From positions 3,223,225-3,287,224 of the forward strand of contig CP054185.1 in NCBI GenBank assembly GCA_015180985.1: a DNA stretch of 64,000 nucleotides, given 5' to 3'. The notes beneath the pieces are model-generated. The model searched no databases. It saw only the letters and a list, made by a program, of their open reading frames with translations, and was not told the DNA's origin. This DNA is from Flammeovirgaceae bacterium. Lineage in GTDB: Bacteria; Bacteroidota; Bacteroidia; Cytophagales; Cyclobacteriaceae. Position 1 is the first letter of the stretch, and each line of letters opens with the position of its first letter. This document shows, one piece after another, positions 1 through 64,000 of the stretch. A program made the position numbers and the translations under genes.

Positions 1-313
1 TTAACTCAAAGGTAACCGGAATAAAGGGCGGCAGAGAAGCAAAGTTTTTACCCCCAATGATCATGGGCCAGTCGTAACCGAGCATCCAGATTTGCATAAC
101 CAGCGCCAAAATGGTGCCGGTCATACCAAACAGAAAGGCCGCAATAGGCAACCGGGTACGCTTATATCCAAGGGCCTCGTCAATACCGTGTACCGGAAAA
201 GGCGAGTATACCTCCTGGATTTTCACTCCGCTGGAACGCACTTTCCGGATGGCCTCCAGCAGCACGTCCTCGTCATCGTAAATTCCAACTACAAAATGTT
301 TATCGGCATCCAT
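1..313 (-). CDS. actD: Alternative complex III subunit ActD (DUF3341), 5' part
   Basis: N-terminal part of a membrane subunit of alternative complex III; the gene continues past the left edge of the window. Translating the minus strand from the ATG at 313 gives a continuous frame of about 104 codons. It starts MDADKHFVVGIYDDEDVLLE, a soluble ferredoxin-like segment, followed by a hydrophobic stretch around residues 60-82 (AAFLFGMTGTILALVMQIWM). This order and spacing match DUF3341 proteins, which are called ActD. It starts two bases after the actC stop, so it is co-transcribed with actC. Family identity is inferred from sequence pattern and from gene order (actA-B-C-D). Confidence 0.88.
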   Translation of the reverse strand, partial: MDADKHFVVGIYDDEDVLLEAIRKVRSSGVKIQEVYSPFPVHGIDEALGYKRTRLPIAAFLFGMTGTILALVMQIWMLGYDWPMIIGGKNFASLPPFIPVTFEL

Positions 314-315
314 GC

Positions 316-1686
316 TTATTTCTTTTCAGAGGTTGATTTCAAAATACTTTTCACTTCGGCCATGTTGATAACAGGGAAGAATTTGGCAAACAAAAAGAAC
401 GCGGTGAAGAAAATACCAAACGTAAAGATGTACTGTCCCACATCATACATGGTCGGGTAAAACATTGTCCAGCTTGACGGAATGTAGTCGCGGTGGATGG
501 AGGTTACGATAATCACAAACCGCTCAAACCACATCCCGATGTTTACAATAATGGAAAGAACAAAAGTGGCCACAATGCTGGTGCGGATTTTCTTAATCCA
601 GAATAACTGGGGCGAAATCACATTACAGGTCATCATCGACCAGTATGCCCAGGCGTACGGGCCCTGCACGCGGTTATAGAAGGCGTACCCTTCATACGGA
701 ACACGCGAATACCAGGAGATGAAAAGCTCGGTGATGTACGCGATACCAACAATTGATCCGGTAATAATGATGATGATGTTCATCAACTCAATATGATACA
801 CCGTAATATATTGTTCGAGCTTAAACACCTTACGGGTTACCAGCAGCAGGGTTAATACCATGGCAAAGCCGGAGAAGATAGCACCGGCAACGAAGTAAGG
901 CGGAAAGATGGTGGTGTGCCACCCTGGAATAACCGAGGTTGCAAAGTCGAACGATACAATGGTGTGAACCGAAAGCACCAGCGGTGTTGAAAGGCCCGCC
1001 AGGATGAGCGCCACCGATTCGTAACGCATCCAGGTTTTGGCTCCGCCCTGCCAGCCGAAACTCAGCGCGTTATAGGCCAGCGCACGGATTTTATTGCCTT
1101 GCACAACGGCCCTATCGCGAATTACGGCAAAGTCAGGAATAAGTCCCATGTACCAAAACACGAGTGATACCGTGAAGTATGTTGAGATGGCAAACACGTC
1201 CCACAGCAGGGGCGAGTTGAAGTTTACCCACAGCGAACCAAAGGTGTTGGGCAGCGGAAGTGCCCAGTAAAAGCCCAGCCACAAACGGCCCATGTGGAAG
1301 CCGGGGAAACTGGCTGCACAAATAACCGCGAAAATAGTCATCGCCTCAGCTGCCCGGTTGATGGACATACGCCAACGCTGACGGAACAACAGCAAGATGG
1401 CCGATATCAAGGTACCTGCGTGACCAATACCGACCCACCATACGAAGTTGGTGATATCCCACGCCCAACCTACGGTTTTGTTAAGGCCCCACACCCCGAT
1501 GCCGTGCCACAGGAGCATCCAGCAGCAGTAGGCACCCCACGACAGCAAAGCCAACGAAACGCCAAAGGCCATCCACCACAGGCGGGTAGGTTTGCCTTCA
1601 ACCTGGCGGCTGATGTCGTGCGAAACGTCCTTCAGGGTTTTGGTTCCGGTAATTAAGGGTTCGCGTATTGCTGAAACTACTTGCAT
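316..1686 (-). CDS. actC: Alternative complex III membrane subunit ActC (NrfD-like)
   Basis: 456-residue polytopic protein of the NrfD/polysulfide reductase membrane family, with about ten hydrophobic segments. ActC is the quinol-interacting membrane subunit of alternative complex III, which oxidises menaquinol and passes electrons to cytochrome c or directly to a haem-copper oxidase. The N-terminal segment (residues 1-35) is soluble, and the first membrane span begins near residue 38. It lies 27 bp after actB and two bases before actD, in the standard act order. The length and the conserved-looking central part (WVNFNSPLLWDVFAISTYF region) fit ActC rather than the smaller NrfD of nitrite reductases. 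The second NrfD-like subunit, ActF, is not in the window and would be expected further left. Confidence 0.93.
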   Translation of the reverse strand: MQVVSAIREPLITGTKTLKDVSHDISRQVEGKPTRLWWMAFGVSLALLSWGAYCCWMLLWHGIGVWGLNKTVGWAWDITNFVWWVGIGHAGTLISAILLLFRQRWRMSINRAAEAMTIFAVICAASFPGFHMGRLWLGFYWALPLPNTFGSLWVNFNSPLLWDVFAISTYFTVSLVFWYMGLIPDFAVIRDRAVVQGNKIRALAYNALSFGWQGGAKTWMRYESVALILAGLSTPLVLSVHTIVSFDFATSVIPGWHTTIFPPYFVAGAIFSGFAMVLTLLLVTRKVFKLEQYITVYHIELMNIIIIITGSIVGIAYITELFISWYSRVPYEGYAFYNRVQGPYAWAYWSMMTCNVISPQLFWIKKIRTSIVATFVLSIIVNIGMWFERFVIIVTSIHRDYIPSSWTMFYPTMYDVGQYIFTFGIFFTAFFLFAKFFPVINMAEVKSILKSTSEKK

Positions 1687-1713
1687 GTGTTCTTTTCCGT
1701 TACTCGTTAATGA

Positions 1714-4700
1714 TTATGCTTTTACTTCTTCTTTATTTCTCACTTTGGTCAGGTACCAGATGTTGGGTTTCACACCCACTTCTTCAAGCACCTGGTACGC
1801 TCTCGGGTTACCCGTTTTCTTATCGATACCATAAGGCCTGTTTTCATCGGCCGGGCTAATCTGCAGCAACTTGCTGATGCGGCTTTCCGGATCATTTACA
1901 TCGCCAAATACAATGGCACCGGTTGAACACGCAGCCTGGCAGGCTGTAATTATTTCTCCATCCTTAAGGGGCCGCTTTTCTTTTTTGGCCTGCAGTTTTC
2001 CCTGCTGGATACGTTGTACGCAGAAAGAACATTTTTCCATTACCCCGCGCGAACGAACCGTTACGTCAGGATTGAGCACCATTTTACCCAGCGAAGTATT
2101 CATAGCCGGATTAACCTGTTCAAACTGCCGGTTGTCGTGATACTTGAACCAGTTGAACCGCCTTACTTTATACGGGCAGTTGTTGGCGCAATAACGTGTT
2201 CCGATACAACGGTTATACGTCATCTGGTTTAAACCTTCGGTGCTATGGGTGGTAGCAGCCACCGGGCACACCGTTTCGCACGGAGCATTGTTGCAATGCT
2301 GGCACAGCATGGGCTGAAATACCACTTCCGGATTTTCGGCCGCTTTTTCCAGGCCTTTCAGATCATGCACATCGGCATTGGTGCTGTAGTAGCGGTCAAT
2401 ACGCAGCCAGTGCATTTCCCTGCGGTTGATTACTTCCTGGCGACCCACCAGGTGTACGTTGTTCTCTACATTACAGGCCACCACACACGCACCACAACCA
2501 ATACAGGTGTTCAGATCAATGGCCATGCCCCAGTGGTGGTTTTTGTAATCGTGGCCTTTCCACATTGAAAGCCTGCCCGGTTCCACTTTATGATTCGGAT
2601 CCTTCCAGGTAGCCACTTTGGGCCGGTACCTGCCGGCACCCGCATCATTTTTAAATTCAGTAAGAACGGTTTCCTGAATAACCGTTGCCCGCTTCATGTA
2701 GGTTTGATTGGTTTGCGTGGTGGCAAGCCAATAGCGTTCATCCAGCATCTGCAGGGTTGCCCCGGTAGCAACAAACGACCATGACCCGTTAACAACCGCA
2801 GCAAACGGATATGCATTAACGCCAATACCATCAGCCACTTTGCCGGCACGGGTACGACCATACCCCAGGGGTATGCCGATAGTTCCGGGTGTTTGACCGG
2901 GCTGTACCAGCACCGGTAGTTTTACTGTTTTACCGTTTGCCGTAATGCTGGCGTATTTTGTTTTTGCTTCGGAGAAATTGATTTCTTTAGCATCGGCCGG
3001 TGATACGGTAACGTAGTGTTCCCACACGGCTTTGGTTATCGGGTCGGGCAGTTCCTGCAACAACGGATTGTTAGCCTGCGAGCCATTGCCTACCGTTCCG
3101 TTTTCATATACAAACAACTCGATACCACCTGATTTGACTGCTGCAATGGCGTTGGCTGCACCTTCTACATTTCCCGCAAACGATACACTTGCTGATTCTA
3201 CAGGAAGTTCAAGCACGCCATCATACAGGCACTTATCCCACCAGGCCCGCAGGTTACCGCCCTTAAAGAACCAGGTCTTCCAGTTGCTTTTCAGAATTTC
3301 ATAATAATCCACGTTGGTTTCGCCTGCCCAGATGAGCAAACTCTCCTGTGCGGCTCGGGTTTTAAATATCGGGCTGATGGCCGGCTGGGCTATACTAAAG
3401 TGATTTTTCTTCGGCTCAGCATCGTTCCATGCTTCCAGATAATGGTGATCGGGGGCAAGGTATTCACACTCAACACCGGTTTCGTCTTCTTTATAAGTAG
3501 TGGAGACTTTTAATCCGACCTTTTTAAGAGCGCCCGTCAGCTTTTCTCCCAGCGGGTGATCATACACCGGGTTGCAGTTATAGAAAATTACACCGGCTAC
3601 ATTACCCGCATCGGCATCATTGATGAAGTTGAGCATCGCCTCATCATTTCCCTGCCTGTAGTTAACCGGGATATGCGGCAGTATAGTTGAGCCGTAGTTG
3701 CCGAGCATATCGTTAATGGAATTAACCACCACCTGCACGGACTTGTTGTTTGAGCCTGCCACTACCAGCGATTTACCGCGGTTCTCCCAAAGTTCATCGG
3801 CTGCTTTGGCCAGGTACGGCTTGTCAATTCCACCGGTAACGCTGCTCCGGCCGGCCTTGGCGGCCAGTAAATTATACAGTTGCACTACCACGGCTCCCTC
3901 TTCCGAAGGTTTAATCTGAACGCGGTGGTCGGCATTGGCCCCGGTAAGCGTCATGCCTGCTTCGAAATGGTAATGGCGCGACATGTCGCGTTTCTCCTCA
4001 CTCACTTCGCGGGTCTGGGCATACTGCTTGGTAAACTCAATGGGCGAGAGCCAGGTACACAAAAAGTCGGCCGCCACACTTACAATCACATTAGCTTTGC
4101 TGAAATCGTACGAGGGAATCATGGCTTTGCCAAACGATTCCTCATTGGCTTTCAGCATACCGTACATCGACACCTGGTCGTACTGAATATGCTCGGTGGT
4201 GGGGTATTTTGCTTTAAATTTTTCAATAACTGCTTTGGTGGAAGGGCTCAGCACCGTGTTGCTTACAATGGCAATCTTGCCGTTGCTTACTCGGATAGCG
4301 CCCAGTTTATCCATCACCATCTGGTCGAGTACCTCCCACGAGGCGCTTTTTGTTTCGCCTACACGGGGTCCGCGAAGGCGGGAATTATCGTATAACGAAA
4401 GTACAGATGCCTCTACCTGGGCACTGGTTCCTCCTTTGGTTACGCCTGAAAGTTTATTGCCATCAACTTTTATGGGCCGTCCCTCGCGCACCTTTACAAC
4501 AATGCTGCAGTAATCGCCACCATTAGTATAGGTTGAGGCATAGTAGTTCGGCAAACTGGGGTCAACATCCAGCGGTTTGTCTACATACGGGATGGCTTTG
4601 CGAACAGGCGCTTCGCAGGCCGCCAGCGAAACCGCGGCCACACCAAAACCCATCATCTTTAAAAAGTCTCTGCGGCTGTGGCCCAGATCATCTTCCGGGG

Positions 4701-4803
4701 CGGGCGGTTGTCCGAACTCGTTATGCGCATGCTTAACAAATTCAGGCGCGTTGCTTAGTTCATCCAGTCCTTTCCAATATACCTTCGTAGCTTTTTCTTC
4801 CAT
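1714..4803 (-). CDS. actB: Alternative complex III iron-sulfur subunit ActB (TAT-variant molybdopterin-oxidoreductase-like)
   Basis: 1029-residue periplasmic electron-transfer subunit. Residues about 43-62 hold a twin-arginine-like export signal (RRDFLKMMGFGVAAVSLAAC) that ends in a lipobox cysteine, so the protein is probably an exported lipoprotein. The long N-terminal half resembles molybdopterin oxidoreductases. In this family it is known to lack the cofactor. The C-terminal part, from about residue 765, carries ferredoxin-type cysteine clusters: CIGCGACVVAC, CQHCNNAPCETVC, CIGTRYCANNC and CSFC. These would bind three 4Fe-4S clusters and one 3Fe-4S cluster in characterised homologues. It sits between actA and actC in one operon. 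The fusion of a molybdopterin-like half with an iron-sulfur half is typical of ActB. Confidence 0.95.
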   Translation of the reverse strand: MEEKATKVYWKGLDELSNAPEFVKHAHNEFGQPPAPEDDLGHSRRDFLKMMGFGVAAVSLAACEAPVRKAIPYVDKPLDVDPSLPNYYASTYTNGGDYCSIVVKVREGRPIKVDGNKLSGVTKGGTSAQVEASVLSLYDNSRLRGPRVGETKSASWEVLDQMVMDKLGAIRVSNGKIAIVSNTVLSPSTKAVIEKFKAKYPTTEHIQYDQVSMYGMLKANEESFGKAMIPSYDFSKANVIVSVAADFLCTWLSPIEFTKQYAQTREVSEEKRDMSRHYHFEAGMTLTGANADHRVQIKPSEEGAVVVQLYNLLAAKAGRSSVTGGIDKPYLAKAADELWENRGKSLVVAGSNNKSVQVVVNSINDMLGNYGSTILPHIPVNYRQGNDEAMLNFINDADAGNVAGVIFYNCNPVYDHPLGEKLTGALKKVGLKVSTTYKEDETGVECEYLAPDHHYLEAWNDAEPKKNHFSIAQPAISPIFKTRAAQESLLIWAGETNVDYYEILKSNWKTWFFKGGNLRAWWDKCLYDGVLELPVESASVSFAGNVEGAANAIAAVKSGGIELFVYENGTVGNGSQANNPLLQELPDPITKAVWEHYVTVSPADAKEINFSEAKTKYASITANGKTVKLPVLVQPGQTPGTIGIPLGYGRTRAGKVADGIGVNAYPFAAVVNGSWSFVATGATLQMLDERYWLATTQTNQTYMKRATVIQETVLTEFKNDAGAGRYRPKVATWKDPNHKVEPGRLSMWKGHDYKNHHWGMAIDLNTCIGCGACVVACNVENNVHLVGRQEVINRREMHWLRIDRYYSTNADVHDLKGLEKAAENPEVVFQPMLCQHCNNAPCETVCPVAATTHSTEGLNQMTYNRCIGTRYCANNCPYKVRRFNWFKYHDNRQFEQVNPAMNTSLGKMVLNPDVTVRSRGVMEKCSFCVQRIQQGKLQAKKEKRPLKDGEIITACQAACSTGAIVFGDVNDPESRISKLLQISPADENRPYGIDKKTGNPRAYQVLEEVGVKPNIWYLTKVRNKEEVKA

Positions 4804-4844
4804 TTGTATATAGCGAAGCGTTAAAAATGTAGAACTCTAAACAA

Positions 4845-6101
4845 TTAATAATGGCACTTGGCACATTCAAGGCCGCCAATATCCTCCACTTTCATCGGCT
4901 GCTTGCTGGCCGCATTGTGCAGTTCAACCAGCTTATCGTAGTAGGCGTTACCTTTTGAATTTACATCGGTTTTCCGGTGGCAGTCAATGCACCAGCCCAT
5001 CGTTAAAAGCGAGTATTGCTTAACCACATCCATAGTTTCGATAGGACCGTGGCAGGTTTGGCACTCTATGCCGCCAACCACTACATGCTGGGCATGGTTA
5101 AAATAGGCCAGGTCGGGGAGGTTATGAATGCGCACCCATTCGATGGGTTTTTGATTAGGGCCGTAGGTTTTTGTTTCGGGCTGCCAGTCGGCCGCAGCCC
5201 AAAGTTTCTGTATCTGAGGTGACTCTGTTTTTACTGCACTATGGCAGTTCATACAAATATTAACCGAAGGAATGGTGGCACTCTTTCCTTTAAGCGTACC
5301 CACGTGGCAATACTTGCAATCAATTTCGTAAGCACCGGCATGAAGTTTATGTGAAAAGGCAATAGGTTGCTTAGGGGCATAACCCTGTTGAATACCAATT
5401 GAGTATAAACCGTTGATTACTGCTTTAAAACCCAACGAGGCCACAATAAAGACAACCAGAAAAGCAAAACCAGGACTACGGGTAATGCTGCCAATGGTGA
5501 TGGGCGAATGAACAATTTCGCGGTCTTCTTCACTTAATGTTTTTTGATACAAGAAGCGTTTCAGGGCCGACACCAGGAAACCAAGAATAACAACCAACAG
5601 AACCAGGATGATAACCATGCCGATAAGAATGGCATTGAGGTACGCAGCCGGTACCCCCTGACCCCCGCCATCAGTTGAAGTTGCCGGGGCGGTGGCAGCA
5701 ACCGGTGGACCTTTTTTGGTTTCGTCCTGCACATAGGCCAAAATGGCCATAATCTGTTCGTCTTTCAGGCCGGTAAAGGCCGTCATTTGGGTTTTTCCGT
5801 AATCATTATAGAGTTTAACAGCATATTCATCGCCACTGGCGATTACAGCCGCTGAGTTGCGGATAAATGCCTTAATCCAATCAATGGAGGGAGCACGGTT
5901 GTAAACATTTTCAAGAGCCGGGCCCACCAGTTTCTGGTGTACGCGATGACAGGTTTTGCAATTGGCATTAAATAATGATTCGCCCTCGGCAATGATTGCC
6001 GCATCAGTTGGTATATCCTGAGCGGTGGTAGGCGATAAGGAAAAAACGAGAATGAGCGCAATGATGACTTTTGAAAATAGTGGCGGAAAGAATTTTATCA
6101 T
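4845..6101 (-). CDS. actA: Alternative complex III multihaem cytochrome c ActA with extra N-terminal haem domain
   Basis: 418-residue membrane-anchored c-type cytochrome, first gene of the act operon. It contains six CxxCH motifs: CKTCH near residue 48 in an N-terminal monohaem cytochrome c domain (residues about 30-130), then CKYCH, CMNCH, CQTCH, CIDCH and CAKCH in the C-terminal pentahaem part. An N-terminal signal/anchor covers residues 1-28. Two hydrophobic segments, near 155-180 and 210-232, connect the two parts. The pentahaem part plus one membrane span is the usual ActA. The preceding single-haem domain resembles the separate monohaem subunit ActE, so this looks like a fusion. Its role is to collect electrons from ActB and deliver them to the terminal oxidase. 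Confidence 0.93.
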   Translation of the reverse strand: MIKFFPPLFSKVIIALILVFSLSPTTAQDIPTDAAIIAEGESLFNANCKTCHRVHQKLVGPALENVYNRAPSIDWIKAFIRNSAAVIASGDEYAVKLYNDYGKTQMTAFTGLKDEQIMAILAYVQDETKKGPPVAATAPATSTDGGGQGVPAAYLNAILIGMVIILVLLVVILGFLVSALKRFLYQKTLSEEDREIVHSPITIGSITRSPGFAFLVVFIVASLGFKAVINGLYSIGIQQGYAPKQPIAFSHKLHAGAYEIDCKYCHVGTLKGKSATIPSVNICMNCHSAVKTESPQIQKLWAAADWQPETKTYGPNQKPIEWVRIHNLPDLAYFNHAQHVVVGGIECQTCHGPIETMDVVKQYSLLTMGWCIDCHRKTDVNSKGNAYYDKLVELHNAASKQPMKVEDIGGLECAKCHY

Positions 6102-6136
6102 GATAGGTTTAGTATCCGTTTTACATCAAAGGTGCA

Positions 6137-6167
6137 CAAATCTACTACCCGAAGGGGTTTTTTCAAA
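6137..6167 (-). promoter_or_regulatory. Promoter of the act (alternative complex III) operon
   Basis: Read on the minus strand, TTTG at 6167-6164 is followed after 19 bases by TAGATTTG at 6144-6137. This is an exact match to the Bacteroidetes sigma-70 pattern TTTG / TAnnTTTG with standard spacing. Transcription would begin near 6131, about 30 bases before the actA ATG at 6101. The call rests on pattern match and position. Confidence 0.75.
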
Positions 6168-6308
6168 TTTATTTTACCGTGCTGCTTCATTTATTTAAAC
6201 CGGCTTTTTACGAAGTTCAGGGGCTGATAAAACCCGTGTAGTGTTACAGTAAACTACTTAAACAAAATTATTTAGAACTAATATAAACAGTTTCAAAAAA
6301 CTTCGAAA

Positions 6309-6878
6309 ATGACCCCGTTTGAATATGTTATTGTTTTGATTTCCATCATCCTCGGACTGGGGATTACAGTTATTCTTTCCGGGGTGGCCGGACTCATCAG
6401 GCAATGGCGGAAGATGGCTGTGTACTGGCCTTACCTGATTTGGGTTGTCTTAGTTTTTGTCATGCACATACATGAATGGTGGAACATGTATGCCTAGCGC
6501 ACCATGCAAGATTGGGATTTACCCGCTTTCCTTTTTATTATCCTTTACCCAATACTGCTGTTCATTTTGGCAAACCTGCTGTTCCCCGCGCAGTGGCGTA
6601 AGAAGAATCTGGATATGAAAATTTATTACTTCCGGATGTATCCGAAATTTTTTCTTACGGCACTGGCACTCATTGCTACAGCAGTGGCCAGCGATTTGAT
6701 TATAGCCGGACGACCCGTAAGGGAACAAGTACTTAAAGTTGTACTATTTATCATCTTGTTAATTATGTACGTAAGCAAACCTAAAAGTTCCTGGGCACAT
6801 AGTGTACTTGCACTTTTTCTGCTTACGGTGATGATAGCCAGCCTGATATTGCTAAGCGATGAATTGGTGATCAGGTAA
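6309..6878 (+). pseudogene. Small multi-span membrane protein gene interrupted by an in-frame TAG
   Basis: One reading frame of 190 codons is split by a single TAG at 6495-6497. The first part (62 codons) encodes two hydrophobic segments and ends HIHEWWNMYA. Seven bases later, in the same frame, an ATG at 6504 opens a 124-residue part with about four more segments (LPAFLFIILYPILLFILANL and following). Together they look like one six-span integral membrane protein of a type common in Bacteroidota, with a WW-containing loop between spans two and three. One base change would restore the frame. No function is recognised. Alternatives are a sequencing error or two separately translated halves. The gene stands alone between the act promoter and an ABC permease gene. 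Confidence 0.6.
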
Positions 6879-6973
6879 AGGGTACATTTTTTGTCAAAAA
6901 AGCCCTAAATATTACATACGGGTTACAAATTCTTAACACTTAAGTAGTTTCGTTAAAAACTACAGACCGAATC

Positions 6974-9376
6974 ATGCTAAGCAATTACTGGACGATTGCT
7001 ATCCGCTCTTTTTCGCGCCAGCGAAACAATGTGGTCATACTCTTTCTCGGTCTGGCTGCGGGTATCACCTGCTTTATTGTTACATTCTTGTTCTTTACCC
7101 ACGAAACCGGTTACGATACCTTTCACACCAATGCCGATCGGATTTTCAGGGTCCAGCAGAACCGATATAATAAAAATGAGCTTACCAACAGTTCGGCCAC
7201 ATCCAATTTCGGTATTGGTGCAGATATGGCAACCGAGTTACCCGAAGTTGAGCGTTATGTTATGTTCTTAAAAAACATCTGCATTGTGGTTAAGGATGGG
7301 GAGGTGTTTAAATCCGAACAATCAGGTTACGCTACCGAAGATTTCTTCAAGGTATTTTCCGTCCGCCTGCTGAAAGGCAACGATTCGCTGGTACTTGCCC
7401 GACCCTTTACCATTGCCCTGTCCGAATCGTTCAGCCGGACCATCTTTAAAGAGGAAGACCCGATTGGCAAAACCTTAAGCTGGCGCGGGTACATTGATAT
7501 AGAGGTTACCGGTGTTTTTGAAGACATGCCGGAAAAAAGCCACCAGGCTTTCGATGCCCTGTTCTCAATGGAAACGTATAAAAAGCGGGCAAGCAAGCTT
7601 GTGCTGGAAGAACCCTGGCGGTGGGATGGCTACTTTAATTATGTGATGCTGCACCGGCCTGACCAGTTGCAGGCGGTAATAGAAAAGTTACCCGACCTGA
7701 TTGAACGAAAAACCGGTAACTGGCTGCGCGAAACCGATCAGAAACTTGAAATCAACTTTCAGCCGCTCCGCTCCATTCACCTCGAAAGCAATTTCAGCGA
7801 TGAGTTTCGCCCAAATGGTAACAGGCAAACAGTTTATTTCCTCTTAACGGTTGGGTTGATGATGCTTATAATTGCGTGGGTGAATTATGTAAGCTTAGCC
7901 ACCGTACGCTCAATAGACCGCGCCAAAGAAGTAGGCATCCGAAAAGTAGTAGGCAGCCTGCGCAGCCAGCTCATCGGCCAGTTTTTAATGGAAGCATTCG
8001 TAATTAACCTTGCTGCTTTTTTTATCGCCTGGTTAACGGTGTGGATGTTGCTGCCGCAATTTTCAGAATGGTTTCAGCGCGACCTCCGTCTCGACTTCAG
8101 GTTCAGCCCTCAACTGGTTGCAGGCGCCCTGGTGTTACTTGCCATCAGCACACTTGCATCCGGTTTATACCCGGCATTTGTTATCTCAGGCATTGCACCA
8201 TCACAGATACTAAAAGGAAATTTCTCTTCCGGCAAACGCGGGCAACTGCTGCGCAAAACCATGGTACTTATTCCATTCACTATAACTATAGTACTTCTGA
8301 TCAGCCTGTATGCCCTGCATCTTCAGCTTAAGCTGATGCGAGAAAAAGAACTGGGCTTTGCGCCTGCCGGCCTGTTTGTTATTCAAAACTCCACCTTGTT
8401 TGATTCAACCCAGAACAGGCGGATAGACGCGTTTAAGAAAGAGGCTGCACGCATTGCAGGGGTAACCGGTTTAACTACCCTCACGTCATTGCCTGGTGAA
8501 TTTATTATCCCTTATGCCAACAGTGTACAGCGCATCGGAGCTGCCAAGGAAGATGTTAACCAGTACCGGTATTTTGAGGTTGACGAACACTTTGTTGAAT
8601 TACTGGGCATAACCCTGGTTGCCGGAAACGGATTCGGACCAGCCGCGGTACCCTATAAGGAAGTTTTGGTTAATGAAACAGCCAGCCGGCTGCTTGGTTT
8701 TTCAACACCCGAAGATGCCGTGGATGAAAAAGCCTTTTTCCTGGATGATACCGTTATGATTCGCGGGGTTATTCGCGACTATCACCACGAGTCGCCCAAG
8801 AGCAAAATTCAACCCGTATTTTATGTTTTCCACAAGGGTCGGACGAACTATTATGTTATCCGGCTGGAAAGCGAATCGCCAGAAACACGAAAACAAATCG
8901 AACAGTTGTTTATAAATACATTTCCGGGCCAGGCGCCCGAATCGTTTATGCTGATGGATAAATACGATTCACAATATGCCAGCGATGAGCGTCTGGGAAA
9001 AATCATCACCACGTTCACCATTGTACTGCTCGTTATTACCTGCACGGGTTTATTCAGCCTGGCTTCATTTACGGCCAAATTCCGGATGAAAGAAATCGGC
9101 ATCCGTAAAGTGATGGGTGCTTCAGCAAGCGATGCAGCCTTTCTGCTGGTAAAAGAATACCTGGTAATTGTACTTATAGCGCTGGCTGCAGGTATCCCGA
9201 TTGCTTTGAAAGTACTTGATGAATGGCTTACCTCGTTTACGGAGCGTATCGAAATAACGTGGTTTATTGTGGCAATACCTTCCCTCCTTGTTCTGCTTAT
9301 TGCACTGGCCACCATCCTGTGGCAAACGGTGAAATCGGCCCGGGCCAACCCGGTAACTGTGCTTAAATACGAGTAG
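6974..9376 (+). CDS. ABC transporter permease, FtsX/MacB type
   Basis: 800-residue permease of the FtsX superfamily. The order is: a span at about residues 20-42, a large periplasmic MacB-type domain (about 45-275), three spans (about 285-410) containing an FtsX motif (EVGIRKVVGSLRSQLIGQFL), then a second span, periplasmic domain and FtsX block ending near residue 800 (EIGIRKVMGASASDAAFLL). Such duplicated permeases are frequent in Bacteroidota and work with a separately encoded ATPase in antimicrobial-peptide or lipoprotein export. No ATPase gene is adjacent, so the substrate and partner are unknown. The 3' end overlaps the convergent TIGR02757 gene by 14 bp. Confidence 0.9.
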   Translation: MLSNYWTIAIRSFSRQRNNVVILFLGLAAGITCFIVTFLFFTHETGYDTFHTNADRIFRVQQNRYNKNELTNSSATSNFGIGADMATELPEVERYVMFLKNICIVVKDGEVFKSEQSGYATEDFFKVFSVRLLKGNDSLVLARPFTIALSESFSRTIFKEEDPIGKTLSWRGYIDIEVTGVFEDMPEKSHQAFDALFSMETYKKRASKLVLEEPWRWDGYFNYVMLHRPDQLQAVIEKLPDLIERKTGNWLRETDQKLEINFQPLRSIHLESNFSDEFRPNGNRQTVYFLLTVGLMMLIIAWVNYVSLATVRSIDRAKEVGIRKVVGSLRSQLIGQFLMEAFVINLAAFFIAWLTVWMLLPQFSEWFQRDLRLDFRFSPQLVAGALVLLAISTLASGLYPAFVISGIAPSQILKGNFSSGKRGQLLRKTMVLIPFTITIVLLISLYALHLQLKLMREKELGFAPAGLFVIQNSTLFDSTQNRRIDAFKKEAARIAGVTGLTTLTSLPGEFIIPYANSVQRIGAAKEDVNQYRYFEVDEHFVELLGITLVAGNGFGPAAVPYKEVLVNETASRLLGFSTPEDAVDEKAFFLDDTVMIRGVIRDYHHESPKSKIQPVFYVFHKGRTNYYVIRLESESPETRKQIEQLFINTFPGQAPESFMLMDKYDSQYASDERLGKIITTFTIVLLVITCTGLFSLASFTAKFRMKEIGIRKVMGASASDAAFLLVKEYLVIVLIALAAGIPIALKVLDEWLTSFTERIEITWFIVAIPSLLVLLIALATILWQTVKSARANPVTVLKYE

Positions 9377-10193
9377 ATTTTTCTTCTAGTCCGATACCAA
9401 ACAAAGCAAAGTCGTATTTCACCGGATCGATTGGATCAAACATTTTTAGTGTTTCGGTAAGTTCAAGTACGGTTTGCCAGTCGGTTTGCTTTCGTTTAAT
9501 CAATTTAAATTTTCGGGCTACCCGCTCAACGTGCACATCCAGCGGACAAACCAACTGGGCCGGCCTGATTTTTTTCCAGATGCCGAAATCAACACCGCGA
9601 TTATCGCTGCGCACCATCCAGCGTAAGTACATGGCCAGTCGCTTGCAGGTTGATTTCCTTTCGGGAGTGGCTACATGTTTTCTGGTGCGGGGAGGAAAAT
9701 CCGGCAGGCTGAAAAAAAGATTATGAAAATGAATCAGCCCCACTTCAACGGAGGGTTCAGCCGGCTCCACACAAAAGGCATCTTCCAGCGATTGGTGTTT
9801 GGAGTAATACCACCGTAAAAAAGCAATAAAGTAAAGGGCATCGGTAGTATTAAATGTACGGTGCCGGAAATCAAGAAACGGTTTCAGATCGTTTTCCCGA
9901 TGGTGGAGAATAAACCGGTACGGATCGTTATCCATCCATCCGAGCAACCTGCGGCAGTTATTAATAATGGTAACCCGTTGCCCCCAGGCGAGCGTGGCTG
10001 CAAATAGTCCTGCTATTTCAATATCCTGTTTTTTTATGAATTGATGCGGAATGATTATCGGATCGTTTTCAATAAACCCGGGCTGATTATACTGAATAAC
10101 CTTAGCCTCCAACAAAAACTTTATTTCTTCACCCGACTGTCGTCTTGTTTTCAAAGCCGCTGTAATAAAGCAGCAAGTAATGACAAAGATCAC
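9363..10193 (-). CDS. TIGR02757 family protein (DUF2400)
   Basis: Up to 276 residues. The core reads LEAKVIQYNQPGFIENDPII, IPHQFIKKQDIEIAGLFAAT and WGQRVTIINNCRRLLGWMD, the pattern of TIGR02757/DUF2400, a conserved Bacteroidota family whose biochemical role is unknown to me. The longest frame starts at a GTG (10193), but its first 13 residues are hydrophobic and unlike the family. A TTG at 10154 would give a start (KTRRQSGEEIKFLLEAKV) closer to the usual N-terminus, so the start is uncertain. It is convergent with the preceding permease gene and divergent from the Na/Pi cotransporter gene, 43 bp away. Confidence 0.85.
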   Translation of the reverse strand: MIFVITCCFITAALKTRRQSGEEIKFLLEAKVIQYNQPGFIENDPIIIPHQFIKKQDIEIAGLFAATLAWGQRVTIINNCRRLLGWMDNDPYRFILHHRENDLKPFLDFRHRTFNTTDALYFIAFLRWYYSKHQSLEDAFCVEPAEPSVEVGLIHFHNLFFSLPDFPPRTRKHVATPERKSTCKRLAMYLRWMVRSDNRGVDFGIWKKIRPAQLVCPLDVHVERVARKFKLIKRKQTDWQTVLELTETLKMFDPIDPVKYDFALFGIGLEEKSTRI

Positions 10194-10236
10194 AGTAGCG
10201 AAAGTGCAAAACCATTAAATTACAAAGCCTGATTTT

Positions 10237-11931
10237 ATGGACACCCATTTAAAGATCATTGAACTGCTGGCCGGCATCGGTATCTTCCTGTTCGGCATGT
10301 TCCAGCTCGAGGATTCCCTCAGGCAATTGTCGGGCAGTACATTCCGCAAACTTATCCGCAGGTTTACAAGTAACTGGTTCCGCAGTGTACTCAGCGGCAC
10401 GGTGGCTACTGCGGTATTACAAAGCAGTTCGGCCGTATCGTTAATGGTGCTGGCGTTTGCAGGCGCAGGAATTCTGGGTATGGAGAGCGCCATCGGTATC
10501 ATCATCGGCTCAAACCTGGGAACCACACTTACCAGTTGGATTGTGGCCACAATGGGTTTTAAACTCAAGATTGAAATTCTGGCGTTACCGTTTATCGGCC
10601 TGGGTGGTTTGGGCCTGATTGTTTTCGGTAAATCAACCCGTGCTACCAACATCAGCAAATTTCTGGTGGGTTTTGGGTTTTTGTTCATGGGACTTGATTA
10701 CATGAAAACCAGCATTGACGGACTGGCACAACGTTATGACCCGAGCGAATTAAGTCACTACCCCGGAGCAGTATTCATCCTGATTGGCCTTGTGCTTACC
10801 ATCCTGGTACAGTCCAGTTCGGCCGCCATGGCTATTATCCTGAGTTCTCTTTATTCCGGTGTCATCACGTTTCAACTGGCTGCCTATATGGTAATCGGTA
10901 TCAACATAGGTACAACCGTTACCATTATCATCGGTTCAGCAGGAACGCAAACCATCAAGAAACAAATTGCTTTAAGTCACTTGCTGTTCAATGTGATAAC
11001 CGCCCTGCTGACCATTTTATTATTTCCATTGCTGATCAACTTTATCCAAAAAGTTATTCATCTTGAAAATGATCCGGTAACGGGCATTGCACTGTTTCAT
11101 ACCTTATTTAACCTGATAGGCGTAACATTTTTCTTACCATGGATTGGCCGGTTTACCAAATTGATTGTGCGCCTGGTTCCGGAAAAGAAAATTACCCTAA
11201 CCAAATGCCTGCATACACTGAAACCTGATATACCCGAAGCGGGTATTGCAGCACTCAAAATCGAAATCCGGCATTTGGTAGTTGAGGTGCTCCGCTACCA
11301 CCTGCGGTTGCTGAAACTTACGCGCAGAGAACCGTTTCAATCGTTTCTCAAGAAAGAAGATAACATCCGGTTTGCCGAAAGTTCACTCGATGACTTATAC
11401 CAGGGGATTAAACTTCTTGAAGCCGAGATTTACACGTTTGCCTCAGGCTTGCAGATGCACGAACTTCGTGATGCCGAAGCCCGCGAACTGAATAAACTGT
11501 TGCACGCCACACGCAATGCGGTGGCATCGGCCAAAATTGTTAAAGACATCCGGCACAACCTGCAGGAAGCAGAAAACTCAGGCAATGAAGAAGTAGAAAA
11601 ACTGTACAAGTTCCTTAAAGACAAATGGGCGTCAGTTCACGAAGAGTTCATCTCCTTGCTGGAGGAAAAAGATACCGGCACAAACATTGGCGCCATCCAC
11701 ACCCTTACCGGTAGAAACAAAGAGGAGGATATAGCCTTTACCCAACTGCTTACCGCTGCCATTGCTTCACAGAAACTGCTACCAACCGATATCCCTACCC
11801 AAGTAGCCATCAACCGGGCGTTTAACATGTCGGTACGGCAGATGATCCATGCCCTGCGCGATTTGCTGTTTACCGAAAAAGAGGCTGAGATTGTTGAAAA
11901 ATTAAGCGAAACAACAGCCCCGAAAGCATAG
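10237..11931 (+). CDS. Na/phosphate cotransporter family protein with C-terminal PhoU-like domain
   Basis: 564-residue inner-membrane protein. It has two Na/Pi-cotransporter repeats, each marked by a QSSSA signature (TAVLQSSSAVS near residue 65 and TILVQSSSAAMAI near residue 190), in a membrane region covering about residues 5-310. The rest (about 330-555) is a soluble helical domain resembling PhoU, with a regulatory role inferred from the family. It probably imports inorganic phosphate with sodium, although members of this family have also been linked to nucleotide signalling. It is monocistronic: the next gene, fdsGB, begins 71 bp later and belongs to another function. Confidence 0.9.
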   Translation: MDTHLKIIELLAGIGIFLFGMFQLEDSLRQLSGSTFRKLIRRFTSNWFRSVLSGTVATAVLQSSSAVSLMVLAFAGAGILGMESAIGIIIGSNLGTTLTSWIVATMGFKLKIEILALPFIGLGGLGLIVFGKSTRATNISKFLVGFGFLFMGLDYMKTSIDGLAQRYDPSELSHYPGAVFILIGLVLTILVQSSSAAMAIILSSLYSGVITFQLAAYMVIGINIGTTVTIIIGSAGTQTIKKQIALSHLLFNVITALLTILLFPLLINFIQKVIHLENDPVTGIALFHTLFNLIGVTFFLPWIGRFTKLIVRLVPEKKITLTKCLHTLKPDIPEAGIAALKIEIRHLVVEVLRYHLRLLKLTRREPFQSFLKKEDNIRFAESSLDDLYQGIKLLEAEIYTFASGLQMHELRDAEARELNKLLHATRNAVASAKIVKDIRHNLQEAENSGNEEVEKLYKFLKDKWASVHEEFISLLEEKDTGTNIGAIHTLTGRNKEEDIAFTQLLTAAIASQKLLPTDIPTQVAINRAFNMSVRQMIHALRDLLFTEKEAEIVEKLSETTAPKA

Positions 11932-12002
11932 CAGCCGCACATCCGAAAGCACAGGCAAAAGACTAAAAATAGTGGTATCTTCAACGTTGATTTTGTGATG
12001 CT

Positions 12003-13697
12003 ATGTCGAAGAACTTAAGCTACCTGGCCGGAAGAAAGGGCGTTGCCAAAACCCTGTTTGAAGAACTGGGCATTGCCGCTACCGAAACGGGCACACCTCC
12101 GGTTGAAAAAATGGAGGAACTGCGAAAAGAATTCCTGGTGGGTAAAGCCAATGTGTACGGCACCGCTACCTTCTACGATTTTTTAAAACCCGAAAACCAG
12201 GGTAAAAAAGTGTACGTGTGCAACGGCAGTGCCTGCCTTTGTGCCGGAACTCAGCCTTCCTTAAAAGAAAAACTCCAACAACATTTTAAAGAAGAAGAAA
12301 TTGGCGAAATGTGCTGCCTGGGAAGATGTCATGAGAATTCCGCTTTTCATATTGCCGGGAAGAATTATTCAGGAAAAGCAATCGATTCCATTAATGAAAT
12401 AAAAAAGAACAAAACGGTAGTAGCCGATAAGTACACCATCGCTTCCAAAGGCACTGCTGTTCTTACACAAAAATTTCCGGGCCTTGAGGCTTATTATCAT
12501 ATCCTAAAAGACTGTTTAAAAAAACCTGTTACTCAATTACATAACGAATTAAAAACTTCGGGTTTACGGGGTCGGGGGGGTGCCGGTTTTCCGATGGCCA
12601 TAAAACTGGAGAGTTGCCGAAATACCGAAGCGGACCAGCGCTTTATTGTTTGCAATGCCGATGAGGGCGACCCCGGTGCCTACTCCGACCGCTATCTGCT
12701 GGAACATCAGCCCCATTCGGTATTGATGGGCATGATCATCGCAGGTTACTTAGCTGATGCATCGGTTGGTGTATTGTACATACGGGCAGAATACCCTGAG
12801 TCCATTGAAGTCATTGAAAGTGCAATACGGGAGCTTAATGAACACAATTTTATAGGAGAAAATATTTTTGGGTCAGGCTTCTCATTCCGGTTTAAAGTTA
12901 TCAAAGCACAAGGTGCCTACATCTGTGGAGAAGAGACAGCCTTGCTATCCTCCATCGAAGGTCAGCGGCCCGAAGTGCGGGTACGCCCGCCCTACCCCGC
13001 CCAGCAAGGTTTGTTTAATCTACCCACTGTTGTTAACAATGTTGAAACGCTTGCCAATCTTCCTTTCATTATGCAACACGGAGGCAAAGCGTTTGCTTCA
13101 ATTGGCACACCCAAATCAACCGGTACAAAACTGATTTCACTGGATGGCTACTTTAACAAGCCCGGCATCTATGAAGTGGATATGGGTACTCCCCTGCGTA
13201 TTGTGGTGAATGAATTAGGCGGTGGTTTTCGTAAGCCCGTTAAAGCCATGCACATTGGAGGACCGTTGGGCGGATTGGTACCCGTTTCAAAAATCAATGA
13301 CCTCACCATCGACTTCGAATCGTTTTCCAGAGAAGGTTTTCTGCTGGGGCATGCTTCCATCGTTTGCATCCCGGAAGACTTTCCACTCCTATTATATATT
13401 GAGCATCTGTTTGAGTTTACCGCCCACGAAAGTTGCGGCAAATGCTTCCCCTGCCGGCTGGGCTCTACCCGAGGCAAGGAGATGCTCCAAAAAGCACGTA
13501 CCAGCGATTATAAAATCAATCGTGCGTTGCTGGATGATTTGTTGGAAACCCTGGAAATCGGTTCGTTGTGCATGCTCGGTGGCGGCTTGCCGTTACCGGT
13601 AAAAAATGCCTTGCAGTATTTTGAAGATGAATTGAGTATCTATTTTACGGAATATAACCACGAAGGGCACAAAGAAATTTTACACAAAGGACACTAA
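12003..13697 (+). CDS. fdsB: NAD-dependent formate dehydrogenase, fused gamma-beta (NuoE-NuoF-like) subunit
   Basis: 564-residue flavin subunit that passes electrons from formate oxidation to NAD+. Residues about 1-130 are a NuoE/FdsG-type 2Fe-2S thioredoxin-like domain with cysteines in VCNGSACLCAG and MCCLGRC. Residues about 170-550 are NuoF/FdsB: FMN site GLRGRGGAGFPMAIKLESCR, then CNADEGDPGAYSDRYLLE and YICGEETALLSSIEGQRPE, and a C-terminal 4Fe-4S site ESCGKCFPCRLGS plus a later Cys in GSLCML. The FdsG-FdsB fusion points to formate dehydrogenase rather than respiratory complex I, and fdsA lies downstream. The family-like sequence ends near ALQYFEDELSIYF. The last 14 residues (YNHEGHKEILHKGH) are encoded by a CACAAAG-type repeat and look like an acquired tail. 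Confidence 0.9.
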   Translation: MSKNLSYLAGRKGVAKTLFEELGIAATETGTPPVEKMEELRKEFLVGKANVYGTATFYDFLKPENQGKKVYVCNGSACLCAGTQPSLKEKLQQHFKEEEIGEMCCLGRCHENSAFHIAGKNYSGKAIDSINEIKKNKTVVADKYTIASKGTAVLTQKFPGLEAYYHILKDCLKKPVTQLHNELKTSGLRGRGGAGFPMAIKLESCRNTEADQRFIVCNADEGDPGAYSDRYLLEHQPHSVLMGMIIAGYLADASVGVLYIRAEYPESIEVIESAIRELNEHNFIGENIFGSGFSFRFKVIKAQGAYICGEETALLSSIEGQRPEVRVRPPYPAQQGLFNLPTVVNNVETLANLPFIMQHGGKAFASIGTPKSTGTKLISLDGYFNKPGIYEVDMGTPLRIVVNELGGGFRKPVKAMHIGGPLGGLVPVSKINDLTIDFESFSREGFLLGHASIVCIPEDFPLLLYIEHLFEFTAHESCGKCFPCRLGSTRGKEMLQKARTSDYKINRALLDDLLETLEIGSLCMLGGGLPLPVKNALQYFEDELSIYFTEYNHEGHKEILHKGH

Positions 13698-13698
13698 G
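13655..13698. repeat. Left inverted repeat flanking the GxxExxY gene
   Basis: 44-bp segment beginning TAACCACGAAGGGCACAAAG and ending TACACAAAGGACACTAAG. It overlaps the last codons and stop of fdsB. It is an imperfect reverse complement of 14131-14177, so the two copies bracket the GxxExxY gene. Matching blocks are TAACCAC, CAAAG and TACACAAAGG/GCAC. Confidence 0.75.
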
Positions 13699-13730
13699 CC
13701 GTGACATTCTTAATGGTTAAATAGATTGGA

Positions 13731-14111
13731 ATGACAGAAAATGAAATAGCAAATAAAGTAATCGGATTGGCAATAGATGTCCATAAAGTCCTTGGGCCTG
13801 GTTTACTGGAAAGTGCCTATAAAGAAAGTTTATACTATAAGATCCGAAAGGATGGTTTTTATGTTGAGAAAGAAAAAGCAATGCCGCTGATTTTCGATGA
13901 GGTTAAGCTCGAATGTGGTTATCGAATCGATATTGATGTTGAAAACAAGCTTGTAATTGAAACGAAGAGTGTTGATGCTTTAAACGATATTCATTTGGCA
14001 CAAACATTAACCTACCTTAAATTAGCAAATTATAAACTTGGTCTGCTAATAAATTTTAATGTAGTGTTACTAAAAGAAGGAATTAAACGAATAATTAATG
14101 GCCATTTGTAA
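13731..14111 (+). CDS. GxxExxY family protein (predicted PD-(D/E)XK nuclease fold)
   Basis: 126-residue protein with the family signature GPGLLESAYKE at residues about 23-33, after a conserved opening (NEIANKVIGLAIDVHKVLG). A possible nuclease-type core follows at about residues 68-84 (RIDIDVENKLVIETKSV), supplying Asp, Glu and Lys in the order seen in PD-(D/E)XK folds. The C-terminal LLINFNVVLLKEGIKRI is also typical. The cellular role of GxxExxY proteins is not established. The gene sits between fdsB and fdsA, inside inverted CACAAAG-type repeats, and its AT-richer composition differs from both neighbours. This suggests an inserted unit unrelated to formate metabolism. The start at ATG 13731 fits the family N-terminus. 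Confidence 0.88.
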   Translation: MTENEIANKVIGLAIDVHKVLGPGLLESAYKESLYYKIRKDGFYVEKEKAMPLIFDEVKLECGYRIDIDVENKLVIETKSVDALNDIHLAQTLTYLKLANYKLGLLINFNVVLLKEGIKRIINGHL

Positions 14112-14177
14112 ACCACAAAGAAACTGCACACTAAGTCTTTGTGCCCTTTGTGTACACCTTTGAGCTCTTTGTGGTTA
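14111..14177. repeat. Right CACAAAG-type inverted repeat flanking the GxxExxY gene
   Basis: It begins AACCACAAAGAAACTGCACA at the GxxExxY stop and ends CTCTTTGTGGTTA. The part 14131-14177 is the imperfect reverse complement of the left copy at 13655-13698. The whole segment is also palindromic on its own, with AACCACAAAG at one end and CTTTGTGGTT at the other. It lies in the leader just before fdsA. Confidence 0.75.
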
Positions 14178-14191
14178 AAAAAACAGTTGAT

Positions 14192-16975
14192 ATGGAAGCG
14201 GTGAAGACAACATCAACGGTAAACATCCACACCAACGGTAATGGTGCGGAGAAAATTAAACTGGCGTTCATTAACGGCAAACCTTATGAGATAAAAGAAG
14301 GCGAAACAATATTGTCGTTTGTGCGCAGGAGTTTAGGTAATCGCATCCCTACACTCTGCGATGCGCCTAACCTTGAACCGTTCGGTTCATGCCGGGTTTG
14401 CAGCGTGGAAGTTGCCCTGCAACCAAACGGCAATACAAAAACCGTTGCCTCCTGCCATACACCGGTTACTGCAAATTCCTTCATCTACACCGATACTGAA
14501 AAAATCACAAGACTACGCAAAAACATCATCGAACTGGTGCTTACCGATCACCCGCTCGACTGCCTGACCTGCGAAGTAAATAACAACTGCGAACTGCAAA
14601 CAGTAGCCGCACAAGTTGGCGTTCGCACCGTGCGTTACCCGGAAGGTAAAACCCATCTCGATCGCAAGAAGGATTTGAGTCACCCCTACATGACCTCCGA
14701 TCTTTCCAAGTGTATCAACTGCTTCCGCTGTGTACGCGCCTGCGATGAAGTGCAGGGCGAAATGGTACTAAGCATGGCCGGCCGCGGATTTGACAGCCGC
14801 ATTATAAAAAGCTTTGACGATAACTTCCTGAACTCCGACTGTGTAAGCTGTGGTGCGTGCGCACAGGCTTGTCCTACCTCAGCCATTTCGGATGTGTTTG
14901 AATCGAAAAGCATTAACGTGCAGAAAAAAGTACGCACGGTATGCACCTATTGTGGCGTGGGTTGCAACCTGGAAGTGGCCGTTAACGATGATAAAATCAA
15001 ATCCATACAAGCACCCTACGATGCCGAGGTAAACCAGGGGCATACGTGTTTGAAAGGGAGATTTGCATTTTCCTTCTACAATCATCCGGACCGGTTACGT
15101 ACACCCCTCATCCGTAAAAACGGTGAGCTTCAGCCGGCCTCCTGGGATGAAGCCTATGATTTCATCGCAGAAAAACTTACGCATATTAAAAACACCTATG
15201 GGCCCGATTACATCGCAGGCATTTCATCTGCGCGCTGTACGAATGAAGAGAATTACCTGATGCAGAAATTTATCCGGGTAGTTATCGGCACCAACAACAT
15301 CGACAGTTGTGCACGGGTGTGTCACTCGCCTACTGCCTTGGGCATGCAACGCAGTTTTGGAACAGGTGCAGCCACCAACTCCATTGAAGATTTAAAATAT
15401 ACCGACTGCATTCTGGTAATTGGCGCCAATCCCACCGATGGCCATCCCGTAACAGGCGCCAAGTTCAAGCAGTTTGCCATGAAGGGCAAAACCACGATTG
15501 TAATTGACCCGCGCAGAACCGAACTGGCCCGCTACGCCACCTATCACCTGCCGCTTCGCCCGGGCACCAATGTGGCTATACTCAACATGATGTTGTACTA
15601 CATCATCACCGAAGGGCTGGAGGACAAGCAATTTATTGAATCGCGAACAGAAGGCTATGACGATTTCAAAAAGCAAATACTGAACGTAAACATCGATGAA
15701 CTGGAGAACATCACCGGTGTTGATAAAAACCTGGTACACGATGCCACGCTGGCTTATGCCAAAGCTAAAGCAGCCATGGCCTTCCATGGATTAGGCGTTA
15801 CCGAACATTCTTACGGAACGTATGCCATCATGCTCATTACCGATCTGGCCATGATCACCGGCAACATTGGCCGCAGGGGTGTTGGCGTGAACCCTTTACG
15901 CGGACAAAATAACGTTCAGGGCGCTGCCGATATGGGCTGCCAGCCGCACCAGGGTGCCGGGTATTTTGATGTTACCCATCCGGAGTATCATAAAATGTAT
16001 GAAGACTTTTATGGCGTTAAACTCCCCAACCACATCGGCTATAAAATTCCGCAGATGTACACCGCTTCGCTGGATAACAAACTGAAAGCGCTGTGGCTGA
16101 TGGGCGAAGATTTGGTGCAGACCGACCCGAATACCAACAAAGTAATGGCTGCGTTGAAAAAACTGGACTTACTGGTCGTGCAGGAACTGTTCATGACCGA
16201 AACCGCCAAGATTGCCACAGTAGTGTTGCCCGGAGCGTCATTCCTTGAAAAAAGCGGAACGTTTACCAACGGAGAACGAAGAATACAACGCGTAAATAAA
16301 GTGGTAGAGCCGATTGAAGGCACGAAGGCTGACGGACAGATTGTGGTGGACATCATGAACCGGATGGGGTATCCGCAACCCGATTATGATCCGGATACAG
16401 TATTGAAAGAAATCTCCCGAATTGTTCCGTTCTTTAAGGGTGTAAAATGGAATGAACTTGGCGAAAACGGAAAACAATGGCCGGTAAAAGAAGACGGCAC
16501 CGATACCAAAATCCTGCACACCGAAACGTTCAAGCGCGGCAAAGGCAAGTTTCATTATTTCGATTTTAAGGAAAGTCGGGAAATTATTAACAACGGAAAA
16601 GAATACCCCTACATCATCACGACCAACCGTGAACTGGAGCATTACAATGCCGGCACGATGACGCGCAGGACAAAAAACGTTGAACTGCTCACCGAAGATG
16701 TATTGTTGATCAACCCGGCCGATGCCGAAAAACATTTCATTAAGGAAGGCGACATGGTTTGTGTCGAGTCGGCAAGGGGCAAGGTAGATTTGAAAGCCCG
16801 TATAACCGATGAAGTGAAGCCCGGCATACTGAGTTCTACGTTCCATTTTCCGGAAATCGGGTTGAATGTAATCGGCTCAGACGAACACGACAGCGAAGCC
16901 ATGTGCCCGGAATACAAAGTGATTGCGGTGAACATCCGCAAGAGCAAGGGGATCAGAAAAGCTGTGCATAGTTAA
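14192..16975 (+). CDS. fdsA: NAD-dependent formate dehydrogenase, molybdenum alpha subunit
   Basis: 927-residue catalytic subunit oxidising formate to CO2. In order: a 2Fe-2S domain (LCDAPNLEPFGSCRVCSVEV, later Cys in ASCHTP), a His-Cys 4Fe-4S site (HPLDCLTCEVNNNC), two ferredoxin 4Fe-4S motifs (CINCFRCVRAC and CVSCGACAQAC), then the bis-MGD domain with CTYCGVGC and a fourth cysteine in HTCLKGRF. The active-site ligand lies in CARVCHSPTALG and is cysteine rather than selenocysteine. The C-terminal molybdopterin-dinucleotide-binding domain follows (YIITTNRELEHYNAGTMTRR). The start is set at ATG 14192: an upstream in-frame GTG at 14141 lies inside the repeat and would add 17 residues unlike the family. 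Maturation needs FdhD, encoded at 23.9 kb. Confidence 0.93.
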   Translation: MEAVKTTSTVNIHTNGNGAEKIKLAFINGKPYEIKEGETILSFVRRSLGNRIPTLCDAPNLEPFGSCRVCSVEVALQPNGNTKTVASCHTPVTANSFIYTDTEKITRLRKNIIELVLTDHPLDCLTCEVNNNCELQTVAAQVGVRTVRYPEGKTHLDRKKDLSHPYMTSDLSKCINCFRCVRACDEVQGEMVLSMAGRGFDSRIIKSFDDNFLNSDCVSCGACAQACPTSAISDVFESKSINVQKKVRTVCTYCGVGCNLEVAVNDDKIKSIQAPYDAEVNQGHTCLKGRFAFSFYNHPDRLRTPLIRKNGELQPASWDEAYDFIAEKLTHIKNTYGPDYIAGISSARCTNEENYLMQKFIRVVIGTNNIDSCARVCHSPTALGMQRSFGTGAATNSIEDLKYTDCILVIGANPTDGHPVTGAKFKQFAMKGKTTIVIDPRRTELARYATYHLPLRPGTNVAILNMMLYYIITEGLEDKQFIESRTEGYDDFKKQILNVNIDELENITGVDKNLVHDATLAYAKAKAAMAFHGLGVTEHSYGTYAIMLITDLAMITGNIGRRGVGVNPLRGQNNVQGAADMGCQPHQGAGYFDVTHPEYHKMYEDFYGVKLPNHIGYKIPQMYTASLDNKLKALWLMGEDLVQTDPNTNKVMAALKKLDLLVVQELFMTETAKIATVVLPGASFLEKSGTFTNGERRIQRVNKVVEPIEGTKADGQIVVDIMNRMGYPQPDYDPDTVLKEISRIVPFFKGVKWNELGENGKQWPVKEDGTDTKILHTETFKRGKGKFHYFDFKESREIINNGKEYPYIITTNRELEHYNAGTMTRRTKNVELLTEDVLLINPADAEKHFIKEGDMVCVESARGKVDLKARITDEVKPGILSSTFHFPEIGLNVIGSDEHDSEAMCPEYKVIAVNIRKSKGIRKAVHS

Positions 16976-16983
16976 AAATCCAA

Positions 16984-17072
16984 AACCACAGAGCACACAA
17001 AGGTTACACACAGAGCACAAAGTTTTGTTTGTTCTTTGTGAACTTTGTGCCTTCTTCGTGTACTTTGCGGTT
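16984..17072. repeat. Gene-less CACAAAG-type palindrome
   Basis: 89-bp imperfect palindrome between fdsA and the serine hydrolase gene. The left arm begins AACCACAGAGCACACAAAGG and the right arm ends GTGTACTTTGCGGTT, with CTTTGTG units in between. It resembles the repeats around the GxxExxY gene but holds no gene. It could fold as a hairpin in RNA, but no T-run follows directly, so it is not called a terminator. Confidence 0.65.
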
Positions 17073-17088
17073 CATTAAATCCGCCCTT

Positions 17089-18474
17089 ATGCGTAAACTC
17101 ATTCTTCGCTTCTTGCTCATCACCATTATTGCCGCACTAACCTATGGAATTTACTATGCCTGGCTTGCCTTCCCGATCATCACCGGTTACGGGGCGAAAA
17201 TTCTTTGTTCCTGCACCATGCTGGTCGGACGCAGCGAGACCGATGTTATCAGCAATGAACTGGGCTCCGGATTATTAACACTCGGTTCCTACAAAGCCAA
17301 TTATTCCGACTCCTCCGCTACTGCCACCGTTTTTGGGTTAGCCAAACGCAAAGCCATTTACCGGAAGGGTTTAGGCTGTACACTCGTTAACGAAATCAGC
17401 GAAGATGAATTGCGCAAACAATCCTGGCAGGTGGCCATTCCTCCACGCACCAATCAGGATACCATCCCCTGGCCTGCCGGAAATCTACTGCCCGATTACC
17501 TTGACCTTACTGCTTACGACATTAACAAAATACAGAAAGCAATAAATGAGGCATTCGAAGAACCCGGTGAAGAAAAGAACAGGCGCACAAGGGCTATTGT
17601 AGTTGTGCATGACGGGAAGATAATTGCCGAAAAATATGCCAACGGATTTACAAGTAAAACCAGACAAATGGGTTGGAGTATGACAAAAAGTTTAACCAAT
17701 GGTATCATCGGCTTACTGGTAAGGGAACAAAAAATTTCACTGAACGACCACCCGCCCATTAAGGCCTGGCAGCAGGATGAACGTGCAACCATAACGCTTC
17801 ACCACCTGATGCAAGCCAGCAGCGGCCTGGAGTGGCAGGAGGTTTATTCAGGGCCAAGCACCGCCACCACCATGTTATTCAAAAAGCGTGATGCCGGCAA
17901 TTACGCGGCTGCATTTCCGTTGAAAAACACACCCGGTGAAGTCTTTTATTATTCCAGCGGCACCACCAACATTATATCACGGATTTCCCGGCAACTGATT
18001 GGCGATAACGAATACCATAGCTATCCTTATCATCATCTGTTTCATAAAATAGGCATGCATTCGCTCGTGATCGAACCCGATCCGGGTGGAACATTTGTCG
18101 GCTCCTCCTTTTCATACGCCACAGCCCGCGATTGGGCACGGTTTGGTCTGCTTTATCTGAATGACGGTTATTGGATGGGCAATCGTATTCTTCCGGAAGG
18201 TTGGGTGGAATACACGGCCACACCCGCTAAAGGTGCAAAGCGCGGAGAATATGGCGCACAGTTCTGGCTGAATGCGGGCAGCCCTGACGACAAAAGTAAA
18301 CGCGATTTCTCTGATGTGCCTGAGGATATGTTTTATTGTTCCGGTTATGAAGACCAATATGTTTTCATCATCCCCTCAAAAAATCTGGTGGTAGTCAGGT
18401 TGGGTTTAACCACCGGCAATGGAATTGATTACAATCAGTTTTTGAAGAACATCATTTCATCATTACCTGAATAA
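17089..18474 (+). CDS. Serine hydrolase, beta-lactamase/DD-peptidase class C family
   Basis: 461-residue protein with an N-terminal signal or anchor (RKLILRFLLITIIAALTYGIYYAW). The catalytic SxxK is in GWSMTKSLTNG (around residue 205), and YYSSGTTN near residue 290 supplies the second motif. These place it in the class C beta-lactamase/esterase superfamily, which includes D-aminopeptidases and esterases as well as lactamases; the substrate cannot be told from sequence. A region of about 150 residues before the catalytic domain is shared with the paralogue at 48259-49704. The start is at ATG 17089; an upstream in-frame start at 17029 lies in the palindromic repeat and is unlikely. No obvious operon partner. 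Confidence 0.87.
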   Translation: MRKLILRFLLITIIAALTYGIYYAWLAFPIITGYGAKILCSCTMLVGRSETDVISNELGSGLLTLGSYKANYSDSSATATVFGLAKRKAIYRKGLGCTLVNEISEDELRKQSWQVAIPPRTNQDTIPWPAGNLLPDYLDLTAYDINKIQKAINEAFEEPGEEKNRRTRAIVVVHDGKIIAEKYANGFTSKTRQMGWSMTKSLTNGIIGLLVREQKISLNDHPPIKAWQQDERATITLHHLMQASSGLEWQEVYSGPSTATTMLFKKRDAGNYAAAFPLKNTPGEVFYYSSGTTNIISRISRQLIGDNEYHSYPYHHLFHKIGMHSLVIEPDPGGTFVGSSFSYATARDWARFGLLYLNDGYWMGNRILPEGWVEYTATPAKGAKRGEYGAQFWLNAGSPDDKSKRDFSDVPEDMFYCSGYEDQYVFIIPSKNLVVVRLGLTTGNGIDYNQFLKNIISSLPE

Positions 18475-18518
18475 ATTCAGAACAAGGTGAGTTAGCCCAT
18501 CGAATCGGTAATATTATG

Positions 18519-19952
18519 TCATGGTGCCAGTCTCTTTACAATTTTATCAATGTTCGAAGTCCTCTCCTTTTTAACTTTTTCAACTAAAGTACGATCAAGT
18601 TTTGTCTTCACTTTCTGGTACACTTCTGCAGCATCCGTAAATGGTTCCTTTTGAATTACGGGAGCCGTACCAAATCCACCCATATTCAATACCTGGGCAA
18701 GGATATCCTGCTTGGTAGAGCCCGGGCCGCCTATATACTCAGTGACCATCATCGAAGCACGAAAATCAAGTTGTGCAGCATAGTCACCGGATGATTCTTG
18801 AGTTACCCGAATTTGCGGATCAAGTGTGTACGCAAACACAACTTTATATTTCGTTGACCAGTAATCATTTATTTTTGATGGAGTACCTAAAACTTTTATT
18901 TCACGATAAGGTATTTGGTTGATGTCGATCAATTCAAAGTTGGTAACTCCATACGCAGCATTTAACTCAGCCACCAGTTGTTCGCCTGCTTCAAGCAAAG
19001 ACTCATCCATATATTCGCCCGGTACGCTAACATAGGCGGTTAATGCAACGGTTCCTGTCTGAGGCGGGGTTGGATTTACCCGCACAGGCTTTAGGTCCAA
19101 TACCACACCAACTTTATTGCCATCAGCAATGATGCGGTTCATCTTACTTCCAAAACTTTCCTTCTTGACCGGAACGTTATCCTTGGCAGATGCCAATTCA
19201 GGAGAAACCGTTGTACTTCTTCCTTCAAAGACATTCTCCTGCAGCGCTTTTTGCTGGACCATCGCTGACTGTGGATTAGAAGTAGTTGCAGAAACCGAAA
19301 CTGCACTGCCACTTACAGTCATAACAGTTCCTCCTTCAGGAACTTTAACACCCAACTCAACCGGCAGGTAAATTATTTTTCCGGGGTTTATCTTCTCGCT
19401 CCAGGTATTATACTCATCTACAACATTTAAATACTGAAGCACACCGTATCCTTTCTCCCCCACTTTAGCAGCCAGTTCAGTATTATCACTCACGAACGGA
19501 GTCATTTTCTTTTTATAGCCAAGCATCAGTTCACTTTGAATAAGCTGATCCTTCCCCTTGCGAATAACTGAACCAACTGTAATGACAGTACTCAGGTTTC
19601 CTTTTGAATCAGAGGTCAGGTAGTCATACACTTCAATTGCTCCCTGTCGTTGCAGAATTACCCAATGTAACCCAATTGGGTTTGCCCGGTAAACCCATGT
19701 TTTACCGTCAATACTGAAGGCCTCCAGGGTTGCCTTGTTAACCGGTCCGTTTGCCGTCTTTAAAGGTGCAGACGGGAGCTTCAAAATATCAGGGTGGTCG
19801 TAAACGATGTCGGTCTTAATAAGTTGACCATCTTTTGTCAGTATCATACCCGGAATTTCTTTGTTGAAATTGCCTGTATTGAAATACGATGACTGAGCTT
19901 TTGCTGATAAGCAAAATAAAACTAAGGCGAAAAGAACAAGGTTGGTCTTCAT
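18519..19952 (-). CDS. Secreted protein of unknown function
   Basis: 477 residues with a clear signal peptide (KTNLVLFALVLFCLSAKAQS). No family is recognised. The first third has alternating polar and hydrophobic character, as in a beta-rich domain (GKTWVYRANPIGLHWVILQR). The middle (about 210-300) is rich in Ser, Thr and Val and low in structure-forming residues. The C-terminal part (about 300-475) is mixed alpha/beta (YGVTNFELIDINQIPYREIK) and ends in a lysine-rich helix. It stands alone, 44 bp from the end of the convergent serine hydrolase gene. It is probably exported to the periplasm or outer membrane surface. Confidence 0.75.
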   Translation of the reverse strand: MKTNLVLFALVLFCLSAKAQSSYFNTGNFNKEIPGMILTKDGQLIKTDIVYDHPDILKLPSAPLKTANGPVNKATLEAFSIDGKTWVYRANPIGLHWVILQRQGAIEVYDYLTSDSKGNLSTVITVGSVIRKGKDQLIQSELMLGYKKKMTPFVSDNTELAAKVGEKGYGVLQYLNVVDEYNTWSEKINPGKIIYLPVELGVKVPEGGTVMTVSGSAVSVSATTSNPQSAMVQQKALQENVFEGRSTTVSPELASAKDNVPVKKESFGSKMNRIIADGNKVGVVLDLKPVRVNPTPPQTGTVALTAYVSVPGEYMDESLLEAGEQLVAELNAAYGVTNFELIDINQIPYREIKVLGTPSKINDYWSTKYKVVFAYTLDPQIRVTQESSGDYAAQLDFRASMMVTEYIGGPGSTKQDILAQVLNMGGFGTAPVIQKEPFTDAAEVYQKVKTKLDRTLVEKVKKERTSNIDKIVKRLAP

Positions 19953-20074
19953 GGTAAAGCGGGTTACTGTTACCAGACAAAATCACCAATTTATTGAAAA
20001 CCTGTGCCTTGTATTTTGCGAACAGCCCGATTTAATTTGCCGATGACCAACCCGGTTTTACAAGAATCCAACTC

Positions 20075-21715
20075 CTAACGCAAAGCGTTGTTTACCTCAC
20101 TCTTATCACCCGTCATTTCCCAATGTACAAGCGATGTTGGAATACAGCCAATGGCATTAATCCGATCAAAAAAATCCTTCACCCGAAACGCTTCATTTTG
20201 TTTCTCCTTAATTCTTGCATATTCGGCCATAACCTCTTCGAGCAGGTACTTGCCGGTGATGTAGCTTGTTCCATAACCCGGCTGGCGCAAATACAAATGT
20301 TGTTCAAAAATCAATAGTTCCTTTTCTGTTTTCATCCAGCCGCGCGGGGTGTATTCAGAGTGTATCCCACCGGCTTCTTCCATAGTCATTTCGTTGGCGT
20401 GTGCGTAGAGCGAGCCCAGCCCACGGGCCGCCCGCTGGGCAATCATAATGTAAACAATCTCGCGAACCCGTGGATCATCGTTGTATAAGCCGGCCTGCAT
20501 AAACATTTCTTCCACGGCTGTGGCTGTACCTTCGTTGCGCGAGTCGAAAATATTGTACAATAACGGAACCCTGCGGATTTCACTTTCATGCAGCTCCTGG
20601 TCCATGCGGGCCAGTTCAAACCAGTGATAGAAATGTGAATAAAGCGGCCGTGGATCAATATGCATCCCGATAACAAAAAAATTTCGCTTCTCGGCCGGCA
20701 CAAACCGGCCCAGGTGTGCCCGCAAGGCTGGCTCGAAGTACTCTTTAACAGTTACGATTTCATCTTTATCTAAAAAATTTAAAAGACTTTTAGCCGACCG
20801 TTCGGCCAGTGCATTAAACGCTTCAGGCGTATCGGCTGCTTTGAGTTCAGGCAGGTGGCGGTTCCGGTGTTCTTCCAGTTTCAGGGCCGTCCAGGCGCGG
20901 GCCAGTTCGCGCTTCAACAGCATTACTTCATCTTCCCAGGTTAGCGGCACCAGATGCACATAGCGTTGGTACCACGTGTAATTATCCTTGCCGATACCGG
21001 ATGGACCTGTTTTAGAGGCTGATTGCTTTTCCAGCCAGTCGGCAAAGTCGGCTGTAGCAGTGATGGCATCTTCAATGGCAGTAACCAGATCGTTGTGAAG
21101 TCGTACTTCGGGATAATCCAATACCTCAGCCAGGTTTGCCTGTTGTGTTTTAATATCGCGGATGCCGGCACTCCACAAATCGCGGGCGTTACCCGTCAGG
21201 TTAATTTTTGCCTGCTGACAGAGGGGCGGTATCACCCGCAGTTCGTTAATCAATTTTTCTTTGCTCTCAGCCGTCAGCGGGAAAGTATATGTCCATAACT
21301 CCACGATGGCGGAATGCGTGGGGCCTTCATGGGCCGGTACATCACTGCGATCCATCCACAACGTTTTATAATAGGCCGGGTCGCGTTCCCACGGGCGTAA
21401 TACGCGGTGGTCAAAATCCAACCCGTTCATTTCGGCATAAACGATATACCAATCCACCTGGTGTTTTACGGGCCACCCGGTAGTATCAAATGCATGCAGC
21501 CTTTGTTGCCATTGCTTTAATTCGGTATGCTGCTTCTTCATGGCGCGTACCGAATAATCCGGAACGCCATTTACCGTTAGCGGCTTCTGGAACTTGCGCC
21601 ATTCCTTAAAAAAAGCTACCAAGTGATCATACGTAGTTAGTTTTTCCTGTACAGGTTTTTCTGGTGAACACTGAGCCAGCAAAAGCCATACAACAATAAG
21701 CGGAACATGCTTCAT
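20075..21715 (-). CDS. DUF885 family lipoprotein
   Basis: 546-residue DUF885-like protein, a family related by fold to zinc metallopeptidases of the carboxypeptidase Taq type. The N-terminus has a lipobox (VVWLLLAQC), so it is probably a lipoprotein. Recognisable family segments are [18 protein letters not shown] (about residues 410-430) and [19 protein letters not shown] near residue 500. The usual family HExxH is not obvious: the corresponding helix reads AVEEMF, so catalytic ability is uncertain. It is the last gene of a four-gene minus-strand operon, starting 14 bp after the amidinohydrolase gene. This suggests a role in the same nutrient or peptide pathway, which remains inference. Confidence 0.8.
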
Positions 21716-21729
21716 AGCCGAAGTATTAA

Positions 21730-22611
21730 TTATAAGATTTCTCGTAACAAAGGCCGGGTAAGGCAGGTCGGGCCACCTCCGCCCTTTACACTAATTTCAT
21801 TTCCCTCGTATTCATGTACGTGGCAACCTTCAGCCTCCAGTCGCTGCCGCGTAACAGGATTACCCGCTACCATAATGCATTCGCGTGGTGCGATGGCCAA
21901 CACGTTGCAACCCATGGAGTTCCACTCGCTATCGGGGACTTCAATGAATGTGTATCCGCGATCAAGCAACCCGTTTCGGAATGCGATAGGCATTAAAGGC
22001 GAATACACAACAGCCAGGGTTTTATCAACCGGACTGAATACAGACATGAGGTGAAACACATCGGAAGGGCCTTTGTAGTGAGGCATGTGTGCTACCCAAA
22101 CGGTAATGCCAAACGGTTCCAGCAATTGTTTCAACTGCCGGATACCTTCTTCGTTGGTACGGTAGGTATGGCCGACAGCCAACGTGGTTTTATCAACCCA
22201 GGCAACATCTCCGCCCTCAACCGTTCCGGGTGCCTGAATGACTCCGAGTATCGGAATATTCAAACGTTCAAACTCCCGTTGTTCTGCTGCCGGCTCGGGT
22301 AGCCTGGCAGGTTTACCCATGTTGCAGATAACCATGCCATAATCTGTGGCAATGGCCGCATCCCTGCAATAAATTGAGTCTATCGTAACGGCCGCATCAT
22401 CCGGCAAAAAATAAAGATGGGCTCCTGATGCTGCTATCAGGTTTTCAAAGTTCCTGTATTCGGCAACGGCTTTTGCCAGGTCGGGCTTCGATAAAAAGTT
22501 TAATGCTTTCCACTGCTCATTTACCTGCGTTTCATTTACAAAAGCCTGTTCGGGGCGTTTTAAAAACACCGAGCGCAAGTGGCCATACTCTGAATGATGG
22601 GTGACTGTCAT
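21730..22611 (-). CDS. DDAH/arginine deiminase-like amidinohydrolase
   Basis: 293-residue member of the pentein (amidinotransferase/DDAH) superfamily, which hydrolyses or transfers guanidino groups of arginine-type substrates. Motifs: [20 protein letters not shown] near residue 85, the EGGDVAWV acidic motif near residue 140, a histidine in [11 protein letters not shown], and the C-terminal nucleophile cysteine in [11 protein letters not shown]. The start is taken at ATG 22611; a longer frame to 22683 adds residues that overlap the permease gene. It lies five bases after the permease stop, in one operon with fdhD, an amino-acid permease and a DUF885 protein. The likely substrate is arginine or a methylated or acylated relative. 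Confidence 0.85.
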
Positions 22612-22616
22612 TACTA

Positions 22617-23918
22617 TTAAGTTCTCTTCATCTGCATGTGGGCATAAAACGGAAGGCCCAGCATCAGCAACACAAATCCCCAATACACCGTTTCCTCACC
22701 CGAACCGATTACCGCCCACATGGAATAACCAAAAGCAAGCAGGGCAATCACGTAACGGTTACCGTTCAGCTTGGTTATTCCCCGAAGCCGGTTCTCCATA
22801 ATCACAAAGGAAACAACGGAAAACAGGAAAGCAATGAGCGAAGTAAGCGTTGAAAGAAGGATGATAAACTTATACGTATCGGCCAGGCTGCGACTAAAGT
22901 TCATGCTCATCATAATCGAAACCAGAATACTGGAAACAATAAGCCCTGCTACCGGAGTACGGTATTTATTTTCGATGGCAAACAACCTGGGAAAGAGCCG
23001 GTCGCGTGCAGCAGCAAAAGGCATCTGCCCTTGTATCAGTATCCAGCCGTTGAGTGCACCAAAAGTTGAAATCACTGCCCCGCCTGCTACCAGCAGCCGG
23101 CCGCTTTCGCCAAACACCGATGCGGCTGCATCAGCAAAGGGCGCTGCGGAGGCATGCAATGCAGCCGGTGGAATGAGTCCCATCACAGCCACCGTGCTGG
23201 CAATGTAGATTACGGTGGTAAGCAAAGTGCCGATGATGGTTGCTTTTGATATGGTAGTCTCCGGGTTCTTTACACTTTCCGATGGAATGGTTGCACATTC
23301 CAGTCCAAGAAAAGCAAACAAGGTAAGCGTGGTGACGCTGGTGATGGCTGACATGTCAGATTGAGTGCTGACGTTGAATGGAAAAAAATTATCGGATTTC
23401 AGAAATATAAGGCCCACAATCGTAATCACAACAAGGGGGGCCAGTTTTAAGATGGTAGTAACTACCTGAACAATGCCAGCGGCTTTTACTCCCCGCGTAT
23501 TGATATAGGTTAACAGCCAAATGGCAGCAAGCCCGGTGATAACGGCCAGTGCCGGATTGTGATCGAGGGCAGGAATAAAAGCACTGAGATAACTAACAAA
23601 CGCCACAGCGATGGCGGCATTGGTACACCACACCGAAATCCAGTACCCCCACGCAACGAGAAAAGCCGCAAACGGACCAAGGCCATCGCGTGTATAGGCG
23701 TAGGGACCACCTGTAGCCTGCGGGTTTATTTTGCTAAGCCAACTGAACACCAGTGCCAGACACATAGCGCCCGCCCCTGAAATAAGCCACCCGATGATGC
23801 TGATGCCTCCATAAATGCCAAGCGTTGCCGGCAACATGAACAAAGCCGAGGCAATCATGTTACCCATCACCAGCGAAGTGCTGGTCCATAACCCGATTTG
23901 TTTTGGCGCTTTCGTCAT
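22617..23918 (-). CDS. APC family amino-acid permease
   Basis: 433-residue inner-membrane transporter with about twelve spans. The first helix carries the APC-type sequence GNMIASALFMLPATLG, and further family segments are NPQATGGPYAYTRDGLG and FAFLGLECATIPSESVKNP. The overall pattern is close to the arginine/agmatine antiporter AdiC and its relatives. The gene overlaps fdhD by four bases (ATGA) and is followed after five bases by a DDAH-like amidinohydrolase gene, so an arginine-type or guanidino substrate is a reasonable inference. Specificity cannot be read from sequence alone. Confidence 0.88.
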   Translation of the reverse strand: MTKAPKQIGLWTSTSLVMGNMIASALFMLPATLGIYGGISIIGWLISGAGAMCLALVFSWLSKINPQATGGPYAYTRDGLGPFAAFLVAWGYWISVWCTNAAIAVAFVSYLSAFIPALDHNPALAVITGLAAIWLLTYINTRGVKAAGIVQVVTTILKLAPLVVITIVGLIFLKSDNFFPFNVSTQSDMSAITSVTTLTLFAFLGLECATIPSESVKNPETTISKATIIGTLLTTVIYIASTVAVMGLIPPAALHASAAPFADAAASVFGESGRLLVAGGAVISTFGALNGWILIQGQMPFAAARDRLFPRLFAIENKYRTPVAGLIVSSILVSIMMSMNFSRSLADTYKFIILLSTLTSLIAFLFSVVSFVIMENRLRGITKLNGNRYVIALLAFGYSMWAVIGSGEETVYWGFVLLMLGLPFYAHMQMKRT

Positions 23919-24751
23919 GACAGCCGTTCAGGAACAGAATAACAATTAAACCGATTATCCCGCACAAAACCCAACAGCGTAATTCCACAATCGGCAGCAA
24001 GCTGCACCGCCAGGCTGGAAGGTGCCCCTACTGCGGACAAAACCGGGATGCCCGCCATGGCGGCCTTTTGAACAAGTTCAAAACTTGCGCGACCGCTAAC
24101 TAATAATATTGAATTGGTTAACGGAATTTCGTTCTTTACCAACATCGCTCCAATTACTTTATCCAGTGCATTGTGCCGGCCTACATCTTCACGAATCACT
24201 ACCAGTTTGCCCTCTTGTGTAAACAATCCCGAAGCATGCAGGCCCCCCGTGTATTCGAAAACCTGTTGCGCCTTGCGAAGCGCTTCAGGCAATTGATGAA
24301 TTACTTCGGGGTTCACCGTCCAGGAGACAGGAACAGCCGAACAATGCTGTGCAACCGCCTCAATGGACGACTTGCCGCACACCCCGCAACTGGAGGTGGT
24401 GTAAAAATTCCGCTGGAGCTTTTGAAAGTCAATGGTAACATCCGGTTTCAGTTCTACACGGACCACATTTTCCTTTTCCTCCTGCCGGCCAGCATCCCCG
24501 CAATGTTTTATGCTTTCAATTTCCTGATAGGATCTGATTATTCCCTCGGTAAACAAGAAACCTATCGCCAACTCAAAATCATGGCCGGGTGTGCGCATGG
24601 TTACCGATAGGCTTTTCTGCTTACGGTCAGTTGGTGAACCGAAACCTAACCGTATTTCAAGGGGTTCTTCAACTGCTAAAATATCCGGGGCAGTTTCACG
24701 TGAGTTAGTCGTAACCTTGAAAATTTGAGCTGGGTGTACGTGAGCCATCAT
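23915..24751 (-). CDS. fdhD: Formate dehydrogenase accessory sulfurtransferase FdhD
   Basis: 278 residues. FdhD transfers sulfur from a cysteine desulfurase to the molybdenum bis-MGD cofactor before its insertion into formate dehydrogenase. The essential CxxC is in SSCGVCGKSSIEAV near residue 120. Other family segments are PGHDFELAIGFLFTEGII and REDVGRHNALDKVIGAML, and VSGRASFELVQKAAMAGIPV near residue 225. It is the first gene of a minus-strand operon and overlaps the permease gene by four bases. Its client is very likely the FdsGB/FdsA enzyme encoded at 12-17 kb, on the opposite strand. Two adjacent ATG codons (24751 and 24748) can serve as start. Confidence 0.95.
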   Translation of the reverse strand: MMAHVHPAQIFKVTTNSRETAPDILAVEEPLEIRLGFGSPTDRKQKSLSVTMRTPGHDFELAIGFLFTEGIIRSYQEIESIKHCGDAGRQEEKENVVRVELKPDVTIDFQKLQRNFYTTSSCGVCGKSSIEAVAQHCSAVPVSWTVNPEVIHQLPEALRKAQQVFEYTGGLHASGLFTQEGKLVVIREDVGRHNALDKVIGAMLVKNEIPLTNSILLVSGRASFELVQKAAMAGIPVLSAVGAPSSLAVQLAADCGITLLGFVRDNRFNCYSVPERLS

Positions 24752-24814
24752 ATCTTCAATCGAAAGTTAGCGGATTACCGAGTAAACAATACTCATTATT
24801 TAGTAAATTTGATT

Positions 24815-24991
24815 ATGAAAGTGCGGAAACTAACAATTGAACAGGATCAGCAAGAAAAAGAAGAATACTTTCGCAGCCTCTCCGGTGAAGAACGGTTGAA
24901 AATGATGCGGATTTTAAACGACCGCCTGCGCAAGCCCGGCATCAACTACGAACTCCGAAACAAAAAAATAAGAGTGACCCGATTGCCGTGA
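24815..24991 (+). CDS. Small conserved-looking hypothetical protein
   Basis: 58 residues, basic and helical (KVRKLTIEQDQQEKEEYFRS, then SGEERLKMMRILNDRLRKP). The even charge pattern and good codon usage suggest a real gene, but no family is recognised. A longer frame to 24725 would run back into the fdhD coding region, so ATG 24815 is preferred. A TAAATTTG box at 24804-24811 sits three bases before this ATG, too close for a normal leader. It is divergent from fdhD and ends 22 bp from the convergent fhs gene. Confidence 0.6.
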   Translation: MKVRKLTIEQDQQEKEEYFRSLSGEERLKMMRILNDRLRKPGINYELRNKKIRVTRLP

Positions 24992-25012
24992 GCATCTTAA
25001 ACGGAAATCAAT

Positions 25013-26689
25013 TTACGACAACCCGCTAATCCTTCCTTCATTGTCAATATCCATCGCCAGGGCAGCCGGCACATTGGGCAGGCCGGGCATGCGCAGAATA
25101 TCACCTGTTATCGGAATTACAAACCCGGCCCCTGCGGCTACCTCTATTTCCCGAACGGTAATGATAAAATCTTTGGGCCGGCCCAGTTTCTTTGCGTCAT
25201 CCGAAAAACTGTTTTGTGTTTTGGCAATACACACGGGTACACCGTTCAGCCCGATGCGGTCGATGCGCTTCAGGTTTTGTTTTGCCTTCGGCAGAAACTC
25301 CACATCTTTTGCTCCGTAAATTTTCACGGCCACTGTTCTTACCTTTTCTTCAATCGATGCTTTCCAATCGTACACCGGCCAGTATTTACCATGGAAGCTA
25401 TCGGCCGCCTCGGTAATTTTTTTAGCCAGGTCAACCATGCCGGCACCACCCTTCTCCCATCCTTCCGATAAGGCGATATCAATACCCAACGCTTCGCATT
25501 TACCAATTACCCATTTTATTTCCTCATCCGTATCCGAAACAAACTTGTTGAGCGAAATCACTGCGGGCACTCCGAATATCTTGGTGTTTTCGATGTGCTT
25601 TTCAAGATTAACAAAACCCGCTTCGAGCGCTTTCAGGTTAGGCTTGGTTAATTCTTCGCGGGGTACGCCCCCGTGATACTTTAACGCGCGGATGGTTGCC
25701 ACCAGCACCATGGCATGCGGAGAAAAGCCTCCGTAACCACACACAATATCAATAAACTTTTCAGCGCCCAGGTCGGAACCGAAGCCGGCCTCGGTAACCA
25801 CGTAATCGGAGAGGCTCATGCCCATGCGTGTAGCGATGATGGAGTTGGCGCCCTGTGCAATGTTGCCAAACGGGCCGCCATGAATGATGGCCGGGTTGCC
25901 TTCAAGAGTTTGTACCAGGTTGGGTTTAATGGCATCCTTTAACAAAAGTGCCACCGAACCCTGCGCCTTCAGGTCGCGTGCGAAAACAGCTTTACCACCG
26001 TAGGTGTCGCCAACGTAAATATTTCCAATCTTTTCTTTTAAGTCATTCATATCCTTTGCCAGGCAAAGGATGGCCATGATTTCGGAAGCGGCCGTAATGT
26101 TAAAACCGGTTTCGCGGATCATCCCGCCATTTTTTCCGCCCAGGCCTGTAATCAGGTTACGCAACGCCCTGTCGTTCATATCCATCACCCGTTTCCATTC
26201 AACCGTACGGGGATCAATTTTTAATCCGCCATCGGGTTTTTGAATGTCGTTGTCAATCAGTGCGGCCAGCAGGTTGTTGGCCTTTTCAACGGCAGCAAAA
26301 TCACCGGTAAAGTGCAGGTTGATGTCTTCCATCGGCACCACCTGGGAGTAACCTCCGCCTGCAGCACCGCCTTTCATCCCAAATACCGGCCCGAGTGAAG
26401 GCTCGCGCAATACCACCGTGGTTTTCTTACCGATTTTATTCATGCCTTCGCACAGCCCGATGGATGTAGTGGTTTTACCCTCTCCGGCAGGCGTGGGTGT
26501 CATGGCTGTTACCAGGATGAGTTTGCTCTTCTTAAAGCCGTTTTCATTGAAGAGTTTCAGCGGAAGTTTTGCTTTGTAGTTGCCGTATAATTCAAGGTCG
26601 CTTTCGGCAATCGAAAGCCGGCCGGCAATTTCTGTTATGGGTTTGAGGCGTGCAGCCTGCGCAATTTCCAGATCAGATTTAAATGCCAT
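25013..26689 (-). CDS. fhs: Formate-tetrahydrofolate ligase
   Basis: 558 residues, normal length for the family. It makes 10-formyl-tetrahydrofolate from formate, THF and ATP in the cytoplasm. The ATP-binding loop is TPTPAGEGKTTTSIGLCEGM near residue 65. Other family segments are REPSLGPVFGMKGGAAGGGY, GAEKFIDIVCGYGGFSPHAM and GDILRMPGLPNVPAA. It is monocistronic and divergent from trmN6, with 40 bp between the start codons. Together with the formate dehydrogenase genes and fdhD nearby it gives the cell two fates for formate: oxidation to CO2 or entry into one-carbon metabolism. Confidence 0.96.
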   Translation of the reverse strand: MAFKSDLEIAQAARLKPITEIAGRLSIAESDLELYGNYKAKLPLKLFNENGFKKSKLILVTAMTPTPAGEGKTTTSIGLCEGMNKIGKKTTVVLREPSLGPVFGMKGGAAGGGYSQVVPMEDINLHFTGDFAAVEKANNLLAALIDNDIQKPDGGLKIDPRTVEWKRVMDMNDRALRNLITGLGGKNGGMIRETGFNITAASEIMAILCLAKDMNDLKEKIGNIYVGDTYGGKAVFARDLKAQGSVALLLKDAIKPNLVQTLEGNPAIIHGGPFGNIAQGANSIIATRMGMSLSDYVVTEAGFGSDLGAEKFIDIVCGYGGFSPHAMVLVATIRALKYHGGVPREELTKPNLKALEAGFVNLEKHIENTKIFGVPAVISLNKFVSDTDEEIKWVIGKCEALGIDIALSEGWEKGGAGMVDLAKKITEAADSFHGKYWPVYDWKASIEEKVRTVAVKIYGAKDVEFLPKAKQNLKRIDRIGLNGVPVCIAKTQNSFSDDAKKLGRPKDFIITVREIEVAAGAGFVIPITGDILRMPGLPNVPAALAMDIDNEGRISGLS

Positions 26690-26729
26690 AGATAATGAAG
26701 GTTAAACTTTTAAAGTTAATGTAATTTTA

Positions 26730-27446
26730 ATGCCGATGAATGACTATTTCCAGTTCAGGCAATTTCGTGTAAGCCACAGGCGCAGCAGCATGAAGGTGGG
26801 CACCGATGCGGTTTTGCTTGGCGCTTGGGCTGATGTTTCAGGCATAAACACGGTATTGGACGCAGGCACCGGTACCGGTGTAATTGCTTTGATGCTTGCC
26901 CAGCGAACAGCCGGCCAGGTAAAAATTGATGCCGTGGAAATTGACCACCAGGCTGCCTCGGATGCATATGAAAATTTTTCTGTCTCACCTTGGACCGATT
27001 CGATGCACCTGTTCCATACACCGCTTCAACATTTCATTCCCCGTCAAAAGTATGATCTGATCATCAGCAACCCGCCCTTTTTTGTTAACAGCCTCAAACC
27101 GCCCGATGCTTCCCGCAAAGTTGCCCGTCATACCGATTCAATGAAATTTGATGATTTGATTGCCCTGGCAATAAAATACCTTCAAAGACCAACCGGCCGG
27201 CTTGCTATTATTCTTCCACCGGCTGAAGGCGCCCTCTTTACCCGGTTGGCTGCAGCCAATGGCTTATTCCTCAACCGCGAGTGTACCTTCCGGACACGTA
27301 CACATAAACCCCCGGAACGGAAGCTGATGGAATTCTCATTTATACATACCGATTTACAGACCGAAGTACTTTGTTTGTATGAACACAGCGATGTTTGGTC
27401 GGCACCTTATAAAGAGTTAACGGCACCCTTCTACCTTAAAGGCTAA
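26730..27446 (+). CDS. trmN6: tRNA1(Val) (adenine(37)-N6)-methyltransferase
   Basis: 238-residue SAM-dependent methyltransferase of the YfiC/TrmN6 type. It has the SAM motif VLDAGTGTGVIALMLAQR (about residues 41-58), an acidic ribose-binding DAVEID, and the catalytic amino-methyltransferase motif ISNPPFF near residue 112. The N-terminus FQFRQFRVSHRRSSMKVGTD is typical of the family. Either ATG 26730 or ATG 26736 could be the start; the second gives the more usual MNDYFQF. The family modifies A37 of valine tRNA in Escherichia coli. Confidence 0.88.
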   Translation: MPMNDYFQFRQFRVSHRRSSMKVGTDAVLLGAWADVSGINTVLDAGTGTGVIALMLAQRTAGQVKIDAVEIDHQAASDAYENFSVSPWTDSMHLFHTPLQHFIPRQKYDLIISNPPFFVNSLKPPDASRKVARHTDSMKFDDLIALAIKYLQRPTGRLAIILPPAEGALFTRLAAANGLFLNRECTFRTRTHKPPERKLMEFSFIHTDLQTEVLCLYEHSDVWSAPYKELTAPFYLKG

Positions 27447-27521
27447 AAATTCCGCTTATCTAAATTAAGTTTGGCATGCTTGGCATGTCCGGCTAATTTT
27501 GAGGTTTACCATCACACCATT

Positions 27522-29753
27522 GTGGCTGTCCGAATACTGTTTGTAATACTACTTGCCGTACTGGCCCATTCGGCATTACCCCAGCAGCTCTTTATTAAAA
27601 AAGCAAAAGGGTCAATTGAAATAGACGGGGTTATGAATGAACCCGACTGGCTGGAGGCTGAAGTGGCCGATAAATTTATGCAGTTTTTTCCAAGCGATAC
27701 CTCCCAGGCCGTTAGCCAGACCGAAGTACGAATGACATACGATGATCGCTTCATCTACATTATTGCGCGCATGGAAAACCTGGCCGCTAAACGTCAGTAC
27801 ATTACCCCATCCCTGCGCAGGGATTTCCGGGGCGAAGGCAATGACGGCATTACCGTGGTGCTTGACCCGTTCAGCGACCGTACCAATGGTTTTATGTTTG
27901 GGGTAAACCCATTTGGTGTTCAGCGTGAGGGCCTTATTGCCAATGGAGGCTCGCGGCCAACCGACCTATCGCTTATTTGGGATAATAAATGGTATTCAGA
28001 AGCAAAAATTTATGAAGGGTACTGGATTGCTGAGATGGCCATACCGTTTAAGTCCATCCGCTTTAAAGAAGGACTATCCTCCTGGAACATCAATTTTTAC
28101 CGCATTGACAGCGAGAAGGCCGAACGCTCCACCTGGTCGCCCATACCGCGCAACTTCGACATAGTTACTATGGCCTTTAACCGTCAATTAGTGTGGGATG
28201 AACCCCTAACTAAAACAGGAACCAATATTTCCGTTATTCCATATACCCTAACCGGGGGAACAAAAAATTTTACCGAAGGAACTCCGGCTGATACCCAACA
28301 GGAGTTTGGCTTTGATGCCAAAGTGGGGATAAGTTCGGCAATGAACCTTGATTTAACGGTTAATCCCGATTTCTCGCAGGTAGAAGTAGATGCCCAGGTT
28401 ACCAACCTGGATCGATTTGAAATATTTTTTCCTGAGCAACGGCAGTTCTTCCTTGAAAATGCTGACCTGTTTGCCGATTTCGGTGTGGAAGGAACCCGGC
28501 CTTTTTTCTCACGAAGAATTGGTGTAGTCCGTGATGAAGCCACCGGTCAAAATCTACAAAACAGGATTTACGGTGGTTTTCGCTTAAGCGGAAAAATTGA
28601 CAACAACTGGCGGGCCGGTTTAATGGATATCCAAACCGCTGAAGACAATCAGGTGAATGTGCCCTCTACCAACTTTCTGGTTGCATCGTTGCAGCGAAAA
28701 GTCTTTACCCGGTCTAACATCGGAATGATTCTGATAAACAAACAAGCCTTTCAGGATTCCATCCACGGTGAGTTTACGACAAGCCCGGAAAAATACAGCC
28801 GGCTTTTAGGCCTTGATTACAACCTGGCCAGCAAAAATAACGTTTGGAACGGTAAACTTTTTTATCATCGTTCATTCGACCAGCATAAACTCGATTCGGC
28901 ATTCGCCTACGGAGGATTTATCAATTACAGCACGTTAACCTGGTCTATTAACCTATTTGCCCGAAGTGTTGGCGCAAATTATAATCCGGAAGTAGGTTTT
29001 GTTCGGAGAAAGGACATTCAGCAGGTTGCTTATACCCAATGGTACAATATCTACCCCAAAACGGGAGGCATCCAAAGCCATGGGCCGGGATTCGATTTTG
29101 ATGTGCTCGGAAATCAGGTTTATGGCCTGCTGGATTGGGATATAAACCTGATGTACCGTATACGGTATAAAAATACAGCCAACTGGAATGTTCGGCTACG
29201 AAGAGAATATACCTACTTATTCAGCGACTTCGATCCCAGCGGAACAAATGGCATAAAATTGCCTGCAGGCACCGATTATTACCAGGATGTGATTGTTGGT
29301 AACTATAACTCCGATGCCCGAAAAGCTTTTTTTACTAACCTCTCGGGCCGGGTGGGCGAATACTTCAATGGCCACCGATTTAACATTGGCGGCTCGGCTA
29401 CTTACCGGTACATACCCTGGGGTTTTGCCTCACTCAACTTTTCCTACAACCGAATCCGATTGCCTGAGCCCTACAGCGATGCCGACCTGTTGTTGATTGG
29501 CCCGCGTATTGACCTCACCTTCACCCGCAGCCTCTTCTTTACCACCTTTATTCAATACAATAATCAAATCAACAACCTGAATATCAACTCCAGGCTGCAG
29601 TGGCGCTTCAGGCCGGTGTCCGACATCTTTCTGGTATACACCGACAATTATGTAACCGAAACCTTTACCGATACCGATGGCCGGTATTATGTAAAAGGCG
29701 ACCCACGGCTCCGGGGCGTAGTGCTAAAAATCAGCTATTGGCTGAATATCTGA
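27522..29753 (+). CDS. DUF5916 outer-membrane protein with N-terminal CBM9-like domain
   Basis: 743 residues. After a signal peptide (RILFVILLAVLAHSALPQQ) comes a CBM9-like sugar-binding-type domain at about 30-220 (GSIEIDGVMNEPDWLEAEVA). A DUF5916 region then predicts an outer-membrane beta-barrel: MNLDLTVNPDFSQVEVDAQV, EQRQFFLENADLF and a C-terminal aromatic strand. It starts at GTG 27522; an upstream TTG at 27471 would add 17 residues before the signal peptide. The function of DUF5916 proteins is not established, and a carbohydrate or peptide role is only inferred from the CBM9 part. A paralogue lies at 38014-40275. The gene stands alone 75 bp after trmN6. Confidence 0.85.
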   Translation: MAVRILFVILLAVLAHSALPQQLFIKKAKGSIEIDGVMNEPDWLEAEVADKFMQFFPSDTSQAVSQTEVRMTYDDRFIYIIARMENLAAKRQYITPSLRRDFRGEGNDGITVVLDPFSDRTNGFMFGVNPFGVQREGLIANGGSRPTDLSLIWDNKWYSEAKIYEGYWIAEMAIPFKSIRFKEGLSSWNINFYRIDSEKAERSTWSPIPRNFDIVTMAFNRQLVWDEPLTKTGTNISVIPYTLTGGTKNFTEGTPADTQQEFGFDAKVGISSAMNLDLTVNPDFSQVEVDAQVTNLDRFEIFFPEQRQFFLENADLFADFGVEGTRPFFSRRIGVVRDEATGQNLQNRIYGGFRLSGKIDNNWRAGLMDIQTAEDNQVNVPSTNFLVASLQRKVFTRSNIGMILINKQAFQDSIHGEFTTSPEKYSRLLGLDYNLASKNNVWNGKLFYHRSFDQHKLDSAFAYGGFINYSTLTWSINLFARSVGANYNPEVGFVRRKDIQQVAYTQWYNIYPKTGGIQSHGPGFDFDVLGNQVYGLLDWDINLMYRIRYKNTANWNVRLRREYTYLFSDFDPSGTNGIKLPAGTDYYQDVIVGNYNSDARKAFFTNLSGRVGEYFNGHRFNIGGSATYRYIPWGFASLNFSYNRIRLPEPYSDADLLLIGPRIDLTFTRSLFFTTFIQYNNQINNLNINSRLQWRFRPVSDIFLVYTDNYVTETFTDTDGRYYVKGDPRLRGVVLKISYWLNI

Positions 29754-29827
29754 ATTTTTTCTAACTGATAATCAATCGTTTACAAAAAGAAAAATAGATG
29801 TTTAAACATTTATTTTAGTTCCGGTGT

Positions 29828-29835
29828 TATACTTG
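29828..29835 (+). promoter_or_regulatory. Candidate -7 element before yceI
   Basis: TATACTTG differs from TAnnTTTG at one base. A TTTA at 29801-29804 could be the -33 element, but the gap of 23 bases is at the upper limit. Transcription would start around 29841, about 23 bases before the gene start at 29864. Confidence 0.35.
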
Positions 29836-29863
29836 CATGTCACAAACAGAAACAACTAAAACA

Positions 29864-30442
29864 ATGATGAAAAAACTACACTTTATTCTGGCCGCGTTGC
29901 TGCTGAGCGGCAGCGTACTGGCTCAAACCACCTGGAACATCGACAAGGTCCATTCCAAAATCGGGTTCAGCGTGGTGCACATGGTCGTATCCGAAACGGA
30001 AGGCGTGTTTAAGGATTATTCTGCAACCGTAGTAAGCAAGAGCGATGATTTCAATGGTGCCGAAGTTACCTTCTCGGCAAAAGTAGCTTCCATTAACACC
30101 GAAAACGAAAGGCGCGATAACCACCTGAAGTCACCTGACTTCTTCGATGCGGAGAAGTTTCCTGAAATCACCTTCAAGGGTAACCTGGTAAAAGAAGGAA
30201 GCAAATACAAGCTGAAGGGTGACTTTACTATGAAAGGTGTTACCAAGAAGGTAGAATTTGATGTGGTTTATGGCGGCACCATCAATACCGGGCGCGGAAC
30301 AAAAGCCGGTTTTAAAGTTACCGGAACAATCAACCGCCAGGAGTATGGCGTAAGCTGGGCCAACAAACTGGCCGGTGGCGAAATGGTAGTAAGCGATGAT
30401 GTAACCCTGGTTATTAAAGTAGAACTGGATAAGCAAGCTTAA
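29864..30442 (+). CDS. YceI family periplasmic lipid-binding-type protein
   Basis: 192 residues from ATG 29864 (29867 is equally possible). A signal peptide (KKLHFILAALLLSGSVLAQ) precedes the lipocalin-like YceI domain: WNIDKVHSKIGFSVVHMVVS, HLKSPDFFDAEKFPEITFKG, KGDFTMKGVTKKVEFDVVYG and a C-terminal VSDDVTLVIKVEL. YceI proteins are known to bind isoprenoid-type lipids. The frame continues upstream to ATG 29837, but those nine residues come before a typical signal peptide and are unlikely to be translated. A strong terminator follows immediately, so the gene is monocistronic. Confidence 0.92.
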   Translation: MMKKLHFILAALLLSGSVLAQTTWNIDKVHSKIGFSVVHMVVSETEGVFKDYSATVVSKSDDFNGAEVTFSAKVASINTENERRDNHLKSPDFFDAEKFPEITFKGNLVKEGSKYKLKGDFTMKGVTKKVEFDVVYGGTINTGRGTKAGFKVTGTINRQEYGVSWANKLAGGEMVVSDDVTLVIKVELDKQA

Positions 30443-30444
30443 TT

Positions 30445-30475
30445 AAAAAGGCCGGGGGTAAGTCCCGGCCTTTTT
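30445..30475 (+). terminator. Rho-independent terminator of yceI
   Basis: Perfect 12-bp stem AAAAAGGCCGGG / CCCGGCCTTTTT with a seven-base loop (GGTAAGT), ending in a T-run. It starts three bases after the yceI stop codon. It may also work in the opposite direction because of its A-rich left arm. Confidence 0.93.
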
Positions 30476-30482
30476 ATTTTCA

Positions 30483-30929
30483 ATGAAAATCGAAGAGGAA
30501 ATAAAGCAATCAAAATTTGTAAGCCCGCACCAAAAGGCAGTGCTGAATCTTCTTTTTACAGCAAGCTGGTTACAGGCCCGCCATCAACAGTTTTTTAAAT
30601 CCTTCGGCATTACCACCCAACAGTTTAACATCCTCCGCATCCTGAAAGGGCAGCATCCAAAAAGCCTGTCGGCCAAAGAAATTAAAAGCCGCATGCTCGA
30701 TCAGAATTCGGATGTGTCGCGTATGCTGGGCCGGATGTTGGCTAAAAAACTTATTCAAAAGCAAACCTGCCCTGCCGATAAGCGGGCTACCGATGTTTTT
30801 ATAACTGAAAAAGGAATAGAGTTGCTTAACCGCGTCAATAAGTTTCAACACGATCTTGATTCGACACTTCAACTATCGGAATCGGAGGCAACAGCACTGA
30901 GCAATTTACTGGATAAAAGCAGGGGTTAA
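30483..30929 (+). CDS. MarR family transcriptional regulator
   Basis: 148 residues. The winged helix-turn-helix of the MarR family lies at about 45-110: TTQQFNILRILKGQHPKSLS, then DQNSDVSRMLGRMLAKKLIQ and the wing CPADKRATDVFITEKGIELL. Flanking helices would form the dimer interface. The gene starts seven bases after the yceI terminator, so it is transcribed separately or by readthrough. Regulation of yceI is possible from position only. The 3' end overlaps the convergent M3 peptidase gene by four bases. Confidence 0.9.
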   Translation: MKIEEEIKQSKFVSPHQKAVLNLLFTASWLQARHQQFFKSFGITTQQFNILRILKGQHPKSLSAKEIKSRMLDQNSDVSRMLGRMLAKKLIQKQTCPADKRATDVFITEKGIELLNRVNKFQHDLDSTLQLSESEATALSNLLDKSRG

Positions 30930-32650
30930 CGTAACCGCCTTAATTCATCCTTAACAAAAGCTATCAATTCACTGATGTACCCTGCGCTGAAATCAAACCG
31001 GATGCCGGCAGCATGATAGATTGCGGGTATACTTTTTAAATTACCCAGTTTCAATGCATCCATATAACCGGCAAGTCCGGCTTGCGGATTTTTACGGTAA
31101 TTGCGCCACACGGCAATTGCGCCAAGCTGGGCCATGCCGTACTCAATATAATAAAATGGCACCTCGTACAGGTGAAGTTGTTTCTGCCACAAATAATCGC
31201 GGCTCACCTCGTGCCCCTGCCAATCCGTTACCGAATCGGTAAACGACCTAAAGATGGTATTCCAACTTTCTTTCCGTGCAGTTTCGGTATGATTCGGATT
31301 TTCATAAATCCAGTGTTGAAACTTATCGATGGTTGCTACCCACGGCAAGGTTTCGATGATGTCTTCCAGGTGTTCGCGTTTAGCCCGTTTTAATTCGTCC
31401 GGGTCAGAAAAAAATACATCCCAGTGATCCATCGAAATCAGTTCCATCGACATGGAGGCCAGTTCGGCCACTTCCGATGGGGTAGATTTAAAGTCAGTTA
31501 ATTCCAGGTTGCGCGTTAAAAAGTTATGAACGGCATGCCCGCCTTCATGCATCATGGTAACCATGTCGCGCAGCGTGGTGGTGGCATTCATAAAAATAAA
31601 CGGCACACCTATTTCGGCCAGCGGGTAGTTATACCCTCCGGGCGCCTTGCCCTTACGGGACTCTAAATCCAGGTGGCCCATGTGGCGCATAATGCCGAGG
31701 CACTGGCCCAGGTACGGATCGATTCTTCTAAAACATTCAATGGTCTTCTCCGTCAAATCGTTTCCGTCTGTAAAAGCTTTAAGCGGTTTACGGCCTTCCG
31801 GATCAACCGTTTTATCCCATGGTTTCAGCACATCCACTCCTAACTTTTGCTGGCGTTCGCTGGCCAGTTCATTGAGCAAAGGCACCACCTGTGTTTCCAC
31901 CGACTGGTGAAAATCAAAACAATCCTGAGGCGTGTAATCAAACCGGCCCAGTGCTTTGAACATATAGTCGCGGAAATTGGCAAACCCGGCATTGGTGGCA
32001 ACCCGGTGACGAAGGTTAACAAGTTTAGTAAACAGTTCATCAAGTGTTACCCTGTCCTGGAGTCTGCGTGAAGCAATCTTTGTGTAAACACGTTCGCGCA
32101 AGGCCCTGTCCGTCTCCATCAGTAATACCGATGCCTGCTGTAAAGTCATTTCCTTACCGCTGATTTCAACCATCATCGCACCCGAAATCTGGTTATACTT
32201 TTGTTGTTCCAGGTTTATTTCGGTAAACAGGGGCACGTTTTCATCGCGGTAAATTTCAATGTCCTTTTTAAGGTTGCGAATCAAAATATCAAATCCGGTT
32301 TCCTTTTCGAGTTCACCCAGAAAAGCCGATTCAGCAGCTTTGCGGTTCAGTTTATCCGATACCGGGGCAATTTCCGGCTGAATGGTCTCAACAAAAAACC
32401 GGTAAGCTTTGCTGTAGTCGTCATTATCGGTATAGCGGGTCATATTAATGTAGCGCCAGCCCAGGTCTTCTGCAATTACAGCTTCCAGTTCGCTGCGGTC
32501 GGTAAACCATTTGCGCAAGGCGTTAACCGAATCGATTTCCCGCTCAATCAATTCGTTAAAATAAGGCTTAAGGGCAGGCCACCCGGTTACCGTAAAGTCT
32601 GCGGGTAAAAACGTGCGCACGGGGCGCGAAATCTTTTCTACTTCAGGCAT
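30926..32650 (-). CDS. M3 family oligoendopeptidase
   Basis: 574-residue zinc metallopeptidase of the M3 (oligopeptidase F/thimet) family, cytoplasmic, as no signal peptide is seen. The zinc site is MMHEGGHAVHNFL (about residue 368). The third ligand Glu is probably in the following helix (STPSEVAELASMSMELI). It hydrolyses short peptides. The N-terminal half is helical, as in the family. It stands alone on the minus strand, with a four-base overlap with marR at its 3' end and 64 bp to the divergent TauE-type gene. Confidence 0.92.
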   Translation of the reverse strand: MPEVEKISRPVRTFLPADFTVTGWPALKPYFNELIEREIDSVNALRKWFTDRSELEAVIAEDLGWRYINMTRYTDNDDYSKAYRFFVETIQPEIAPVSDKLNRKAAESAFLGELEKETGFDILIRNLKKDIEIYRDENVPLFTEINLEQQKYNQISGAMMVEISGKEMTLQQASVLLMETDRALRERVYTKIASRRLQDRVTLDELFTKLVNLRHRVATNAGFANFRDYMFKALGRFDYTPQDCFDFHQSVETQVVPLLNELASERQQKLGVDVLKPWDKTVDPEGRKPLKAFTDGNDLTEKTIECFRRIDPYLGQCLGIMRHMGHLDLESRKGKAPGGYNYPLAEIGVPFIFMNATTTLRDMVTMMHEGGHAVHNFLTRNLELTDFKSTPSEVAELASMSMELISMDHWDVFFSDPDELKRAKREHLEDIIETLPWVATIDKFQHWIYENPNHTETARKESWNTIFRSFTDSVTDWQGHEVSRDYLWQKQLHLYEVPFYYIEYGMAQLGAIAVWRNYRKNPQAGLAGYMDALKLGNLKSIPAIYHAAGIRFDFSAGYISELIAFVKDELRRLR

Positions 32651-32714
32651 CAGATTTACAGATTAATTGAACGAACTTTCACCGCGGCAAAAATAAACTG
32701 AAATACAATACGCA

Positions 32715-33446
32715 GTGGAGATACTTATTTTCTTTCTCATCACGCTCCTTTCCGAAATCCTGGGCACGCTGGGTGGATTTGGTTCTTCCTTGTTTTTCGT
32801 TTCCATTGCTCAGTTCTTCTATAATTTTCAAACCGTGCTGGTACTTACCGGGTTGCTGCATGTGTTCAGCAACACGGCAAAACTTACACTCTTTTGGAAA
32901 ACTATCGACTGGCGCCTGGTGCTCTGGCTGGGCATCTCAAGTGTTGTATTTGCCATTGGCGGTGCCTACCTGGTACGTCATGTAGAATTTGTTTATGCTA
33001 AACTCATCCTGGGTTTCTTTCTGATTGCCTTCAGTACACTCCTGTTTTTAAAACCCGATTATCGGGTGGATGCCACATTATTTAACTCTATCGGGGGCGG
33101 AGCGCTGGCCGGTTTCCTGGCCGGTTTTATCGGCACAGGCGGGGCTGTACGCGGGTTGGTACTTGCTGCATTCAATCTTGAAAAAAACGTTTTGGTTGGC
33201 ACTTCGGCAGCCATTGATTTTGGCGTTGACCTGAGCCGCTCGCTTATTTACCTCGACAGCAATTACCTGCAACGCGAACAATGGTGGACAATACCGTTTT
33301 TAGTTGTGCTGGCCTTTGCCGGAAGTTACATTGGGAAACTGATCCTGAACCGCATCTCGCAGCAAACCTTCAGGAAAATCCTGCTTGCATTGGTTTTTCT
33401 GATTGGCGTAATTATGCTGGCTAATGAATTATTTAACAAGCAATGA
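32715..33446 (+). CDS. TauE/SafE (TSUP) family membrane transporter
   Basis: 243 residues with about seven or eight spans, of the sulfite exporter TauE/SafE family, whose members move small organic or inorganic anions. It begins with GTG 32715. Family-like segments are EILGTLGGFGSSLFFVSIAQ near the N-terminus and AGFLAGFIGTGGAVRGLVLA near residue 135, each with the small-residue loop of the duplicated half. It overlaps the next gene by four bases (ATGA), forming an operon with a CBU_0592-type protein and a cation diffusion facilitator. Confidence 0.88.
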   Translation: MEILIFFLITLLSEILGTLGGFGSSLFFVSIAQFFYNFQTVLVLTGLLHVFSNTAKLTLFWKTIDWRLVLWLGISSVVFAIGGAYLVRHVEFVYAKLILGFFLIAFSTLLFLKPDYRVDATLFNSIGGGALAGFLAGFIGTGGAVRGLVLAAFNLEKNVLVGTSAAIDFGVDLSRSLIYLDSNYLQREQWWTIPFLVVLAFAGSYIGKLILNRISQQTFRKILLALVFLIGVIMLANELFNKQ

Positions 33447-33685
33447 AACTGCTGATTGACATCATCGGCTGGAGCGGATCGGTAATGGTGGTGGCTGCCT
33501 ATGGGTTGAACAGTTACCAGAAAATCAAATCCGATTCGCTGATTTTTCTTTTCCTCAACCTGGCAGGAGGAATTTTTCTGATTATTTATTCGGTGTACTA
33601 TACCGCCTACGCCAACACCTTTATTAATGTGGTGTGGGTACTTATTGCCATACCGGCACTGATTAAACTGATAAGTAAAAAATGA
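33443..33685 (+). CDS. CBU_0592 family small membrane protein
   Basis: 80 residues and three hydrophobic segments (IIGWSGSVMVVAAYGLNSYQ, then LIFLFLNLAGGIFLIIYSVY and a last span). The pattern matches the small CBU_0592-type membrane family, whose role is not known. It overlaps both neighbours by four bases, so translation is probably coupled to that of the TauE-type and CDF transporters. Confidence 0.82.
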   Translation: MKLLIDIIGWSGSVMVVAAYGLNSYQKIKSDSLIFLFLNLAGGIFLIIYSVYYTAYANTFINVVWVLIAIPALIKLISKK

Positions 33686-34671
33686 TTGAGGCCGGCAAAG
33701 AAAATTTCCGCATTCAGCAATGGGTAGCCGTTTCGGCTTCGGTTTTGCTGATTGTTAAAGCAGCCGCGTATTTTTTAACCGGCTCGGTGGCCATCTTAAC
33801 CGATGCACTGGAAAGTATTGTAAACGTAATTGCCGGCTTTTTGGGATTATACAGTTTGTACCTGTCGGCCCAGCCACGCGATTCAAATCACCCGTACGGG
33901 CATGGCAAGGTTGAATTTCTTTCAGCCGGTATCGAAGGCAGTATGATTATGGTAGCGGGTATGCTCATCATCATTGAAGCCATCCGGAATTTACTTGATC
34001 CTTCCCCGCTTGTTAAATTGGATACCGGGATGGTGCTGATTGGAGGAACAGCCCTGATTAATGCCGCGCTTGGTTTCTGGTGTGTTCGCGCAGGAACAAA
34101 GAACAACTCGCTGGCGCTGCGGGCCAGCGGAAAGCATTTGCTATCCGATACGTATTCAACGCTGGCTATATTGTGCGGACTATTATTAATCTATTTTACA
34201 GGACTTGACTGGATTGACAGCGCTGTTGCCCTGCTATTCAGCCTGCTAATTCTTTACACCGGCTACAGGATAATCCGTACCTCGCTGGCCGGGATTATGG
34301 ACGAACAGGATACCGAATTGCTGAACCGCCTGGCTACGCTACTCAATGAAAACCGCAGGGAAAACTGGGTGGACCTGCACAACATGCGCATCATCAAATA
34401 CGGCAGCGCCCTGCACCTGGATTGCCACCTGACTGTACCGTGGTACCTGAACGTACACCAAGCCCACCGCGAAATTGATGAACTGGCCGCGCTCGTGCGC
34501 AAACACTTTGGCGATTCGCTGGAACTTTTTGTACACTCCGATGGCTGCCTTGATTTTTCGTGCCGCCTGTGTAATAAAAAAGAGTGCCCCCAGCGGAAGC
34601 ACCCTTTTGAAAAACAAATTCAATGGACGGTGGAAAACATGGTGCGAAACAAAAAACACGAGATTAACTGA
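33682..34671 (+). CDS. Cation diffusion facilitator (CDF) family transporter
   Basis: 329-residue CDF exporter with six spans. Predicted metal residues are Asp in AILTDALESIVN (span II) and the His/Asp of SGKHLLSDTYSTLA (span V), which favours Zn, Co or Fe export over Mn. The loop NHPYGHGKVEFLSAGIEGS is typical. The cytoplasmic C-terminal domain (about 205-295) is followed by an unusual cysteine/histidine cluster, CRLCNKKECPQRKHPF, which may sense or bind metal. It is the last gene of a three-gene operon whose reading frames overlap by four bases each. Confidence 0.9.
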   Translation: MIEAGKENFRIQQWVAVSASVLLIVKAAAYFLTGSVAILTDALESIVNVIAGFLGLYSLYLSAQPRDSNHPYGHGKVEFLSAGIEGSMIMVAGMLIIIEAIRNLLDPSPLVKLDTGMVLIGGTALINAALGFWCVRAGTKNNSLALRASGKHLLSDTYSTLAILCGLLLIYFTGLDWIDSAVALLFSLLILYTGYRIIRTSLAGIMDEQDTELLNRLATLLNENRRENWVDLHNMRIIKYGSALHLDCHLTVPWYLNVHQAHREIDELAALVRKHFGDSLELFVHSDGCLDFSCRLCNKKECPQRKHPFEKQIQWTVENMVRNKKHEIN

Positions 34672-34736
34672 ATTCGCAGCCAGCCTGCTTCATTTCATCG
34701 TGCAGCAAAAAAACTGCTTCTGACTAGCAGAATTCA

Positions 34737-34762
34737 TCATTCTGAGCGAAGCGAAGAATCTC
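34737..34762. repeat. Dispersed TCATTCTGAGCGAAGCGAAG repeat
   Basis: A motif reading TCATTCTGAGCGAAGCGAAG and continuing AATCTC. From memory it occurs as a dispersed intergenic repeat in many bacterial genomes. It lies between the convergent CDF and M1 peptidase genes, in a 133-bp space with no gene. Confidence 0.5.
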
Positions 34763-34804
34763 TTTATTTTATACAAATAAACCATGGGCAACAACCCTGC
34801 TTAA

Positions 34805-36676
34805 TTACTTACTTATCCACATATTATTCTGCGCATCGGCATCGCCACTCAGCGGAACAACCAATTGAACCGATTGAATCTTTTTCTTTCCAACATTGGC
34901 CTTGTGATTATACACCTTCAATGATTTCCATACAGCCGGGCTTACCTCTTCGGTTGCCGAGGTGCCATCAGTAAATTTGAGCATGACTTTAAAATACACC
35001 GGCCTTCCACCTTTGTTTTCGATGGTGATTACATTACCCTTAACACCGGTAATGCCCACATCCATGTAACCCCAATCGAAATACCAGTTGTTCCAGAACC
35101 AGTTCAGGTTCTGGCCCGACACGCGGTTAAACACGAACATAAAATCATAGGGAGTCGGGTGTTTGTGCTTCCATTCATTCATATAGGCGTGCAGGCATTT
35201 CAGAAATACGTCCTTACCCAACAGCTGGTACAGCGAAATATACGATTGCGAGCCGATGGTGTATGAGTTCAGGCCGCTGCCTTCGGCTATATGGCTGGGC
35301 ACCATTATCGGAAGCACCCGTTGCGAGCCGAGATAGGGCTGATCCCAATTACCGGATGGAAATACCTGCTCAATGAAATATTCAGAGAAACTGGCAAAGC
35401 CTTCGTCCATCCAGGCATATTTCTTTTCGTTAATGCCCATCATAAACGGAAAATACATGTGGCACATTTCATGGAGGGTAAGGCCCAGTTGTGCATCGGC
35501 ATCGGAGACCTTTTGGCCAGTCCATTGTTCAATCATGGCGCCCGATATCTCCTGGTCGTTGGCCATGCCCGGAAATTCCATGCCTCCGCCCTGCAGCCCG
35601 TTAAAAATGGTGAAGTACCTGTACGGGAAAGGGTAAACGGGAAACTGGGTATGAAATACCTGCAATGACTTTTCGATGGATTCGAGTACTGCGCCAAACT
35701 CAGGGTGGTTAATCGGGTACGCCACGTTAATAAAATATTCGCCCATGGCATCGGTATAACTGCGGGCATCCCAACGGAAGTGGTCGCTCAGTGCAAAGGC
35801 AAAATCCGGAAAATCGGTGGCGGTGTACTTCCAGGTTTTGTTGCCGGATGCAGTTTTACGGAAATCGCCTTCGCCATACACAGTTACCGGTGTTTTACTG
35901 CTGCGGGCCTGATTAATACGCTGCTGTATAACGGTTGAGTAAACTTCCTGCGGATTGGCTGGCGCTACCGAAGCCCACACCATAAAATTGTCGGGTATGG
36001 TAAGTTCTATTTCATAATCAGAGTAATCGTGATAAAATTCGGTGGCAGCATCGTACACGATGCGATCCCACAGATCAATATCATCGAGCACAGCCATCTC
36101 GGGGTACCAGTAGGCTATAAACATGCTGGTGCTGTCAATGGCTCCGCTTCGCTCAAATCCGTTACCGGGTATTTCGTACTGCCACTCGATGTTCAGTTGC
36201 ATTGTAGCTTTTGGTGCCAGTGGTTTTTTCAGCCGGATGGTATAGTTGGTGCCGCCATAAAAGGCTTGTTCTTCATCGCGCAAATCAACAGCCTCACCAT
36301 CAACTATAATTTTTGTAATAAGTACCCCTTTATGATCGAGGAACGCATTTTCGCCACGATTGAAAAATCCGGCTTTACGCGAAGTGGGTTTGTAGTAATC
36401 ATGATAGGTATGAAAAGTGGGGTTGCGGATGGTATCAACATTGTTGTTATAGTAGGTAATATCCGCCTGGCCTTTCAGTAGTTTGCCGTGCGGATCAACG
36501 GAAGCTTTAATTTTATATACCGAACGGTTTTGGGTATAGGTTGGCGATACGGAACCATCCCACTTGCGTGTGCCTTGCTGATAAGCCTTCTGGAATTCCA
36601 AAGGCATGTACAGCGACTGGCTAAAACAAATAAATGAACTTACAATCAGGGAGATAACAAGAAATCGGGTTTTCAT
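34805..36676 (-). CDS. Secreted M1 family metallopeptidase
   Basis: 623 residues with a signal peptide (KTRFLVISLIVSSFICFSQS). The M1 aminopeptidase zinc site is LTLHEMCHMYFPFM (about residue 400), with the third ligand in AWMDEGFASFSEYF 18 residues later. The substrate-binding GxMEN-type motif appears as GGGMEFPGMAN, with Phe replacing the usual Asn. This altered exopeptidase motif is common in Bacteroidota M1 relatives, and aminopeptidase specificity is therefore uncertain. The protein lacks the long C-terminal helical domain of classical PepN. Monocistronic. Confidence 0.9.
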   Translation of the reverse strand: MKTRFLVISLIVSSFICFSQSLYMPLEFQKAYQQGTRKWDGSVSPTYTQNRSVYKIKASVDPHGKLLKGQADITYYNNNVDTIRNPTFHTYHDYYKPTSRKAGFFNRGENAFLDHKGVLITKIIVDGEAVDLRDEEQAFYGGTNYTIRLKKPLAPKATMQLNIEWQYEIPGNGFERSGAIDSTSMFIAYWYPEMAVLDDIDLWDRIVYDAATEFYHDYSDYEIELTIPDNFMVWASVAPANPQEVYSTVIQQRINQARSSKTPVTVYGEGDFRKTASGNKTWKYTATDFPDFAFALSDHFRWDARSYTDAMGEYFINVAYPINHPEFGAVLESIEKSLQVFHTQFPVYPFPYRYFTIFNGLQGGGMEFPGMANDQEISGAMIEQWTGQKVSDADAQLGLTLHEMCHMYFPFMMGINEKKYAWMDEGFASFSEYFIEQVFPSGNWDQPYLGSQRVLPIMVPSHIAEGSGLNSYTIGSQSYISLYQLLGKDVFLKCLHAYMNEWKHKHPTPYDFMFVFNRVSGQNLNWFWNNWYFDWGYMDVGITGVKGNVITIENKGGRPVYFKVMLKFTDGTSATEEVSPAVWKSLKVYNHKANVGKKKIQSVQLVVPLSGDADAQNNMWISK

Positions 36677-36845
36677 TGGTTATGGGTTAAACATAAATGT
36701 AAGAATAAGGGTACAACTGATACTAAAAAAATTATCTGAAGTTTTTGTATTGCAAAGACTTCGCTGTTAAGCCTGGAACTGATTCGGCAAAAATCAGCGT
36801 AATCTGCAACGCAGAATGTTTTTACGGAATTACAGTACGAATTGT

Positions 36846-37958
36846 TTAGCCGATTTCAATCACAACATCATCGGTTAACGGATGGCCGACACAGGTAAGT
36901 ACATAGCCTGCATCGCGTTCGGCCTGCGAAAGGCCTTCTTCTTCATCCAACTTCACTTTGCCCGAAACAGCTTTTCCGCGGCAGGCCGTGCACAGGCCGC
37001 TCTGGCACGAGTAGGGCAGGTCAATGCCCTGGTCGAGGGCGGTTTCAAGTATGGCGCGATTAGGTTCAACCATAATTTTATATTCCTGGCCATCGTAGCG
37101 GATGGTCACTTCGCGGGCCTTTGCTTCGCCTGCCGTTACCTGAACTTCCTGTTTTTTCTCCTTATCGATAGTACCTTGTACAAAACTTTCTTTAAATATT
37201 TTTTCTTTCGGGATGTTTTGCTGAGCCAGCAGCGTCTCCACGTTTTTCATCATGCCCTCGGGGCCGCACATCAGGTAGGTTGTTTTGTCAATGCCCCAGT
37301 TGGGAATACGTTCAAATAACTTCACCAGCATTTCATGATTAAGCAGGCCGGAATAGCCCTGCCAGTTCATCGGTGCGTTGTCTAGTACGTGGATCACATG
37401 AAGCCTGCCCTGGTAGTTGGTTTCCCATTTGGCAAGTTCGTCTTTAAAAATAATGCTGTCGATATCGCGGTTGCAATAAATAAGCGAGCACATGCTTTCA
37501 GGCTCCTGTGTTAAAATGCTTTTAATGATAGACATCATCGGGGTAATGCCCGACCCACCGGCAAACATAATGAGGTGGCGTTTGCGTTCTTTGTTGAACT
37601 CAGTGGTAAACTGCCCCATGGGCTCCATCACCTTCAGCGTATTGCCCACCTTCAGGTTGTCGGGCAGCCAGTTGCTCATCAGGCCGTTATCAACCCGCTT
37701 AACAGTTACCGCCAAATCGTTATCGACAAACGGTGAAGAACACAGCGAATACGCCCTGCGGACTTCTTTACCGCCCATCGGAACAATAAGAGTTAAAAAC
37801 TGACCGGCTTTATAACTGATTTTACCCGATGCCGGCTGCTCAAATACGATGGTTATTGCATCCTTGGTTTCCTGAATAATGTTTTTGACTTGCAGATCGA
37901 AGTAATGCTGAGCGTTTTCTTCTTTCTTAGGCGCTTTTTTGAATAAACCAAATGCCAC
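36846..37958 (-). CDS. Ferredoxin-NADP(H)-type oxidoreductase with C-terminal 2Fe-2S domain (PaaE-like)
   Basis: 370 residues. Residues about 20-120 form an FAD-binding beta-barrel with RAYSLCSSP. About 125-250 is the NAD(P)-binding part (IMFAGGSGITPMMSIIKSIL, then TYLMCGPEGMMKNVE). The C-terminal 90 residues are a plant-type 2Fe-2S ferredoxin (YSCQSGLCTACRGKAVSG plus a later cysteine in VLTCVGHP). This is the architecture of PaaE and related flavohaemoprotein-like reductases that feed electrons to oxygenases. No oxygenase gene is near, so the acceptor is unknown. It starts at GTG 37958; a TAGATTTG box lies 20 bases upstream. Confidence 0.9.
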   Translation of the reverse strand: MAFGLFKKAPKKEENAQHYFDLQVKNIIQETKDAITIVFEQPASGKISYKAGQFLTLIVPMGGKEVRRAYSLCSSPFVDNDLAVTVKRVDNGLMSNWLPDNLKVGNTLKVMEPMGQFTTEFNKERKRHLIMFAGGSGITPMMSIIKSILTQEPESMCSLIYCNRDIDSIIFKDELAKWETNYQGRLHVIHVLDNAPMNWQGYSGLLNHEMLVKLFERIPNWGIDKTTYLMCGPEGMMKNVETLLAQQNIPKEKIFKESFVQGTIDKEKKQEVQVTAGEAKAREVTIRYDGQEYKIMVEPNRAILETALDQGIDLPYSCQSGLCTACRGKAVSGKVKLDEEEGLSQAERDAGYVLTCVGHPLTDDVVIEIG

Positions 37959-37977
37959 AATTAATTGATTTAGGCCG

Positions 37978-37985
37978 CAAATCTA
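37978..37985 (-). promoter_or_regulatory. Candidate -7 promoter element of the PaaE-like gene
   Basis: The minus strand reads TAGATTTG, an exact TAnnTTTG match, 19 bases before the GTG start. No TTTG is seen at the expected -33 spacing; the nearest lies only eight bases upstream. Confidence 0.45.
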
Positions 37986-38013
37986 CAACAATTCAAAAGA
38001 AAAAAAGTTGCGG

Positions 38014-40275
38014 TTACAGGTTAAACCAGTAGGTAAACTTAAGTACCAATGCGCGGTTTTTACTCTGGAGTGGTTCGGGAAGGTAATTCTCGGTATAGAC
38101 AATAAAGAAATCGGATGCTGGCTGAAAGCGCCACTGAAACCGCGCGTTCAGATTCATGTTATCGGCCAGGTTATTGTATTGTACAAACGTGGTGAGAAAG
38201 AGTTTATCAGTAAAGGTTAAATCCAGGCGGGGCCCTAATAATACCAACTGTGCCCTCCCGTAATTACCGGTAAGATCAACATCGTTGTAACTGAAGCGTA
38301 TGCCCAGGCTGCCGTAGGGCTGGTAACGGTAATTCATTTCGCCATTAAAAACAACGCTCCCACCCGTATAAAACCCGCCAGCGATTCCTTCAACCTGGTA
38401 ATTAAACAACTTTCGATTATCGGATTGGTACCGCAACTGAAACTGGTTCCACGAAAAAGCTTCACCGGCCAGGTAATTCTGCTCACCGCCAATGGGATTA
38501 AAATCCTGGGTAAGATACTGGTAGGTGTGTTGAAGACTTAATGAAAAAGAGGCGGTGCTCAGCAATGTAATTATATACCCTGCATTATAAGTCTGGTCGG
38601 TATTTCGGCCTCCGGGTATAAAGCCCCAGTTGCCTTCGGCAAACGGGCCATGATTGGCCACAATTTTACTTTTTGGATACATGAGGTACTCTACCCGTGT
38701 GAAACTTCCGGTAAAGCCGGGGTAAACATTCAGGTTAGGAACAAAGCCCGCTTCGGCATTATAATTTTTTCCCAGCAACTGCACCGCGCCCATCAAAGCC
38801 AGGTTACGGCCGAAGTACCCCAGAAAGGTTCCGGCTGAATACCGATCAGTAGTATTAAAATCATCGATGGACTGGTGGTAATACACATCGCCACGGAAGC
38901 GGGTGTCTTTAGAGTTGATGTTAAAATCAAATCCGAACACGCGGTTGTAGGTATTCAGTTTACGCACCGTATCGGTACCGGTAATCGTTTCGCGTACCAG
39001 GCTGGGGTGGTAAAACCGGTCCGGGTCATATTCATCGCCTAAGCCCAGCGATTGTTTATTTACAAAAAAGAAATCCACATTTGAGCGCGCCAATACCTGG
39101 CGTTGTACAATGGCCATCGTATAATTCTGATTGGGCAGACCCAGCGATCGGGTCTCGCGGGTTTGCAGGTTAAGGAGGCCAATGCGCCAGTCTTTACCCA
39201 GTTTACCGCTCAGCCGCGCGCCATATAAAATGGGTACCCTCCTGAGGACATCGGATGTATCGGCTGCCAGTCCGAGTCTGCGTGTAAATAACGGGCGCGA
39301 ATCCGGAAAACCGGGAGCAGCAAATAAATCGCTGTTCTCCAGAAAGAACTGCCTGCGTTCGGGGAAGTTAAACTCAAAACGCGTGAGGTTGATAACCTGC
39401 TGATCCACTTCTACCTGCGAAAAATCGGGGTTAACCGTAAGATCAAGGTTAAGCGAAGGCGTTAATCCTACTTTTGCATCAAAGCCAACCAATAGTTCAT
39501 TTTTAGCAGGCACGTTATTCTCTTTATCGGTAAACGATGAGCCCGCCAGGTAAGGAATAAGCGAAACATTGGTTCCCGGCTTGGGCAACTCATCATCCCA
39601 GATCAATTTGCCGCTCCAGGCAAACGAGGCGGGCAGGTATTGCACGGGTGTGGCAATCCAGCTTGAAACCTGGTTGCGTTCCAAATCATTGCGCAGCACG
39701 TTAAAGTTCCACTCGCCCCGGTTGTAGCGGATGGACTTAAACGGAATGGCCAGTTCGGCTACCCATAGTGTATCCGTACGGGTTACCGCACTGTACCATT
39801 TATTATCCCAAAAGGGTGAAAAACTTTCGGGCTCGGCACCGCCATTGGCCATGAGTCCTTCGCGTTGAACGCCATAGGGAGAAATATTAAAATAGAAGCC
39901 GTTGGTGTAATCGTTGTACGGATCAAAATAGAATCCCACGTTGTCGTTAAACCGGAAATCAAAATCCCTGCGCAGCGATTGTACTACCGGTCCGAGGCCG
40001 TCATCCTGGCACTCAAAGGCCAGGTACAGGTTGTGGTCATCAAAGGCAATGCGTACCGTAGTTTCATTAACGGGCGGAACCGAATCATACGGTTTGCTCA
40101 TCCAGAAGCCGGTAGCCACGTTTGCCCTTTGCCAGGTTTCCTCATCAAGGATGCCATCAACCACGATGGCATCGCGTACGCGGCCCGCATGGTACGCGGT
40201 ACCTTGCTTATGTTGGGCGGTAAGGATAAGCGGTAGTGCCGTTGCAACAAAAATCAGGGTGCGTAAAAAAAACAT
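38014..40275 (-). CDS. DUF5916 outer-membrane protein with N-terminal CBM9-like domain
   Basis: 753 residues counted from ATG 40275; a longer frame to 40293 adds six residues before the signal peptide (FFLRTLIFVATALPLILTAQ). A CBM9-like domain follows at about 30-215 (DAIVVDGILDEETWQRANVA). The DUF5916 part contains LNLDLTVNPDFSQVEVDQQV and ERRQFFLENSDLFAAPGFPD, and the barrel ends in the aromatic strand VLKFTYWFNL. It is a paralogue of the protein at 27522-29753 with the same domain order and length. Function is unknown. It is divergent from purB and lies 55 bp upstream of the PaaE-like gene. Confidence 0.87.
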   Translation of the reverse strand: MFFLRTLIFVATALPLILTAQHKQGTAYHAGRVRDAIVVDGILDEETWQRANVATGFWMSKPYDSVPPVNETTVRIAFDDHNLYLAFECQDDGLGPVVQSLRRDFDFRFNDNVGFYFDPYNDYTNGFYFNISPYGVQREGLMANGGAEPESFSPFWDNKWYSAVTRTDTLWVAELAIPFKSIRYNRGEWNFNVLRNDLERNQVSSWIATPVQYLPASFAWSGKLIWDDELPKPGTNVSLIPYLAGSSFTDKENNVPAKNELLVGFDAKVGLTPSLNLDLTVNPDFSQVEVDQQVINLTRFEFNFPERRQFFLENSDLFAAPGFPDSRPLFTRRLGLAADTSDVLRRVPILYGARLSGKLGKDWRIGLLNLQTRETRSLGLPNQNYTMAIVQRQVLARSNVDFFFVNKQSLGLGDEYDPDRFYHPSLVRETITGTDTVRKLNTYNRVFGFDFNINSKDTRFRGDVYYHQSIDDFNTTDRYSAGTFLGYFGRNLALMGAVQLLGKNYNAEAGFVPNLNVYPGFTGSFTRVEYLMYPKSKIVANHGPFAEGNWGFIPGGRNTDQTYNAGYIITLLSTASFSLSLQHTYQYLTQDFNPIGGEQNYLAGEAFSWNQFQLRYQSDNRKLFNYQVEGIAGGFYTGGSVVFNGEMNYRYQPYGSLGIRFSYNDVDLTGNYGRAQLVLLGPRLDLTFTDKLFLTTFVQYNNLADNMNLNARFQWRFQPASDFFIVYTENYLPEPLQSKNRALVLKFTYWFNL

Positions 40276-40336
40276 GGCGGTAAAGCTATTCAAATTGTCG
40301 GGCCGATGCTGTCCGCTAACGTAAAAGATAACCGCA

Positions 40337-40344
40337 TAGTTTTG
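40337..40344 (+). promoter_or_regulatory. Candidate -7 promoter element of purB
   Basis: TAGTTTTG matches TAnnTTTG exactly and lies 26 bases before the GTG start of purB. No clear -33 TTTG is seen upstream. Confidence 0.42.
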
Positions 40345-40370
40345 TTATTTTTACAACTTAATAACCTGTT

Positions 40371-41711
40371 GTGCAGCTAACACCCCTTACCGCCATCTCA
40401 CCGGTTGACGGCCGGTATTTTGCCACTACCCAAACCCTTGCGCCTTACTTCAGTGAATACGGCCTGATGCGCTACCGCGTTCAGGTTGAGGTTGAGTACT
40501 TTATTGCCCTTACCTATACCCTGCCCCAACTTGCCGGTGTTCCCAAAACCGCTGAAGATACCCTGCGTAACCTGTACCGGAATTTCTCGGAAGCCGATGC
40601 ACACGCCATAAAGGAAATTGAGAAAACAACGAATCACGATGTGAAGGCGGTTGAATATTTTCTGAAAAAGAAACTCGAAGAAATGGGCCTCGGCAAGCAC
40701 AAGGAGTTTATTCACTTTGGCCTCACCTCGCAGGATATCAACAACACAGCTATACCGCTATCGCTGAAAGCGTTTTTGGAGAACGAATACCTGCCCGCTA
40801 TTCAAAAATTAATGAGCGACTTCACCGTTCTATCGGTGCAGTGGAAAGATGTGCCCATGCTGGCCCGTACCCACGGCCAGCCCGCTTCGCCTACGCGACT
40901 GGGAAAAGAGTTGTATGTATTTATTGAACGCGTAAACCGCCAGCTCGATTTACTCAAAACCATTCCTCACTCGGCCAAATTTGGCGGTGCCACCGGCAAC
41001 TTTAACGCCCACCATGCCGCCTACCCCGATATTAACTGGGGGCATTTTGCCAACACGTTTATTTCGAACCAACTGGGCCTTGTGCGCAGCGAGCCCACCA
41101 CTCAAATTGAACATTACGATAACCTGGCTGCCCTGTGCGATACCCTGAAACGGATAAACACCATACTGATTGATTTTTGCCGCGATGTGTGGCAGTACAT
41201 TTCGATGGAGTACTTCCTGCAGAAAATCAATAAAGAGGAAGTGGGCTCTTCGGCCATGCCGCACAAGGTAAACCCCATTGACTTTGAAAATGCCGAGGGC
41301 AACCTGGGCTTTGCCAACGCCATGTTCGAACACCTTTCGGCCAAACTGCCCATCTCGCGCCTGCAGCGCGACCTGACCGACAGCACTGTGTTACGCAACC
41401 TGGGTGTACCCCTGGCCCACACGTGGCTGGCTGTTGCCTCGGTACACCGCGGCCTGGCAAAGCTGGAATTGAACCGGGATACCATTAACAACGATTTGGA
41501 AAAAAACTGGGTGGTAGTAGCCGAGGCCATTCAAACTATATTGCGCAAAGAAGGCTACCCCAACCCGTACGAGGCGCTGAAAGAACTTACGCGCAACCAC
41601 ACCCGACCCGGGCGGGCTGAATTTGAAAATTTCATCAACAACCTGCAGGTTGATGAAAAATTAAAGCAACGCCTGAAGGCCATTACACCATTTACGTACA
41701 CAGGTGTTTAA
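40371..41711 (+). CDS. purB: Adenylosuccinate lyase
   Basis: 446 residues. It cleaves adenylosuccinate and SAICAR in purine synthesis. The fumarase/aspartase superfamily signature is GSSAMPHKVNPIDFEN near residue 290. Other family segments are SPVDGRYFATTQTLAPYFSE at the N-terminus, TNHDVKAVEYFLKK and LARTHGQPASPTRLGKE. The long form with this N-terminus resembles the Escherichia coli PurB type. It starts at GTG 40371, and the frame begins in the expected place for the family. The 133 bp between its stop and the next gene contain no clear feature, and mark the left edge of the AT-rich region. Confidence 0.95.
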   Translation: MQLTPLTAISPVDGRYFATTQTLAPYFSEYGLMRYRVQVEVEYFIALTYTLPQLAGVPKTAEDTLRNLYRNFSEADAHAIKEIEKTTNHDVKAVEYFLKKKLEEMGLGKHKEFIHFGLTSQDINNTAIPLSLKAFLENEYLPAIQKLMSDFTVLSVQWKDVPMLARTHGQPASPTRLGKELYVFIERVNRQLDLLKTIPHSAKFGGATGNFNAHHAAYPDINWGHFANTFISNQLGLVRSEPTTQIEHYDNLAALCDTLKRINTILIDFCRDVWQYISMEYFLQKINKEEVGSSAMPHKVNPIDFENAEGNLGFANAMFEHLSAKLPISRLQRDLTDSTVLRNLGVPLAHTWLAVASVHRGLAKLELNRDTINNDLEKNWVVVAEAIQTILRKEGYPNPYEALKELTRNHTRPGRAEFENFINNLQVDEKLKQRLKAITPFTYTGV

Positions 41712-41844
41712 ACAACGAGCAGGTAGTTGCACAATAAATATATCAGCATTTTTTAGTGTTTCTGCCGTTAAATTTGTCTTGTTGCTATAAGCGAAGTATC
41801 TTCAATGATGGTAGCGGGTTGTTGCCAGCAATAGCGCGGGACAG

Positions 41845-42303
41845 ATGAGATTACTAACATTATTTCTGACGACAATTATTTCACACACGACTTTTGGACA
41901 AGTTGTTAACTCGGTGACGGCTGACAACACAGGAATGTTCTATTACTCAGTGGACTCATTAATACAGACGTTTGAAAAAGAAAAAAGAATTGAGAAAATA
42001 ATTTTAAACGCGGACTGGTCGATAATTCAAGATTTCCCAGAGACGATTAGGAATATCAGAATCATAAAGCAGGACAAGACAAAGAATTATAAAACAAAAG
42101 ACTTCGGTGACAATGATGTTTTATTCAAAATCAACGGACTGACAATAATTCGTGACCAAGTAACTCTATCAATTGGGACATATGAGAAAAGAGATAAAGG
42201 GACGACTTTTTTCGCTGACGGAGCTTATATTTTTTATTTCAAATATTTACCGGAGACAGGGACGTACAAATTGACGAAGATAAAAAGTGGAATTGTGTTG
42301 TAA
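41845..42303 (+). CDS. Secreted protein of unknown function, AT-rich
   Basis: 152 residues with a signal peptide (RLLTLFLTTIISHTTFGQ). The mature part is beta-strand-like (ADNTGMFYYSVDSLIQTFEK, then TLSIGTYEKRDKGTTFFADG). No family is recognised. Base composition is AT-richer than purB and the upstream genes, and codon choice differs (for example many ACA, AGA and ATA codons). It is followed within nine bases by a long palindrome, so it may be the first gene of a series of horizontally acquired blocks. Confidence 0.7.
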   Translation: MRLLTLFLTTIISHTTFGQVVNSVTADNTGMFYYSVDSLIQTFEKEKRIEKIILNADWSIIQDFPETIRNIRIIKQDKTKNYKTKDFGDNDVLFKINGLTIIRDQVTLSIGTYEKRDKGTTFFADGAYIFYFKYLPETGTYKLTKIKSGIVL

Positions 42304-42311
42304 GCGCTACA

Positions 42312-42444
42312 GCTGGCAACACCAGGTTTGTTTAATGGCGGGCGACACAGTCGCCCGTAGTGTCAACAAGTTTATTTATATTCGTGTAGGCGGACAAATC
42401 CGTTGGATTTATCCGCCACTAAACAAACCCAAAACGTTAGTGGC
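42312..42444 (+). repeat. Long palindromic element, copy A1 (attC-like)
   Basis: 133 bp. Left arm GCAACACCAGGTTTGTTTAA then TGGCGG; right arm CCGCCACTAAACAAACCC then AAAACGTTAG. The inner 17 bases pair with one mismatch. AAC and GTT face each other at the ends, with unpaired bases on the right side. Two smaller hairpins lie inside the loop (GGCGA/TCGCC, and a 13-bp GGCGGA/TCCGCC stem). Layout matches copies A2 and A3 in the same orientation. Confidence 0.65.
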
Positions 42445-42566
42445 AATGGTAGGTCGACCACGCAAAACCCGACAGACCGACCTCTGACAGACAGCAACCC
42501 CACAACTGCCGACACAGAAAAAAAATAAAAAATGCCCACTACACGGAAAATTTTTTAGCCTACGCT

Positions 42567-42629
42567 ATTGGCACATTTGGGGCTGCTCCACCCGCAAACC
42601 CGACACACAATAGCCCCAAAAGAGCCAAT
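42567..42629 (+). repeat. Structured hairpin element, copy B1
   Basis: Stem ATTGGC / GCCAAT, a 3x3 internal loop ACA/AGA, then a second stem TTTGGGGCT / AGCCCCAAA and a 27-base loop containing GCTC and CCGACACACA. Copy B2 has the same shape with different but still paired bases. It lies upstream of dtxR, near the left end of the iron-type cluster. The 369-bp space from 42304 to 42672 otherwise holds copy A1 and AT-rich filler with no gene. Confidence 0.65.
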
Positions 42630-42672
42630 CCCTACGCTCTAACAGACGACAATAAGATAAAGGGAAATAATT

Positions 42673-43329
42673 TTACACTTTCTCTACCAACAACCTTTCA
42701 CAAACCGTATGACTTAACGTTTCAGACAAGTGTTTTCCATAGCTGACAACCATTGTATTGTCAAACGGTTCAACCGATTTTATTTTCACTTTTAAGCCTA
42801 AGCTCAATTCACGGCTGTTTAAAAATTTCAAAAATTCACTGGAAGTATCGATTACCGCAGACAGATTTATGGTGTCCCCTGCCTTACATTCACTCAACTT
42901 GCTGTATTCTTTCCAAACCATTTTACCGTTTTTATCGGGGATTGGTGAACCGTGAGGGTCTAATTTTGGGTAGCCAAGCAGTTCATCCATTTTTGCAAAA
43001 AATTCGGGCGACTGAATATGTTCTATTTGTTCGGCTATGTCGTGAACCTGTTCCCAACCAAAACCCATCTTCTCAACAAGAAACATTTCCGTAAGACGGT
43101 GCTTGCGGATAATTGCTACTGCTTCTTTTTTTCCTTTCTCCGTTAGCCGCAGAGGTTTGTAGCTTTCGTAATGCACCAATTTTTTTGACGACAGCCTTTT
43201 CATCATACTGGTAACGGTAGGCATTTTTATTTCTAATCTTTTGGACAACTCATTTACATTCACTTCTCCTTTGTCATTAGACAGGTTAAGCAATGCTTTC
43301 AGGTAATTTTCTTCTGCCAGTGAGTTCAT
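42673..43329 (-). CDS. DtxR/MntR family metal-dependent transcriptional regulator
   Basis: 218 residues. A winged helix-turn-helix at about 1-70 (EENYLKALLNLSNDKGEVNV, MPTVTSMMKRLSSKKLVHYE) is followed by the dimerisation and metal-binding domain (RLTEMFLVEKMGFGWEQVHD, EQIEHIQSPEFFAKMDELLG). An FeoA/SH3-like C-terminal domain covers about 145-218. In this family Fe(II) or Mn(II) binding makes the protein bind an inverted-repeat operator. It is divergently arranged with a di-haem lipoprotein, Rieske protein and porin, with 120 bp between the start codons. A DtxR-type operator lies in that space, so it very probably controls its neighbours. A minus-strand TATTTTTG at 43341-43334 is a possible own promoter but lies very close to the start. 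Confidence 0.92.
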   Translation of the reverse strand: MNSLAEENYLKALLNLSNDKGEVNVNELSKRLEIKMPTVTSMMKRLSSKKLVHYESYKPLRLTEKGKKEAVAIIRKHRLTEMFLVEKMGFGWEQVHDIAEQIEHIQSPEFFAKMDELLGYPKLDPHGSPIPDKNGKMVWKEYSKLSECKAGDTINLSAVIDTSSEFLKFLNSRELSLGLKVKIKSVEPFDNTMVVSYGKHLSETLSHTVCERLLVEKV

Positions 43330-43391
43330 AAGGCAAAAATAATAATTAAAGTTAACAGCCTCTTACTTATTGAAAAATATTTTCTGAATAA

Positions 43392-43410
43392 TTTAGTTAG
43401 CCTAATCTAA
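43392..43410. promoter_or_regulatory. DtxR-type operator
   Basis: TTTAGTTAGCCTAATCTAA matches the DtxR/IdeR consensus TTAGGTTAGSCTAACCTAA at 16 of 19 positions, including the central TTAGCCTAA. It lies directly between the -33 and -7 elements of the promoter for the di-haem lipoprotein gene and next to a dtxR-family gene. Metal-dependent repression is the simplest reading. Confidence 0.72.
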
Positions 43411-43414
43411 TTTA

Positions 43415-43422
43415 TATATTTG
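43415..43422 (+). promoter_or_regulatory. -7 promoter element of the di-haem/Rieske/porin operon
   Basis: TATATTTG is an exact TAnnTTTG match. A TTTA at 43392-43395, 19 bases upstream, can serve as the -33 element. Transcription would begin near 43428, about 22 bases before ATG 43450. The DtxR-type operator fills the space between the two elements. Confidence 0.7.
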
Positions 43423-43449
43423 CAGAGTCAAACAATCATAGTAATCAAG

Positions 43450-44652
43450 ATGAATAAGAAAAAGCTATACATTATCTCAACCATTTGCCTGATGGTGGCA
43501 ATAATGGTTTCCTGTGAAAAGCTTGCTCCACATGAACCTGCCGAAGATGAAATTTTGGACGGGCCTGTGGAGGGTTTGAGCAATCAGCAGTATGCCCAAT
43601 TTTTAAAGGGGGATATAGCGTTTAACGATGAGGTTTTTACAGCCCAAACAGGACTTGGTCCTATTTTCGTAGCTAACAGTTGCGGAAGCTGCCACGCAGG
43701 AGACGGCAAAGGACATCCTTTTACAACCTTGACCCGCTTCGGGCAGATAGATGAAACAGGCAATCAGTTTTTACATTTGGGAGGCCCGCAACTGCAAAAT
43801 AGGGCTTTGCCCGGATTTACCCCTGAACAAATTCCTGCCGGAGCTACCTTTTCAAAATTCACTCCCCCTGCCGTAACAGGATTAGGTTTTCTGACCTTTG
43901 TTTCCGATTCGGATATTCTTGCAATGGCTGACCCGAACGATGCGGACGGAGACGGTATTTCGGGCGTTCCAAACTGGATTGATGTTCCTGCTTTTGTTGC
44001 CATACGTCAAAATGCTGTTTCTCAAGGCGGAAAATACATCGGGCGTTTCGGGAAAAAAGCAAGCGTTTATGATTTATTGCAGCAAACCGTAAATGCCTAC
44101 AATCAGGATATGGGAATTACTTCGCTCTTTAATCCTGTTGATGTTTACAGCGGACTGGAGATTGACCCCGAAGTTTCAACACAAACCATTCACAACGTGG
44201 TGTTTTACCTGCAAACACTGAAAGCCCCTATACAGCGAAATCAAAATGATGCACAAGTAATTCAGGGCAAAAATATTTTCAATCAAATCAATTGTGCAGG
44301 TTGCCATAAACCGACTTTAAAAACAGGCTATTCGCCCATTGCCGCGCTTTCATACAAAACATTTCATCCTTACACCGATTTATTGCTGCACGATATGGGT
44401 TCGGGGCTTGATGACGGCTACACTGAGGGTAACGCAAAAACGTATGAATGGAGAACGCCACCGCTTTGGGGTTTGGGACTTTCGCCCAATTCACAGGGCG
44501 GACAATATTTTTTAATGCACGATGGCAGAGCAAAAAGCATTGAAGAAGCTATATTAATGCACGGTGGCGAAGCAACCAACAGCAAAACGCAATATCAAAA
44601 CCTTTCACAAGCGGACAAAGATGCTTTAATCAAATTCTTAAAATCACTGTAA
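43450..44652 (+). CDS. Di-haem oxidoreductase-like (DUF1111/DHOR) lipoprotein
   Basis: 400 residues from ATG 43450; an upstream start at 43420 would lie in the promoter. The signal peptide ends at a lipobox (MVAIMVSC), so it is a lipoprotein. Two CxxCH haem sites are present: NSCGSCHAGDGKG near residue 75 and NCAGCHKP near residue 283. The intervening sequence (GTGLGPIFVAN-type, DPNDADGDGISGVPNWIDVP) and the C-terminal HDMGSGLDDGYTEGN and TPPLWGLGL segments fit the DUF1111 di-haem family, related to cytochrome c peroxidases. In other bacteria such proteins occur with iron-regulated imelysin genes. Its stop overlaps the Rieske start by one base. Redox partner and substrate are unknown. Confidence 0.88.
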   Translation: MNKKKLYIISTICLMVAIMVSCEKLAPHEPAEDEILDGPVEGLSNQQYAQFLKGDIAFNDEVFTAQTGLGPIFVANSCGSCHAGDGKGHPFTTLTRFGQIDETGNQFLHLGGPQLQNRALPGFTPEQIPAGATFSKFTPPAVTGLGFLTFVSDSDILAMADPNDADGDGISGVPNWIDVPAFVAIRQNAVSQGGKYIGRFGKKASVYDLLQQTVNAYNQDMGITSLFNPVDVYSGLEIDPEVSTQTIHNVVFYLQTLKAPIQRNQNDAQVIQGKNIFNQINCAGCHKPTLKTGYSPIAALSYKTFHPYTDLLLHDMGSGLDDGYTEGNAKTYEWRTPPLWGLGLSPNSQGGQYFLMHDGRAKSIEEAILMHGGEATNSKTQYQNLSQADKDALIKFLKSL

Positions 44653-45092
44653 TGGATAGGAGAGAATTTATCAAAACCTGCGGATTTGCCTGTTTAGGAG
44701 GAACAACGTTAACCGTTTTACTTGAAAGCTGTGCAGGCACAAATTACCTTGCACAAACGAGCTATGCAAATAATCAAATTACCATTCCGAAAACCGAATT
44801 TATAAAGGTTACGAAAGACAAATCCATACAGCGAAAATATGTATTGGTGCGACACGATAAATTCAGCTACCCGATTTGCGTTTACAAATTAGACGAAGAA
44901 AATTATTCCGCTTTGTTGATGCAATGCACTCACAAAGGTTGCGAGTTACAGGCACAAGACGATTTTCTGATTTGTCCCTGTCACGGAAGCGAATTTACCA
45001 ATCAGGGTGTTGTTCAAAACCCACCCGCAGAACAAGATTTACAAACTTTCAAAATCTCAACTGACAATGAAAACATTTACATATATCTTTAA
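44652..45092 (+). CDS. Rieske 2Fe-2S protein
   Basis: 146 residues. The N-terminus has a twin-arginine-type signal (MDRREFIKTCGFACLGGTTL) followed by a possible lipobox (LLESCAG). The Rieske cluster ligands are in MQCTHKGCELQ and CPCHGSEFTNQG (C-x-H-x2-C spacing CTHKGC and CPCH). No membrane partner such as a cytochrome b is encoded nearby, so it is not a standard bc1 subunit. It is translated from TAATG at the end of the di-haem gene, which argues for a shared complex or pathway. The next gene begins 26 bases before its stop in another frame. Confidence 0.92.
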   Translation: MDRREFIKTCGFACLGGTTLTVLLESCAGTNYLAQTSYANNQITIPKTEFIKVTKDKSIQRKYVLVRHDKFSYPICVYKLDEENYSALLMQCTHKGCELQAQDDFLICPCHGSEFTNQGVVQNPPAEQDLQTFKISTDNENIYIYL

Positions 45093-46317
45093 AAGAAGTT
45101 TGATTTTTGTAGTCTTGTTTTGCTCTTTCACAAACAGCAATGCACAAACCGATACAACTAAATTTATTCAACGTATTCCTGCCGATACTTCTAAACAAAG
45201 GTTGAATATGGATGCCGTTTACAACCGTCCGTTTCTTACGGCAGGAAAATTGCCGATTGCTATTGGCGGTTATCTGGAAGCCAATACACAATACGCACAA
45301 ACAGACGGAATTTCAGACGGTTTTTCATTTCAGGCAAGGCGTTTTACTTTGTTTTTCTCATCCACCATTGCAAAAAAAATAAAGTTCCTTTCCGAACTTG
45401 AATTTGAAGACGGCACAAAAGAAATCAATATTGAATTTGCGGCAATGGATATAGAATTTCATCCGTTGCTGAATTTGCGGGGCGGAATAGTAATGAACCC
45501 TATCGGGGCGTTTAACCAAAATCACGATGGACCTTATTGGGATTTTATTGACCGTCCAATTTCCGCCACAACGATTATTCCCTCTACACTATCGAATGCG
45601 GGCTTTGGCTTGCACGGAAAATACTTTGTTAAACGCTGGATTTTTGGTTACGAAGCATATCTGACCAATGGCTTTGACGACAATATTATTTCCAATGAAG
45701 ATAACAGAACATCGCTTGCAGCAGGAAAAAGAAATCCTGCACGTTTTGAAGAAAGCAATAGCGGACTGCCAATGTTCACAGGGAAACTTGCCATTCGCAA
45801 CCGAAAAATCGGTGAGTTGGGTATTTCTTATATGACAGGCGTTTACAACAAATGGAAACAAGACGGATTGATATTAGACAGTAAAAGAAGTGCAAGTATT
45901 TTGGCTGTTGACTTCAATACTTCTATTATCAAAAACAGACTGAATATTACATGCGAAGTGGCAAAAGTTTTTGTGGACGTTCCTGAAACATACACACAAC
46001 AATTCGGCACACAGCAATTCGGTGGCTATATTGATATTGTCGGCACAGTATTGAAAAGGAAAATTTTAGGTTGGGACAATGCGAAACTAAATGTGGGAGT
46101 TCGTTTGGAATATGCCGACTACAATCAAGACAAATTCAAAGAAACAGGCGGAAACATTGCAGATGATATTTGGGCAATCGTTCCGTCAATCGCTTTCCGT
46201 CCTGTTGGCACTACCGTTTTGCGGTTCAATTACCGCTATGAACAACAAAGGGATTTATTGGGTAATCCACCTGCCCTGACAGGAGTTATACAATTTGGAT
46301 TTTCGACTTATTTTTAA
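45067..46317 (+). CDS. Outer-membrane porin, OprO/P-like
   Basis: 416 residues from ATG 45067. The signal peptide (KTFTYIFKRSLIFVVLFCSF...NAQ) precedes a predicted beta-barrel with alternating strands: GGYLEANTQYAQTDGISDGF, FSFQARRFTLFFSSTIAKK, FLSELEFEDGTKEINIEFAA and a terminal aromatic strand GVIQFGFSTYF. The layout resembles phosphate-selective-porin-type channels of Bacteroidota. It is the third gene of the DtxR-linked operon and overlaps the Rieske gene by 26 bases. This start is preferred because a longer frame from 45007 has no signal-like N-terminus. It could admit an iron compound or anion, which is only inference. Confidence 0.82.
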   Translation: MKTFTYIFKRSLIFVVLFCSFTNSNAQTDTTKFIQRIPADTSKQRLNMDAVYNRPFLTAGKLPIAIGGYLEANTQYAQTDGISDGFSFQARRFTLFFSSTIAKKIKFLSELEFEDGTKEINIEFAAMDIEFHPLLNLRGGIVMNPIGAFNQNHDGPYWDFIDRPISATTIIPSTLSNAGFGLHGKYFVKRWIFGYEAYLTNGFDDNIISNEDNRTSLAAGKRNPARFEESNSGLPMFTGKLAIRNRKIGELGISYMTGVYNKWKQDGLILDSKRSASILAVDFNTSIIKNRLNITCEVAKVFVDVPETYTQQFGTQQFGGYIDIVGTVLKRKILGWDNAKLNVGVRLEYADYNQDKFKETGGNIADDIWAIVPSIAFRPVGTTVLRFNYRYEQQRDLLGNPPALTGVIQFGFSTYF

Positions 46318-46389
46318 AAATGACTAATCGGACAATTTGGTAACTTGAATGAACTATTGGAGTAAAGAAAGACAGCAACCGCACAGGGT

Positions 46390-46449
46390 CAAGCACATTT
46401 GCAAACCGCTCAAAGCCGACACACAGACCAAAGTTTGCAAAAGAGCTTG
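46390..46449 (+). repeat. Structured hairpin element, copy B2
   Basis: Stem CAAGC / GCTTG, internal loop ACA/AGA, second stem TTTGCAAAC / GTTTGCAAA, and a 26-base loop containing GCTC and CCGACACACA. It has the same geometry and loop motifs as copy B1, with five of the nine inner pairs changed on both strands. It lies downstream of the porin gene, near the right end of the iron-type cluster. The 462-bp space from 46318 to 46779 otherwise holds copy A2 and the antitoxin promoter. Confidence 0.65.
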
Positions 46450-46572
46450 CCCCTTTCCAACCCGATAAAAATTTTTCCTTCCCTTCTTTTTTAATTTTTT
46501 CCCCCGACACGCAACCCGACACAGGCGACCCTAACCTGACAACGACTGACCACGAGCGACAGAACCACAGCC

Positions 46573-46703
46573 GCTAACAAGGGCTTGGCGAAATGCGGGG
46601 TGAAGTGCTTCGTATGAACATTTGTGCTAAATTTGAACTTTGGTGCTTCGATTGAAGTGTAGTGCTAAAAGTCCCGCACTTCGCCAAGCCCCGAACCGTT
46701 AGC
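46573..46703 (+). repeat. Long palindromic element, copy A2 (attC-like)
   Basis: 131 bp. GCTAAC pairs with GTTAGC at the ends. GGGCTTGGCGAA pairs with TTCGCCAAGCCC over 12 bases without mismatch, and GCGGG pairs with CCCGC. Two bases (AA) on the left and six (CGAACC) on the right stay unpaired between the blocks. The roughly 70-base loop holds TGCTTCG and GTGCTAAA repeats. This paired-block layout with one-sided unpaired bases is like integron attC sites. Confidence 0.7.
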
Positions 46704-46731
46704 GTTCATGCCGGTGGACAGCTCCGATAAA

Positions 46732-46764
46732 TTTGGAAGTATATCTAAATAGTATATACCTTTG
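46732..46764 (+). promoter_or_regulatory. Promoter of the RHH/MazF module
   Basis: TTTG at 46732-46735, then 21 bases, then TACCTTTG at 46757-46764. Both boxes match the Bacteroidetes consensus exactly. Transcription would start near 46771, shortly before ATG 46780. Confidence 0.72.
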
Positions 46765-46779
46765 GACAAAGGTAATACT

Positions 46780-47010
46780 ATGAAAAATCTTTCATTAAAA
46801 CTTGAGGACGACATTTTTCAGGAGACTGAGAAAATCGTGTCCAAAGTAAAAAAGAACCGGAACAGGTATATTAACGAAGCTATCGAATTCTACAATCGAC
46901 TTCATAGACGTAGGCTGCTTTCAAAACAGTTGAGTAAAGAATCAAAAATCGTTGCCAAGGACTCATTAGAGGTTTTGGCTGAGTTTGAAAAAATGAACGA
47001 TGAAGATTAA
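46780..47010 (+). CDS. Ribbon-helix-helix antitoxin-type protein
   Basis: 76 residues from ATG 46780. The N-terminal part KNLSLKLEDDIFQETEKIVS and NRNRYINEAIEFYNRLHRRR is a ribbon-helix-helix (CopG/MetJ-like) DNA-binding domain. The C-terminal part is acidic and probably wraps the toxin. It overlaps the mazF frame by 11 bases (ATG 47000), the usual antitoxin-first arrangement, and has its own consensus promoter. Such proteins bind their own operator and neutralise the toxin. The upstream TTG at 46762 lies in the promoter and is not the start. Confidence 0.82.
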   Translation: MKNLSLKLEDDIFQETEKIVSKVKKNRNRYINEAIEFYNRLHRRRLLSKQLSKESKIVAKDSLEVLAEFEKMNDED

Positions 47011-47344
47011 GCAATTCGAAATCTGGATTGCCGACCTCAATCCATGAATGGGGACAGAGGCCGGTAAAATCAGACCTGTCATTATTGTCCAAACAGACTT
47101 GCTTAATAAAGAGCATCCATCGACTATTGTTTGCCCTATAACGACAAATGTAAAGCCGGACTCAGAAATATTGAGAGTTCATTTGAAAAAATCAAAATTT
47201 GGACTCAAGGAGGACTGTGACATAATGATTGACCAGGTGAGAGCAATTGATAACAAACGACTTGTGAAAAAAGTTGGAATAGTGGACAGCGACACAGCAG
47301 ATAAAGTTAGAGAGAATTTAAAAATTGTTTTGGACTTGGACTAA
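47000..47344 (+). pseudogene. MazF/PemK-type toxin gene with an in-frame TGA
   Basis: The frame from ATG 47000 reads KIKQFEIWIADLNP and then meets TGA at 47045-47047. It continues in the same frame MGTEAGKIRPVIIVQTDLLN to the stop at 47344. The whole matches MazF/PemK ribosome-independent mRNA interferases: EIWIADLNP, the GxxxGKIRP motif, STIVCPITTN and the C-terminal CDIMIDQVRAIDNKRL. The stop replaces the residue just after Asn-Pro; CGA to TGA would be one transition. Translation from ATG 47048 would lack the first strand and its conserved Trp, so the toxin is probably inactive. Readthrough or a sequence error cannot be excluded. Confidence 0.78.
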
Positions 47345-47356
47345 AACGGCACAAAC

Positions 47357-47525
47357 GCTAACACCGTGTTTATTTAATTGCGGGGTGTTGTGTATCAATT
47401 GAAATTCGTTTCTTAACTTAGTCCGCTTTAGGCGGACAGTTGCGGAGCAAGTCGCGCTAAACATTCCGCTGCGCTTCATTTTTTAGCGCTCCTTATTCCG
47501 CTCACTGTCGCAAACACAAACGTTA
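47357..47525 (+). repeat. Long palindromic element, copy A3 (attC-like)
   Basis: 169 bp. Left arm GCTAACACCGTGTTTATTTA then ATTGCGG; right arm CGCAAACACAAACGTTAC. TAAC faces GTTA and GTGTTT faces AAACAC. Pairing is weaker than in A1 and A2, and the loop contains a further hairpin, GTCCGCTTTAGGCGGAC, plus AT-rich sequence. It follows the toxin gene by 12 bases. Confidence 0.5.
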
Positions 47526-47547
47526 CCTCGACAATAATAAAAACAAA

Positions 47548-48177
47548 ATGAAAAAATTAGTATCCTTCATCATTCTGGCAACTGTATTAACATCTTTCAG
47601 TACTGACATGGATACTTTTGTTGGAAAAATTCTCTATAAAAACTCATTTACTGACCTGAGAGGCAACGACATCACCAACCAGTTAGCACCCTATTTTGGA
47701 CGAGAGCAACACTACTTCATTGACAACCGGAATTACAAGTCGCACAACGAACAAAATGCCTTGATGCAGTTATATAACGGTGAAACAAACAGCTACTATT
47801 ATTTCAATAAGGACAAGTCTGCCATAAAATACGATGCCGCCATGCAGACTTCGCAGAAGTTTATAGTAACCAACCTTAACAAAAAGGAAAAAATTGCCGG
47901 TTACAAATGTGAGTCGGTTCAAGTGGAGACAGACAATACAACCACAGTGTACTACTTTAACAAAACCATAAGGACCAACCCGGAGAATTTCGCTAACCAT
48001 AACTTCGGTGGATGGAATAAATATTTAAAAGCAACTGGCGGAGCCTTAAGCTTGAAATTTGTAATGACTGACCATAAAAATGGGTACATCCTGACAAGCG
48101 TTGCAACCGAAGTTTCAAAGCAACATTTAACTGCAGCCGACTTTACGGTTCCGGCAGACATAAAACTAACCGATTAA
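47548..48177 (+). CDS. Secreted protein, GLPGLI/DUF4412-like
   Basis: 209 residues with a signal peptide (KKLVSFIILATVLTSFSTD). The mature part is beta-rich: GREQHYFIDNRNYKSHNEQN, YYYFNKDKSAIKYDAAMQTS, KKEKIAGYKCESVQVETDNT. The GYKC segment followed by a strand is characteristic of GLPGLI/DUF4412-type proteins of Bacteroidota, whose role is unknown. It is AT-rich like the genes to its left, and lies 22 bases after copy A3. It may be the last gene of the acquired block; composition returns to normal in the next gene. Confidence 0.65.
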   Translation: MKKLVSFIILATVLTSFSTDMDTFVGKILYKNSFTDLRGNDITNQLAPYFGREQHYFIDNRNYKSHNEQNALMQLYNGETNSYYYFNKDKSAIKYDAAMQTSQKFIVTNLNKKEKIAGYKCESVQVETDNTTTVYYFNKTIRTNPENFANHNFGGWNKYLKATGGALSLKFVMTDHKNGYILTSVATEVSKQHLTAADFTVPADIKLTD

Positions 48178-48258
48178 CTGTACCTGACAATCATTTACCG
48201 GAATGGGGCCGTTCACCGATTAAGGTCATTACCCTAAACCTAACCAACCATCATCCCT

Positions 48259-49704
48259 ATGAAATTAAAAACCTTCCTTGTTATATGCATCACGTTGGTT
48301 GCATTGGCATGCCGTAAGCAAACAACCCTGCCATCCGACCCGGTGGCCGAATCGCAAAAATTTTCACCACCCGATAAAACACCCAAACCACAGGGCACCG
48401 CGCTTGAACTCGGCCTGGCCGGCAGCGCCAAAGTGTTCTGCTCGGCTTTGTTTGTTTCCGGCAGAAGGCCCGAAGAGGCCATCGTGCACAGCATGACCAT
48501 TTTTCTGCCCAAAGAGGCGCACAGCAGTGTGAAATATATTATCGACCAAACTAAAAAATCAGTAGCGCTGATTTACAACGATACGTTAAGGAGGTCAGCC
48601 ACCTATTCCGGTGATTGCGGCTGCATCATCGATACGCCACAGGGCATTGCCTTCACACCACCGGTAATCCTTACAACATTGCCCGAAGCATCCACGCAAG
48701 CATGGCCCATGGGCGATGCTCCTGAAAAAACAAGTCCACGTTTACCCCTCCATTCCGATTCACTAAATAAAGCCATTGAAACCGCCTTCGCTCCAGATTC
48801 CTACACGGCCGCCTTCCTGGTTATCCATAACGGAAAGATCATTGCCGAACGTTACGACAATGAAGCGAATGCCAACATGCAACTGGAAAGCTGGTCGATG
48901 GGGAAAAGCATTACTGCTTTATTAATCGGTCGGATGATTCAGCAGGGGTACTTTAAACTGGATGACCCCGCGCCCGTTCCGGCCTGGCAGCAGGAAGGCG
49001 ACCCGCGAAAAGAAATACGCATCAGAGATTTGTTACAGATGAGCAGCGGCCTTCACTTCCTTGCACACCGCGACCCCGAAGCAAGCACTTACACACAATA
49101 CCTCGACCATTGGTATATCTACACCGGTGCGGTTGATGCATTTACCTACAGTTATTCGCGCCCCCTGCAATACCCGGTGGGAAGCACCGGCCGCTATCGC
49201 AATTGCGATCCGCTTACAGCCGGCTTCATCATTCGCAGGACATGCGAAGAAAACGGGTTACCTTATCATACCTATCCGCAACGGGAGCTGTTCGACAAAA
49301 TCGGCATCCGCAAGCAGGTTTTGGAAACCGATCCGTATGGAAACTTTTTGTTGTCAGGGTATGACTACGGCACCGCACGCAACTGGGGTCGGCTAGGCCT
49401 ATTATGCCTGCAGGATGGCGTTTGGAACGGAGAGCGTCTGCTGCCGGAAGGATTTATTGATTTTGTTTCATCGCCAGCACCCGGCTGGGAGAAACCAGAA
49501 TATGGCGGTTTCTTCTGGATCAATATCGATACCTTTCCCATCAAAGAAAAAGCTTATTACGCAGCCGGTGCCGGTGGGCAGTACACCGTCATTATTCCCG
49601 ATAAAAATCTGGTGGTAGTGCGCATGGGCCATTTCAACGGATCGGCCATCGGTACACGCGCATTGGGCCAAGCATTGGCTTCCCTGGTTAACAATATTAA
49701 TTAG
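48259..49704 (+). CDS. Serine hydrolase lipoprotein, beta-lactamase class C family
   Basis: 481 residues. The N-terminus has a lipobox (ICITLVALAC), so it is a lipoprotein. The SxxK nucleophile is in SWSMGKSITALLIGRM near residue 215, and YRNCDPLTAG supplies the YxN motif near residue 313. A domain of about 150 residues precedes the catalytic part. It is a paralogue of the protein at 17089-18474, with the same segments (AFLVIHNGKIIAERY, LLQMSSGLHF, GTARNWGRLGLLCLQDGVWN). Substrate is unknown; the family includes esterases and D-peptidases. Confidence 0.87.
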   Translation: MKLKTFLVICITLVALACRKQTTLPSDPVAESQKFSPPDKTPKPQGTALELGLAGSAKVFCSALFVSGRRPEEAIVHSMTIFLPKEAHSSVKYIIDQTKKSVALIYNDTLRRSATYSGDCGCIIDTPQGIAFTPPVILTTLPEASTQAWPMGDAPEKTSPRLPLHSDSLNKAIETAFAPDSYTAAFLVIHNGKIIAERYDNEANANMQLESWSMGKSITALLIGRMIQQGYFKLDDPAPVPAWQQEGDPRKEIRIRDLLQMSSGLHFLAHRDPEASTYTQYLDHWYIYTGAVDAFTYSYSRPLQYPVGSTGRYRNCDPLTAGFIIRRTCEENGLPYHTYPQRELFDKIGIRKQVLETDPYGNFLLSGYDYGTARNWGRLGLLCLQDGVWNGERLLPEGFIDFVSSPAPGWEKPEYGGFFWINIDTFPIKEKAYYAAGAGGQYTVIIPDKNLVVVRMGHFNGSAIGTRALGQALASLVNNIN

Positions 49705-49764
49705 GAAGAACCGAAACAGTTAAGTATAACCTAACTGCCGTTAGTGAAATCCTGAGCCAGTCTG

Positions 49765-49772
49765 TATTTTTG
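49765..49772 (+). promoter_or_regulatory. Candidate -7 promoter element of icmF
   Basis: TATTTTTG matches TAnnTTTG exactly. TTAG at 49741-49744, 20 bases upstream, is a possible -33 element with one mismatch. The predicted transcript would start only about eight bases before ATG 49787, so ATG 49793 may also be used. Confidence 0.5.
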
Positions 49773-49786
49773 GGCTTGCTTAAGGA

Positions 49787-52700
49787 ATGCCCATGCCTAC
49801 GGAAACAATAACCCAAAAAAAAACTGATAAACCCAACCTGGCCGGCCATCAGCCTCCCGAACCTTATAAGCCTAAAAACAAGGTACGTATTGTAACGGCC
49901 GCCAGCCTGTTTGATGGACACGATGCGGCCATCAACATCATGCGCAGAATCATCCAGGCTACGGGGTGCGAAGTCATCCACCTTGGGCACGACCGCAGCG
50001 TGGAAGAAGTGGTGAACACGGCCATCCAGGAAGATGCTCAGGCCATCGCCATGACCAGCTACCAGGGCGGGCATATGGAATACTTTAAATACATGTACGA
50101 CCTGCTCAGGGAAAAAGGCGCAGGGCACATTAAAATTTTTGGTGGCGGTGGTGGGGTAATTCTGCCTGATGAGATCAAGGAACTGATGGCATACGGCATT
50201 ACCCGCATTTATTCACCGGATGACGGCCGCGCCATGGGCCTTCAGGGAATGATTAATGACCTGGTGCAAAAGAGTGATTACCCAACCGGTAAAACAATTT
50301 CGAATAACGAACAATTAACAACCCATAACCACCTTCAAATTGCCCAGGCCATATCGGCTGCCGAAAATTACTACGAAGAACACAAGAATTTTTTTAGCGA
50401 TCTCAACAAAAAGGCGGCTGCATCAAAAGCCCCTGTTCTTGGAATAACCGGCACAGGTGGTGCCGGAAAATCATCAATGGTGGATGAAATTGTAAGGCGG
50501 TTTTTACTTGACTTTAAAGATAAGACCGTTGGCCTGTTGTCGGTCGATCCCTCCAAACGAAAAACCGGTGGGGCCTTGCTGGGCGACCGCATCCGGATGA
50601 ATGCCATTAACAACCCGCGTGTGTACATGCGCTCCCTGGCCACGCGCCAGTCTAACCTGGCGTTATCGGCTTATGTAAAAGAAGCCATACAGGTTTTGAA
50701 AGCAGCGGGGTTTGACTTAATCATTCTTGAAACCTCGGGCATCGGGCAAAGCGATACGGAAATTTTAGACCACAGCGATGTTTCGCTGTATGTGATGACG
50801 CCTGAATACGGAGCCGCTACACAACTTGAAAAAATCGACATGCTCGATTTTGCCGATGTAATCGCACTGAATAAGTTTGATAAACGGGGTGCACTGGATG
50901 CGCTTCGCGATGTAAAGAAGCAATACCAGCGCAACCACCAGCTTTGGGATAAAAAGCCCGAAGAGATGCCCGTATTCGGAACTATTGCTTCGCAGTTCAA
51001 CGATCCGGGCACCAATCAATTGTACAAATACATTATTGATAAGATTGCCGGTAAAACCGGTGCTCAATTCCATTCATCCTTTGAAATCACTCGCGAAATG
51101 TCGGAAAAGGTGTTTGTTATACCTCCTCACCGTACCCGCTATCTAAGCGAAATTTCTGAAAACAACCGCAAGTACGATGAATGGGTTACCGAGCAGGTTA
51201 AAGTAGCCGAAAAACTGTATGCCATCAGTAAAACTATCGAATCGCTGACTGGTATTCCGAGCGTAAACAAGGAATCTCGTATGGCAAAAGAAGAATCTCC
51301 GGTGGCTCTGTCACCTCAGAATGATATTGTAAAAGTATTGCAGGCCGAATTCGATAAGATTAAACTAAACCTCGACCCCAAAAACCTGCAACTGATTGAA
51401 GCGTGGAGCGAAAAGGTAAAAAAATACAAAGAGCCCATTTTCAAATTCAAGGTACGCGACAAAGAAATTGGTATTCAAACCCACACCGAATCACTGGCTC
51501 ATACACAAGTTCCAAAAGTTACGCTTCCAAAATACTCAAGCTGGGGCGATTTGCTGCGCTGGAGTTTACAGGAAAATGTGCCGGGCGAGTTCCCATATAC
51601 CGCGGGTATCTATCCCTTCAAACGCGAGGGTGAAGACCCCACCCGTATGTTTGCCGGTGAAGGCGGGCCGGAAAGGACTAACCGAAGATTCCACTATGTT
51701 TCATTGGCCATGCCGGCCAAACGACTATCCACCGCTTTCGACTCGGTAACACTGTATGGAAATGATCCAGACTACCGACCGGATATTTACGGCAAAATCG
51801 GCAACTCAGGCGTGAGCATTTGTTGCCTGGACGATGCCAAGAAACTCTACAGCGGCTTTAACCTGGCCGACCCCAAAACATCGGTATCGATGACTATTAA
51901 CGGTCCGGCACCGATGTTGCTGGCCTATTTTATGAATGCGGCCATCGACCAGCAATGCGAGATTTATATCCGCAAGAATGGCCTGGAAGAAGACGTAAAG
52001 AAAAAAATCGCTGCGCTTTACAAAGGCCGTGAAAATGAACGCCCCGCTTACCAGGGGCCGCTCCCAAAAGGCAATGACGGTTTAGGATTGATGTTACTGG
52101 GTGTTACCGGAGACCAGGTATTACCGAAAGACGTTTACGAAAAAATCAAGACCGATACGTTAATGCAGGTGCGCGGTACGGTACAGGCAGATATTTTAAA
52201 AGAAGATCAGGCCCAAAACACGTGTATCTTCTCTACCGAGTTTGCCCTTCGCCTGATGGGCGATGTGCAGCAATATTTTATTGACAAGAAAGTCAGGAAT
52301 TTTTATTCCGTTTCCATTTCCGGTTATCACATTGCCGAAGCGGGTGCCAATCCGATAACACAAGTAGCCTTTACATTAGCCAATGGGTTCACCTATGTAG
52401 AGTACTATTTAAGCCGAGGGATGGACATTAACGCCTTTGCCCCGAACCTCTCCTTCTTCTTCAGCAACGGTGTTGACCCGGAATATGCCGTCATCGGCCG
52501 GGTGGCCCGGAGAATCTGGGCTAAAGCGCTAAAGCATAAATACGGTGCCGATGCTCGCTCGCAGATGCTGAAGTACCACATCCAGACCTCCGGCCGTTCG
52601 CTGCATGCCCAGGAAATTGATTTCAACGACATCCGCACCACGTTGCAGGCCCTTTATGCGATATACGATAACTGCAATTCGCTTCACACCAATGCGTACG

Positions 52701-53272
52701 ATGAAGCAATTACCACACCCACTGAGGAGAGCGTGCGCAGGGCAATGGCTATTCAGCTCATTATAAATAAAGAGTTGGGTTTAGCTAAAAATGAAAATCC
52801 TTTGCAGGGCTCATTTATTATTGAAGAACTGACTGACCTTGTAGAAGAAGCGGTGCTATCGGAATTTGATCGCATCACCGAACGCGGTGGCGTACTGGGC
52901 GCTATGGAAACGATGTACCAGCGTGGCAAAATTCAGGAAGAAAGTTTGTATTACGAAACGCTGAAGCATACCGGAGAATACCCGATAATCGGGGTTAATA
53001 CTTTTTTAAGTTCAAAAGGTTCTCCCACGGTATTACCGCAAGAGGTTATCCGCGCCACTACCGAAGAAAAAGAATACCAGATTGCCATGCTGCGCAACCT
53101 GCACCATTTTTATGCCGATAAAGCACCGGTAATGCTGGAACGCGTTCAACATGCCGCCATCCAAAACAAAAACATCTTTGAAGAACTGATGGAAGCGGCC
53201 AAAGTTTGTTCCCTCGGCCAGATAACCAGATCGCTGTTTGAAGTAGGCGGCCAATACCGGAGAAACATGTAG
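49787..53272 (+). CDS. icmF: Fused isobutyryl-CoA mutase IcmF
   Basis: 1161 residues in IcmF order. A B12-binding domain (about 35-165) has [13 protein letters not shown] with the axial histidine region. A MeaB-like GTPase (about 215-440) has the P-loop [13 protein letters not shown] and [20 protein letters not shown] linker follows, then the TIM-barrel mutase (about 570-1160): [60 protein letters not shown]. IcmF isomerises isobutyryl-CoA and butyryl-CoA or related acyl-CoAs using adenosylcobalamin, and carries its own G-protein chaperone. The full length argues against a separate methylmalonyl-CoA mutase. Which acyl-CoA is preferred cannot be read here. Monocistronic. Confidence 0.94.
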
Positions 53273-53362
53273 GACAGGTAACAATTGTTTAGGCTTTAAA
53301 AGTCACCTGCCTACCTGATATCCATCATAGTTGCTCAACCGGGTGTTCACTATTTTTAGTAT

Positions 53363-54133
53363 ATGCCCGGCCTGCACGCACTTAAAAACTATTTTGCCGA
53401 AACCGGTGAGTTAGCACTGTTTACCGCCCGGTATTTCCGTGAATTTCTTCTTCCGCCTTACGAGTTTAAAGAACTACTCAGGCAATGTTACCTGATTGGA
53501 AACAAATCGCTTACGCTGGTTGGGCTAACGGGGTTTATCATGGGCATCGTGCTTACCCTTCAAACGCGTCCCACGTTAATCGAGTTTGGAGCTGAGTCAT
53601 GGATGCCCAGCATGGTGGGCATTGCCATTGTTCGCGAAATAGGCCCGGTAGTTACTGCACTAATCTGTGCGGGTAAAATTGGTTCCGGCATCGGAGCCGA
53701 ACTGGCTTCTATGAAAGTAACCGAGCAGATCGATGCCATGGAAGTTTCCGGTACCAACCCGTTTAAGTACCTGGTTATTACGCGGGTTACTGCGTGCATT
53801 TTAATGTTACCCGTGCTGGTTGTGCTGGCCGATTTCATCAGCCTGCTTGGTTCATCATTAGTGGAGCATTTAAAAGGAGGCGTGAGCTATCAGTTGTATT
53901 TCAGCAAAGTATTTGAGTATCTCCGGTTTGGCGATCTTATCCCTTCGGTCTCGAAATCTTTTTTCTTCGGATTGGCCATCGGTATTGTGGGTTGTTATAA
54001 AGGGTTTACATCAAAAAAAGGAACCGAAGGCGTGGGCCGCACAGCCAATGCTGCAGTAGTTATCAGTTCCATGCTGGTATTCGTACTTGATTTTATTGCA
54101 GTACTGATAACCGATATCTTTTATGAGTTATGA
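53363..54133 (+). CDS. mlaE: Mla-type ABC transporter permease
   Basis: 256 residues with five or six spans. Family segments are GFIMGIVLTLQTRPTLIEFG, VREIGPVVTALICAGKIGSG and IGAELASMKVTEQIDAMEVS near residue 115, typical of MlaE/YrbE. It is the inner-membrane permease of a phospholipid transport system that maintains outer-membrane asymmetry. It overlaps mlaF by 11 bases and is followed by mlaD, in one operon. Confidence 0.94.
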   Translation: MPGLHALKNYFAETGELALFTARYFREFLLPPYEFKELLRQCYLIGNKSLTLVGLTGFIMGIVLTLQTRPTLIEFGAESWMPSMVGIAIVREIGPVVTALICAGKIGSGIGAELASMKVTEQIDAMEVSGTNPFKYLVITRVTACILMLPVLVVLADFISLLGSSLVEHLKGGVSYQLYFSKVFEYLRFGDLIPSVSKSFFFGLAIGIVGCYKGFTSKKGTEGVGRTANAAVVISSMLVFVLDFIAVLITDIFYEL

Positions 54134-54863
54134 TGGAAAACCGGTAATTGAAGTTGACAAACTGTGGAAGGCCTTTGGTGCTAATCAGGTACTGAAGGGC
54201 TTTTCAATGAAACTGTTTCCGGAAGAAAATGTGGTTGTAATGGGCAAGTCGGGTTCAGGAAAGTCGGTGCTTATTAAATGCATTATTGGCTTGTTACCTG
54301 TTGATAAAGGAAAACTGCTGGTGCTTGGAAAAAATATTCCGGAGTTAAACCAAAAAGAACTTGACCGGCTCCGGATGGATGTGGGCTTTCAATTTCAGGG
54401 AAGCGCCCTGTACGACTCCATGACCGTTCGCGAAAATCTGGAATTCCCGTTGCGGAGGCATTCTGAAAAACTTCGCGGAAGCGACCGCAACAAACTGGTA
54501 CAGGAAGCGCTTGAAAATGTAGGGCTTTTGCATGCCATCGATATGATGCCTGCTGAACTTTCGGGCGGCATGAAAAAAAGGGTAGCGCTTGCCCGCACCA
54601 TAATTATGCGGCCCAAAATTATTCTGTACGATGAGCCCACCAGCGGACTGGACCCGGTTACCGGCAAGGAAATAAGCAGCCTGATGAACAACATAAAAGA
54701 ACTCTATAAGGCTTCGTCTATTATTATCACACACGACCTTGCCTGTGCGCGCATTACCGGCAACCGGATGATTATTCTGCACGATGGTATAAATTATGCC
54801 GAATCAACTTTTGAAAAGTTAAGCCAATCGGCTGATGAACCCGTGAAAGCTTTTTTTGCTTAA
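54123..54863 (+). CDS. mlaF: Mla-type ABC transporter ATP-binding protein
   Basis: 246 residues. Walker A is GKSGSGKSVLIKCIIGLLP (about residues 41-59), the signature motif is ELSGGMKKRVALART, Walker B is ILYDEPTSGLDP, and the switch histidine lies in IIITHDLACA. It powers the MlaE permease. It starts 11 bases before the mlaE stop and ends nine bases before mlaD. Confidence 0.94.
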   Translation: MSYDGKPVIEVDKLWKAFGANQVLKGFSMKLFPEENVVVMGKSGSGKSVLIKCIIGLLPVDKGKLLVLGKNIPELNQKELDRLRMDVGFQFQGSALYDSMTVRENLEFPLRRHSEKLRGSDRNKLVQEALENVGLLHAIDMMPAELSGGMKKRVALARTIIMRPKIILYDEPTSGLDPVTGKEISSLMNNIKELYKASSIIITHDLACARITGNRMIILHDGINYAESTFEKLSQSADEPVKAFFA

Positions 54864-54872
54864 ATAATACTT

Positions 54873-55835
54873 ATGGAAAACACAACTGTTCGCACTATCC
54901 GCCTCGGAATTCTCGTTACCGTTGGAGCCGCCTTGTTTACCATTGCCGTTTACCTGATTGGCCAGAAACAAAATATGTTCAGTCAAACATTTAAAGTCCG
55001 GGCCCAATTCAACAACGTCAGCGGGCTGCAGCCGGGTAACAATGTGCGCTTTTCCGGAATCACTATCGGATCGGTAACAAAAATTTCCATTCTGCACGAC
55101 ACCGTTATTGAAGTTGAAATGCGCCTGAAGGAAAGTATGAGGCCCTACATAAAACACGATGCCCACGCCAGCATTGGTACCGATGGACTCATGGGAAATA
55201 TGCTGGTAAACATCTCGCCCGGCAGTGAACGAGGAACCGTGGTGCATGATAACGATCTAATCAAAACGTATAGTCCCATAAAAACCGATGATATCCTTCA
55301 AACCCTGAATGTTACCAACGAGAATGCCGCCATGCTTACGTTTGATTTATTGGAAATTACGCGTCAGGTAAAACGTGGCAAAGGCACTGTGGCTTCATTA
55401 CTCTATGATACCCTGCTTCGAAATGAAATCCAGCGGATGGCCCGCAACCTGCGTGAGACCACCGAGAAAACAAACCGGTTGGTTACACAGATTAGCCGGA
55501 TTACCACTGAAGTCAATCAAGGGCGCGGTGCAGCAGGATGGCTGTTAAACGACACCCTTACTCAACACCAGGTTAAAGCCACAATGGCCAATTTACAGAT
55601 GACCGGCAAAAAACTCCAGGCAGTAACTGATACACTTCAACTGATGCTCCAGGAAATAAAATCAGGCAGGGGAACACTGCACACACTTGTTTACGATACT
55701 GCCATGGCCGGCAACCTGAAAAAATCCATTGAGGCGATAAGAGACGGAACCGTTAAATTCAATGAAACCATGGAGGCTATGCAACGAAGCGCTTTCCTTA
55801 AAAAATACTTCAAAGAGAAAGAAAAAAAGAAGTGA
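54873..55835 (+). CDS. mlaD: MlaD family (MCE domain) phospholipid transport protein
   Basis: 320 residues. An N-terminal membrane anchor (about 8-30, LGILVTVGAALFTIAVYLIG) precedes a single MCE domain (about 40-115: RAQFNNVSGLQPGNNVRFSG and TDGLMGNMLVNISPGSERG). A long helical C-terminal region (about 140-300) with NETMEAM and RAAGWLL-type segments would form the hydrophobic channel or coiled coil. It is the periplasmic lipid-binding part of the Mla system. mlaB and mlaC are not in the window, which is usual for Bacteroidota. A hairpin at the 3' end serves the convergent gene. Confidence 0.92.
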   Translation: MENTTVRTIRLGILVTVGAALFTIAVYLIGQKQNMFSQTFKVRAQFNNVSGLQPGNNVRFSGITIGSVTKISILHDTVIEVEMRLKESMRPYIKHDAHASIGTDGLMGNMLVNISPGSERGTVVHDNDLIKTYSPIKTDDILQTLNVTNENAAMLTFDLLEITRQVKRGKGTVASLLYDTLLRNEIQRMARNLRETTEKTNRLVTQISRITTEVNQGRGAAGWLLNDTLTQHQVKATMANLQMTGKKLQAVTDTLQLMLQEIKSGRGTLHTLVYDTAMAGNLKKSIEAIRDGTVKFNETMEAMQRSAFLKKYFKEKEKKK

Positions 55836-55859
55836 GTTGCACCTTGGTGCACTCACTTC
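55829..55859 (-). terminator. Hairpin terminator of the 55876-56451 gene
   Basis: GAAGTGAGTTGCACC pairs with GGTGCACTCACTTC with one bulged base and a two-base loop. On the minus strand the stem is followed by TTTTTTTC, as expected for a terminator of the minus-strand gene. It overlaps the mlaD stop. On the plus strand no T-run follows. Confidence 0.7.
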
Positions 55860-55875
55860 AGTACCGGTAAAACAC

Positions 55876-56451
55876 TTACTTCTTCACAAGCACCTGTTCA
55901 CCGGAGGCGGTGGTGATTTTAAATATCGGAGAGCCGATTAAATCTTTCAGGTTAAACACAATTCCGGCATAGCCAATTACACGCGAATCGTGGTAAAGCG
56001 TGTTCATGGCCTTATCCAGCACGCGGATATCAAGTTTTTCGGGGCTATTTCCCTGAATGGATAGCAAATACCGGTTTGCAGTGCCAAGTCTGGTTACATG
56101 AACTACCGGTGCTTCGTTGCTTCGTGCACGGTTTACTTTATATTGAATAGTCTTTGAATACTTACCGGAAGCACTTTCCAGTTTAATGGTGTAGTCGCCT
56201 TCTTTCATTCCATTAAAATTAACCGGCAGAATAAAACCATTGGTCTTACGGAATACCTTGGTAAGCACAACCTCACCATATCGGTTAATAATGGTCATCT
56301 GCACATCCGCCAACTGCTTACCTTCATAGATAACCTTGAAGATACCGTTGCCCCGCTCCACTACGGCAAATTGCCGGTTCACCAAATCAGTTGCTGAAGC
56401 TACTGAGGCCACAGCAACTGCTGCAACAATAAAAAATAATCTTGCTTTCAT
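55876..56451 (-). CDS. Secreted beta-sandwich-type protein of unknown function
   Basis: 191 residues with a signal peptide (KARLFFIVAAVAVASVASAT). The mature part appears to hold two beta-sandwich repeats: FKVIYEGKQLADVQMTIINR with GDYTIKLESASGKYSKTIQ, then RYLLSIQGNSPEKLDIRVLD. Each has a KVxY start and a GxYxIK-like turn as in secretion or carbohydrate-binding domains. It resembles the neighbouring gene at 56651-57193, and the two are probably an old tandem duplication. No function is recognised. Transcription probably starts from a TATTTTTG box upstream. Confidence 0.72.
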   Translation of the reverse strand: MKARLFFIVAAVAVASVASATDLVNRQFAVVERGNGIFKVIYEGKQLADVQMTIINRYGEVVLTKVFRKTNGFILPVNFNGMKEGDYTIKLESASGKYSKTIQYKVNRARSNEAPVVHVTRLGTANRYLLSIQGNSPEKLDIRVLDKAMNTLYHDSRVIGYAGIVFNLKDLIGSPIFKITTASGEQVLVKK

Positions 56452-56475
56452 AATTTTAAACTTTTGTTTTCAGTG

Positions 56476-56483
56476 CAAAAATA
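56476..56483 (-). promoter_or_regulatory. Candidate -7 promoter element of the 55876-56451 gene
   Basis: The minus strand reads TATTTTTG, an exact TAnnTTTG match, 24 bases before the ATG at 56451. No TTTG is present at the expected -33 position. Confidence 0.45.
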
Positions 56484-56650
56484 CGGCAGCCTTTAAGGTA
56501 AGGTTGGCTTGTTGTAAGGAAACCTGATTTTTAAATTAAAAAAACGATTGCGCTGCACGCACCGGCTGTTCTTGATAGAATCTTACTTAAAAAGTCAGCA
56601 CAAACAGCGAAGTACCTGTTATTTGTAACGAAAACGTTTGCATCATCCTG

Positions 56651-57193
56651 CTAAAGTCCGCTTACCGTGATATGGGCGATTCCGGAGCCGCCTTTAACAT
56701 GATACACTTTGGCAAAATCACCGTTAAGTTTTTCAATACGGCTGTATAGCAGGTTTAACTCCTCATCAAACACATTAATGCGCGCCACACGGGCCTTACC
56801 GGAAGGAATACTCACCAGGTACTTACCCGGCTGCCGGAGCCGGACAACCGAATAGGGCGCAGCCTGAACAGCAGTAACTTCAAACAACTGCGACTGACTG
56901 CCGTTGCTGCCTGTAACACGAATCTCGTATTGACCTGGCAACAGATTATCAACATGGTATGCCTTCTTAAATCCTTTTCGGGCCTTTACCACATCATAAA
57001 AAATAATGTTACCCTTGCTGTCGAGGATTGATACCTTAGCGTATCGGCTATCGTCAGCCGAATAAAATACTTTAATAACCGATGAGCTTTTAACAATAGT
57101 TACTCCGGAAAAAACAGGATCATCCATACCGGCAGCAACTGTTACACCCGCTGCCATGGTGAGTAAGCAAAAAATTAAACTGGCTTTTTTCAT
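56651..57193 (-). CDS. Secreted beta-sandwich-type protein, relative of the preceding one
   Basis: 180 residues. A signal peptide (KKASLIFCLLTMAAGVTVAA) is followed by two strand-rich repeats: IKVFYSADDSRYAKVSILDS with GQYEIRVTGSNGSQSQLFEV, then GKYLVSIPSGKARVARINVF. The same KVxY and GxYxIxV pattern occurs in the gene at 55876-56451. No family is recognised. The upstream space (57194-57479, 286 bp) separates it from the divergent M16 gene and shows no clear element on the minus strand. Confidence 0.7.
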   Translation of the reverse strand: MKKASLIFCLLTMAAGVTVAAGMDDPVFSGVTIVKSSSVIKVFYSADDSRYAKVSILDSKGNIIFYDVVKARKGFKKAYHVDNLLPGQYEIRVTGSNGSQSQLFEVTAVQAAPYSVVRLRQPGKYLVSIPSGKARVARINVFDEELNLLYSRIEKLNGDFAKVYHVKGGSGIAHITVSGL

Positions 57194-57479
57194 ACGATAT
57201 AAAATTGATAACCGTAAGACGGTGATTTACCAGTTGAAGTTGCAGTATAAACATCAAAAAATTGTTAAATGAAAAATATGGCATTTGGGTCTTTGTGGCC
57301 AATAAAGCGCGGCTTAAAACGGTGATCACAAATTTTTGTTGTATCATTCACAACAATCTTTTAAAAGTTGTTCATACCCGAACCCTTGTGCCGCTTCCGG
57401 ACACCGTATTATCTTAACCAAGCAGGTTTGCTTTTCCACGGCCGATAAACTACTTTCATCACCTTAATAATTAAAAACT

Positions 57480-60278
57480 ATGAGATACCGTGTATTAATT
57501 ACCCTGACCATGGTGCTGCTGGTTGTGCCATTGGCTGCCCAGAAAAAGAAAGCCAAGCCTGCTGAAACCCAGCCCGCACCAGTTACTGAAGTAAAAATGC
57601 AGATACCGCCACCGGTTAAAGTAACCACCGTGGAAGGCATTACAGAATACAAACTTCACAACGGCCTGCGCGTACTGTTATTCCCTGATCCGAGTAAACA
57701 AACCATTACCGTTAACATTACCTACATGGTGGGCTCCAAGCACGAAAACTACGGTGAAACCGGCATGGCCCACCTGCTGGAGCACCTCGTATTTAAGGGT
57801 ACCCCGCGCCATCCCAACATTCCGCAGGAACTCACCGAACACGGTGCCCGGCCCAACGGCACCACCTGGGTTGACCGCACCAACTACTTCGAAACCTTTA
57901 ATGCCACCGAAGAAAACCTGAAATGGGCCCTTGACCTGGAGGCCGACCGCATGGTGAACAGTTTTATCGCCAAGAAGGATCTGGAAAGTGAAATGACAGT
58001 GGTGCGCAACGAATTTGAAGCAGGAGAAAACAGCCCGTTCAGGGTTACCATGCAACGTACCATGGGCGCTGCCTACGACTGGCACAATTACGGCAAATCA
58101 ACCATTGGCGCACGGTCTGATATTGAAAACGTTTCGATTGACCGCCTGCAGGCTTTTTACAGAAAATATTACCAACCCGATAATGCCGTACTGGTTGTGG
58201 CCGGCAAGTTTGAAGAAGGCAAAACGCTTGACCTGGTTAACCAGTACTTCGGGGTTATTCCAAAACCGGTTCGGGTAATTGAACCCACCTACACAGCCGA
58301 TCCGGTTCAGGATGGCGAACGCACCGTAACAGTACGCAGGGTTGGCGATGTACAACTGGTGATGGTCGCCTACCGGATCCCTCCCGGATCGCATACCGAT
58401 TATGCTGCCGTTGACGTGTTGGCTAATGTACTCGGTACTGAACCCTCCGGCCGCCTGTACAAAGCACTTGTCGATACCAAAAAGGCAAGTTCTGCCGGCT
58501 CATTCAGTTTTCAGTGGAAGGAGCCCGGGCTACTGCTGAACTATGCCGAAGTACTGAAGGAAAAACCGCTGGAAGATGCCCGTGCTGCCATGATTAAAGC
58601 ACTTGATGATGTTGCTAAAAATCCGCCCACCAAAGAAGAAGTGGACAGAGCCAAAGCAGAAATTGCCAAGCAGGTTGACCTGATGTTCAACTCTTCAGAA
58701 CAGGTGGGCCTCGCATTAAGCGAAGCCATTGGCGCTGGCGACTGGCGGTTGCTGCATCTCACCCGCGACCGGGTTGCAGCCGTAACGGTAGAAGATGTAG
58801 CGCGCGTAGCTGCCCACTACCTTAAACCGGATAACCGCACAATCGGGTTATTTATTCCAACGGAAAAACCCGATCGGGCCGAGATACCGGCCGCTCCGGA
58901 TGTGGATGAACTGGTAAAAAATTACAAGGGAAAACAGAACGTGGCCCAGGGCGAAGCCTTTGATCCTTCGCCTGCCAACATCGAATCGCGCACCACACGC
59001 TTTACATTACCCAACGAAGCTAAAGTGGCCCTGCTGCCCAAGAAAACGCGTGGTGAGTCAGTCCGTATGAACATCACCATCCGGTTAGGCGATGAAAAAT
59101 CGCTGCCCGGCAAAAACACAGCCGGCCAATTTGCTGCCGGCATGCTCGACAAGGGAACATCCAAGTTAACCCGCCAGCAGATTAAAGATGAATTCGACCG
59201 GCTGAAAGCCAATGTATTTTTCTTTGGCTCTTCGCGGATTGTAACCGTTTCTATCGAAACAACAAGGCCGAACCTGGCCGAAACCATTAACCTGGTGGCC
59301 ACGGTGCTGAAAGACCCGTCCTTCCCTGCCGATGAATTTGAAAAACTAAAAAATGAACAACTGGCCACCATCGAATCGCAGCGAAGTGAACCACAGGCCA
59401 TCGCCCCGAATCGTTTTCAGCGCCACATCAATCCGTACCCGAAACAAGATCCGCGCTATGTAGAAACTTTCGATGAATCGGTAGCCTCCATCAAGGCATT
59501 GAAACTGGATGACGTAAAGGCTTTCTATAAATCGTTCTACGGATTCACCAGCGGCACAACCGTAAGCGTAGTGGGCGATTTTGATGAAGCCGAGATTAAA
59601 AAACTAATTTCCGACAATTTCGGCAACTGGAAGTCACCGGCCCCATACAAGCGGATTGAGAATAAAGTAATTCCGGTTTCTGTAATTAATGAATCCATCG
59701 AAACCCCGGATAAAGCCAATGCCATGTTTATTGCCGGTTACAATTTTGAACTGAAAGACGACAACCCGGACTACCCGGCCTTACTCATCGGCCACTACAT
59801 GTTGGGTGGCGGCTTCCTCAACTCCCGGCTGGCGGTGCGCATCCGGCAAAAAGAAGGCATCAGTTACGGAGTGGGTTCAAATGTAAACGTGGGCTCATTG
59901 GATAACGCCTCCTCGTTTACCGCTTTTGCCATTTACGCTCCTGAAAATGCCGGGAAACTGGAAGCGGCTTTTATGGAAGAAGTTAAAAAAGTGGTGACTG
60001 AAGGCTTTACAGCCGAAGAAGTAGCTGCTGCCAAATCAGGGTGGTTACAACAGCGCACGGTAAGCCGGGCGCAGGATCAGAGCCTGGCAAGCACCCTAAA
60101 TAACGGTATGTTTCTGGGCCGCACACTGGCCTGGGATGAAAACCTTGAAAAAGCAGTGAGTGCAGTAACGGTTGAACAGGTGAATGCCGCCATGAAGAAG
60201 CATCTTGATCCATCAAAAATTAATATTATAAAAGCTGGCGATTTCGCTAAGGCCAAAGCCAAAGCGGAAGGAAAGTGA
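57480..60278 (+). CDS. M16 family metallopeptidase, two-domain
   Basis: 932 residues with a signal peptide (RYRVLITLTMVLLVVPLAAQ). The inverted zinc motif HLLEH is in MAHLLEHLVFKGTPRHPN near residue 97, with the third ligand in ETEMTVVRNEFEAGE-type sequence near 175. The second M16 half (about 500-925) lacks the motif but keeps the arginine-tyrosine pair region (NSRLAVRIRQKEGISYGVGS). This is the PqqL/YhjJ-like arrangement of active and inactive halves in one chain, exported to the periplasm. A TTTG at 57427-57430 may be a -33 element, but the -7 match is poor. A terminator follows. Confidence 0.93.
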   Translation: MRYRVLITLTMVLLVVPLAAQKKKAKPAETQPAPVTEVKMQIPPPVKVTTVEGITEYKLHNGLRVLLFPDPSKQTITVNITYMVGSKHENYGETGMAHLLEHLVFKGTPRHPNIPQELTEHGARPNGTTWVDRTNYFETFNATEENLKWALDLEADRMVNSFIAKKDLESEMTVVRNEFEAGENSPFRVTMQRTMGAAYDWHNYGKSTIGARSDIENVSIDRLQAFYRKYYQPDNAVLVVAGKFEEGKTLDLVNQYFGVIPKPVRVIEPTYTADPVQDGERTVTVRRVGDVQLVMVAYRIPPGSHTDYAAVDVLANVLGTEPSGRLYKALVDTKKASSAGSFSFQWKEPGLLLNYAEVLKEKPLEDARAAMIKALDDVAKNPPTKEEVDRAKAEIAKQVDLMFNSSEQVGLALSEAIGAGDWRLLHLTRDRVAAVTVEDVARVAAHYLKPDNRTIGLFIPTEKPDRAEIPAAPDVDELVKNYKGKQNVAQGEAFDPSPANIESRTTRFTLPNEAKVALLPKKTRGESVRMNITIRLGDEKSLPGKNTAGQFAAGMLDKGTSKLTRQQIKDEFDRLKANVFFFGSSRIVTVSIETTRPNLAETINLVATVLKDPSFPADEFEKLKNEQLATIESQRSEPQAIAPNRFQRHINPYPKQDPRYVETFDESVASIKALKLDDVKAFYKSFYGFTSGTTVSVVGDFDEAEIKKLISDNFGNWKSPAPYKRIENKVIPVSVINESIETPDKANAMFIAGYNFELKDDNPDYPALLIGHYMLGGGFLNSRLAVRIRQKEGISYGVGSNVNVGSLDNASSFTAFAIYAPENAGKLEAAFMEEVKKVVTEGFTAEEVAAAKSGWLQQRTVSRAQDQSLASTLNNGMFLGRTLAWDENLEKAVSAVTVEQVNAAMKKHLDPSKINIIKAGDFAKAKAKAEGK

Positions 60279-60300
60279 TTATATAAAAGTTAGTAACGAG

Positions 60301-60321
60301 AAAGGGGCCTTGAGCCCCTTT
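60301..60321 (+). terminator. Terminator of the M16 peptidase gene
   Basis: Stem AAAGGGGC / GCCCCTTT with a five-base loop (CTTGA), followed by more T residues. It begins 23 bases after the M16 stop and ends at the stop of the convergent Lon-domain gene, so it may serve both. Confidence 0.8.
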
Positions 60322-60322
60322 T

Positions 60323-60910
60323 TTAATTTAAATGATACGAATCGCGGCTTTGATATTCCCGATCGAGGATATACTGCTGGAATTTTATTTTCTGCGTTAA
60401 AAATCGCTGCCGTCCGGAGTGATCACTTAACAAAAACCGGTACCGCTCCGAAATATCAAGACTCAGTTGATTGGCTACATCGTATAAACTGAAGAACCCC
60501 TGATGCCGTGTGATTTTGCGCTGACTCATGTATTGCTGAAATAATTCACTCAGCTTCCCTCCTGCCAGTTCGTTCAGATCAACCCGCCAGAAACGCACAT
60601 CACCCCCCGGGTACATCTTCGACCGGAACGTGCGGAATAGTGTTTCCATACTGAATACATCCACACATTTAACAATAATGTCCGATTCACCACCAGGATA
60701 GCGCTTGATCACACTTTCCAGCTTCATCAGCGATCCTATTTTTTCTTCATTCAGTGTATGATTAAAAAATATACCAAATGTGATGTCGGAATTTTCGGCA
60801 TCCTGCAGCAACTGCTTATACCGCGGCTCAAAAATGTGCAACGGCACCAACTCGCCCGGGAGTGGCAAAATAGCCAGCGGAAACATGGGTATGGTAGTCA
60901 GTTCGCTCAT
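60323..60910 (-). CDS. LON peptidase N-terminal-domain protein
   Basis: 195 residues from ATG 60910; a longer frame to 60928 adds six residues. The sequence TIPMFPLAILPLPGELVPLH, IFEPRYKQLLQDAENSD and FGIFFNHTLNEEKIGSLMKL is the Lon substrate-binding (LAN) domain, present alone without ATPase or protease parts. Such stand-alone proteins are widespread and not well characterised. The C-terminal half is helical. It lies 30 bp downstream of apt, on the same strand, and may share its transcript. Confidence 0.87.
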   Translation of the reverse strand: MSELTTIPMFPLAILPLPGELVPLHIFEPRYKQLLQDAENSDITFGIFFNHTLNEEKIGSLMKLESVIKRYPGGESDIIVKCVDVFSMETLFRTFRSKMYPGGDVRFWRVDLNELAGGKLSELFQQYMSQRKITRHQGFFSLYDVANQLSLDISERYRFLLSDHSGRQRFLTQKIKFQQYILDREYQSRDSYHLN

Positions 60911-60940
60911 GCAGGGTATAACAACCAATATAACATTTGG

Positions 60941-61486
60941 TTAAAACGAAACCAGGCAATAAGGGTTTATACCAAATTCGGACACCAGTTTTTTCTCACC
61001 CGGCAGAAAGGAGAGATTAATCAGAAAAGAAAAGCCGGCCACGCGCCCGCCTGCCTGCTGTACGAGGCGACCGGCCGCTGCCGCGGTGCCTCCGGTAGCC
61101 AGCAGGTCATCGTGTACTAAAACATTCCAATCCTTTAAAATAGCATCTTCATGCATCTCAACGGTGGCCGAGCCATATTCCAGGTCATAATCCCTTGAAA
61201 TAGTGCGGTACGGAAGCTTGCCCACCTTGCGTACCGGTACAAACGGGCGGTTTAGTGCGTGGGCCAGCATTCCTCCGAATATAAAACCACGCGCTTCAAT
61301 GGCCACAATAGCATCCACATTAAAGGTTCGGGCATGCCTAACCAATGCATCTATAACCTGCGTAATCAACTCCGGGTCAGTCAGTACCGGGGTAATATCC
61401 TTGAATACAATGCCTGGTTTGGGGTAGTCAGGAATATCGCGGATTGCCTCCCGCAGTTGCTGACTAAGATTCCTGTCAAAATTCAT
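60941..61486 (-). CDS. apt: Adenine phosphoribosyltransferase
   Basis: 181 residues from ATG 61486, the usual length; a longer frame to 61537 adds an unlikely leader. It converts adenine and PRPP to AMP. Motifs: DYPKPGIVFKDITPVLTDPE at the N-terminus, IEARGFIFGG near residue 63, and the PRPP-binding VLVHDDLLATGGTAAAAGRL near residue 123. It is divergent from the OsmC gene, with 58 bp between start codons. Confidence 0.95.
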   Translation of the reverse strand: MNFDRNLSQQLREAIRDIPDYPKPGIVFKDITPVLTDPELITQVIDALVRHARTFNVDAIVAIEARGFIFGGMLAHALNRPFVPVRKVGKLPYRTISRDYDLEYGSATVEMHEDAILKDWNVLVHDDLLATGGTAAAAGRLVQQAGGRVAGFSFLINLSFLPGEKKLVSEFGINPYCLVSF

Positions 61487-61544
61487 ATCGCCAAAAAACA
61501 AATTCCGGTTAAAGTAACCTAATTTTAGGCATTCCATTCAGATT

Positions 61545-61952
61545 ATGAAGATTATAACACGCATGCTGGAAGATGAAGTATATGAGGCTTCCAATGGTTC
61601 AGGCCATACTGTAAGGATTGATATGCGTGAGGCATCATTGAAAATCAATCAATCGCCTGTTGAACTGCTGCTGTCTTCGCTCGCGGCCTGTGGCGCAGTG
61701 GACATTGTGTTGATACTTAAAAAGCGCAAGAAAAAAATTATCGACTTTGTTATTGAAACCACCGGGGCTCGAAAGGAAGATGCTCCGCGCAGGTTTACTG
61801 ACATCCATTGCAAATACATCATCACCTCGCCCGATGTAAACGAAGATGAACTGAATAAAGTAGCCTCGCTTTCGCTCGAAAAATATTGTTCCGTAGCAGC
61901 AACACTCAACAGTAAGATTACTTATTCGGTAGAAGTAAAGCGGACTGATTAA
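61545..61952 (+). CDS. OsmC family protein
   Basis: 135 residues of the OsmC/Ohr superfamily. Segments are SPVELLLSSLAACGAVDIVL with the first conserved Cys near residue 45, and the second conserved cysteine in LEKYCSVAATLNSKITYSVE. OsmC proteins reduce organic hydroperoxides with a cysteine pair. This protein has both cysteines, so peroxidase activity is plausible. Its 3' end overlaps hutI by four bases, convergently. Confidence 0.88.
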   Translation: MKIITRMLEDEVYEASNGSGHTVRIDMREASLKINQSPVELLLSSLAACGAVDIVLILKKRKKKIIDFVIETTGARKEDAPRRFTDIHCKYIITSPDVNEDELNKVASLSLEKYCSVAATLNSKITYSVEVKRTD

Positions 61953-63187
61953 ATAAGTTTTCCGTCAACAAGAACCGACTCAATCAGGTTACTGCCATAC
62001 GCATACGGCAGATAAGCCAGCGAAGGCATGGGTCTGGTAATAACCAGATTTGCTCTTTTTCCAACCGTCACCGCTCCCATCACATCATCCAACTCAAGCG
62101 CATAAGCGGTATTAAGGGTGGCCGCATTGATTGCCTCTTCGGGTGTCATTTTCATTTTAATACATGCCAGGGCAACCATCAGGGGCATATTGCCGCTGGG
62201 TGAACTGCCGGGATTGTAATCAGACGCAATGGCCAGTGGCAGCCCGGCTTCAAGCATTCTTCTTGCCGGAGGAAACGGAAGGCCGAGAAAAAACGCAGCC
62301 CCCGGAAGCGCGGTGGGCATTACACTTGTACCCTTCAGTAAATTGATTTCCTCCTCCCCGATGTTCTCCAGGTGATCCACACTCAACGCCCCGGTTTTAA
62401 CACCTACCTGCACCCCGCCCGACCGGTGCAGCTGGTTGGCATGGATGCGGGGTTTCATGCCATGCTCTTTTCCTCGTTCAACAATCCGTTCAGTTTCTTC
62501 CGGTGTAAAAAAGCCCTGCTCGCAAAATACATCAATGTAATCGGCCAGGTTCTCAGCTGCTACAGCTGGAATCATTTCGTTTAAAATCAGATCCATGTAC
62601 TTGGTTTTGGATGTTTCTTTAGGTACCGCGTGTGCACCGAGAAAAGTGGTTTTAACCGTTAATGGAGTTTCCCGACCGATGCGCCTGGCCACCCGCAACA
62701 TTTTCAGTTCGTCTTGCACGGTAAGCCCGTAACCACTTTTAATTTCTACTGCACCCGTTCCTGAACGGATGATCTCCCAGGCACGACCGATGGAGCGATT
62801 AAGCAATTCATCTTCCGAAAGCTGTTGAAGTTTTTTTGCAGAATTAAGTATTCCTCCGCCTCTTTTGGCAATCTCTTCGTAGGTGGCTCCCCGAATTTTC
62901 ATAACAAACTCCTCCTCGCGGCTGGCTGCAAATACCAGGTGGGTATGCGAATCAACAAAAGCAGGAAATACAAACCGGCCTGATGCATCTATCGTTGCTG
63001 CCGGCAGGATGGAAGCCGGAAGTTCCTGCATGGGGCCGTAACCGGAAATCAATCCGTTGGAAACCGTCAGGTAAGCATCAGCGAGCACAGGGAGTTCGGC
63101 CATGGCACTGCCGCGTACAGGGCCTTTCCAATGTTCGCGAACCTGTACTAATCCTTTACTATTCAGGATCAGTAAATCGCAGGTCAC
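61949..63187 (-). CDS. hutI: Imidazolonepropionase
   Basis: 412 residues of the amidohydrolase superfamily. It opens the imidazolone ring in histidine degradation. The HxH zinc motif is in VDSHTHLVFAASREEEFVMK near residue 79. Other segments are GATYEEIAKRGGGILNSAKK, AVEIKSGYGLTVQDELKMLR, LSVDHLENIG and SDYNPGSSPSGNMPLM near residue 320. No other hut gene is nearby, so histidine degradation genes would lie elsewhere. It ends four bases into the OsmC gene. Confidence 0.94.
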   Translation of the reverse strand: MTCDLLILNSKGLVQVREHWKGPVRGSAMAELPVLADAYLTVSNGLISGYGPMQELPASILPAATIDASGRFVFPAFVDSHTHLVFAASREEEFVMKIRGATYEEIAKRGGGILNSAKKLQQLSEDELLNRSIGRAWEIIRSGTGAVEIKSGYGLTVQDELKMLRVARRIGRETPLTVKTTFLGAHAVPKETSKTKYMDLILNEMIPAVAAENLADYIDVFCEQGFFTPEETERIVERGKEHGMKPRIHANQLHRSGGVQVGVKTGALSVDHLENIGEEEINLLKGTSVMPTALPGAAFFLGLPFPPARRMLEAGLPLAIASDYNPGSSPSGNMPLMVALACIKMKMTPEEAINAATLNTAYALELDDVMGAVTVGKRANLVITRPMPSLAYLPYAYGSNLIESVLVDGKLI

Positions 63188-63199
63188 AAGGGTACAGAA

Positions 63200-64000
63200 T
63201 TATTTTCCAAATGCCTCAACACCATAGTCGAGGTTCGAGCCAAATACCGGGAAGCTGATCTTTAAGAGCGCATAAAAGGTTTTACCCTCAATGCTGGGGC
63301 GGTAACCGATTTCACCGCCATAGGCCCAGCTGAATTGCCGGTTAAATTTACCTTCGATGCCGGCACGGAAACCGAACTTCTTCAGGTTAACAGCACTTAC
63401 ATCATACGATCGCTGTTCGGTGAGGATAGGTAAACCGGAGTTGGAGTCAACAGGTGTGTATACAATATTGTCCAATGCAAGCGAAGGCGCAAACATCAAA
63501 TCGGCAAAAACTGTAAGGATGAGGTCGTCCACACCGGCTTCAAACTTATCAAAGCTAACGGCAACGTTACGAATCCACGTCATCGAACCACCCAGGTAAA
63601 GCCCTCTGGAAGAGATGTTGCTGAAAAGGTTGGCATCGGTGGTGAAATCGGAAAGGAGGATACCGTCTGAACTTCTGAAATCCGAATACGATAGTCCCTG
63701 GTTTTCCATTGCACGGTTCAGGTCGGTTGAACTATCCCAGATGATGCCGCCCAGCCGGGCTCCGTAAATTTTACGAACCTTACAGGGCACCTCGGCAGTT
63801 AACGGTACGCGCGCAGCCCATTTGTTACCCTTGTAGCTGCTTTTGTACAGGAACATTTTTGTCTTCGAGCTTTCATCAAAATCTTTTACGTGATAGGTAA
63901 ACCCGAATTCGTAGTAGTTAAACACCTCGAAACGGTTATCGACATCCGAAGTTTTTGCGGCCAGGTCGCGTGAATAGTCGTAAAAACTTTTACTGTACGT
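63200..64000 (-). CDS. Outer-membrane beta-barrel protein, C-terminal part
   Basis: The minus-strand frame stays open from the right edge (64000) to the stop at 63200, about 266 codons, so only the 3' part is in the window. It is rich in alternating strands: YYEFGFTYHVKDFDESSKTK, LYLGGSMTWIRNVAVSFDKF, FRAGIEGKFNRQFSWAYGGE and a last strand TFYALLKISFPVFGSNLDYG. The pattern is that of an outer-membrane barrel. No family is recognised. It starts upstream of the window; an internal GTG at 63925 is not the real start. It lies 12 bp upstream of hutI on the same strand. Confidence 0.7.
   Translation of the reverse strand, partial: TYSKSFYDYSRDLAAKTSDVDNRFEVFNYYEFGFTYHVKDFDESSKTKMFLYKSSYKGNKWAARVPLTAEVPCKVRKIYGARLGGIIWDSSTDLNRAMENQGLSYSDFRSSDGILLSDFTTDANLFSNISSRGLYLGGSMTWIRNVAVSFDKFEAGVDDLILTVFADLMFAPSLALDNIVYTPVDSNSGLPILTEQRSYDVSAVNLKKFGFRAGIEGKFNRQFSWAYGGEIGYRPSIEGKTFYALLKISFPVFGSNLDYGVEAFGK

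Follow-up and report, generated by a model that had tools for sequence, protein, structure and literature searches.

The question raised by this locus is why a small gene of the GxxExxY family, bracketed by inverted repeats, lies inside a formate dehydrogenase operon. The original prediction placed the gene between inverted CACAAAG-type arms, splitting fdsB from fdsA, and in the window (the whole 64,000-nucleotide stretch of DNA that was analysed) the gene was found at 13731-14111 and both arms were located, with the following features.

12003..13697, + strand: FdsB, a fused NuoE/NuoF-like formate dehydrogenase subunit; upstream host gene, its C-terminus lengthened by the left arm
13654..13698, + strand: left arm; four inward-facing heptads, providing the in-frame tail and stop codon of FdsB
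13731..14111, + strand: GxxExxY gene, 126 aa, with TIGR04256 and PF13366 profile matches
14112..14178, - strand: right arm; reverse-complement heptads and a decayed forward copy
14192..16975, + strand: FdsA, formate dehydrogenase alpha subunit; downstream host gene, Fdh-alpha match of 813 bits
16984..17072, no strand: gene-less heptad palindrome directly after fdsA, its repeat type as in the arms

The heptad at this site is CACNAAG, repeated about once per turn of the DNA. The left arm carries CACGAAG at 13659, CACAAAG at 13668 and 13683, and CACTAAG at 13692 (start-to-start distances 9, 15 and 9), with the FdsB stop codon TAA residing inside the last of these. Heptads of the right arm are exact at 14137-14152 and have one mismatch at 14158-14173, and the decayed forward copy in this block (14114-14135) matches the left arm at 82%. 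The inverted pairs are 13659-13675 with 14136-14152 (17 nt, 94%) and 13681-13698 with 14137-14154 (18 nt, 89%). An HKG-type tail had been expected from the repeat, and the arm does encode one, but on FdsB, whose C-terminus is NHEGHKEILHKGH, and not on the GxxExxY protein. Comparison with closed alleles places the start of fdsA at ATG 14192, not GTG 14141. With at most one mismatch, CACNAAGNNCACNAAG has eight matches in the window, four at the GxxExxY unit and four at the palindrome after fdsA, where chance would give 0.23 and none of 100 shuffles reached eight; genome-wide there are 26 exact matches vs 0 for the reversed control pattern. We infer that the palindrome at 16984..17072 is related to the GxxExxY unit.

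The gene is the sole match in the 3.38-Mb genome by protein search and TIGR04256, scoring 131.2 bits against TIGR04256 (cut-off 35) and 126.8 bits against PF13366 PDDEXK_3 (cut-off 22). Only these families were matched in the protein by Pfam and TIGR04256, with no HUH/Y1 tyrosine transposase, and profile searches of the unit's protein yielded no transposase of any kind. Between 6974 and 18474 the main ORFs matched the Pfam families MacB/FtsX, DUF2400, Na/Pi cotransporter, fds subunits and a beta-lactamase-type family; no cas family, hence no cas1 or cas2, was found among these neighbours, and the ORF at 18519-19952 is without a Pfam family. Alignments of 19 and of 44 proteins, the latter drawing on 43 of the 80 genome-contig loci (36 of the 80 were outside it or dropped out for internal stops, as did L080 and L101), gave invariant G24xxE27xxY30, D67, E77xK79 and Q91xxxY95 and no invariant cysteine. 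We take D67, E77, K79, Q91 and Y95 to be the residues of the PD-(D/E)XK and QxxxY motifs. The predicted structure (pLDDT 95.5) has Cas4 (SSO0001) as its best structural match (VIA Z 10.2, 101 residues, rmsd 3.3), with further likeness to lambda-type exonucleases, AddAB and Hjc, and a PDB sequence search returned one match, at E 0.33, taken as chance. The protein models as a predicted minimal Cas4-like PD-(D/E)XK + QxxxY nuclease.

Insertion of the unit into the operon, as originally predicted, is supported by comparison within the genus: of nine genomes with a strong match to FdsB, three have the junction occupied and six have it closed, and two occupied species each have an empty sister species. 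In five closed alleles inspected by eye (G003, G004, G006, G007, G008), FdsB stops four residues after YF and has no such tail. The insertion is old, nucleotide identity between G000 and G015 being 84.5% for the GxxExxY gene and 84.7% for FdsB; this parallel divergence of an old copy was counted against the reading preferred below. Values of dN 0.035 and dS 1.23 relative to G015 indicate that the gene at fds is under purifying selection. Three recent independent insertions were rejected since the nuclease diverges like FdsB, and also because occupied alleles have altered last FdsB codons in common (by eye). A single old insertion followed by simple losses is awkward because empty alleles across the deep split have a similar junction (by eye), and a possible exchange of alleles long ago is also considered; the local FdsB and FdsA trees have support too weak to decide the insertion history. 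Target duplications, sought by eye as proposed at fds and at three further sites (C, D and E), could not be recognised in the diverged occupied and empty alleles, a result counted against the preferred reading.

Occupied, empty and decayed versions were found at identical junctions in related species, including site D in G007, where both arms are present and the gene is absent. Presence in the genus is patchy (13/17 genomes, 0-5 matches each), insertion sites differ between its species, and broken copies occur (L043; L080 and L101 with internal stops; site B in G007). Neither constant presence at this place with vertical inheritance nor a lack of repeats at other GxxExxY genes was found.

The expectation that such repeats border GxxExxY genes generally held across genera and several phyla, far above controls. 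Inward-facing CRCNRAG heptads lie on both sides of 81/106 GxxExxY loci, as opposed to 7/190 control ORFs and 2/30 loci of the four-helix-bundle family TIGR02436, and a tandem heptad pair is present at 90/106, 19/190 and 1/30, respectively; a link of the heptads to TIGR02436 genes was rejected on these counts. The heptad was defined from the first 30 loci, and in 77 genome-contig loci outside that definition the tandem pair was present in 69 and the inward pair in 60. An inverted-repeat score of at least 14 was reached at 71/108 GxxExxY loci vs 4/204 controls. Counted against the association are the 37/108 GxxExxY loci below this threshold and, in the motif count, 14/130 GxxExxY loci that fail and 11/121 control ORFs that pass. 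Also counted against is that the loci were sampled from the best-scoring relatives, 30 being taken for the 61 genomes with matches; heptad counts omit L047 (30 relatives) and L096, L108 and L130 (80 genome-contig loci), each with one flank shorter than 100 nt, and inverted-repeat counts omit L108 and L130. A Y1 transposase as mobiliser of the heptads was also rejected, as none of 30 Y1_Tnp loci of relatives has a tandem pair; one of the 30 has one inward heptad per side.

At the level of whole genomes, double heptads gave 730 matches vs 186 for the reversed control in the 61 genomes with a GxxExxY match and 154 vs 96 in the 38 genomes without one (Mann-Whitney p 0.003). Four genomes (G046, G054, G058, G060) were counted against the association, having no TIGR04256 match yet a heptad-pair excess of at least 5. 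Transport by plasmids or phages was rejected, with GxxExxY in 8/72,556 plasmid records (E <= 1e-8) and 0/50,697 phage records (E <= 1e-5). CRCNRAG arms are present at four of the eight plasmid copies, among them one from Gemmatirosa and one lying between fabD and fabG in a Sphingomonas isolate; the other four (33-36% identity) are without them and were counted against. A defence or phage family was rejected, neither PADLOC nor PHROGs giving a match at E <= 0.1.

Heptads are mostly 9-10 bp apart, the commonest spacings being 9 (160), 10 (151), 11 (50) and 21 bp (36). At orthologous sites, with both directions pooled, 606/700 heptad positions are conserved vs 760/1311 others, and in G015 and G001 the heptad positions of the fds right arm are likewise more conserved than its spacers; the heptads are conserved while the spacers drift. 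On a nuclease tree of 130 (excluding L201 and L202, a fragment or overlap), arm type changes 19 times vs a shuffled mean of 47.9, a value as low being reached in 0/200 shuffles; unclassified L035, L047, L049, L102, L104, L108, L190 and L204 are outside the arm-label count. Mean flank GC is 0.411 for CAC arms and 0.430 for CGC arms, and in G001 and G015 several arm types occur per genome, each with a different nuclease clade. Arm type is thus inherited with the nuclease clade, and the CACAAAG palindromes first proposed as the border, although correct here, are one of several clade-specific types.

The reading that we prefer, at a probability of about 0.5, is that the 0.5-kb unit at fds is a copy of a widespread chromosomal unit consisting of a Cas4-like nuclease and its own recognition palindromes. 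It draws on the co-occurrence of gene and arms, on the conserved heptads, on the inheritance of arm type with the nuclease clade, on a nuclease that keeps its predicted catalytic residues and at fds is under purifying selection, and on units that are present, absent or decayed at shared junctions and mostly share the orientation of the upstream gene. Recognition of the arms by the nuclease and mobility of the unit are what we would infer from this pattern. The GxxExxY nuclease would bind the phased heptads, arrayed along a single face of the arm or of the hairpin or cruciform into which the arm can fold; it would cut at the bound arm, and repair of the cut would copy or retain the unit. The pair would then spread or persist like a REPtron, in which palindromes accompany a dedicated endonuclease, and gene-less palindromes would be non-autonomous or decayed derivatives. 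Because of the unit's orientation, the GxxExxY gene is probably expressed by read-through of the host operon. A stronger version is doubtful, namely that units of this kind, found in several phyla, constitute a new class of autonomous mobile DNA, in which a Cas4-like enzyme with no transposase or integrase recognises its own arms, alone drives insertion or homing of the half-kilobase unit into gene junctions, and is the source of scattered CACAGAG/CGCAAAG-type palindromes.

Orientation also bears on an explanation at the level of RNA. IVS elements have a stem formed by inverted repeats, and the arms could similarly pair in the operon mRNA, with an RNase III-type enzyme cutting the stem and freeing the ORF, so that the unit would be tolerated because it either leaves the transcript or is insulated within it, like the S23 IVS of 23S rRNA. 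Consistent with this, 93/117 units that could be judged run in the same direction as both neighbours, vs 57/101 ordinary ORFs (taken from the 80 genome-contig loci), and only the downstream neighbour is co-directional, the upstream one being divergent, at 4/117 units vs 22/101 ordinary ORFs. Size and ORF length also resemble the Coxiella IVS, which in the excerpt of PMC4990558 is 428 nt long with an S23 ORF and is cut out by RNase III, and 13/30 TIGR02436 genes in the same genomes as the GxxExxY loci have inverted repeats scoring at least 14. These repeats are of other sequence, however, and the TIGR02436 loci are without the heptads apart from the one tandem pair; RNA pairing requires complementarity and not one cross-phylum heptad at 9-10-bp spacing; 13400-17300 has no Rfam match; and each arm, when folded on its own as RNA, does not differ significantly from shuffles (z -1.33 for the right arm, z 0.23 for the left). 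We regard the RNA explanation as unlikely.

We give a similarly low weight to passive hitch-hiking, in which the heptad palindromes are an independent REP/MITE-type family that owes its movement to another agent, and within which GxxExxY genes simply persist well. Gene-less palindromes are indeed common: 14/15 heptad places in the source genome have no GxxExxY gene, and G025 has 159 pattern matches vs a single GxxExxY gene with an internal stop. Many palindromes also lie within longer MITE-like elements (by eye, about 12/15 places in the source genome, within an element with other ends), and therefore another transposase may move them. Against this, the arms are specific to GxxExxY relative to control ORFs, TIGR02436 and Y1_Tnp loci, arm type changes with nuclease clade, and gene-less palindromes can derive from units because G007 site D keeps its arms without the gene. 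A housekeeping nuclease for host DNA repair (e.g., hairpin or flap trimming), with the arms as autoregulatory sites or terminators and the genes not selfish, would fit the strong purifying selection at fds and a fold resembling those of Cas4, lambda-type exonucleases, AddAB and Hjc, but the patchy presence, the differing sites and the broken copies make it improbable.

The preferred reading, a nuclease with its own palindromes, would best be described as following REPtron-like logic with an unrelated enzyme. In the excerpts of PMC3733652 and PMC3116915, a REPtron is a small endonuclease gene between palindromes that are also dispersed in the genome, and the fds GxxExxY gene is likewise flanked by palindromes dispersed in the genome. 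REP palindromes have a GTAG tag at one end (PMC3733652, in excerpt). The REPtron enzyme is a HUH Y1 transposase and that of the GxxExxY unit a PD-(D/E)XK Cas4-like protein; GxxExxY arms consist of heptads, one per helical turn or so, that as a tandem pair are missing from the Y1_Tnp loci above. RAYT enzyme groups co-evolved with their palindromes, according to the part of PMC8266576 available. The 23S rRNA IVS resembles the unit in being a compact element with one ORF, but sits in rRNA with S23 (TIGR02436), while the fds unit lies between fdsB and fdsA and encodes a GxxExxY protein. The Cas4 and RecB/AddB/lambda-exonuclease group provides the best structural match and has the D, ExK and QxxxY residues in common with GxxExxY; the GxxExxY protein differs from Cas4 in its length of 126 aa and its lack of cas neighbours. 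Cas4 carries an iron-sulphur cluster, and none of that type is expected in GxxExxY because there is no invariant cysteine. Like homing endonuclease genes, the unit has occupied and empty alleles of one junction in related species, but it is bounded by its own palindromes, and its Pfam match is to PDDEXK_3 only.

The recurrence of the nuclease-palindrome package in many bacteria suggests an undescribed compact, possibly mobile, genetic unit. It links GxxExxY proteins to a single DNA feature that takes a different form in each clade, offering a concrete substrate to test, and a possible origin for a class of palindromes interspersed in genomes of Bacteroidota and other phyla. It may be a mobile system with a Cas4-like nuclease in place of the REPtron's tyrosine transposase, and unusual HKG/HEG-type tails at the C-termini of host proteins would be explained as translation into an arm, as in FdsB here. 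No function for GxxExxY proteins was found in the open-access papers searched. In the parts of that literature available there was no description of a GxxExxY-heptad unit, mentions of GxxExxY being incidental; nothing for PDDEXK_3 or for four-helix-bundle proteins linked to inverted repeats and an intervening sequence; and an unrelated result only for CACAGAG palindromes in bacteria. In the excerpt of PMC8934634, a neighbour of an RT was apparently called cas4 by one tool and GxxExxY by another.

The alpha subunit of formate dehydrogenase (FdsA) is separated from the fused NuoE/NuoF-like FdsB by a GxxExxY open reading frame, which forms a unit with two flanking inverted arms of heptads (CACAAAG-type words of the general form CRCNRAG).

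Features of the fds unit and its upstream neighbor
12003-13697, + strand, fused NuoE/NuoF-like formate dehydrogenase subunit (FdsB), upstream of the GxxExxY gene
13654-13698, + strand, left arm, four heptads with start-to-start distances of 9, 15 and 9
13731-14111, + strand, GxxExxY gene, 126 aa (TIGR04256, 131 bits; PF13366 PDDEXK_3, 127 bits)
14112-14178, - strand, right block of reverse-complement heptads plus a decayed forward copy

The search of the 3.38-Mb genome found no GxxExxY gene besides that at 13731-14111. The left arm's final heptad includes the FdsB stop codon, and the arm gives FdsB a C-terminus that reads NHEGHKEILHKGH. The window contains eight near matches to a double heptad, four of them at the fds unit, with 0.23 expected; exact matches in the genome number 26, whereas the reversed pattern has 0. 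Immediately 3' of fdsA (16984-17072) there is another heptad palindrome, which has no gene.

The arms go with the GxxExxY protein family. When one locus per genome was inspected in 30 relatives, most seemed to carry periodic inverted repeats, and measurements were then conducted on these loci and on 80 loci from the genome_contigs set (the best 80 of 578 confirmed). Inverted repeats scoring at least 14 between the 235-nt flanks were detected at 17/30 relatives and 54/78 genome_contigs loci (two were dropped for too little flank), compared to 4/204 other ORFs from these loci, 13/30 loci of the four-helix-bundle (S23-like) family TIGR02436, and 8.1% of 2000 draws pairing arms of different loci. 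TIGR02436 genes are frequent (10 in this genome; found in 79/99 genomes), and the inverted repeats at those 13 loci (among L155-L184) differ in sequence from the heptads. Searches for CRCNRAG in 300-nt flanks yielded a tandem heptad pair at 21/29 relatives and 69/77 genome_contigs loci, versus 19/190 control ORFs, 1/30 TIGR02436 loci and 0/30 Y1 transposase (Y1_Tnp) loci. As the heptad was defined on the 30 relatives, the 77 loci are an independent test, albeit one in which all are close to the window's protein. The originally proposed check of how often palindromes border other GxxExxY genes gave forward heptads on the left and reverse heptads on the right at 21/29 and 60/77 loci versus 7/190 controls and 2/30 TIGR02436 loci. 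Reverse heptads in the first 25 bp past the matched coding stretch averaged 0.94 per GxxExxY gene versus 0.01. Eight plasmid copies served as an outside check: CRCNRAG arms flank the nearest four (Bernardetia, Bacteroides, Sphingomonas and Gemmatirosa; 44-55% identity), the Sphingomonas unit separating fabD from fabG, but not the four farther copies (33-36%), some of which have other short repeats by eye. On a Fusobacteria plasmid (L319), a distant GxxExxY gene lies, by eye, between direct rather than inverted repeats of about 50 bp.

Arm type was observed to follow the nuclease. With a count of at least three matches of one type in 200-nt flanks, 116/130 loci passed compared to 11/121 control ORFs, and the 130 loci divide into CAC (66), CGC (41), CRCAGAT (4), CACATAG (3), GTCTGAA-type (8, assigned by eye) and unclassified (8). 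Five arm types require 19 changes on the protein tree, whereas shuffled labels averaged 47.9 and were never as few in 200 shuffles, a clustering inflated by near-copies at the same site. The GTCTGAA and CACATAG types each make up one side of a branch; CAC and CGC account for 15 changes and therefore switch frequently. Base composition does not explain this main split, as mean flank GC is similar (0.411 for CAC, 0.430 for CGC). Several arm types can also reside in one genome, each with its own nuclease clade (G001, G015).

Successive heptads are most often 9 bp (160 cases) or 10 bp (151) apart, followed by 11 (50) and 8 (36), with a lesser peak at 21 bp (36); these distances approximate a single or a double turn of B-DNA. 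When orthologous sites within the genus were compared, identity was 606/700 at heptad positions versus 760/1311 at other flank positions (both directions pooled and sequence-aligned, hence not independent), and on the left of the cysN-cysQ site described below the two hardly differ. To judge from sequence, the arms look like protein sites. The same word occurs in isolates of Bacteroidota, Pseudomonadota and Gemmatimonadota and in MAGs labelled Acidobacteria, Anaerolineae, Planctomycetota and Ignavibacteria; some MAG labels may reflect contamination, especially those of Rhizobium and the planctomycetes, because their proteins group with Bacteroidota proteins.

The fds unit is an insertion, as originally proposed. 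A search for FdsB over 99 genomes, including this one, yielded 17 matches at E <= 1e-120, nine from the same genus: the unit is present in three (G000, the window's own genome, G015 and G001) and the junction is closed in six (G003, G004, G006, G007, G008 and G013, the last from gene coordinates), with FdsA overlapping FdsB or adjoining it within about 20 nt. By eye, no target duplication was visible between the occupied and empty alleles, which are diverged. The sister of occupied G015 on the FdsB tree is empty G004 (support 100), and that of occupied G001 is empty G007 (support 98). The final codons of FdsB carry shared changes (by eye) in all three occupied alleles, and divergence of the nuclease gene resembles that of fdsB (G000-G015, 84.5% and 84.7% identity; G000-G001, 78.7% and 76.2%). 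The occupied state therefore has the appearance of a single old allele, patchily distributed through either repeated loss by replacement or exchange between lineages. In G071, from another family of the order, a GxxExxY gene with differing flanking repeats directly follows fdsB (L069); past it come tandem repeats containing GTGCATTCGTGGC and a series of N, and fdsA was not found in the sequence available.

A GxxExxY match was found in 13/17 genomes of the genus, some copies at shared sites and some single. Three more junctions, named here from their translated sequence, were sought in seven genomes: cysN-cysQ (site D, located in six), mnmH-selD (site C, seven) and gcvT-comB (site E, six). The gene is in none of six at cysN-cysQ, where G007 keeps both arms without it; mnmH-selD is occupied in G008, has only the right arm in G016 and is without the unit in five; gcvT-comB is occupied in G004 and G008 and lacks the unit in four. 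Units can thus give rise to palindromes without the gene. Junctions without a unit often hold unrelated palindromic repeats by eye, such as CCGGTCTCCGGT-type and C/G-rich repeats (L214, L215, L217 and L218 at cysN-cysQ; L211 at gcvT-comB in G000). Units have the same sense as both neighbors in 93/117 judged cases, compared to 57/101 ordinary ORFs of genome_contigs loci and 23/27 TIGR02436 genes, and they seem dependent on read-through.

Nineteen diverse proteins share invariant L21, G22, G24, E27, Y30, D67, E77, K79, H88, Q91, Y95, G104, L106, N108 and F109, which make up a PD-(D/E)XK core plus a QxxxY motif. Between G000 and G015 the nuclease has dN 0.035 and dS 1.23. Foldseek with the AlphaFold model (mean pLDDT 95.5) yielded no match at E <= 0.001; a Cas4 protein, SSO0001 (E 0.012), ranked best. 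On structural realignment it alone was clearly above the level where Z is uninformative (Z 10.2, rmsd 3.3 over 101 residues), with Wolbachia CidB and CinB, another Cas4, Hjc and AddAB-type nucleases below it at Z 6-8.

In our view, these data show that nuclease and phased palindrome are a coherent package. Because the heptads are conserved, helically spaced and inherited together with the nuclease, we infer that the nuclease recognizes the arms, which is the simplest reason for all three; that it would also move the unit is a further step. REPtrons pair a RAYT endonuclease with its own REP palindromes (PMC3116915, PMC3733652, PMC8266576), which is a similar logic of endonuclease plus palindromes, but the GxxExxY enzyme is unrelated to RAYT. 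The S23-encoding IVS of 23S rRNA (PMC4990558) likewise has a comparable size and layout. Judged by the tested features, the GxxExxY unit is neither. The open-access literature searched yielded no paper on the association of GxxExxY genes with heptad arms.

Double heptads (10-bp step) numbered 730 versus 186 for the reversed control in 61 genomes with a GxxExxY match, and 154 versus 96 in 38 genomes without one (99 genomes, kinship ignored: Mann-Whitney p 0.003, Spearman 0.33). G060 is an exception, with 31 double-heptad matches but no match to the GxxExxY gene; two of its palindromes enclose about 300 bp, with no frame open beyond 91 codons. G025 (L043, L285-L314) has 159 matches and a single GxxExxY gene with an internal stop, and several of the places inspected are palindromes that face outward within a longer repeated element. 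In the window's own genome, about 12/15 heptad places (L002-L027) belong, by eye, to a MITE-like element that is about 155 bp long and has the ends TAGAAGCCATCTCAAAAAT … ATTTTTGAGATGGCTTCTA; neither the fds unit nor the palindrome 3' of fdsA is part of such an element.
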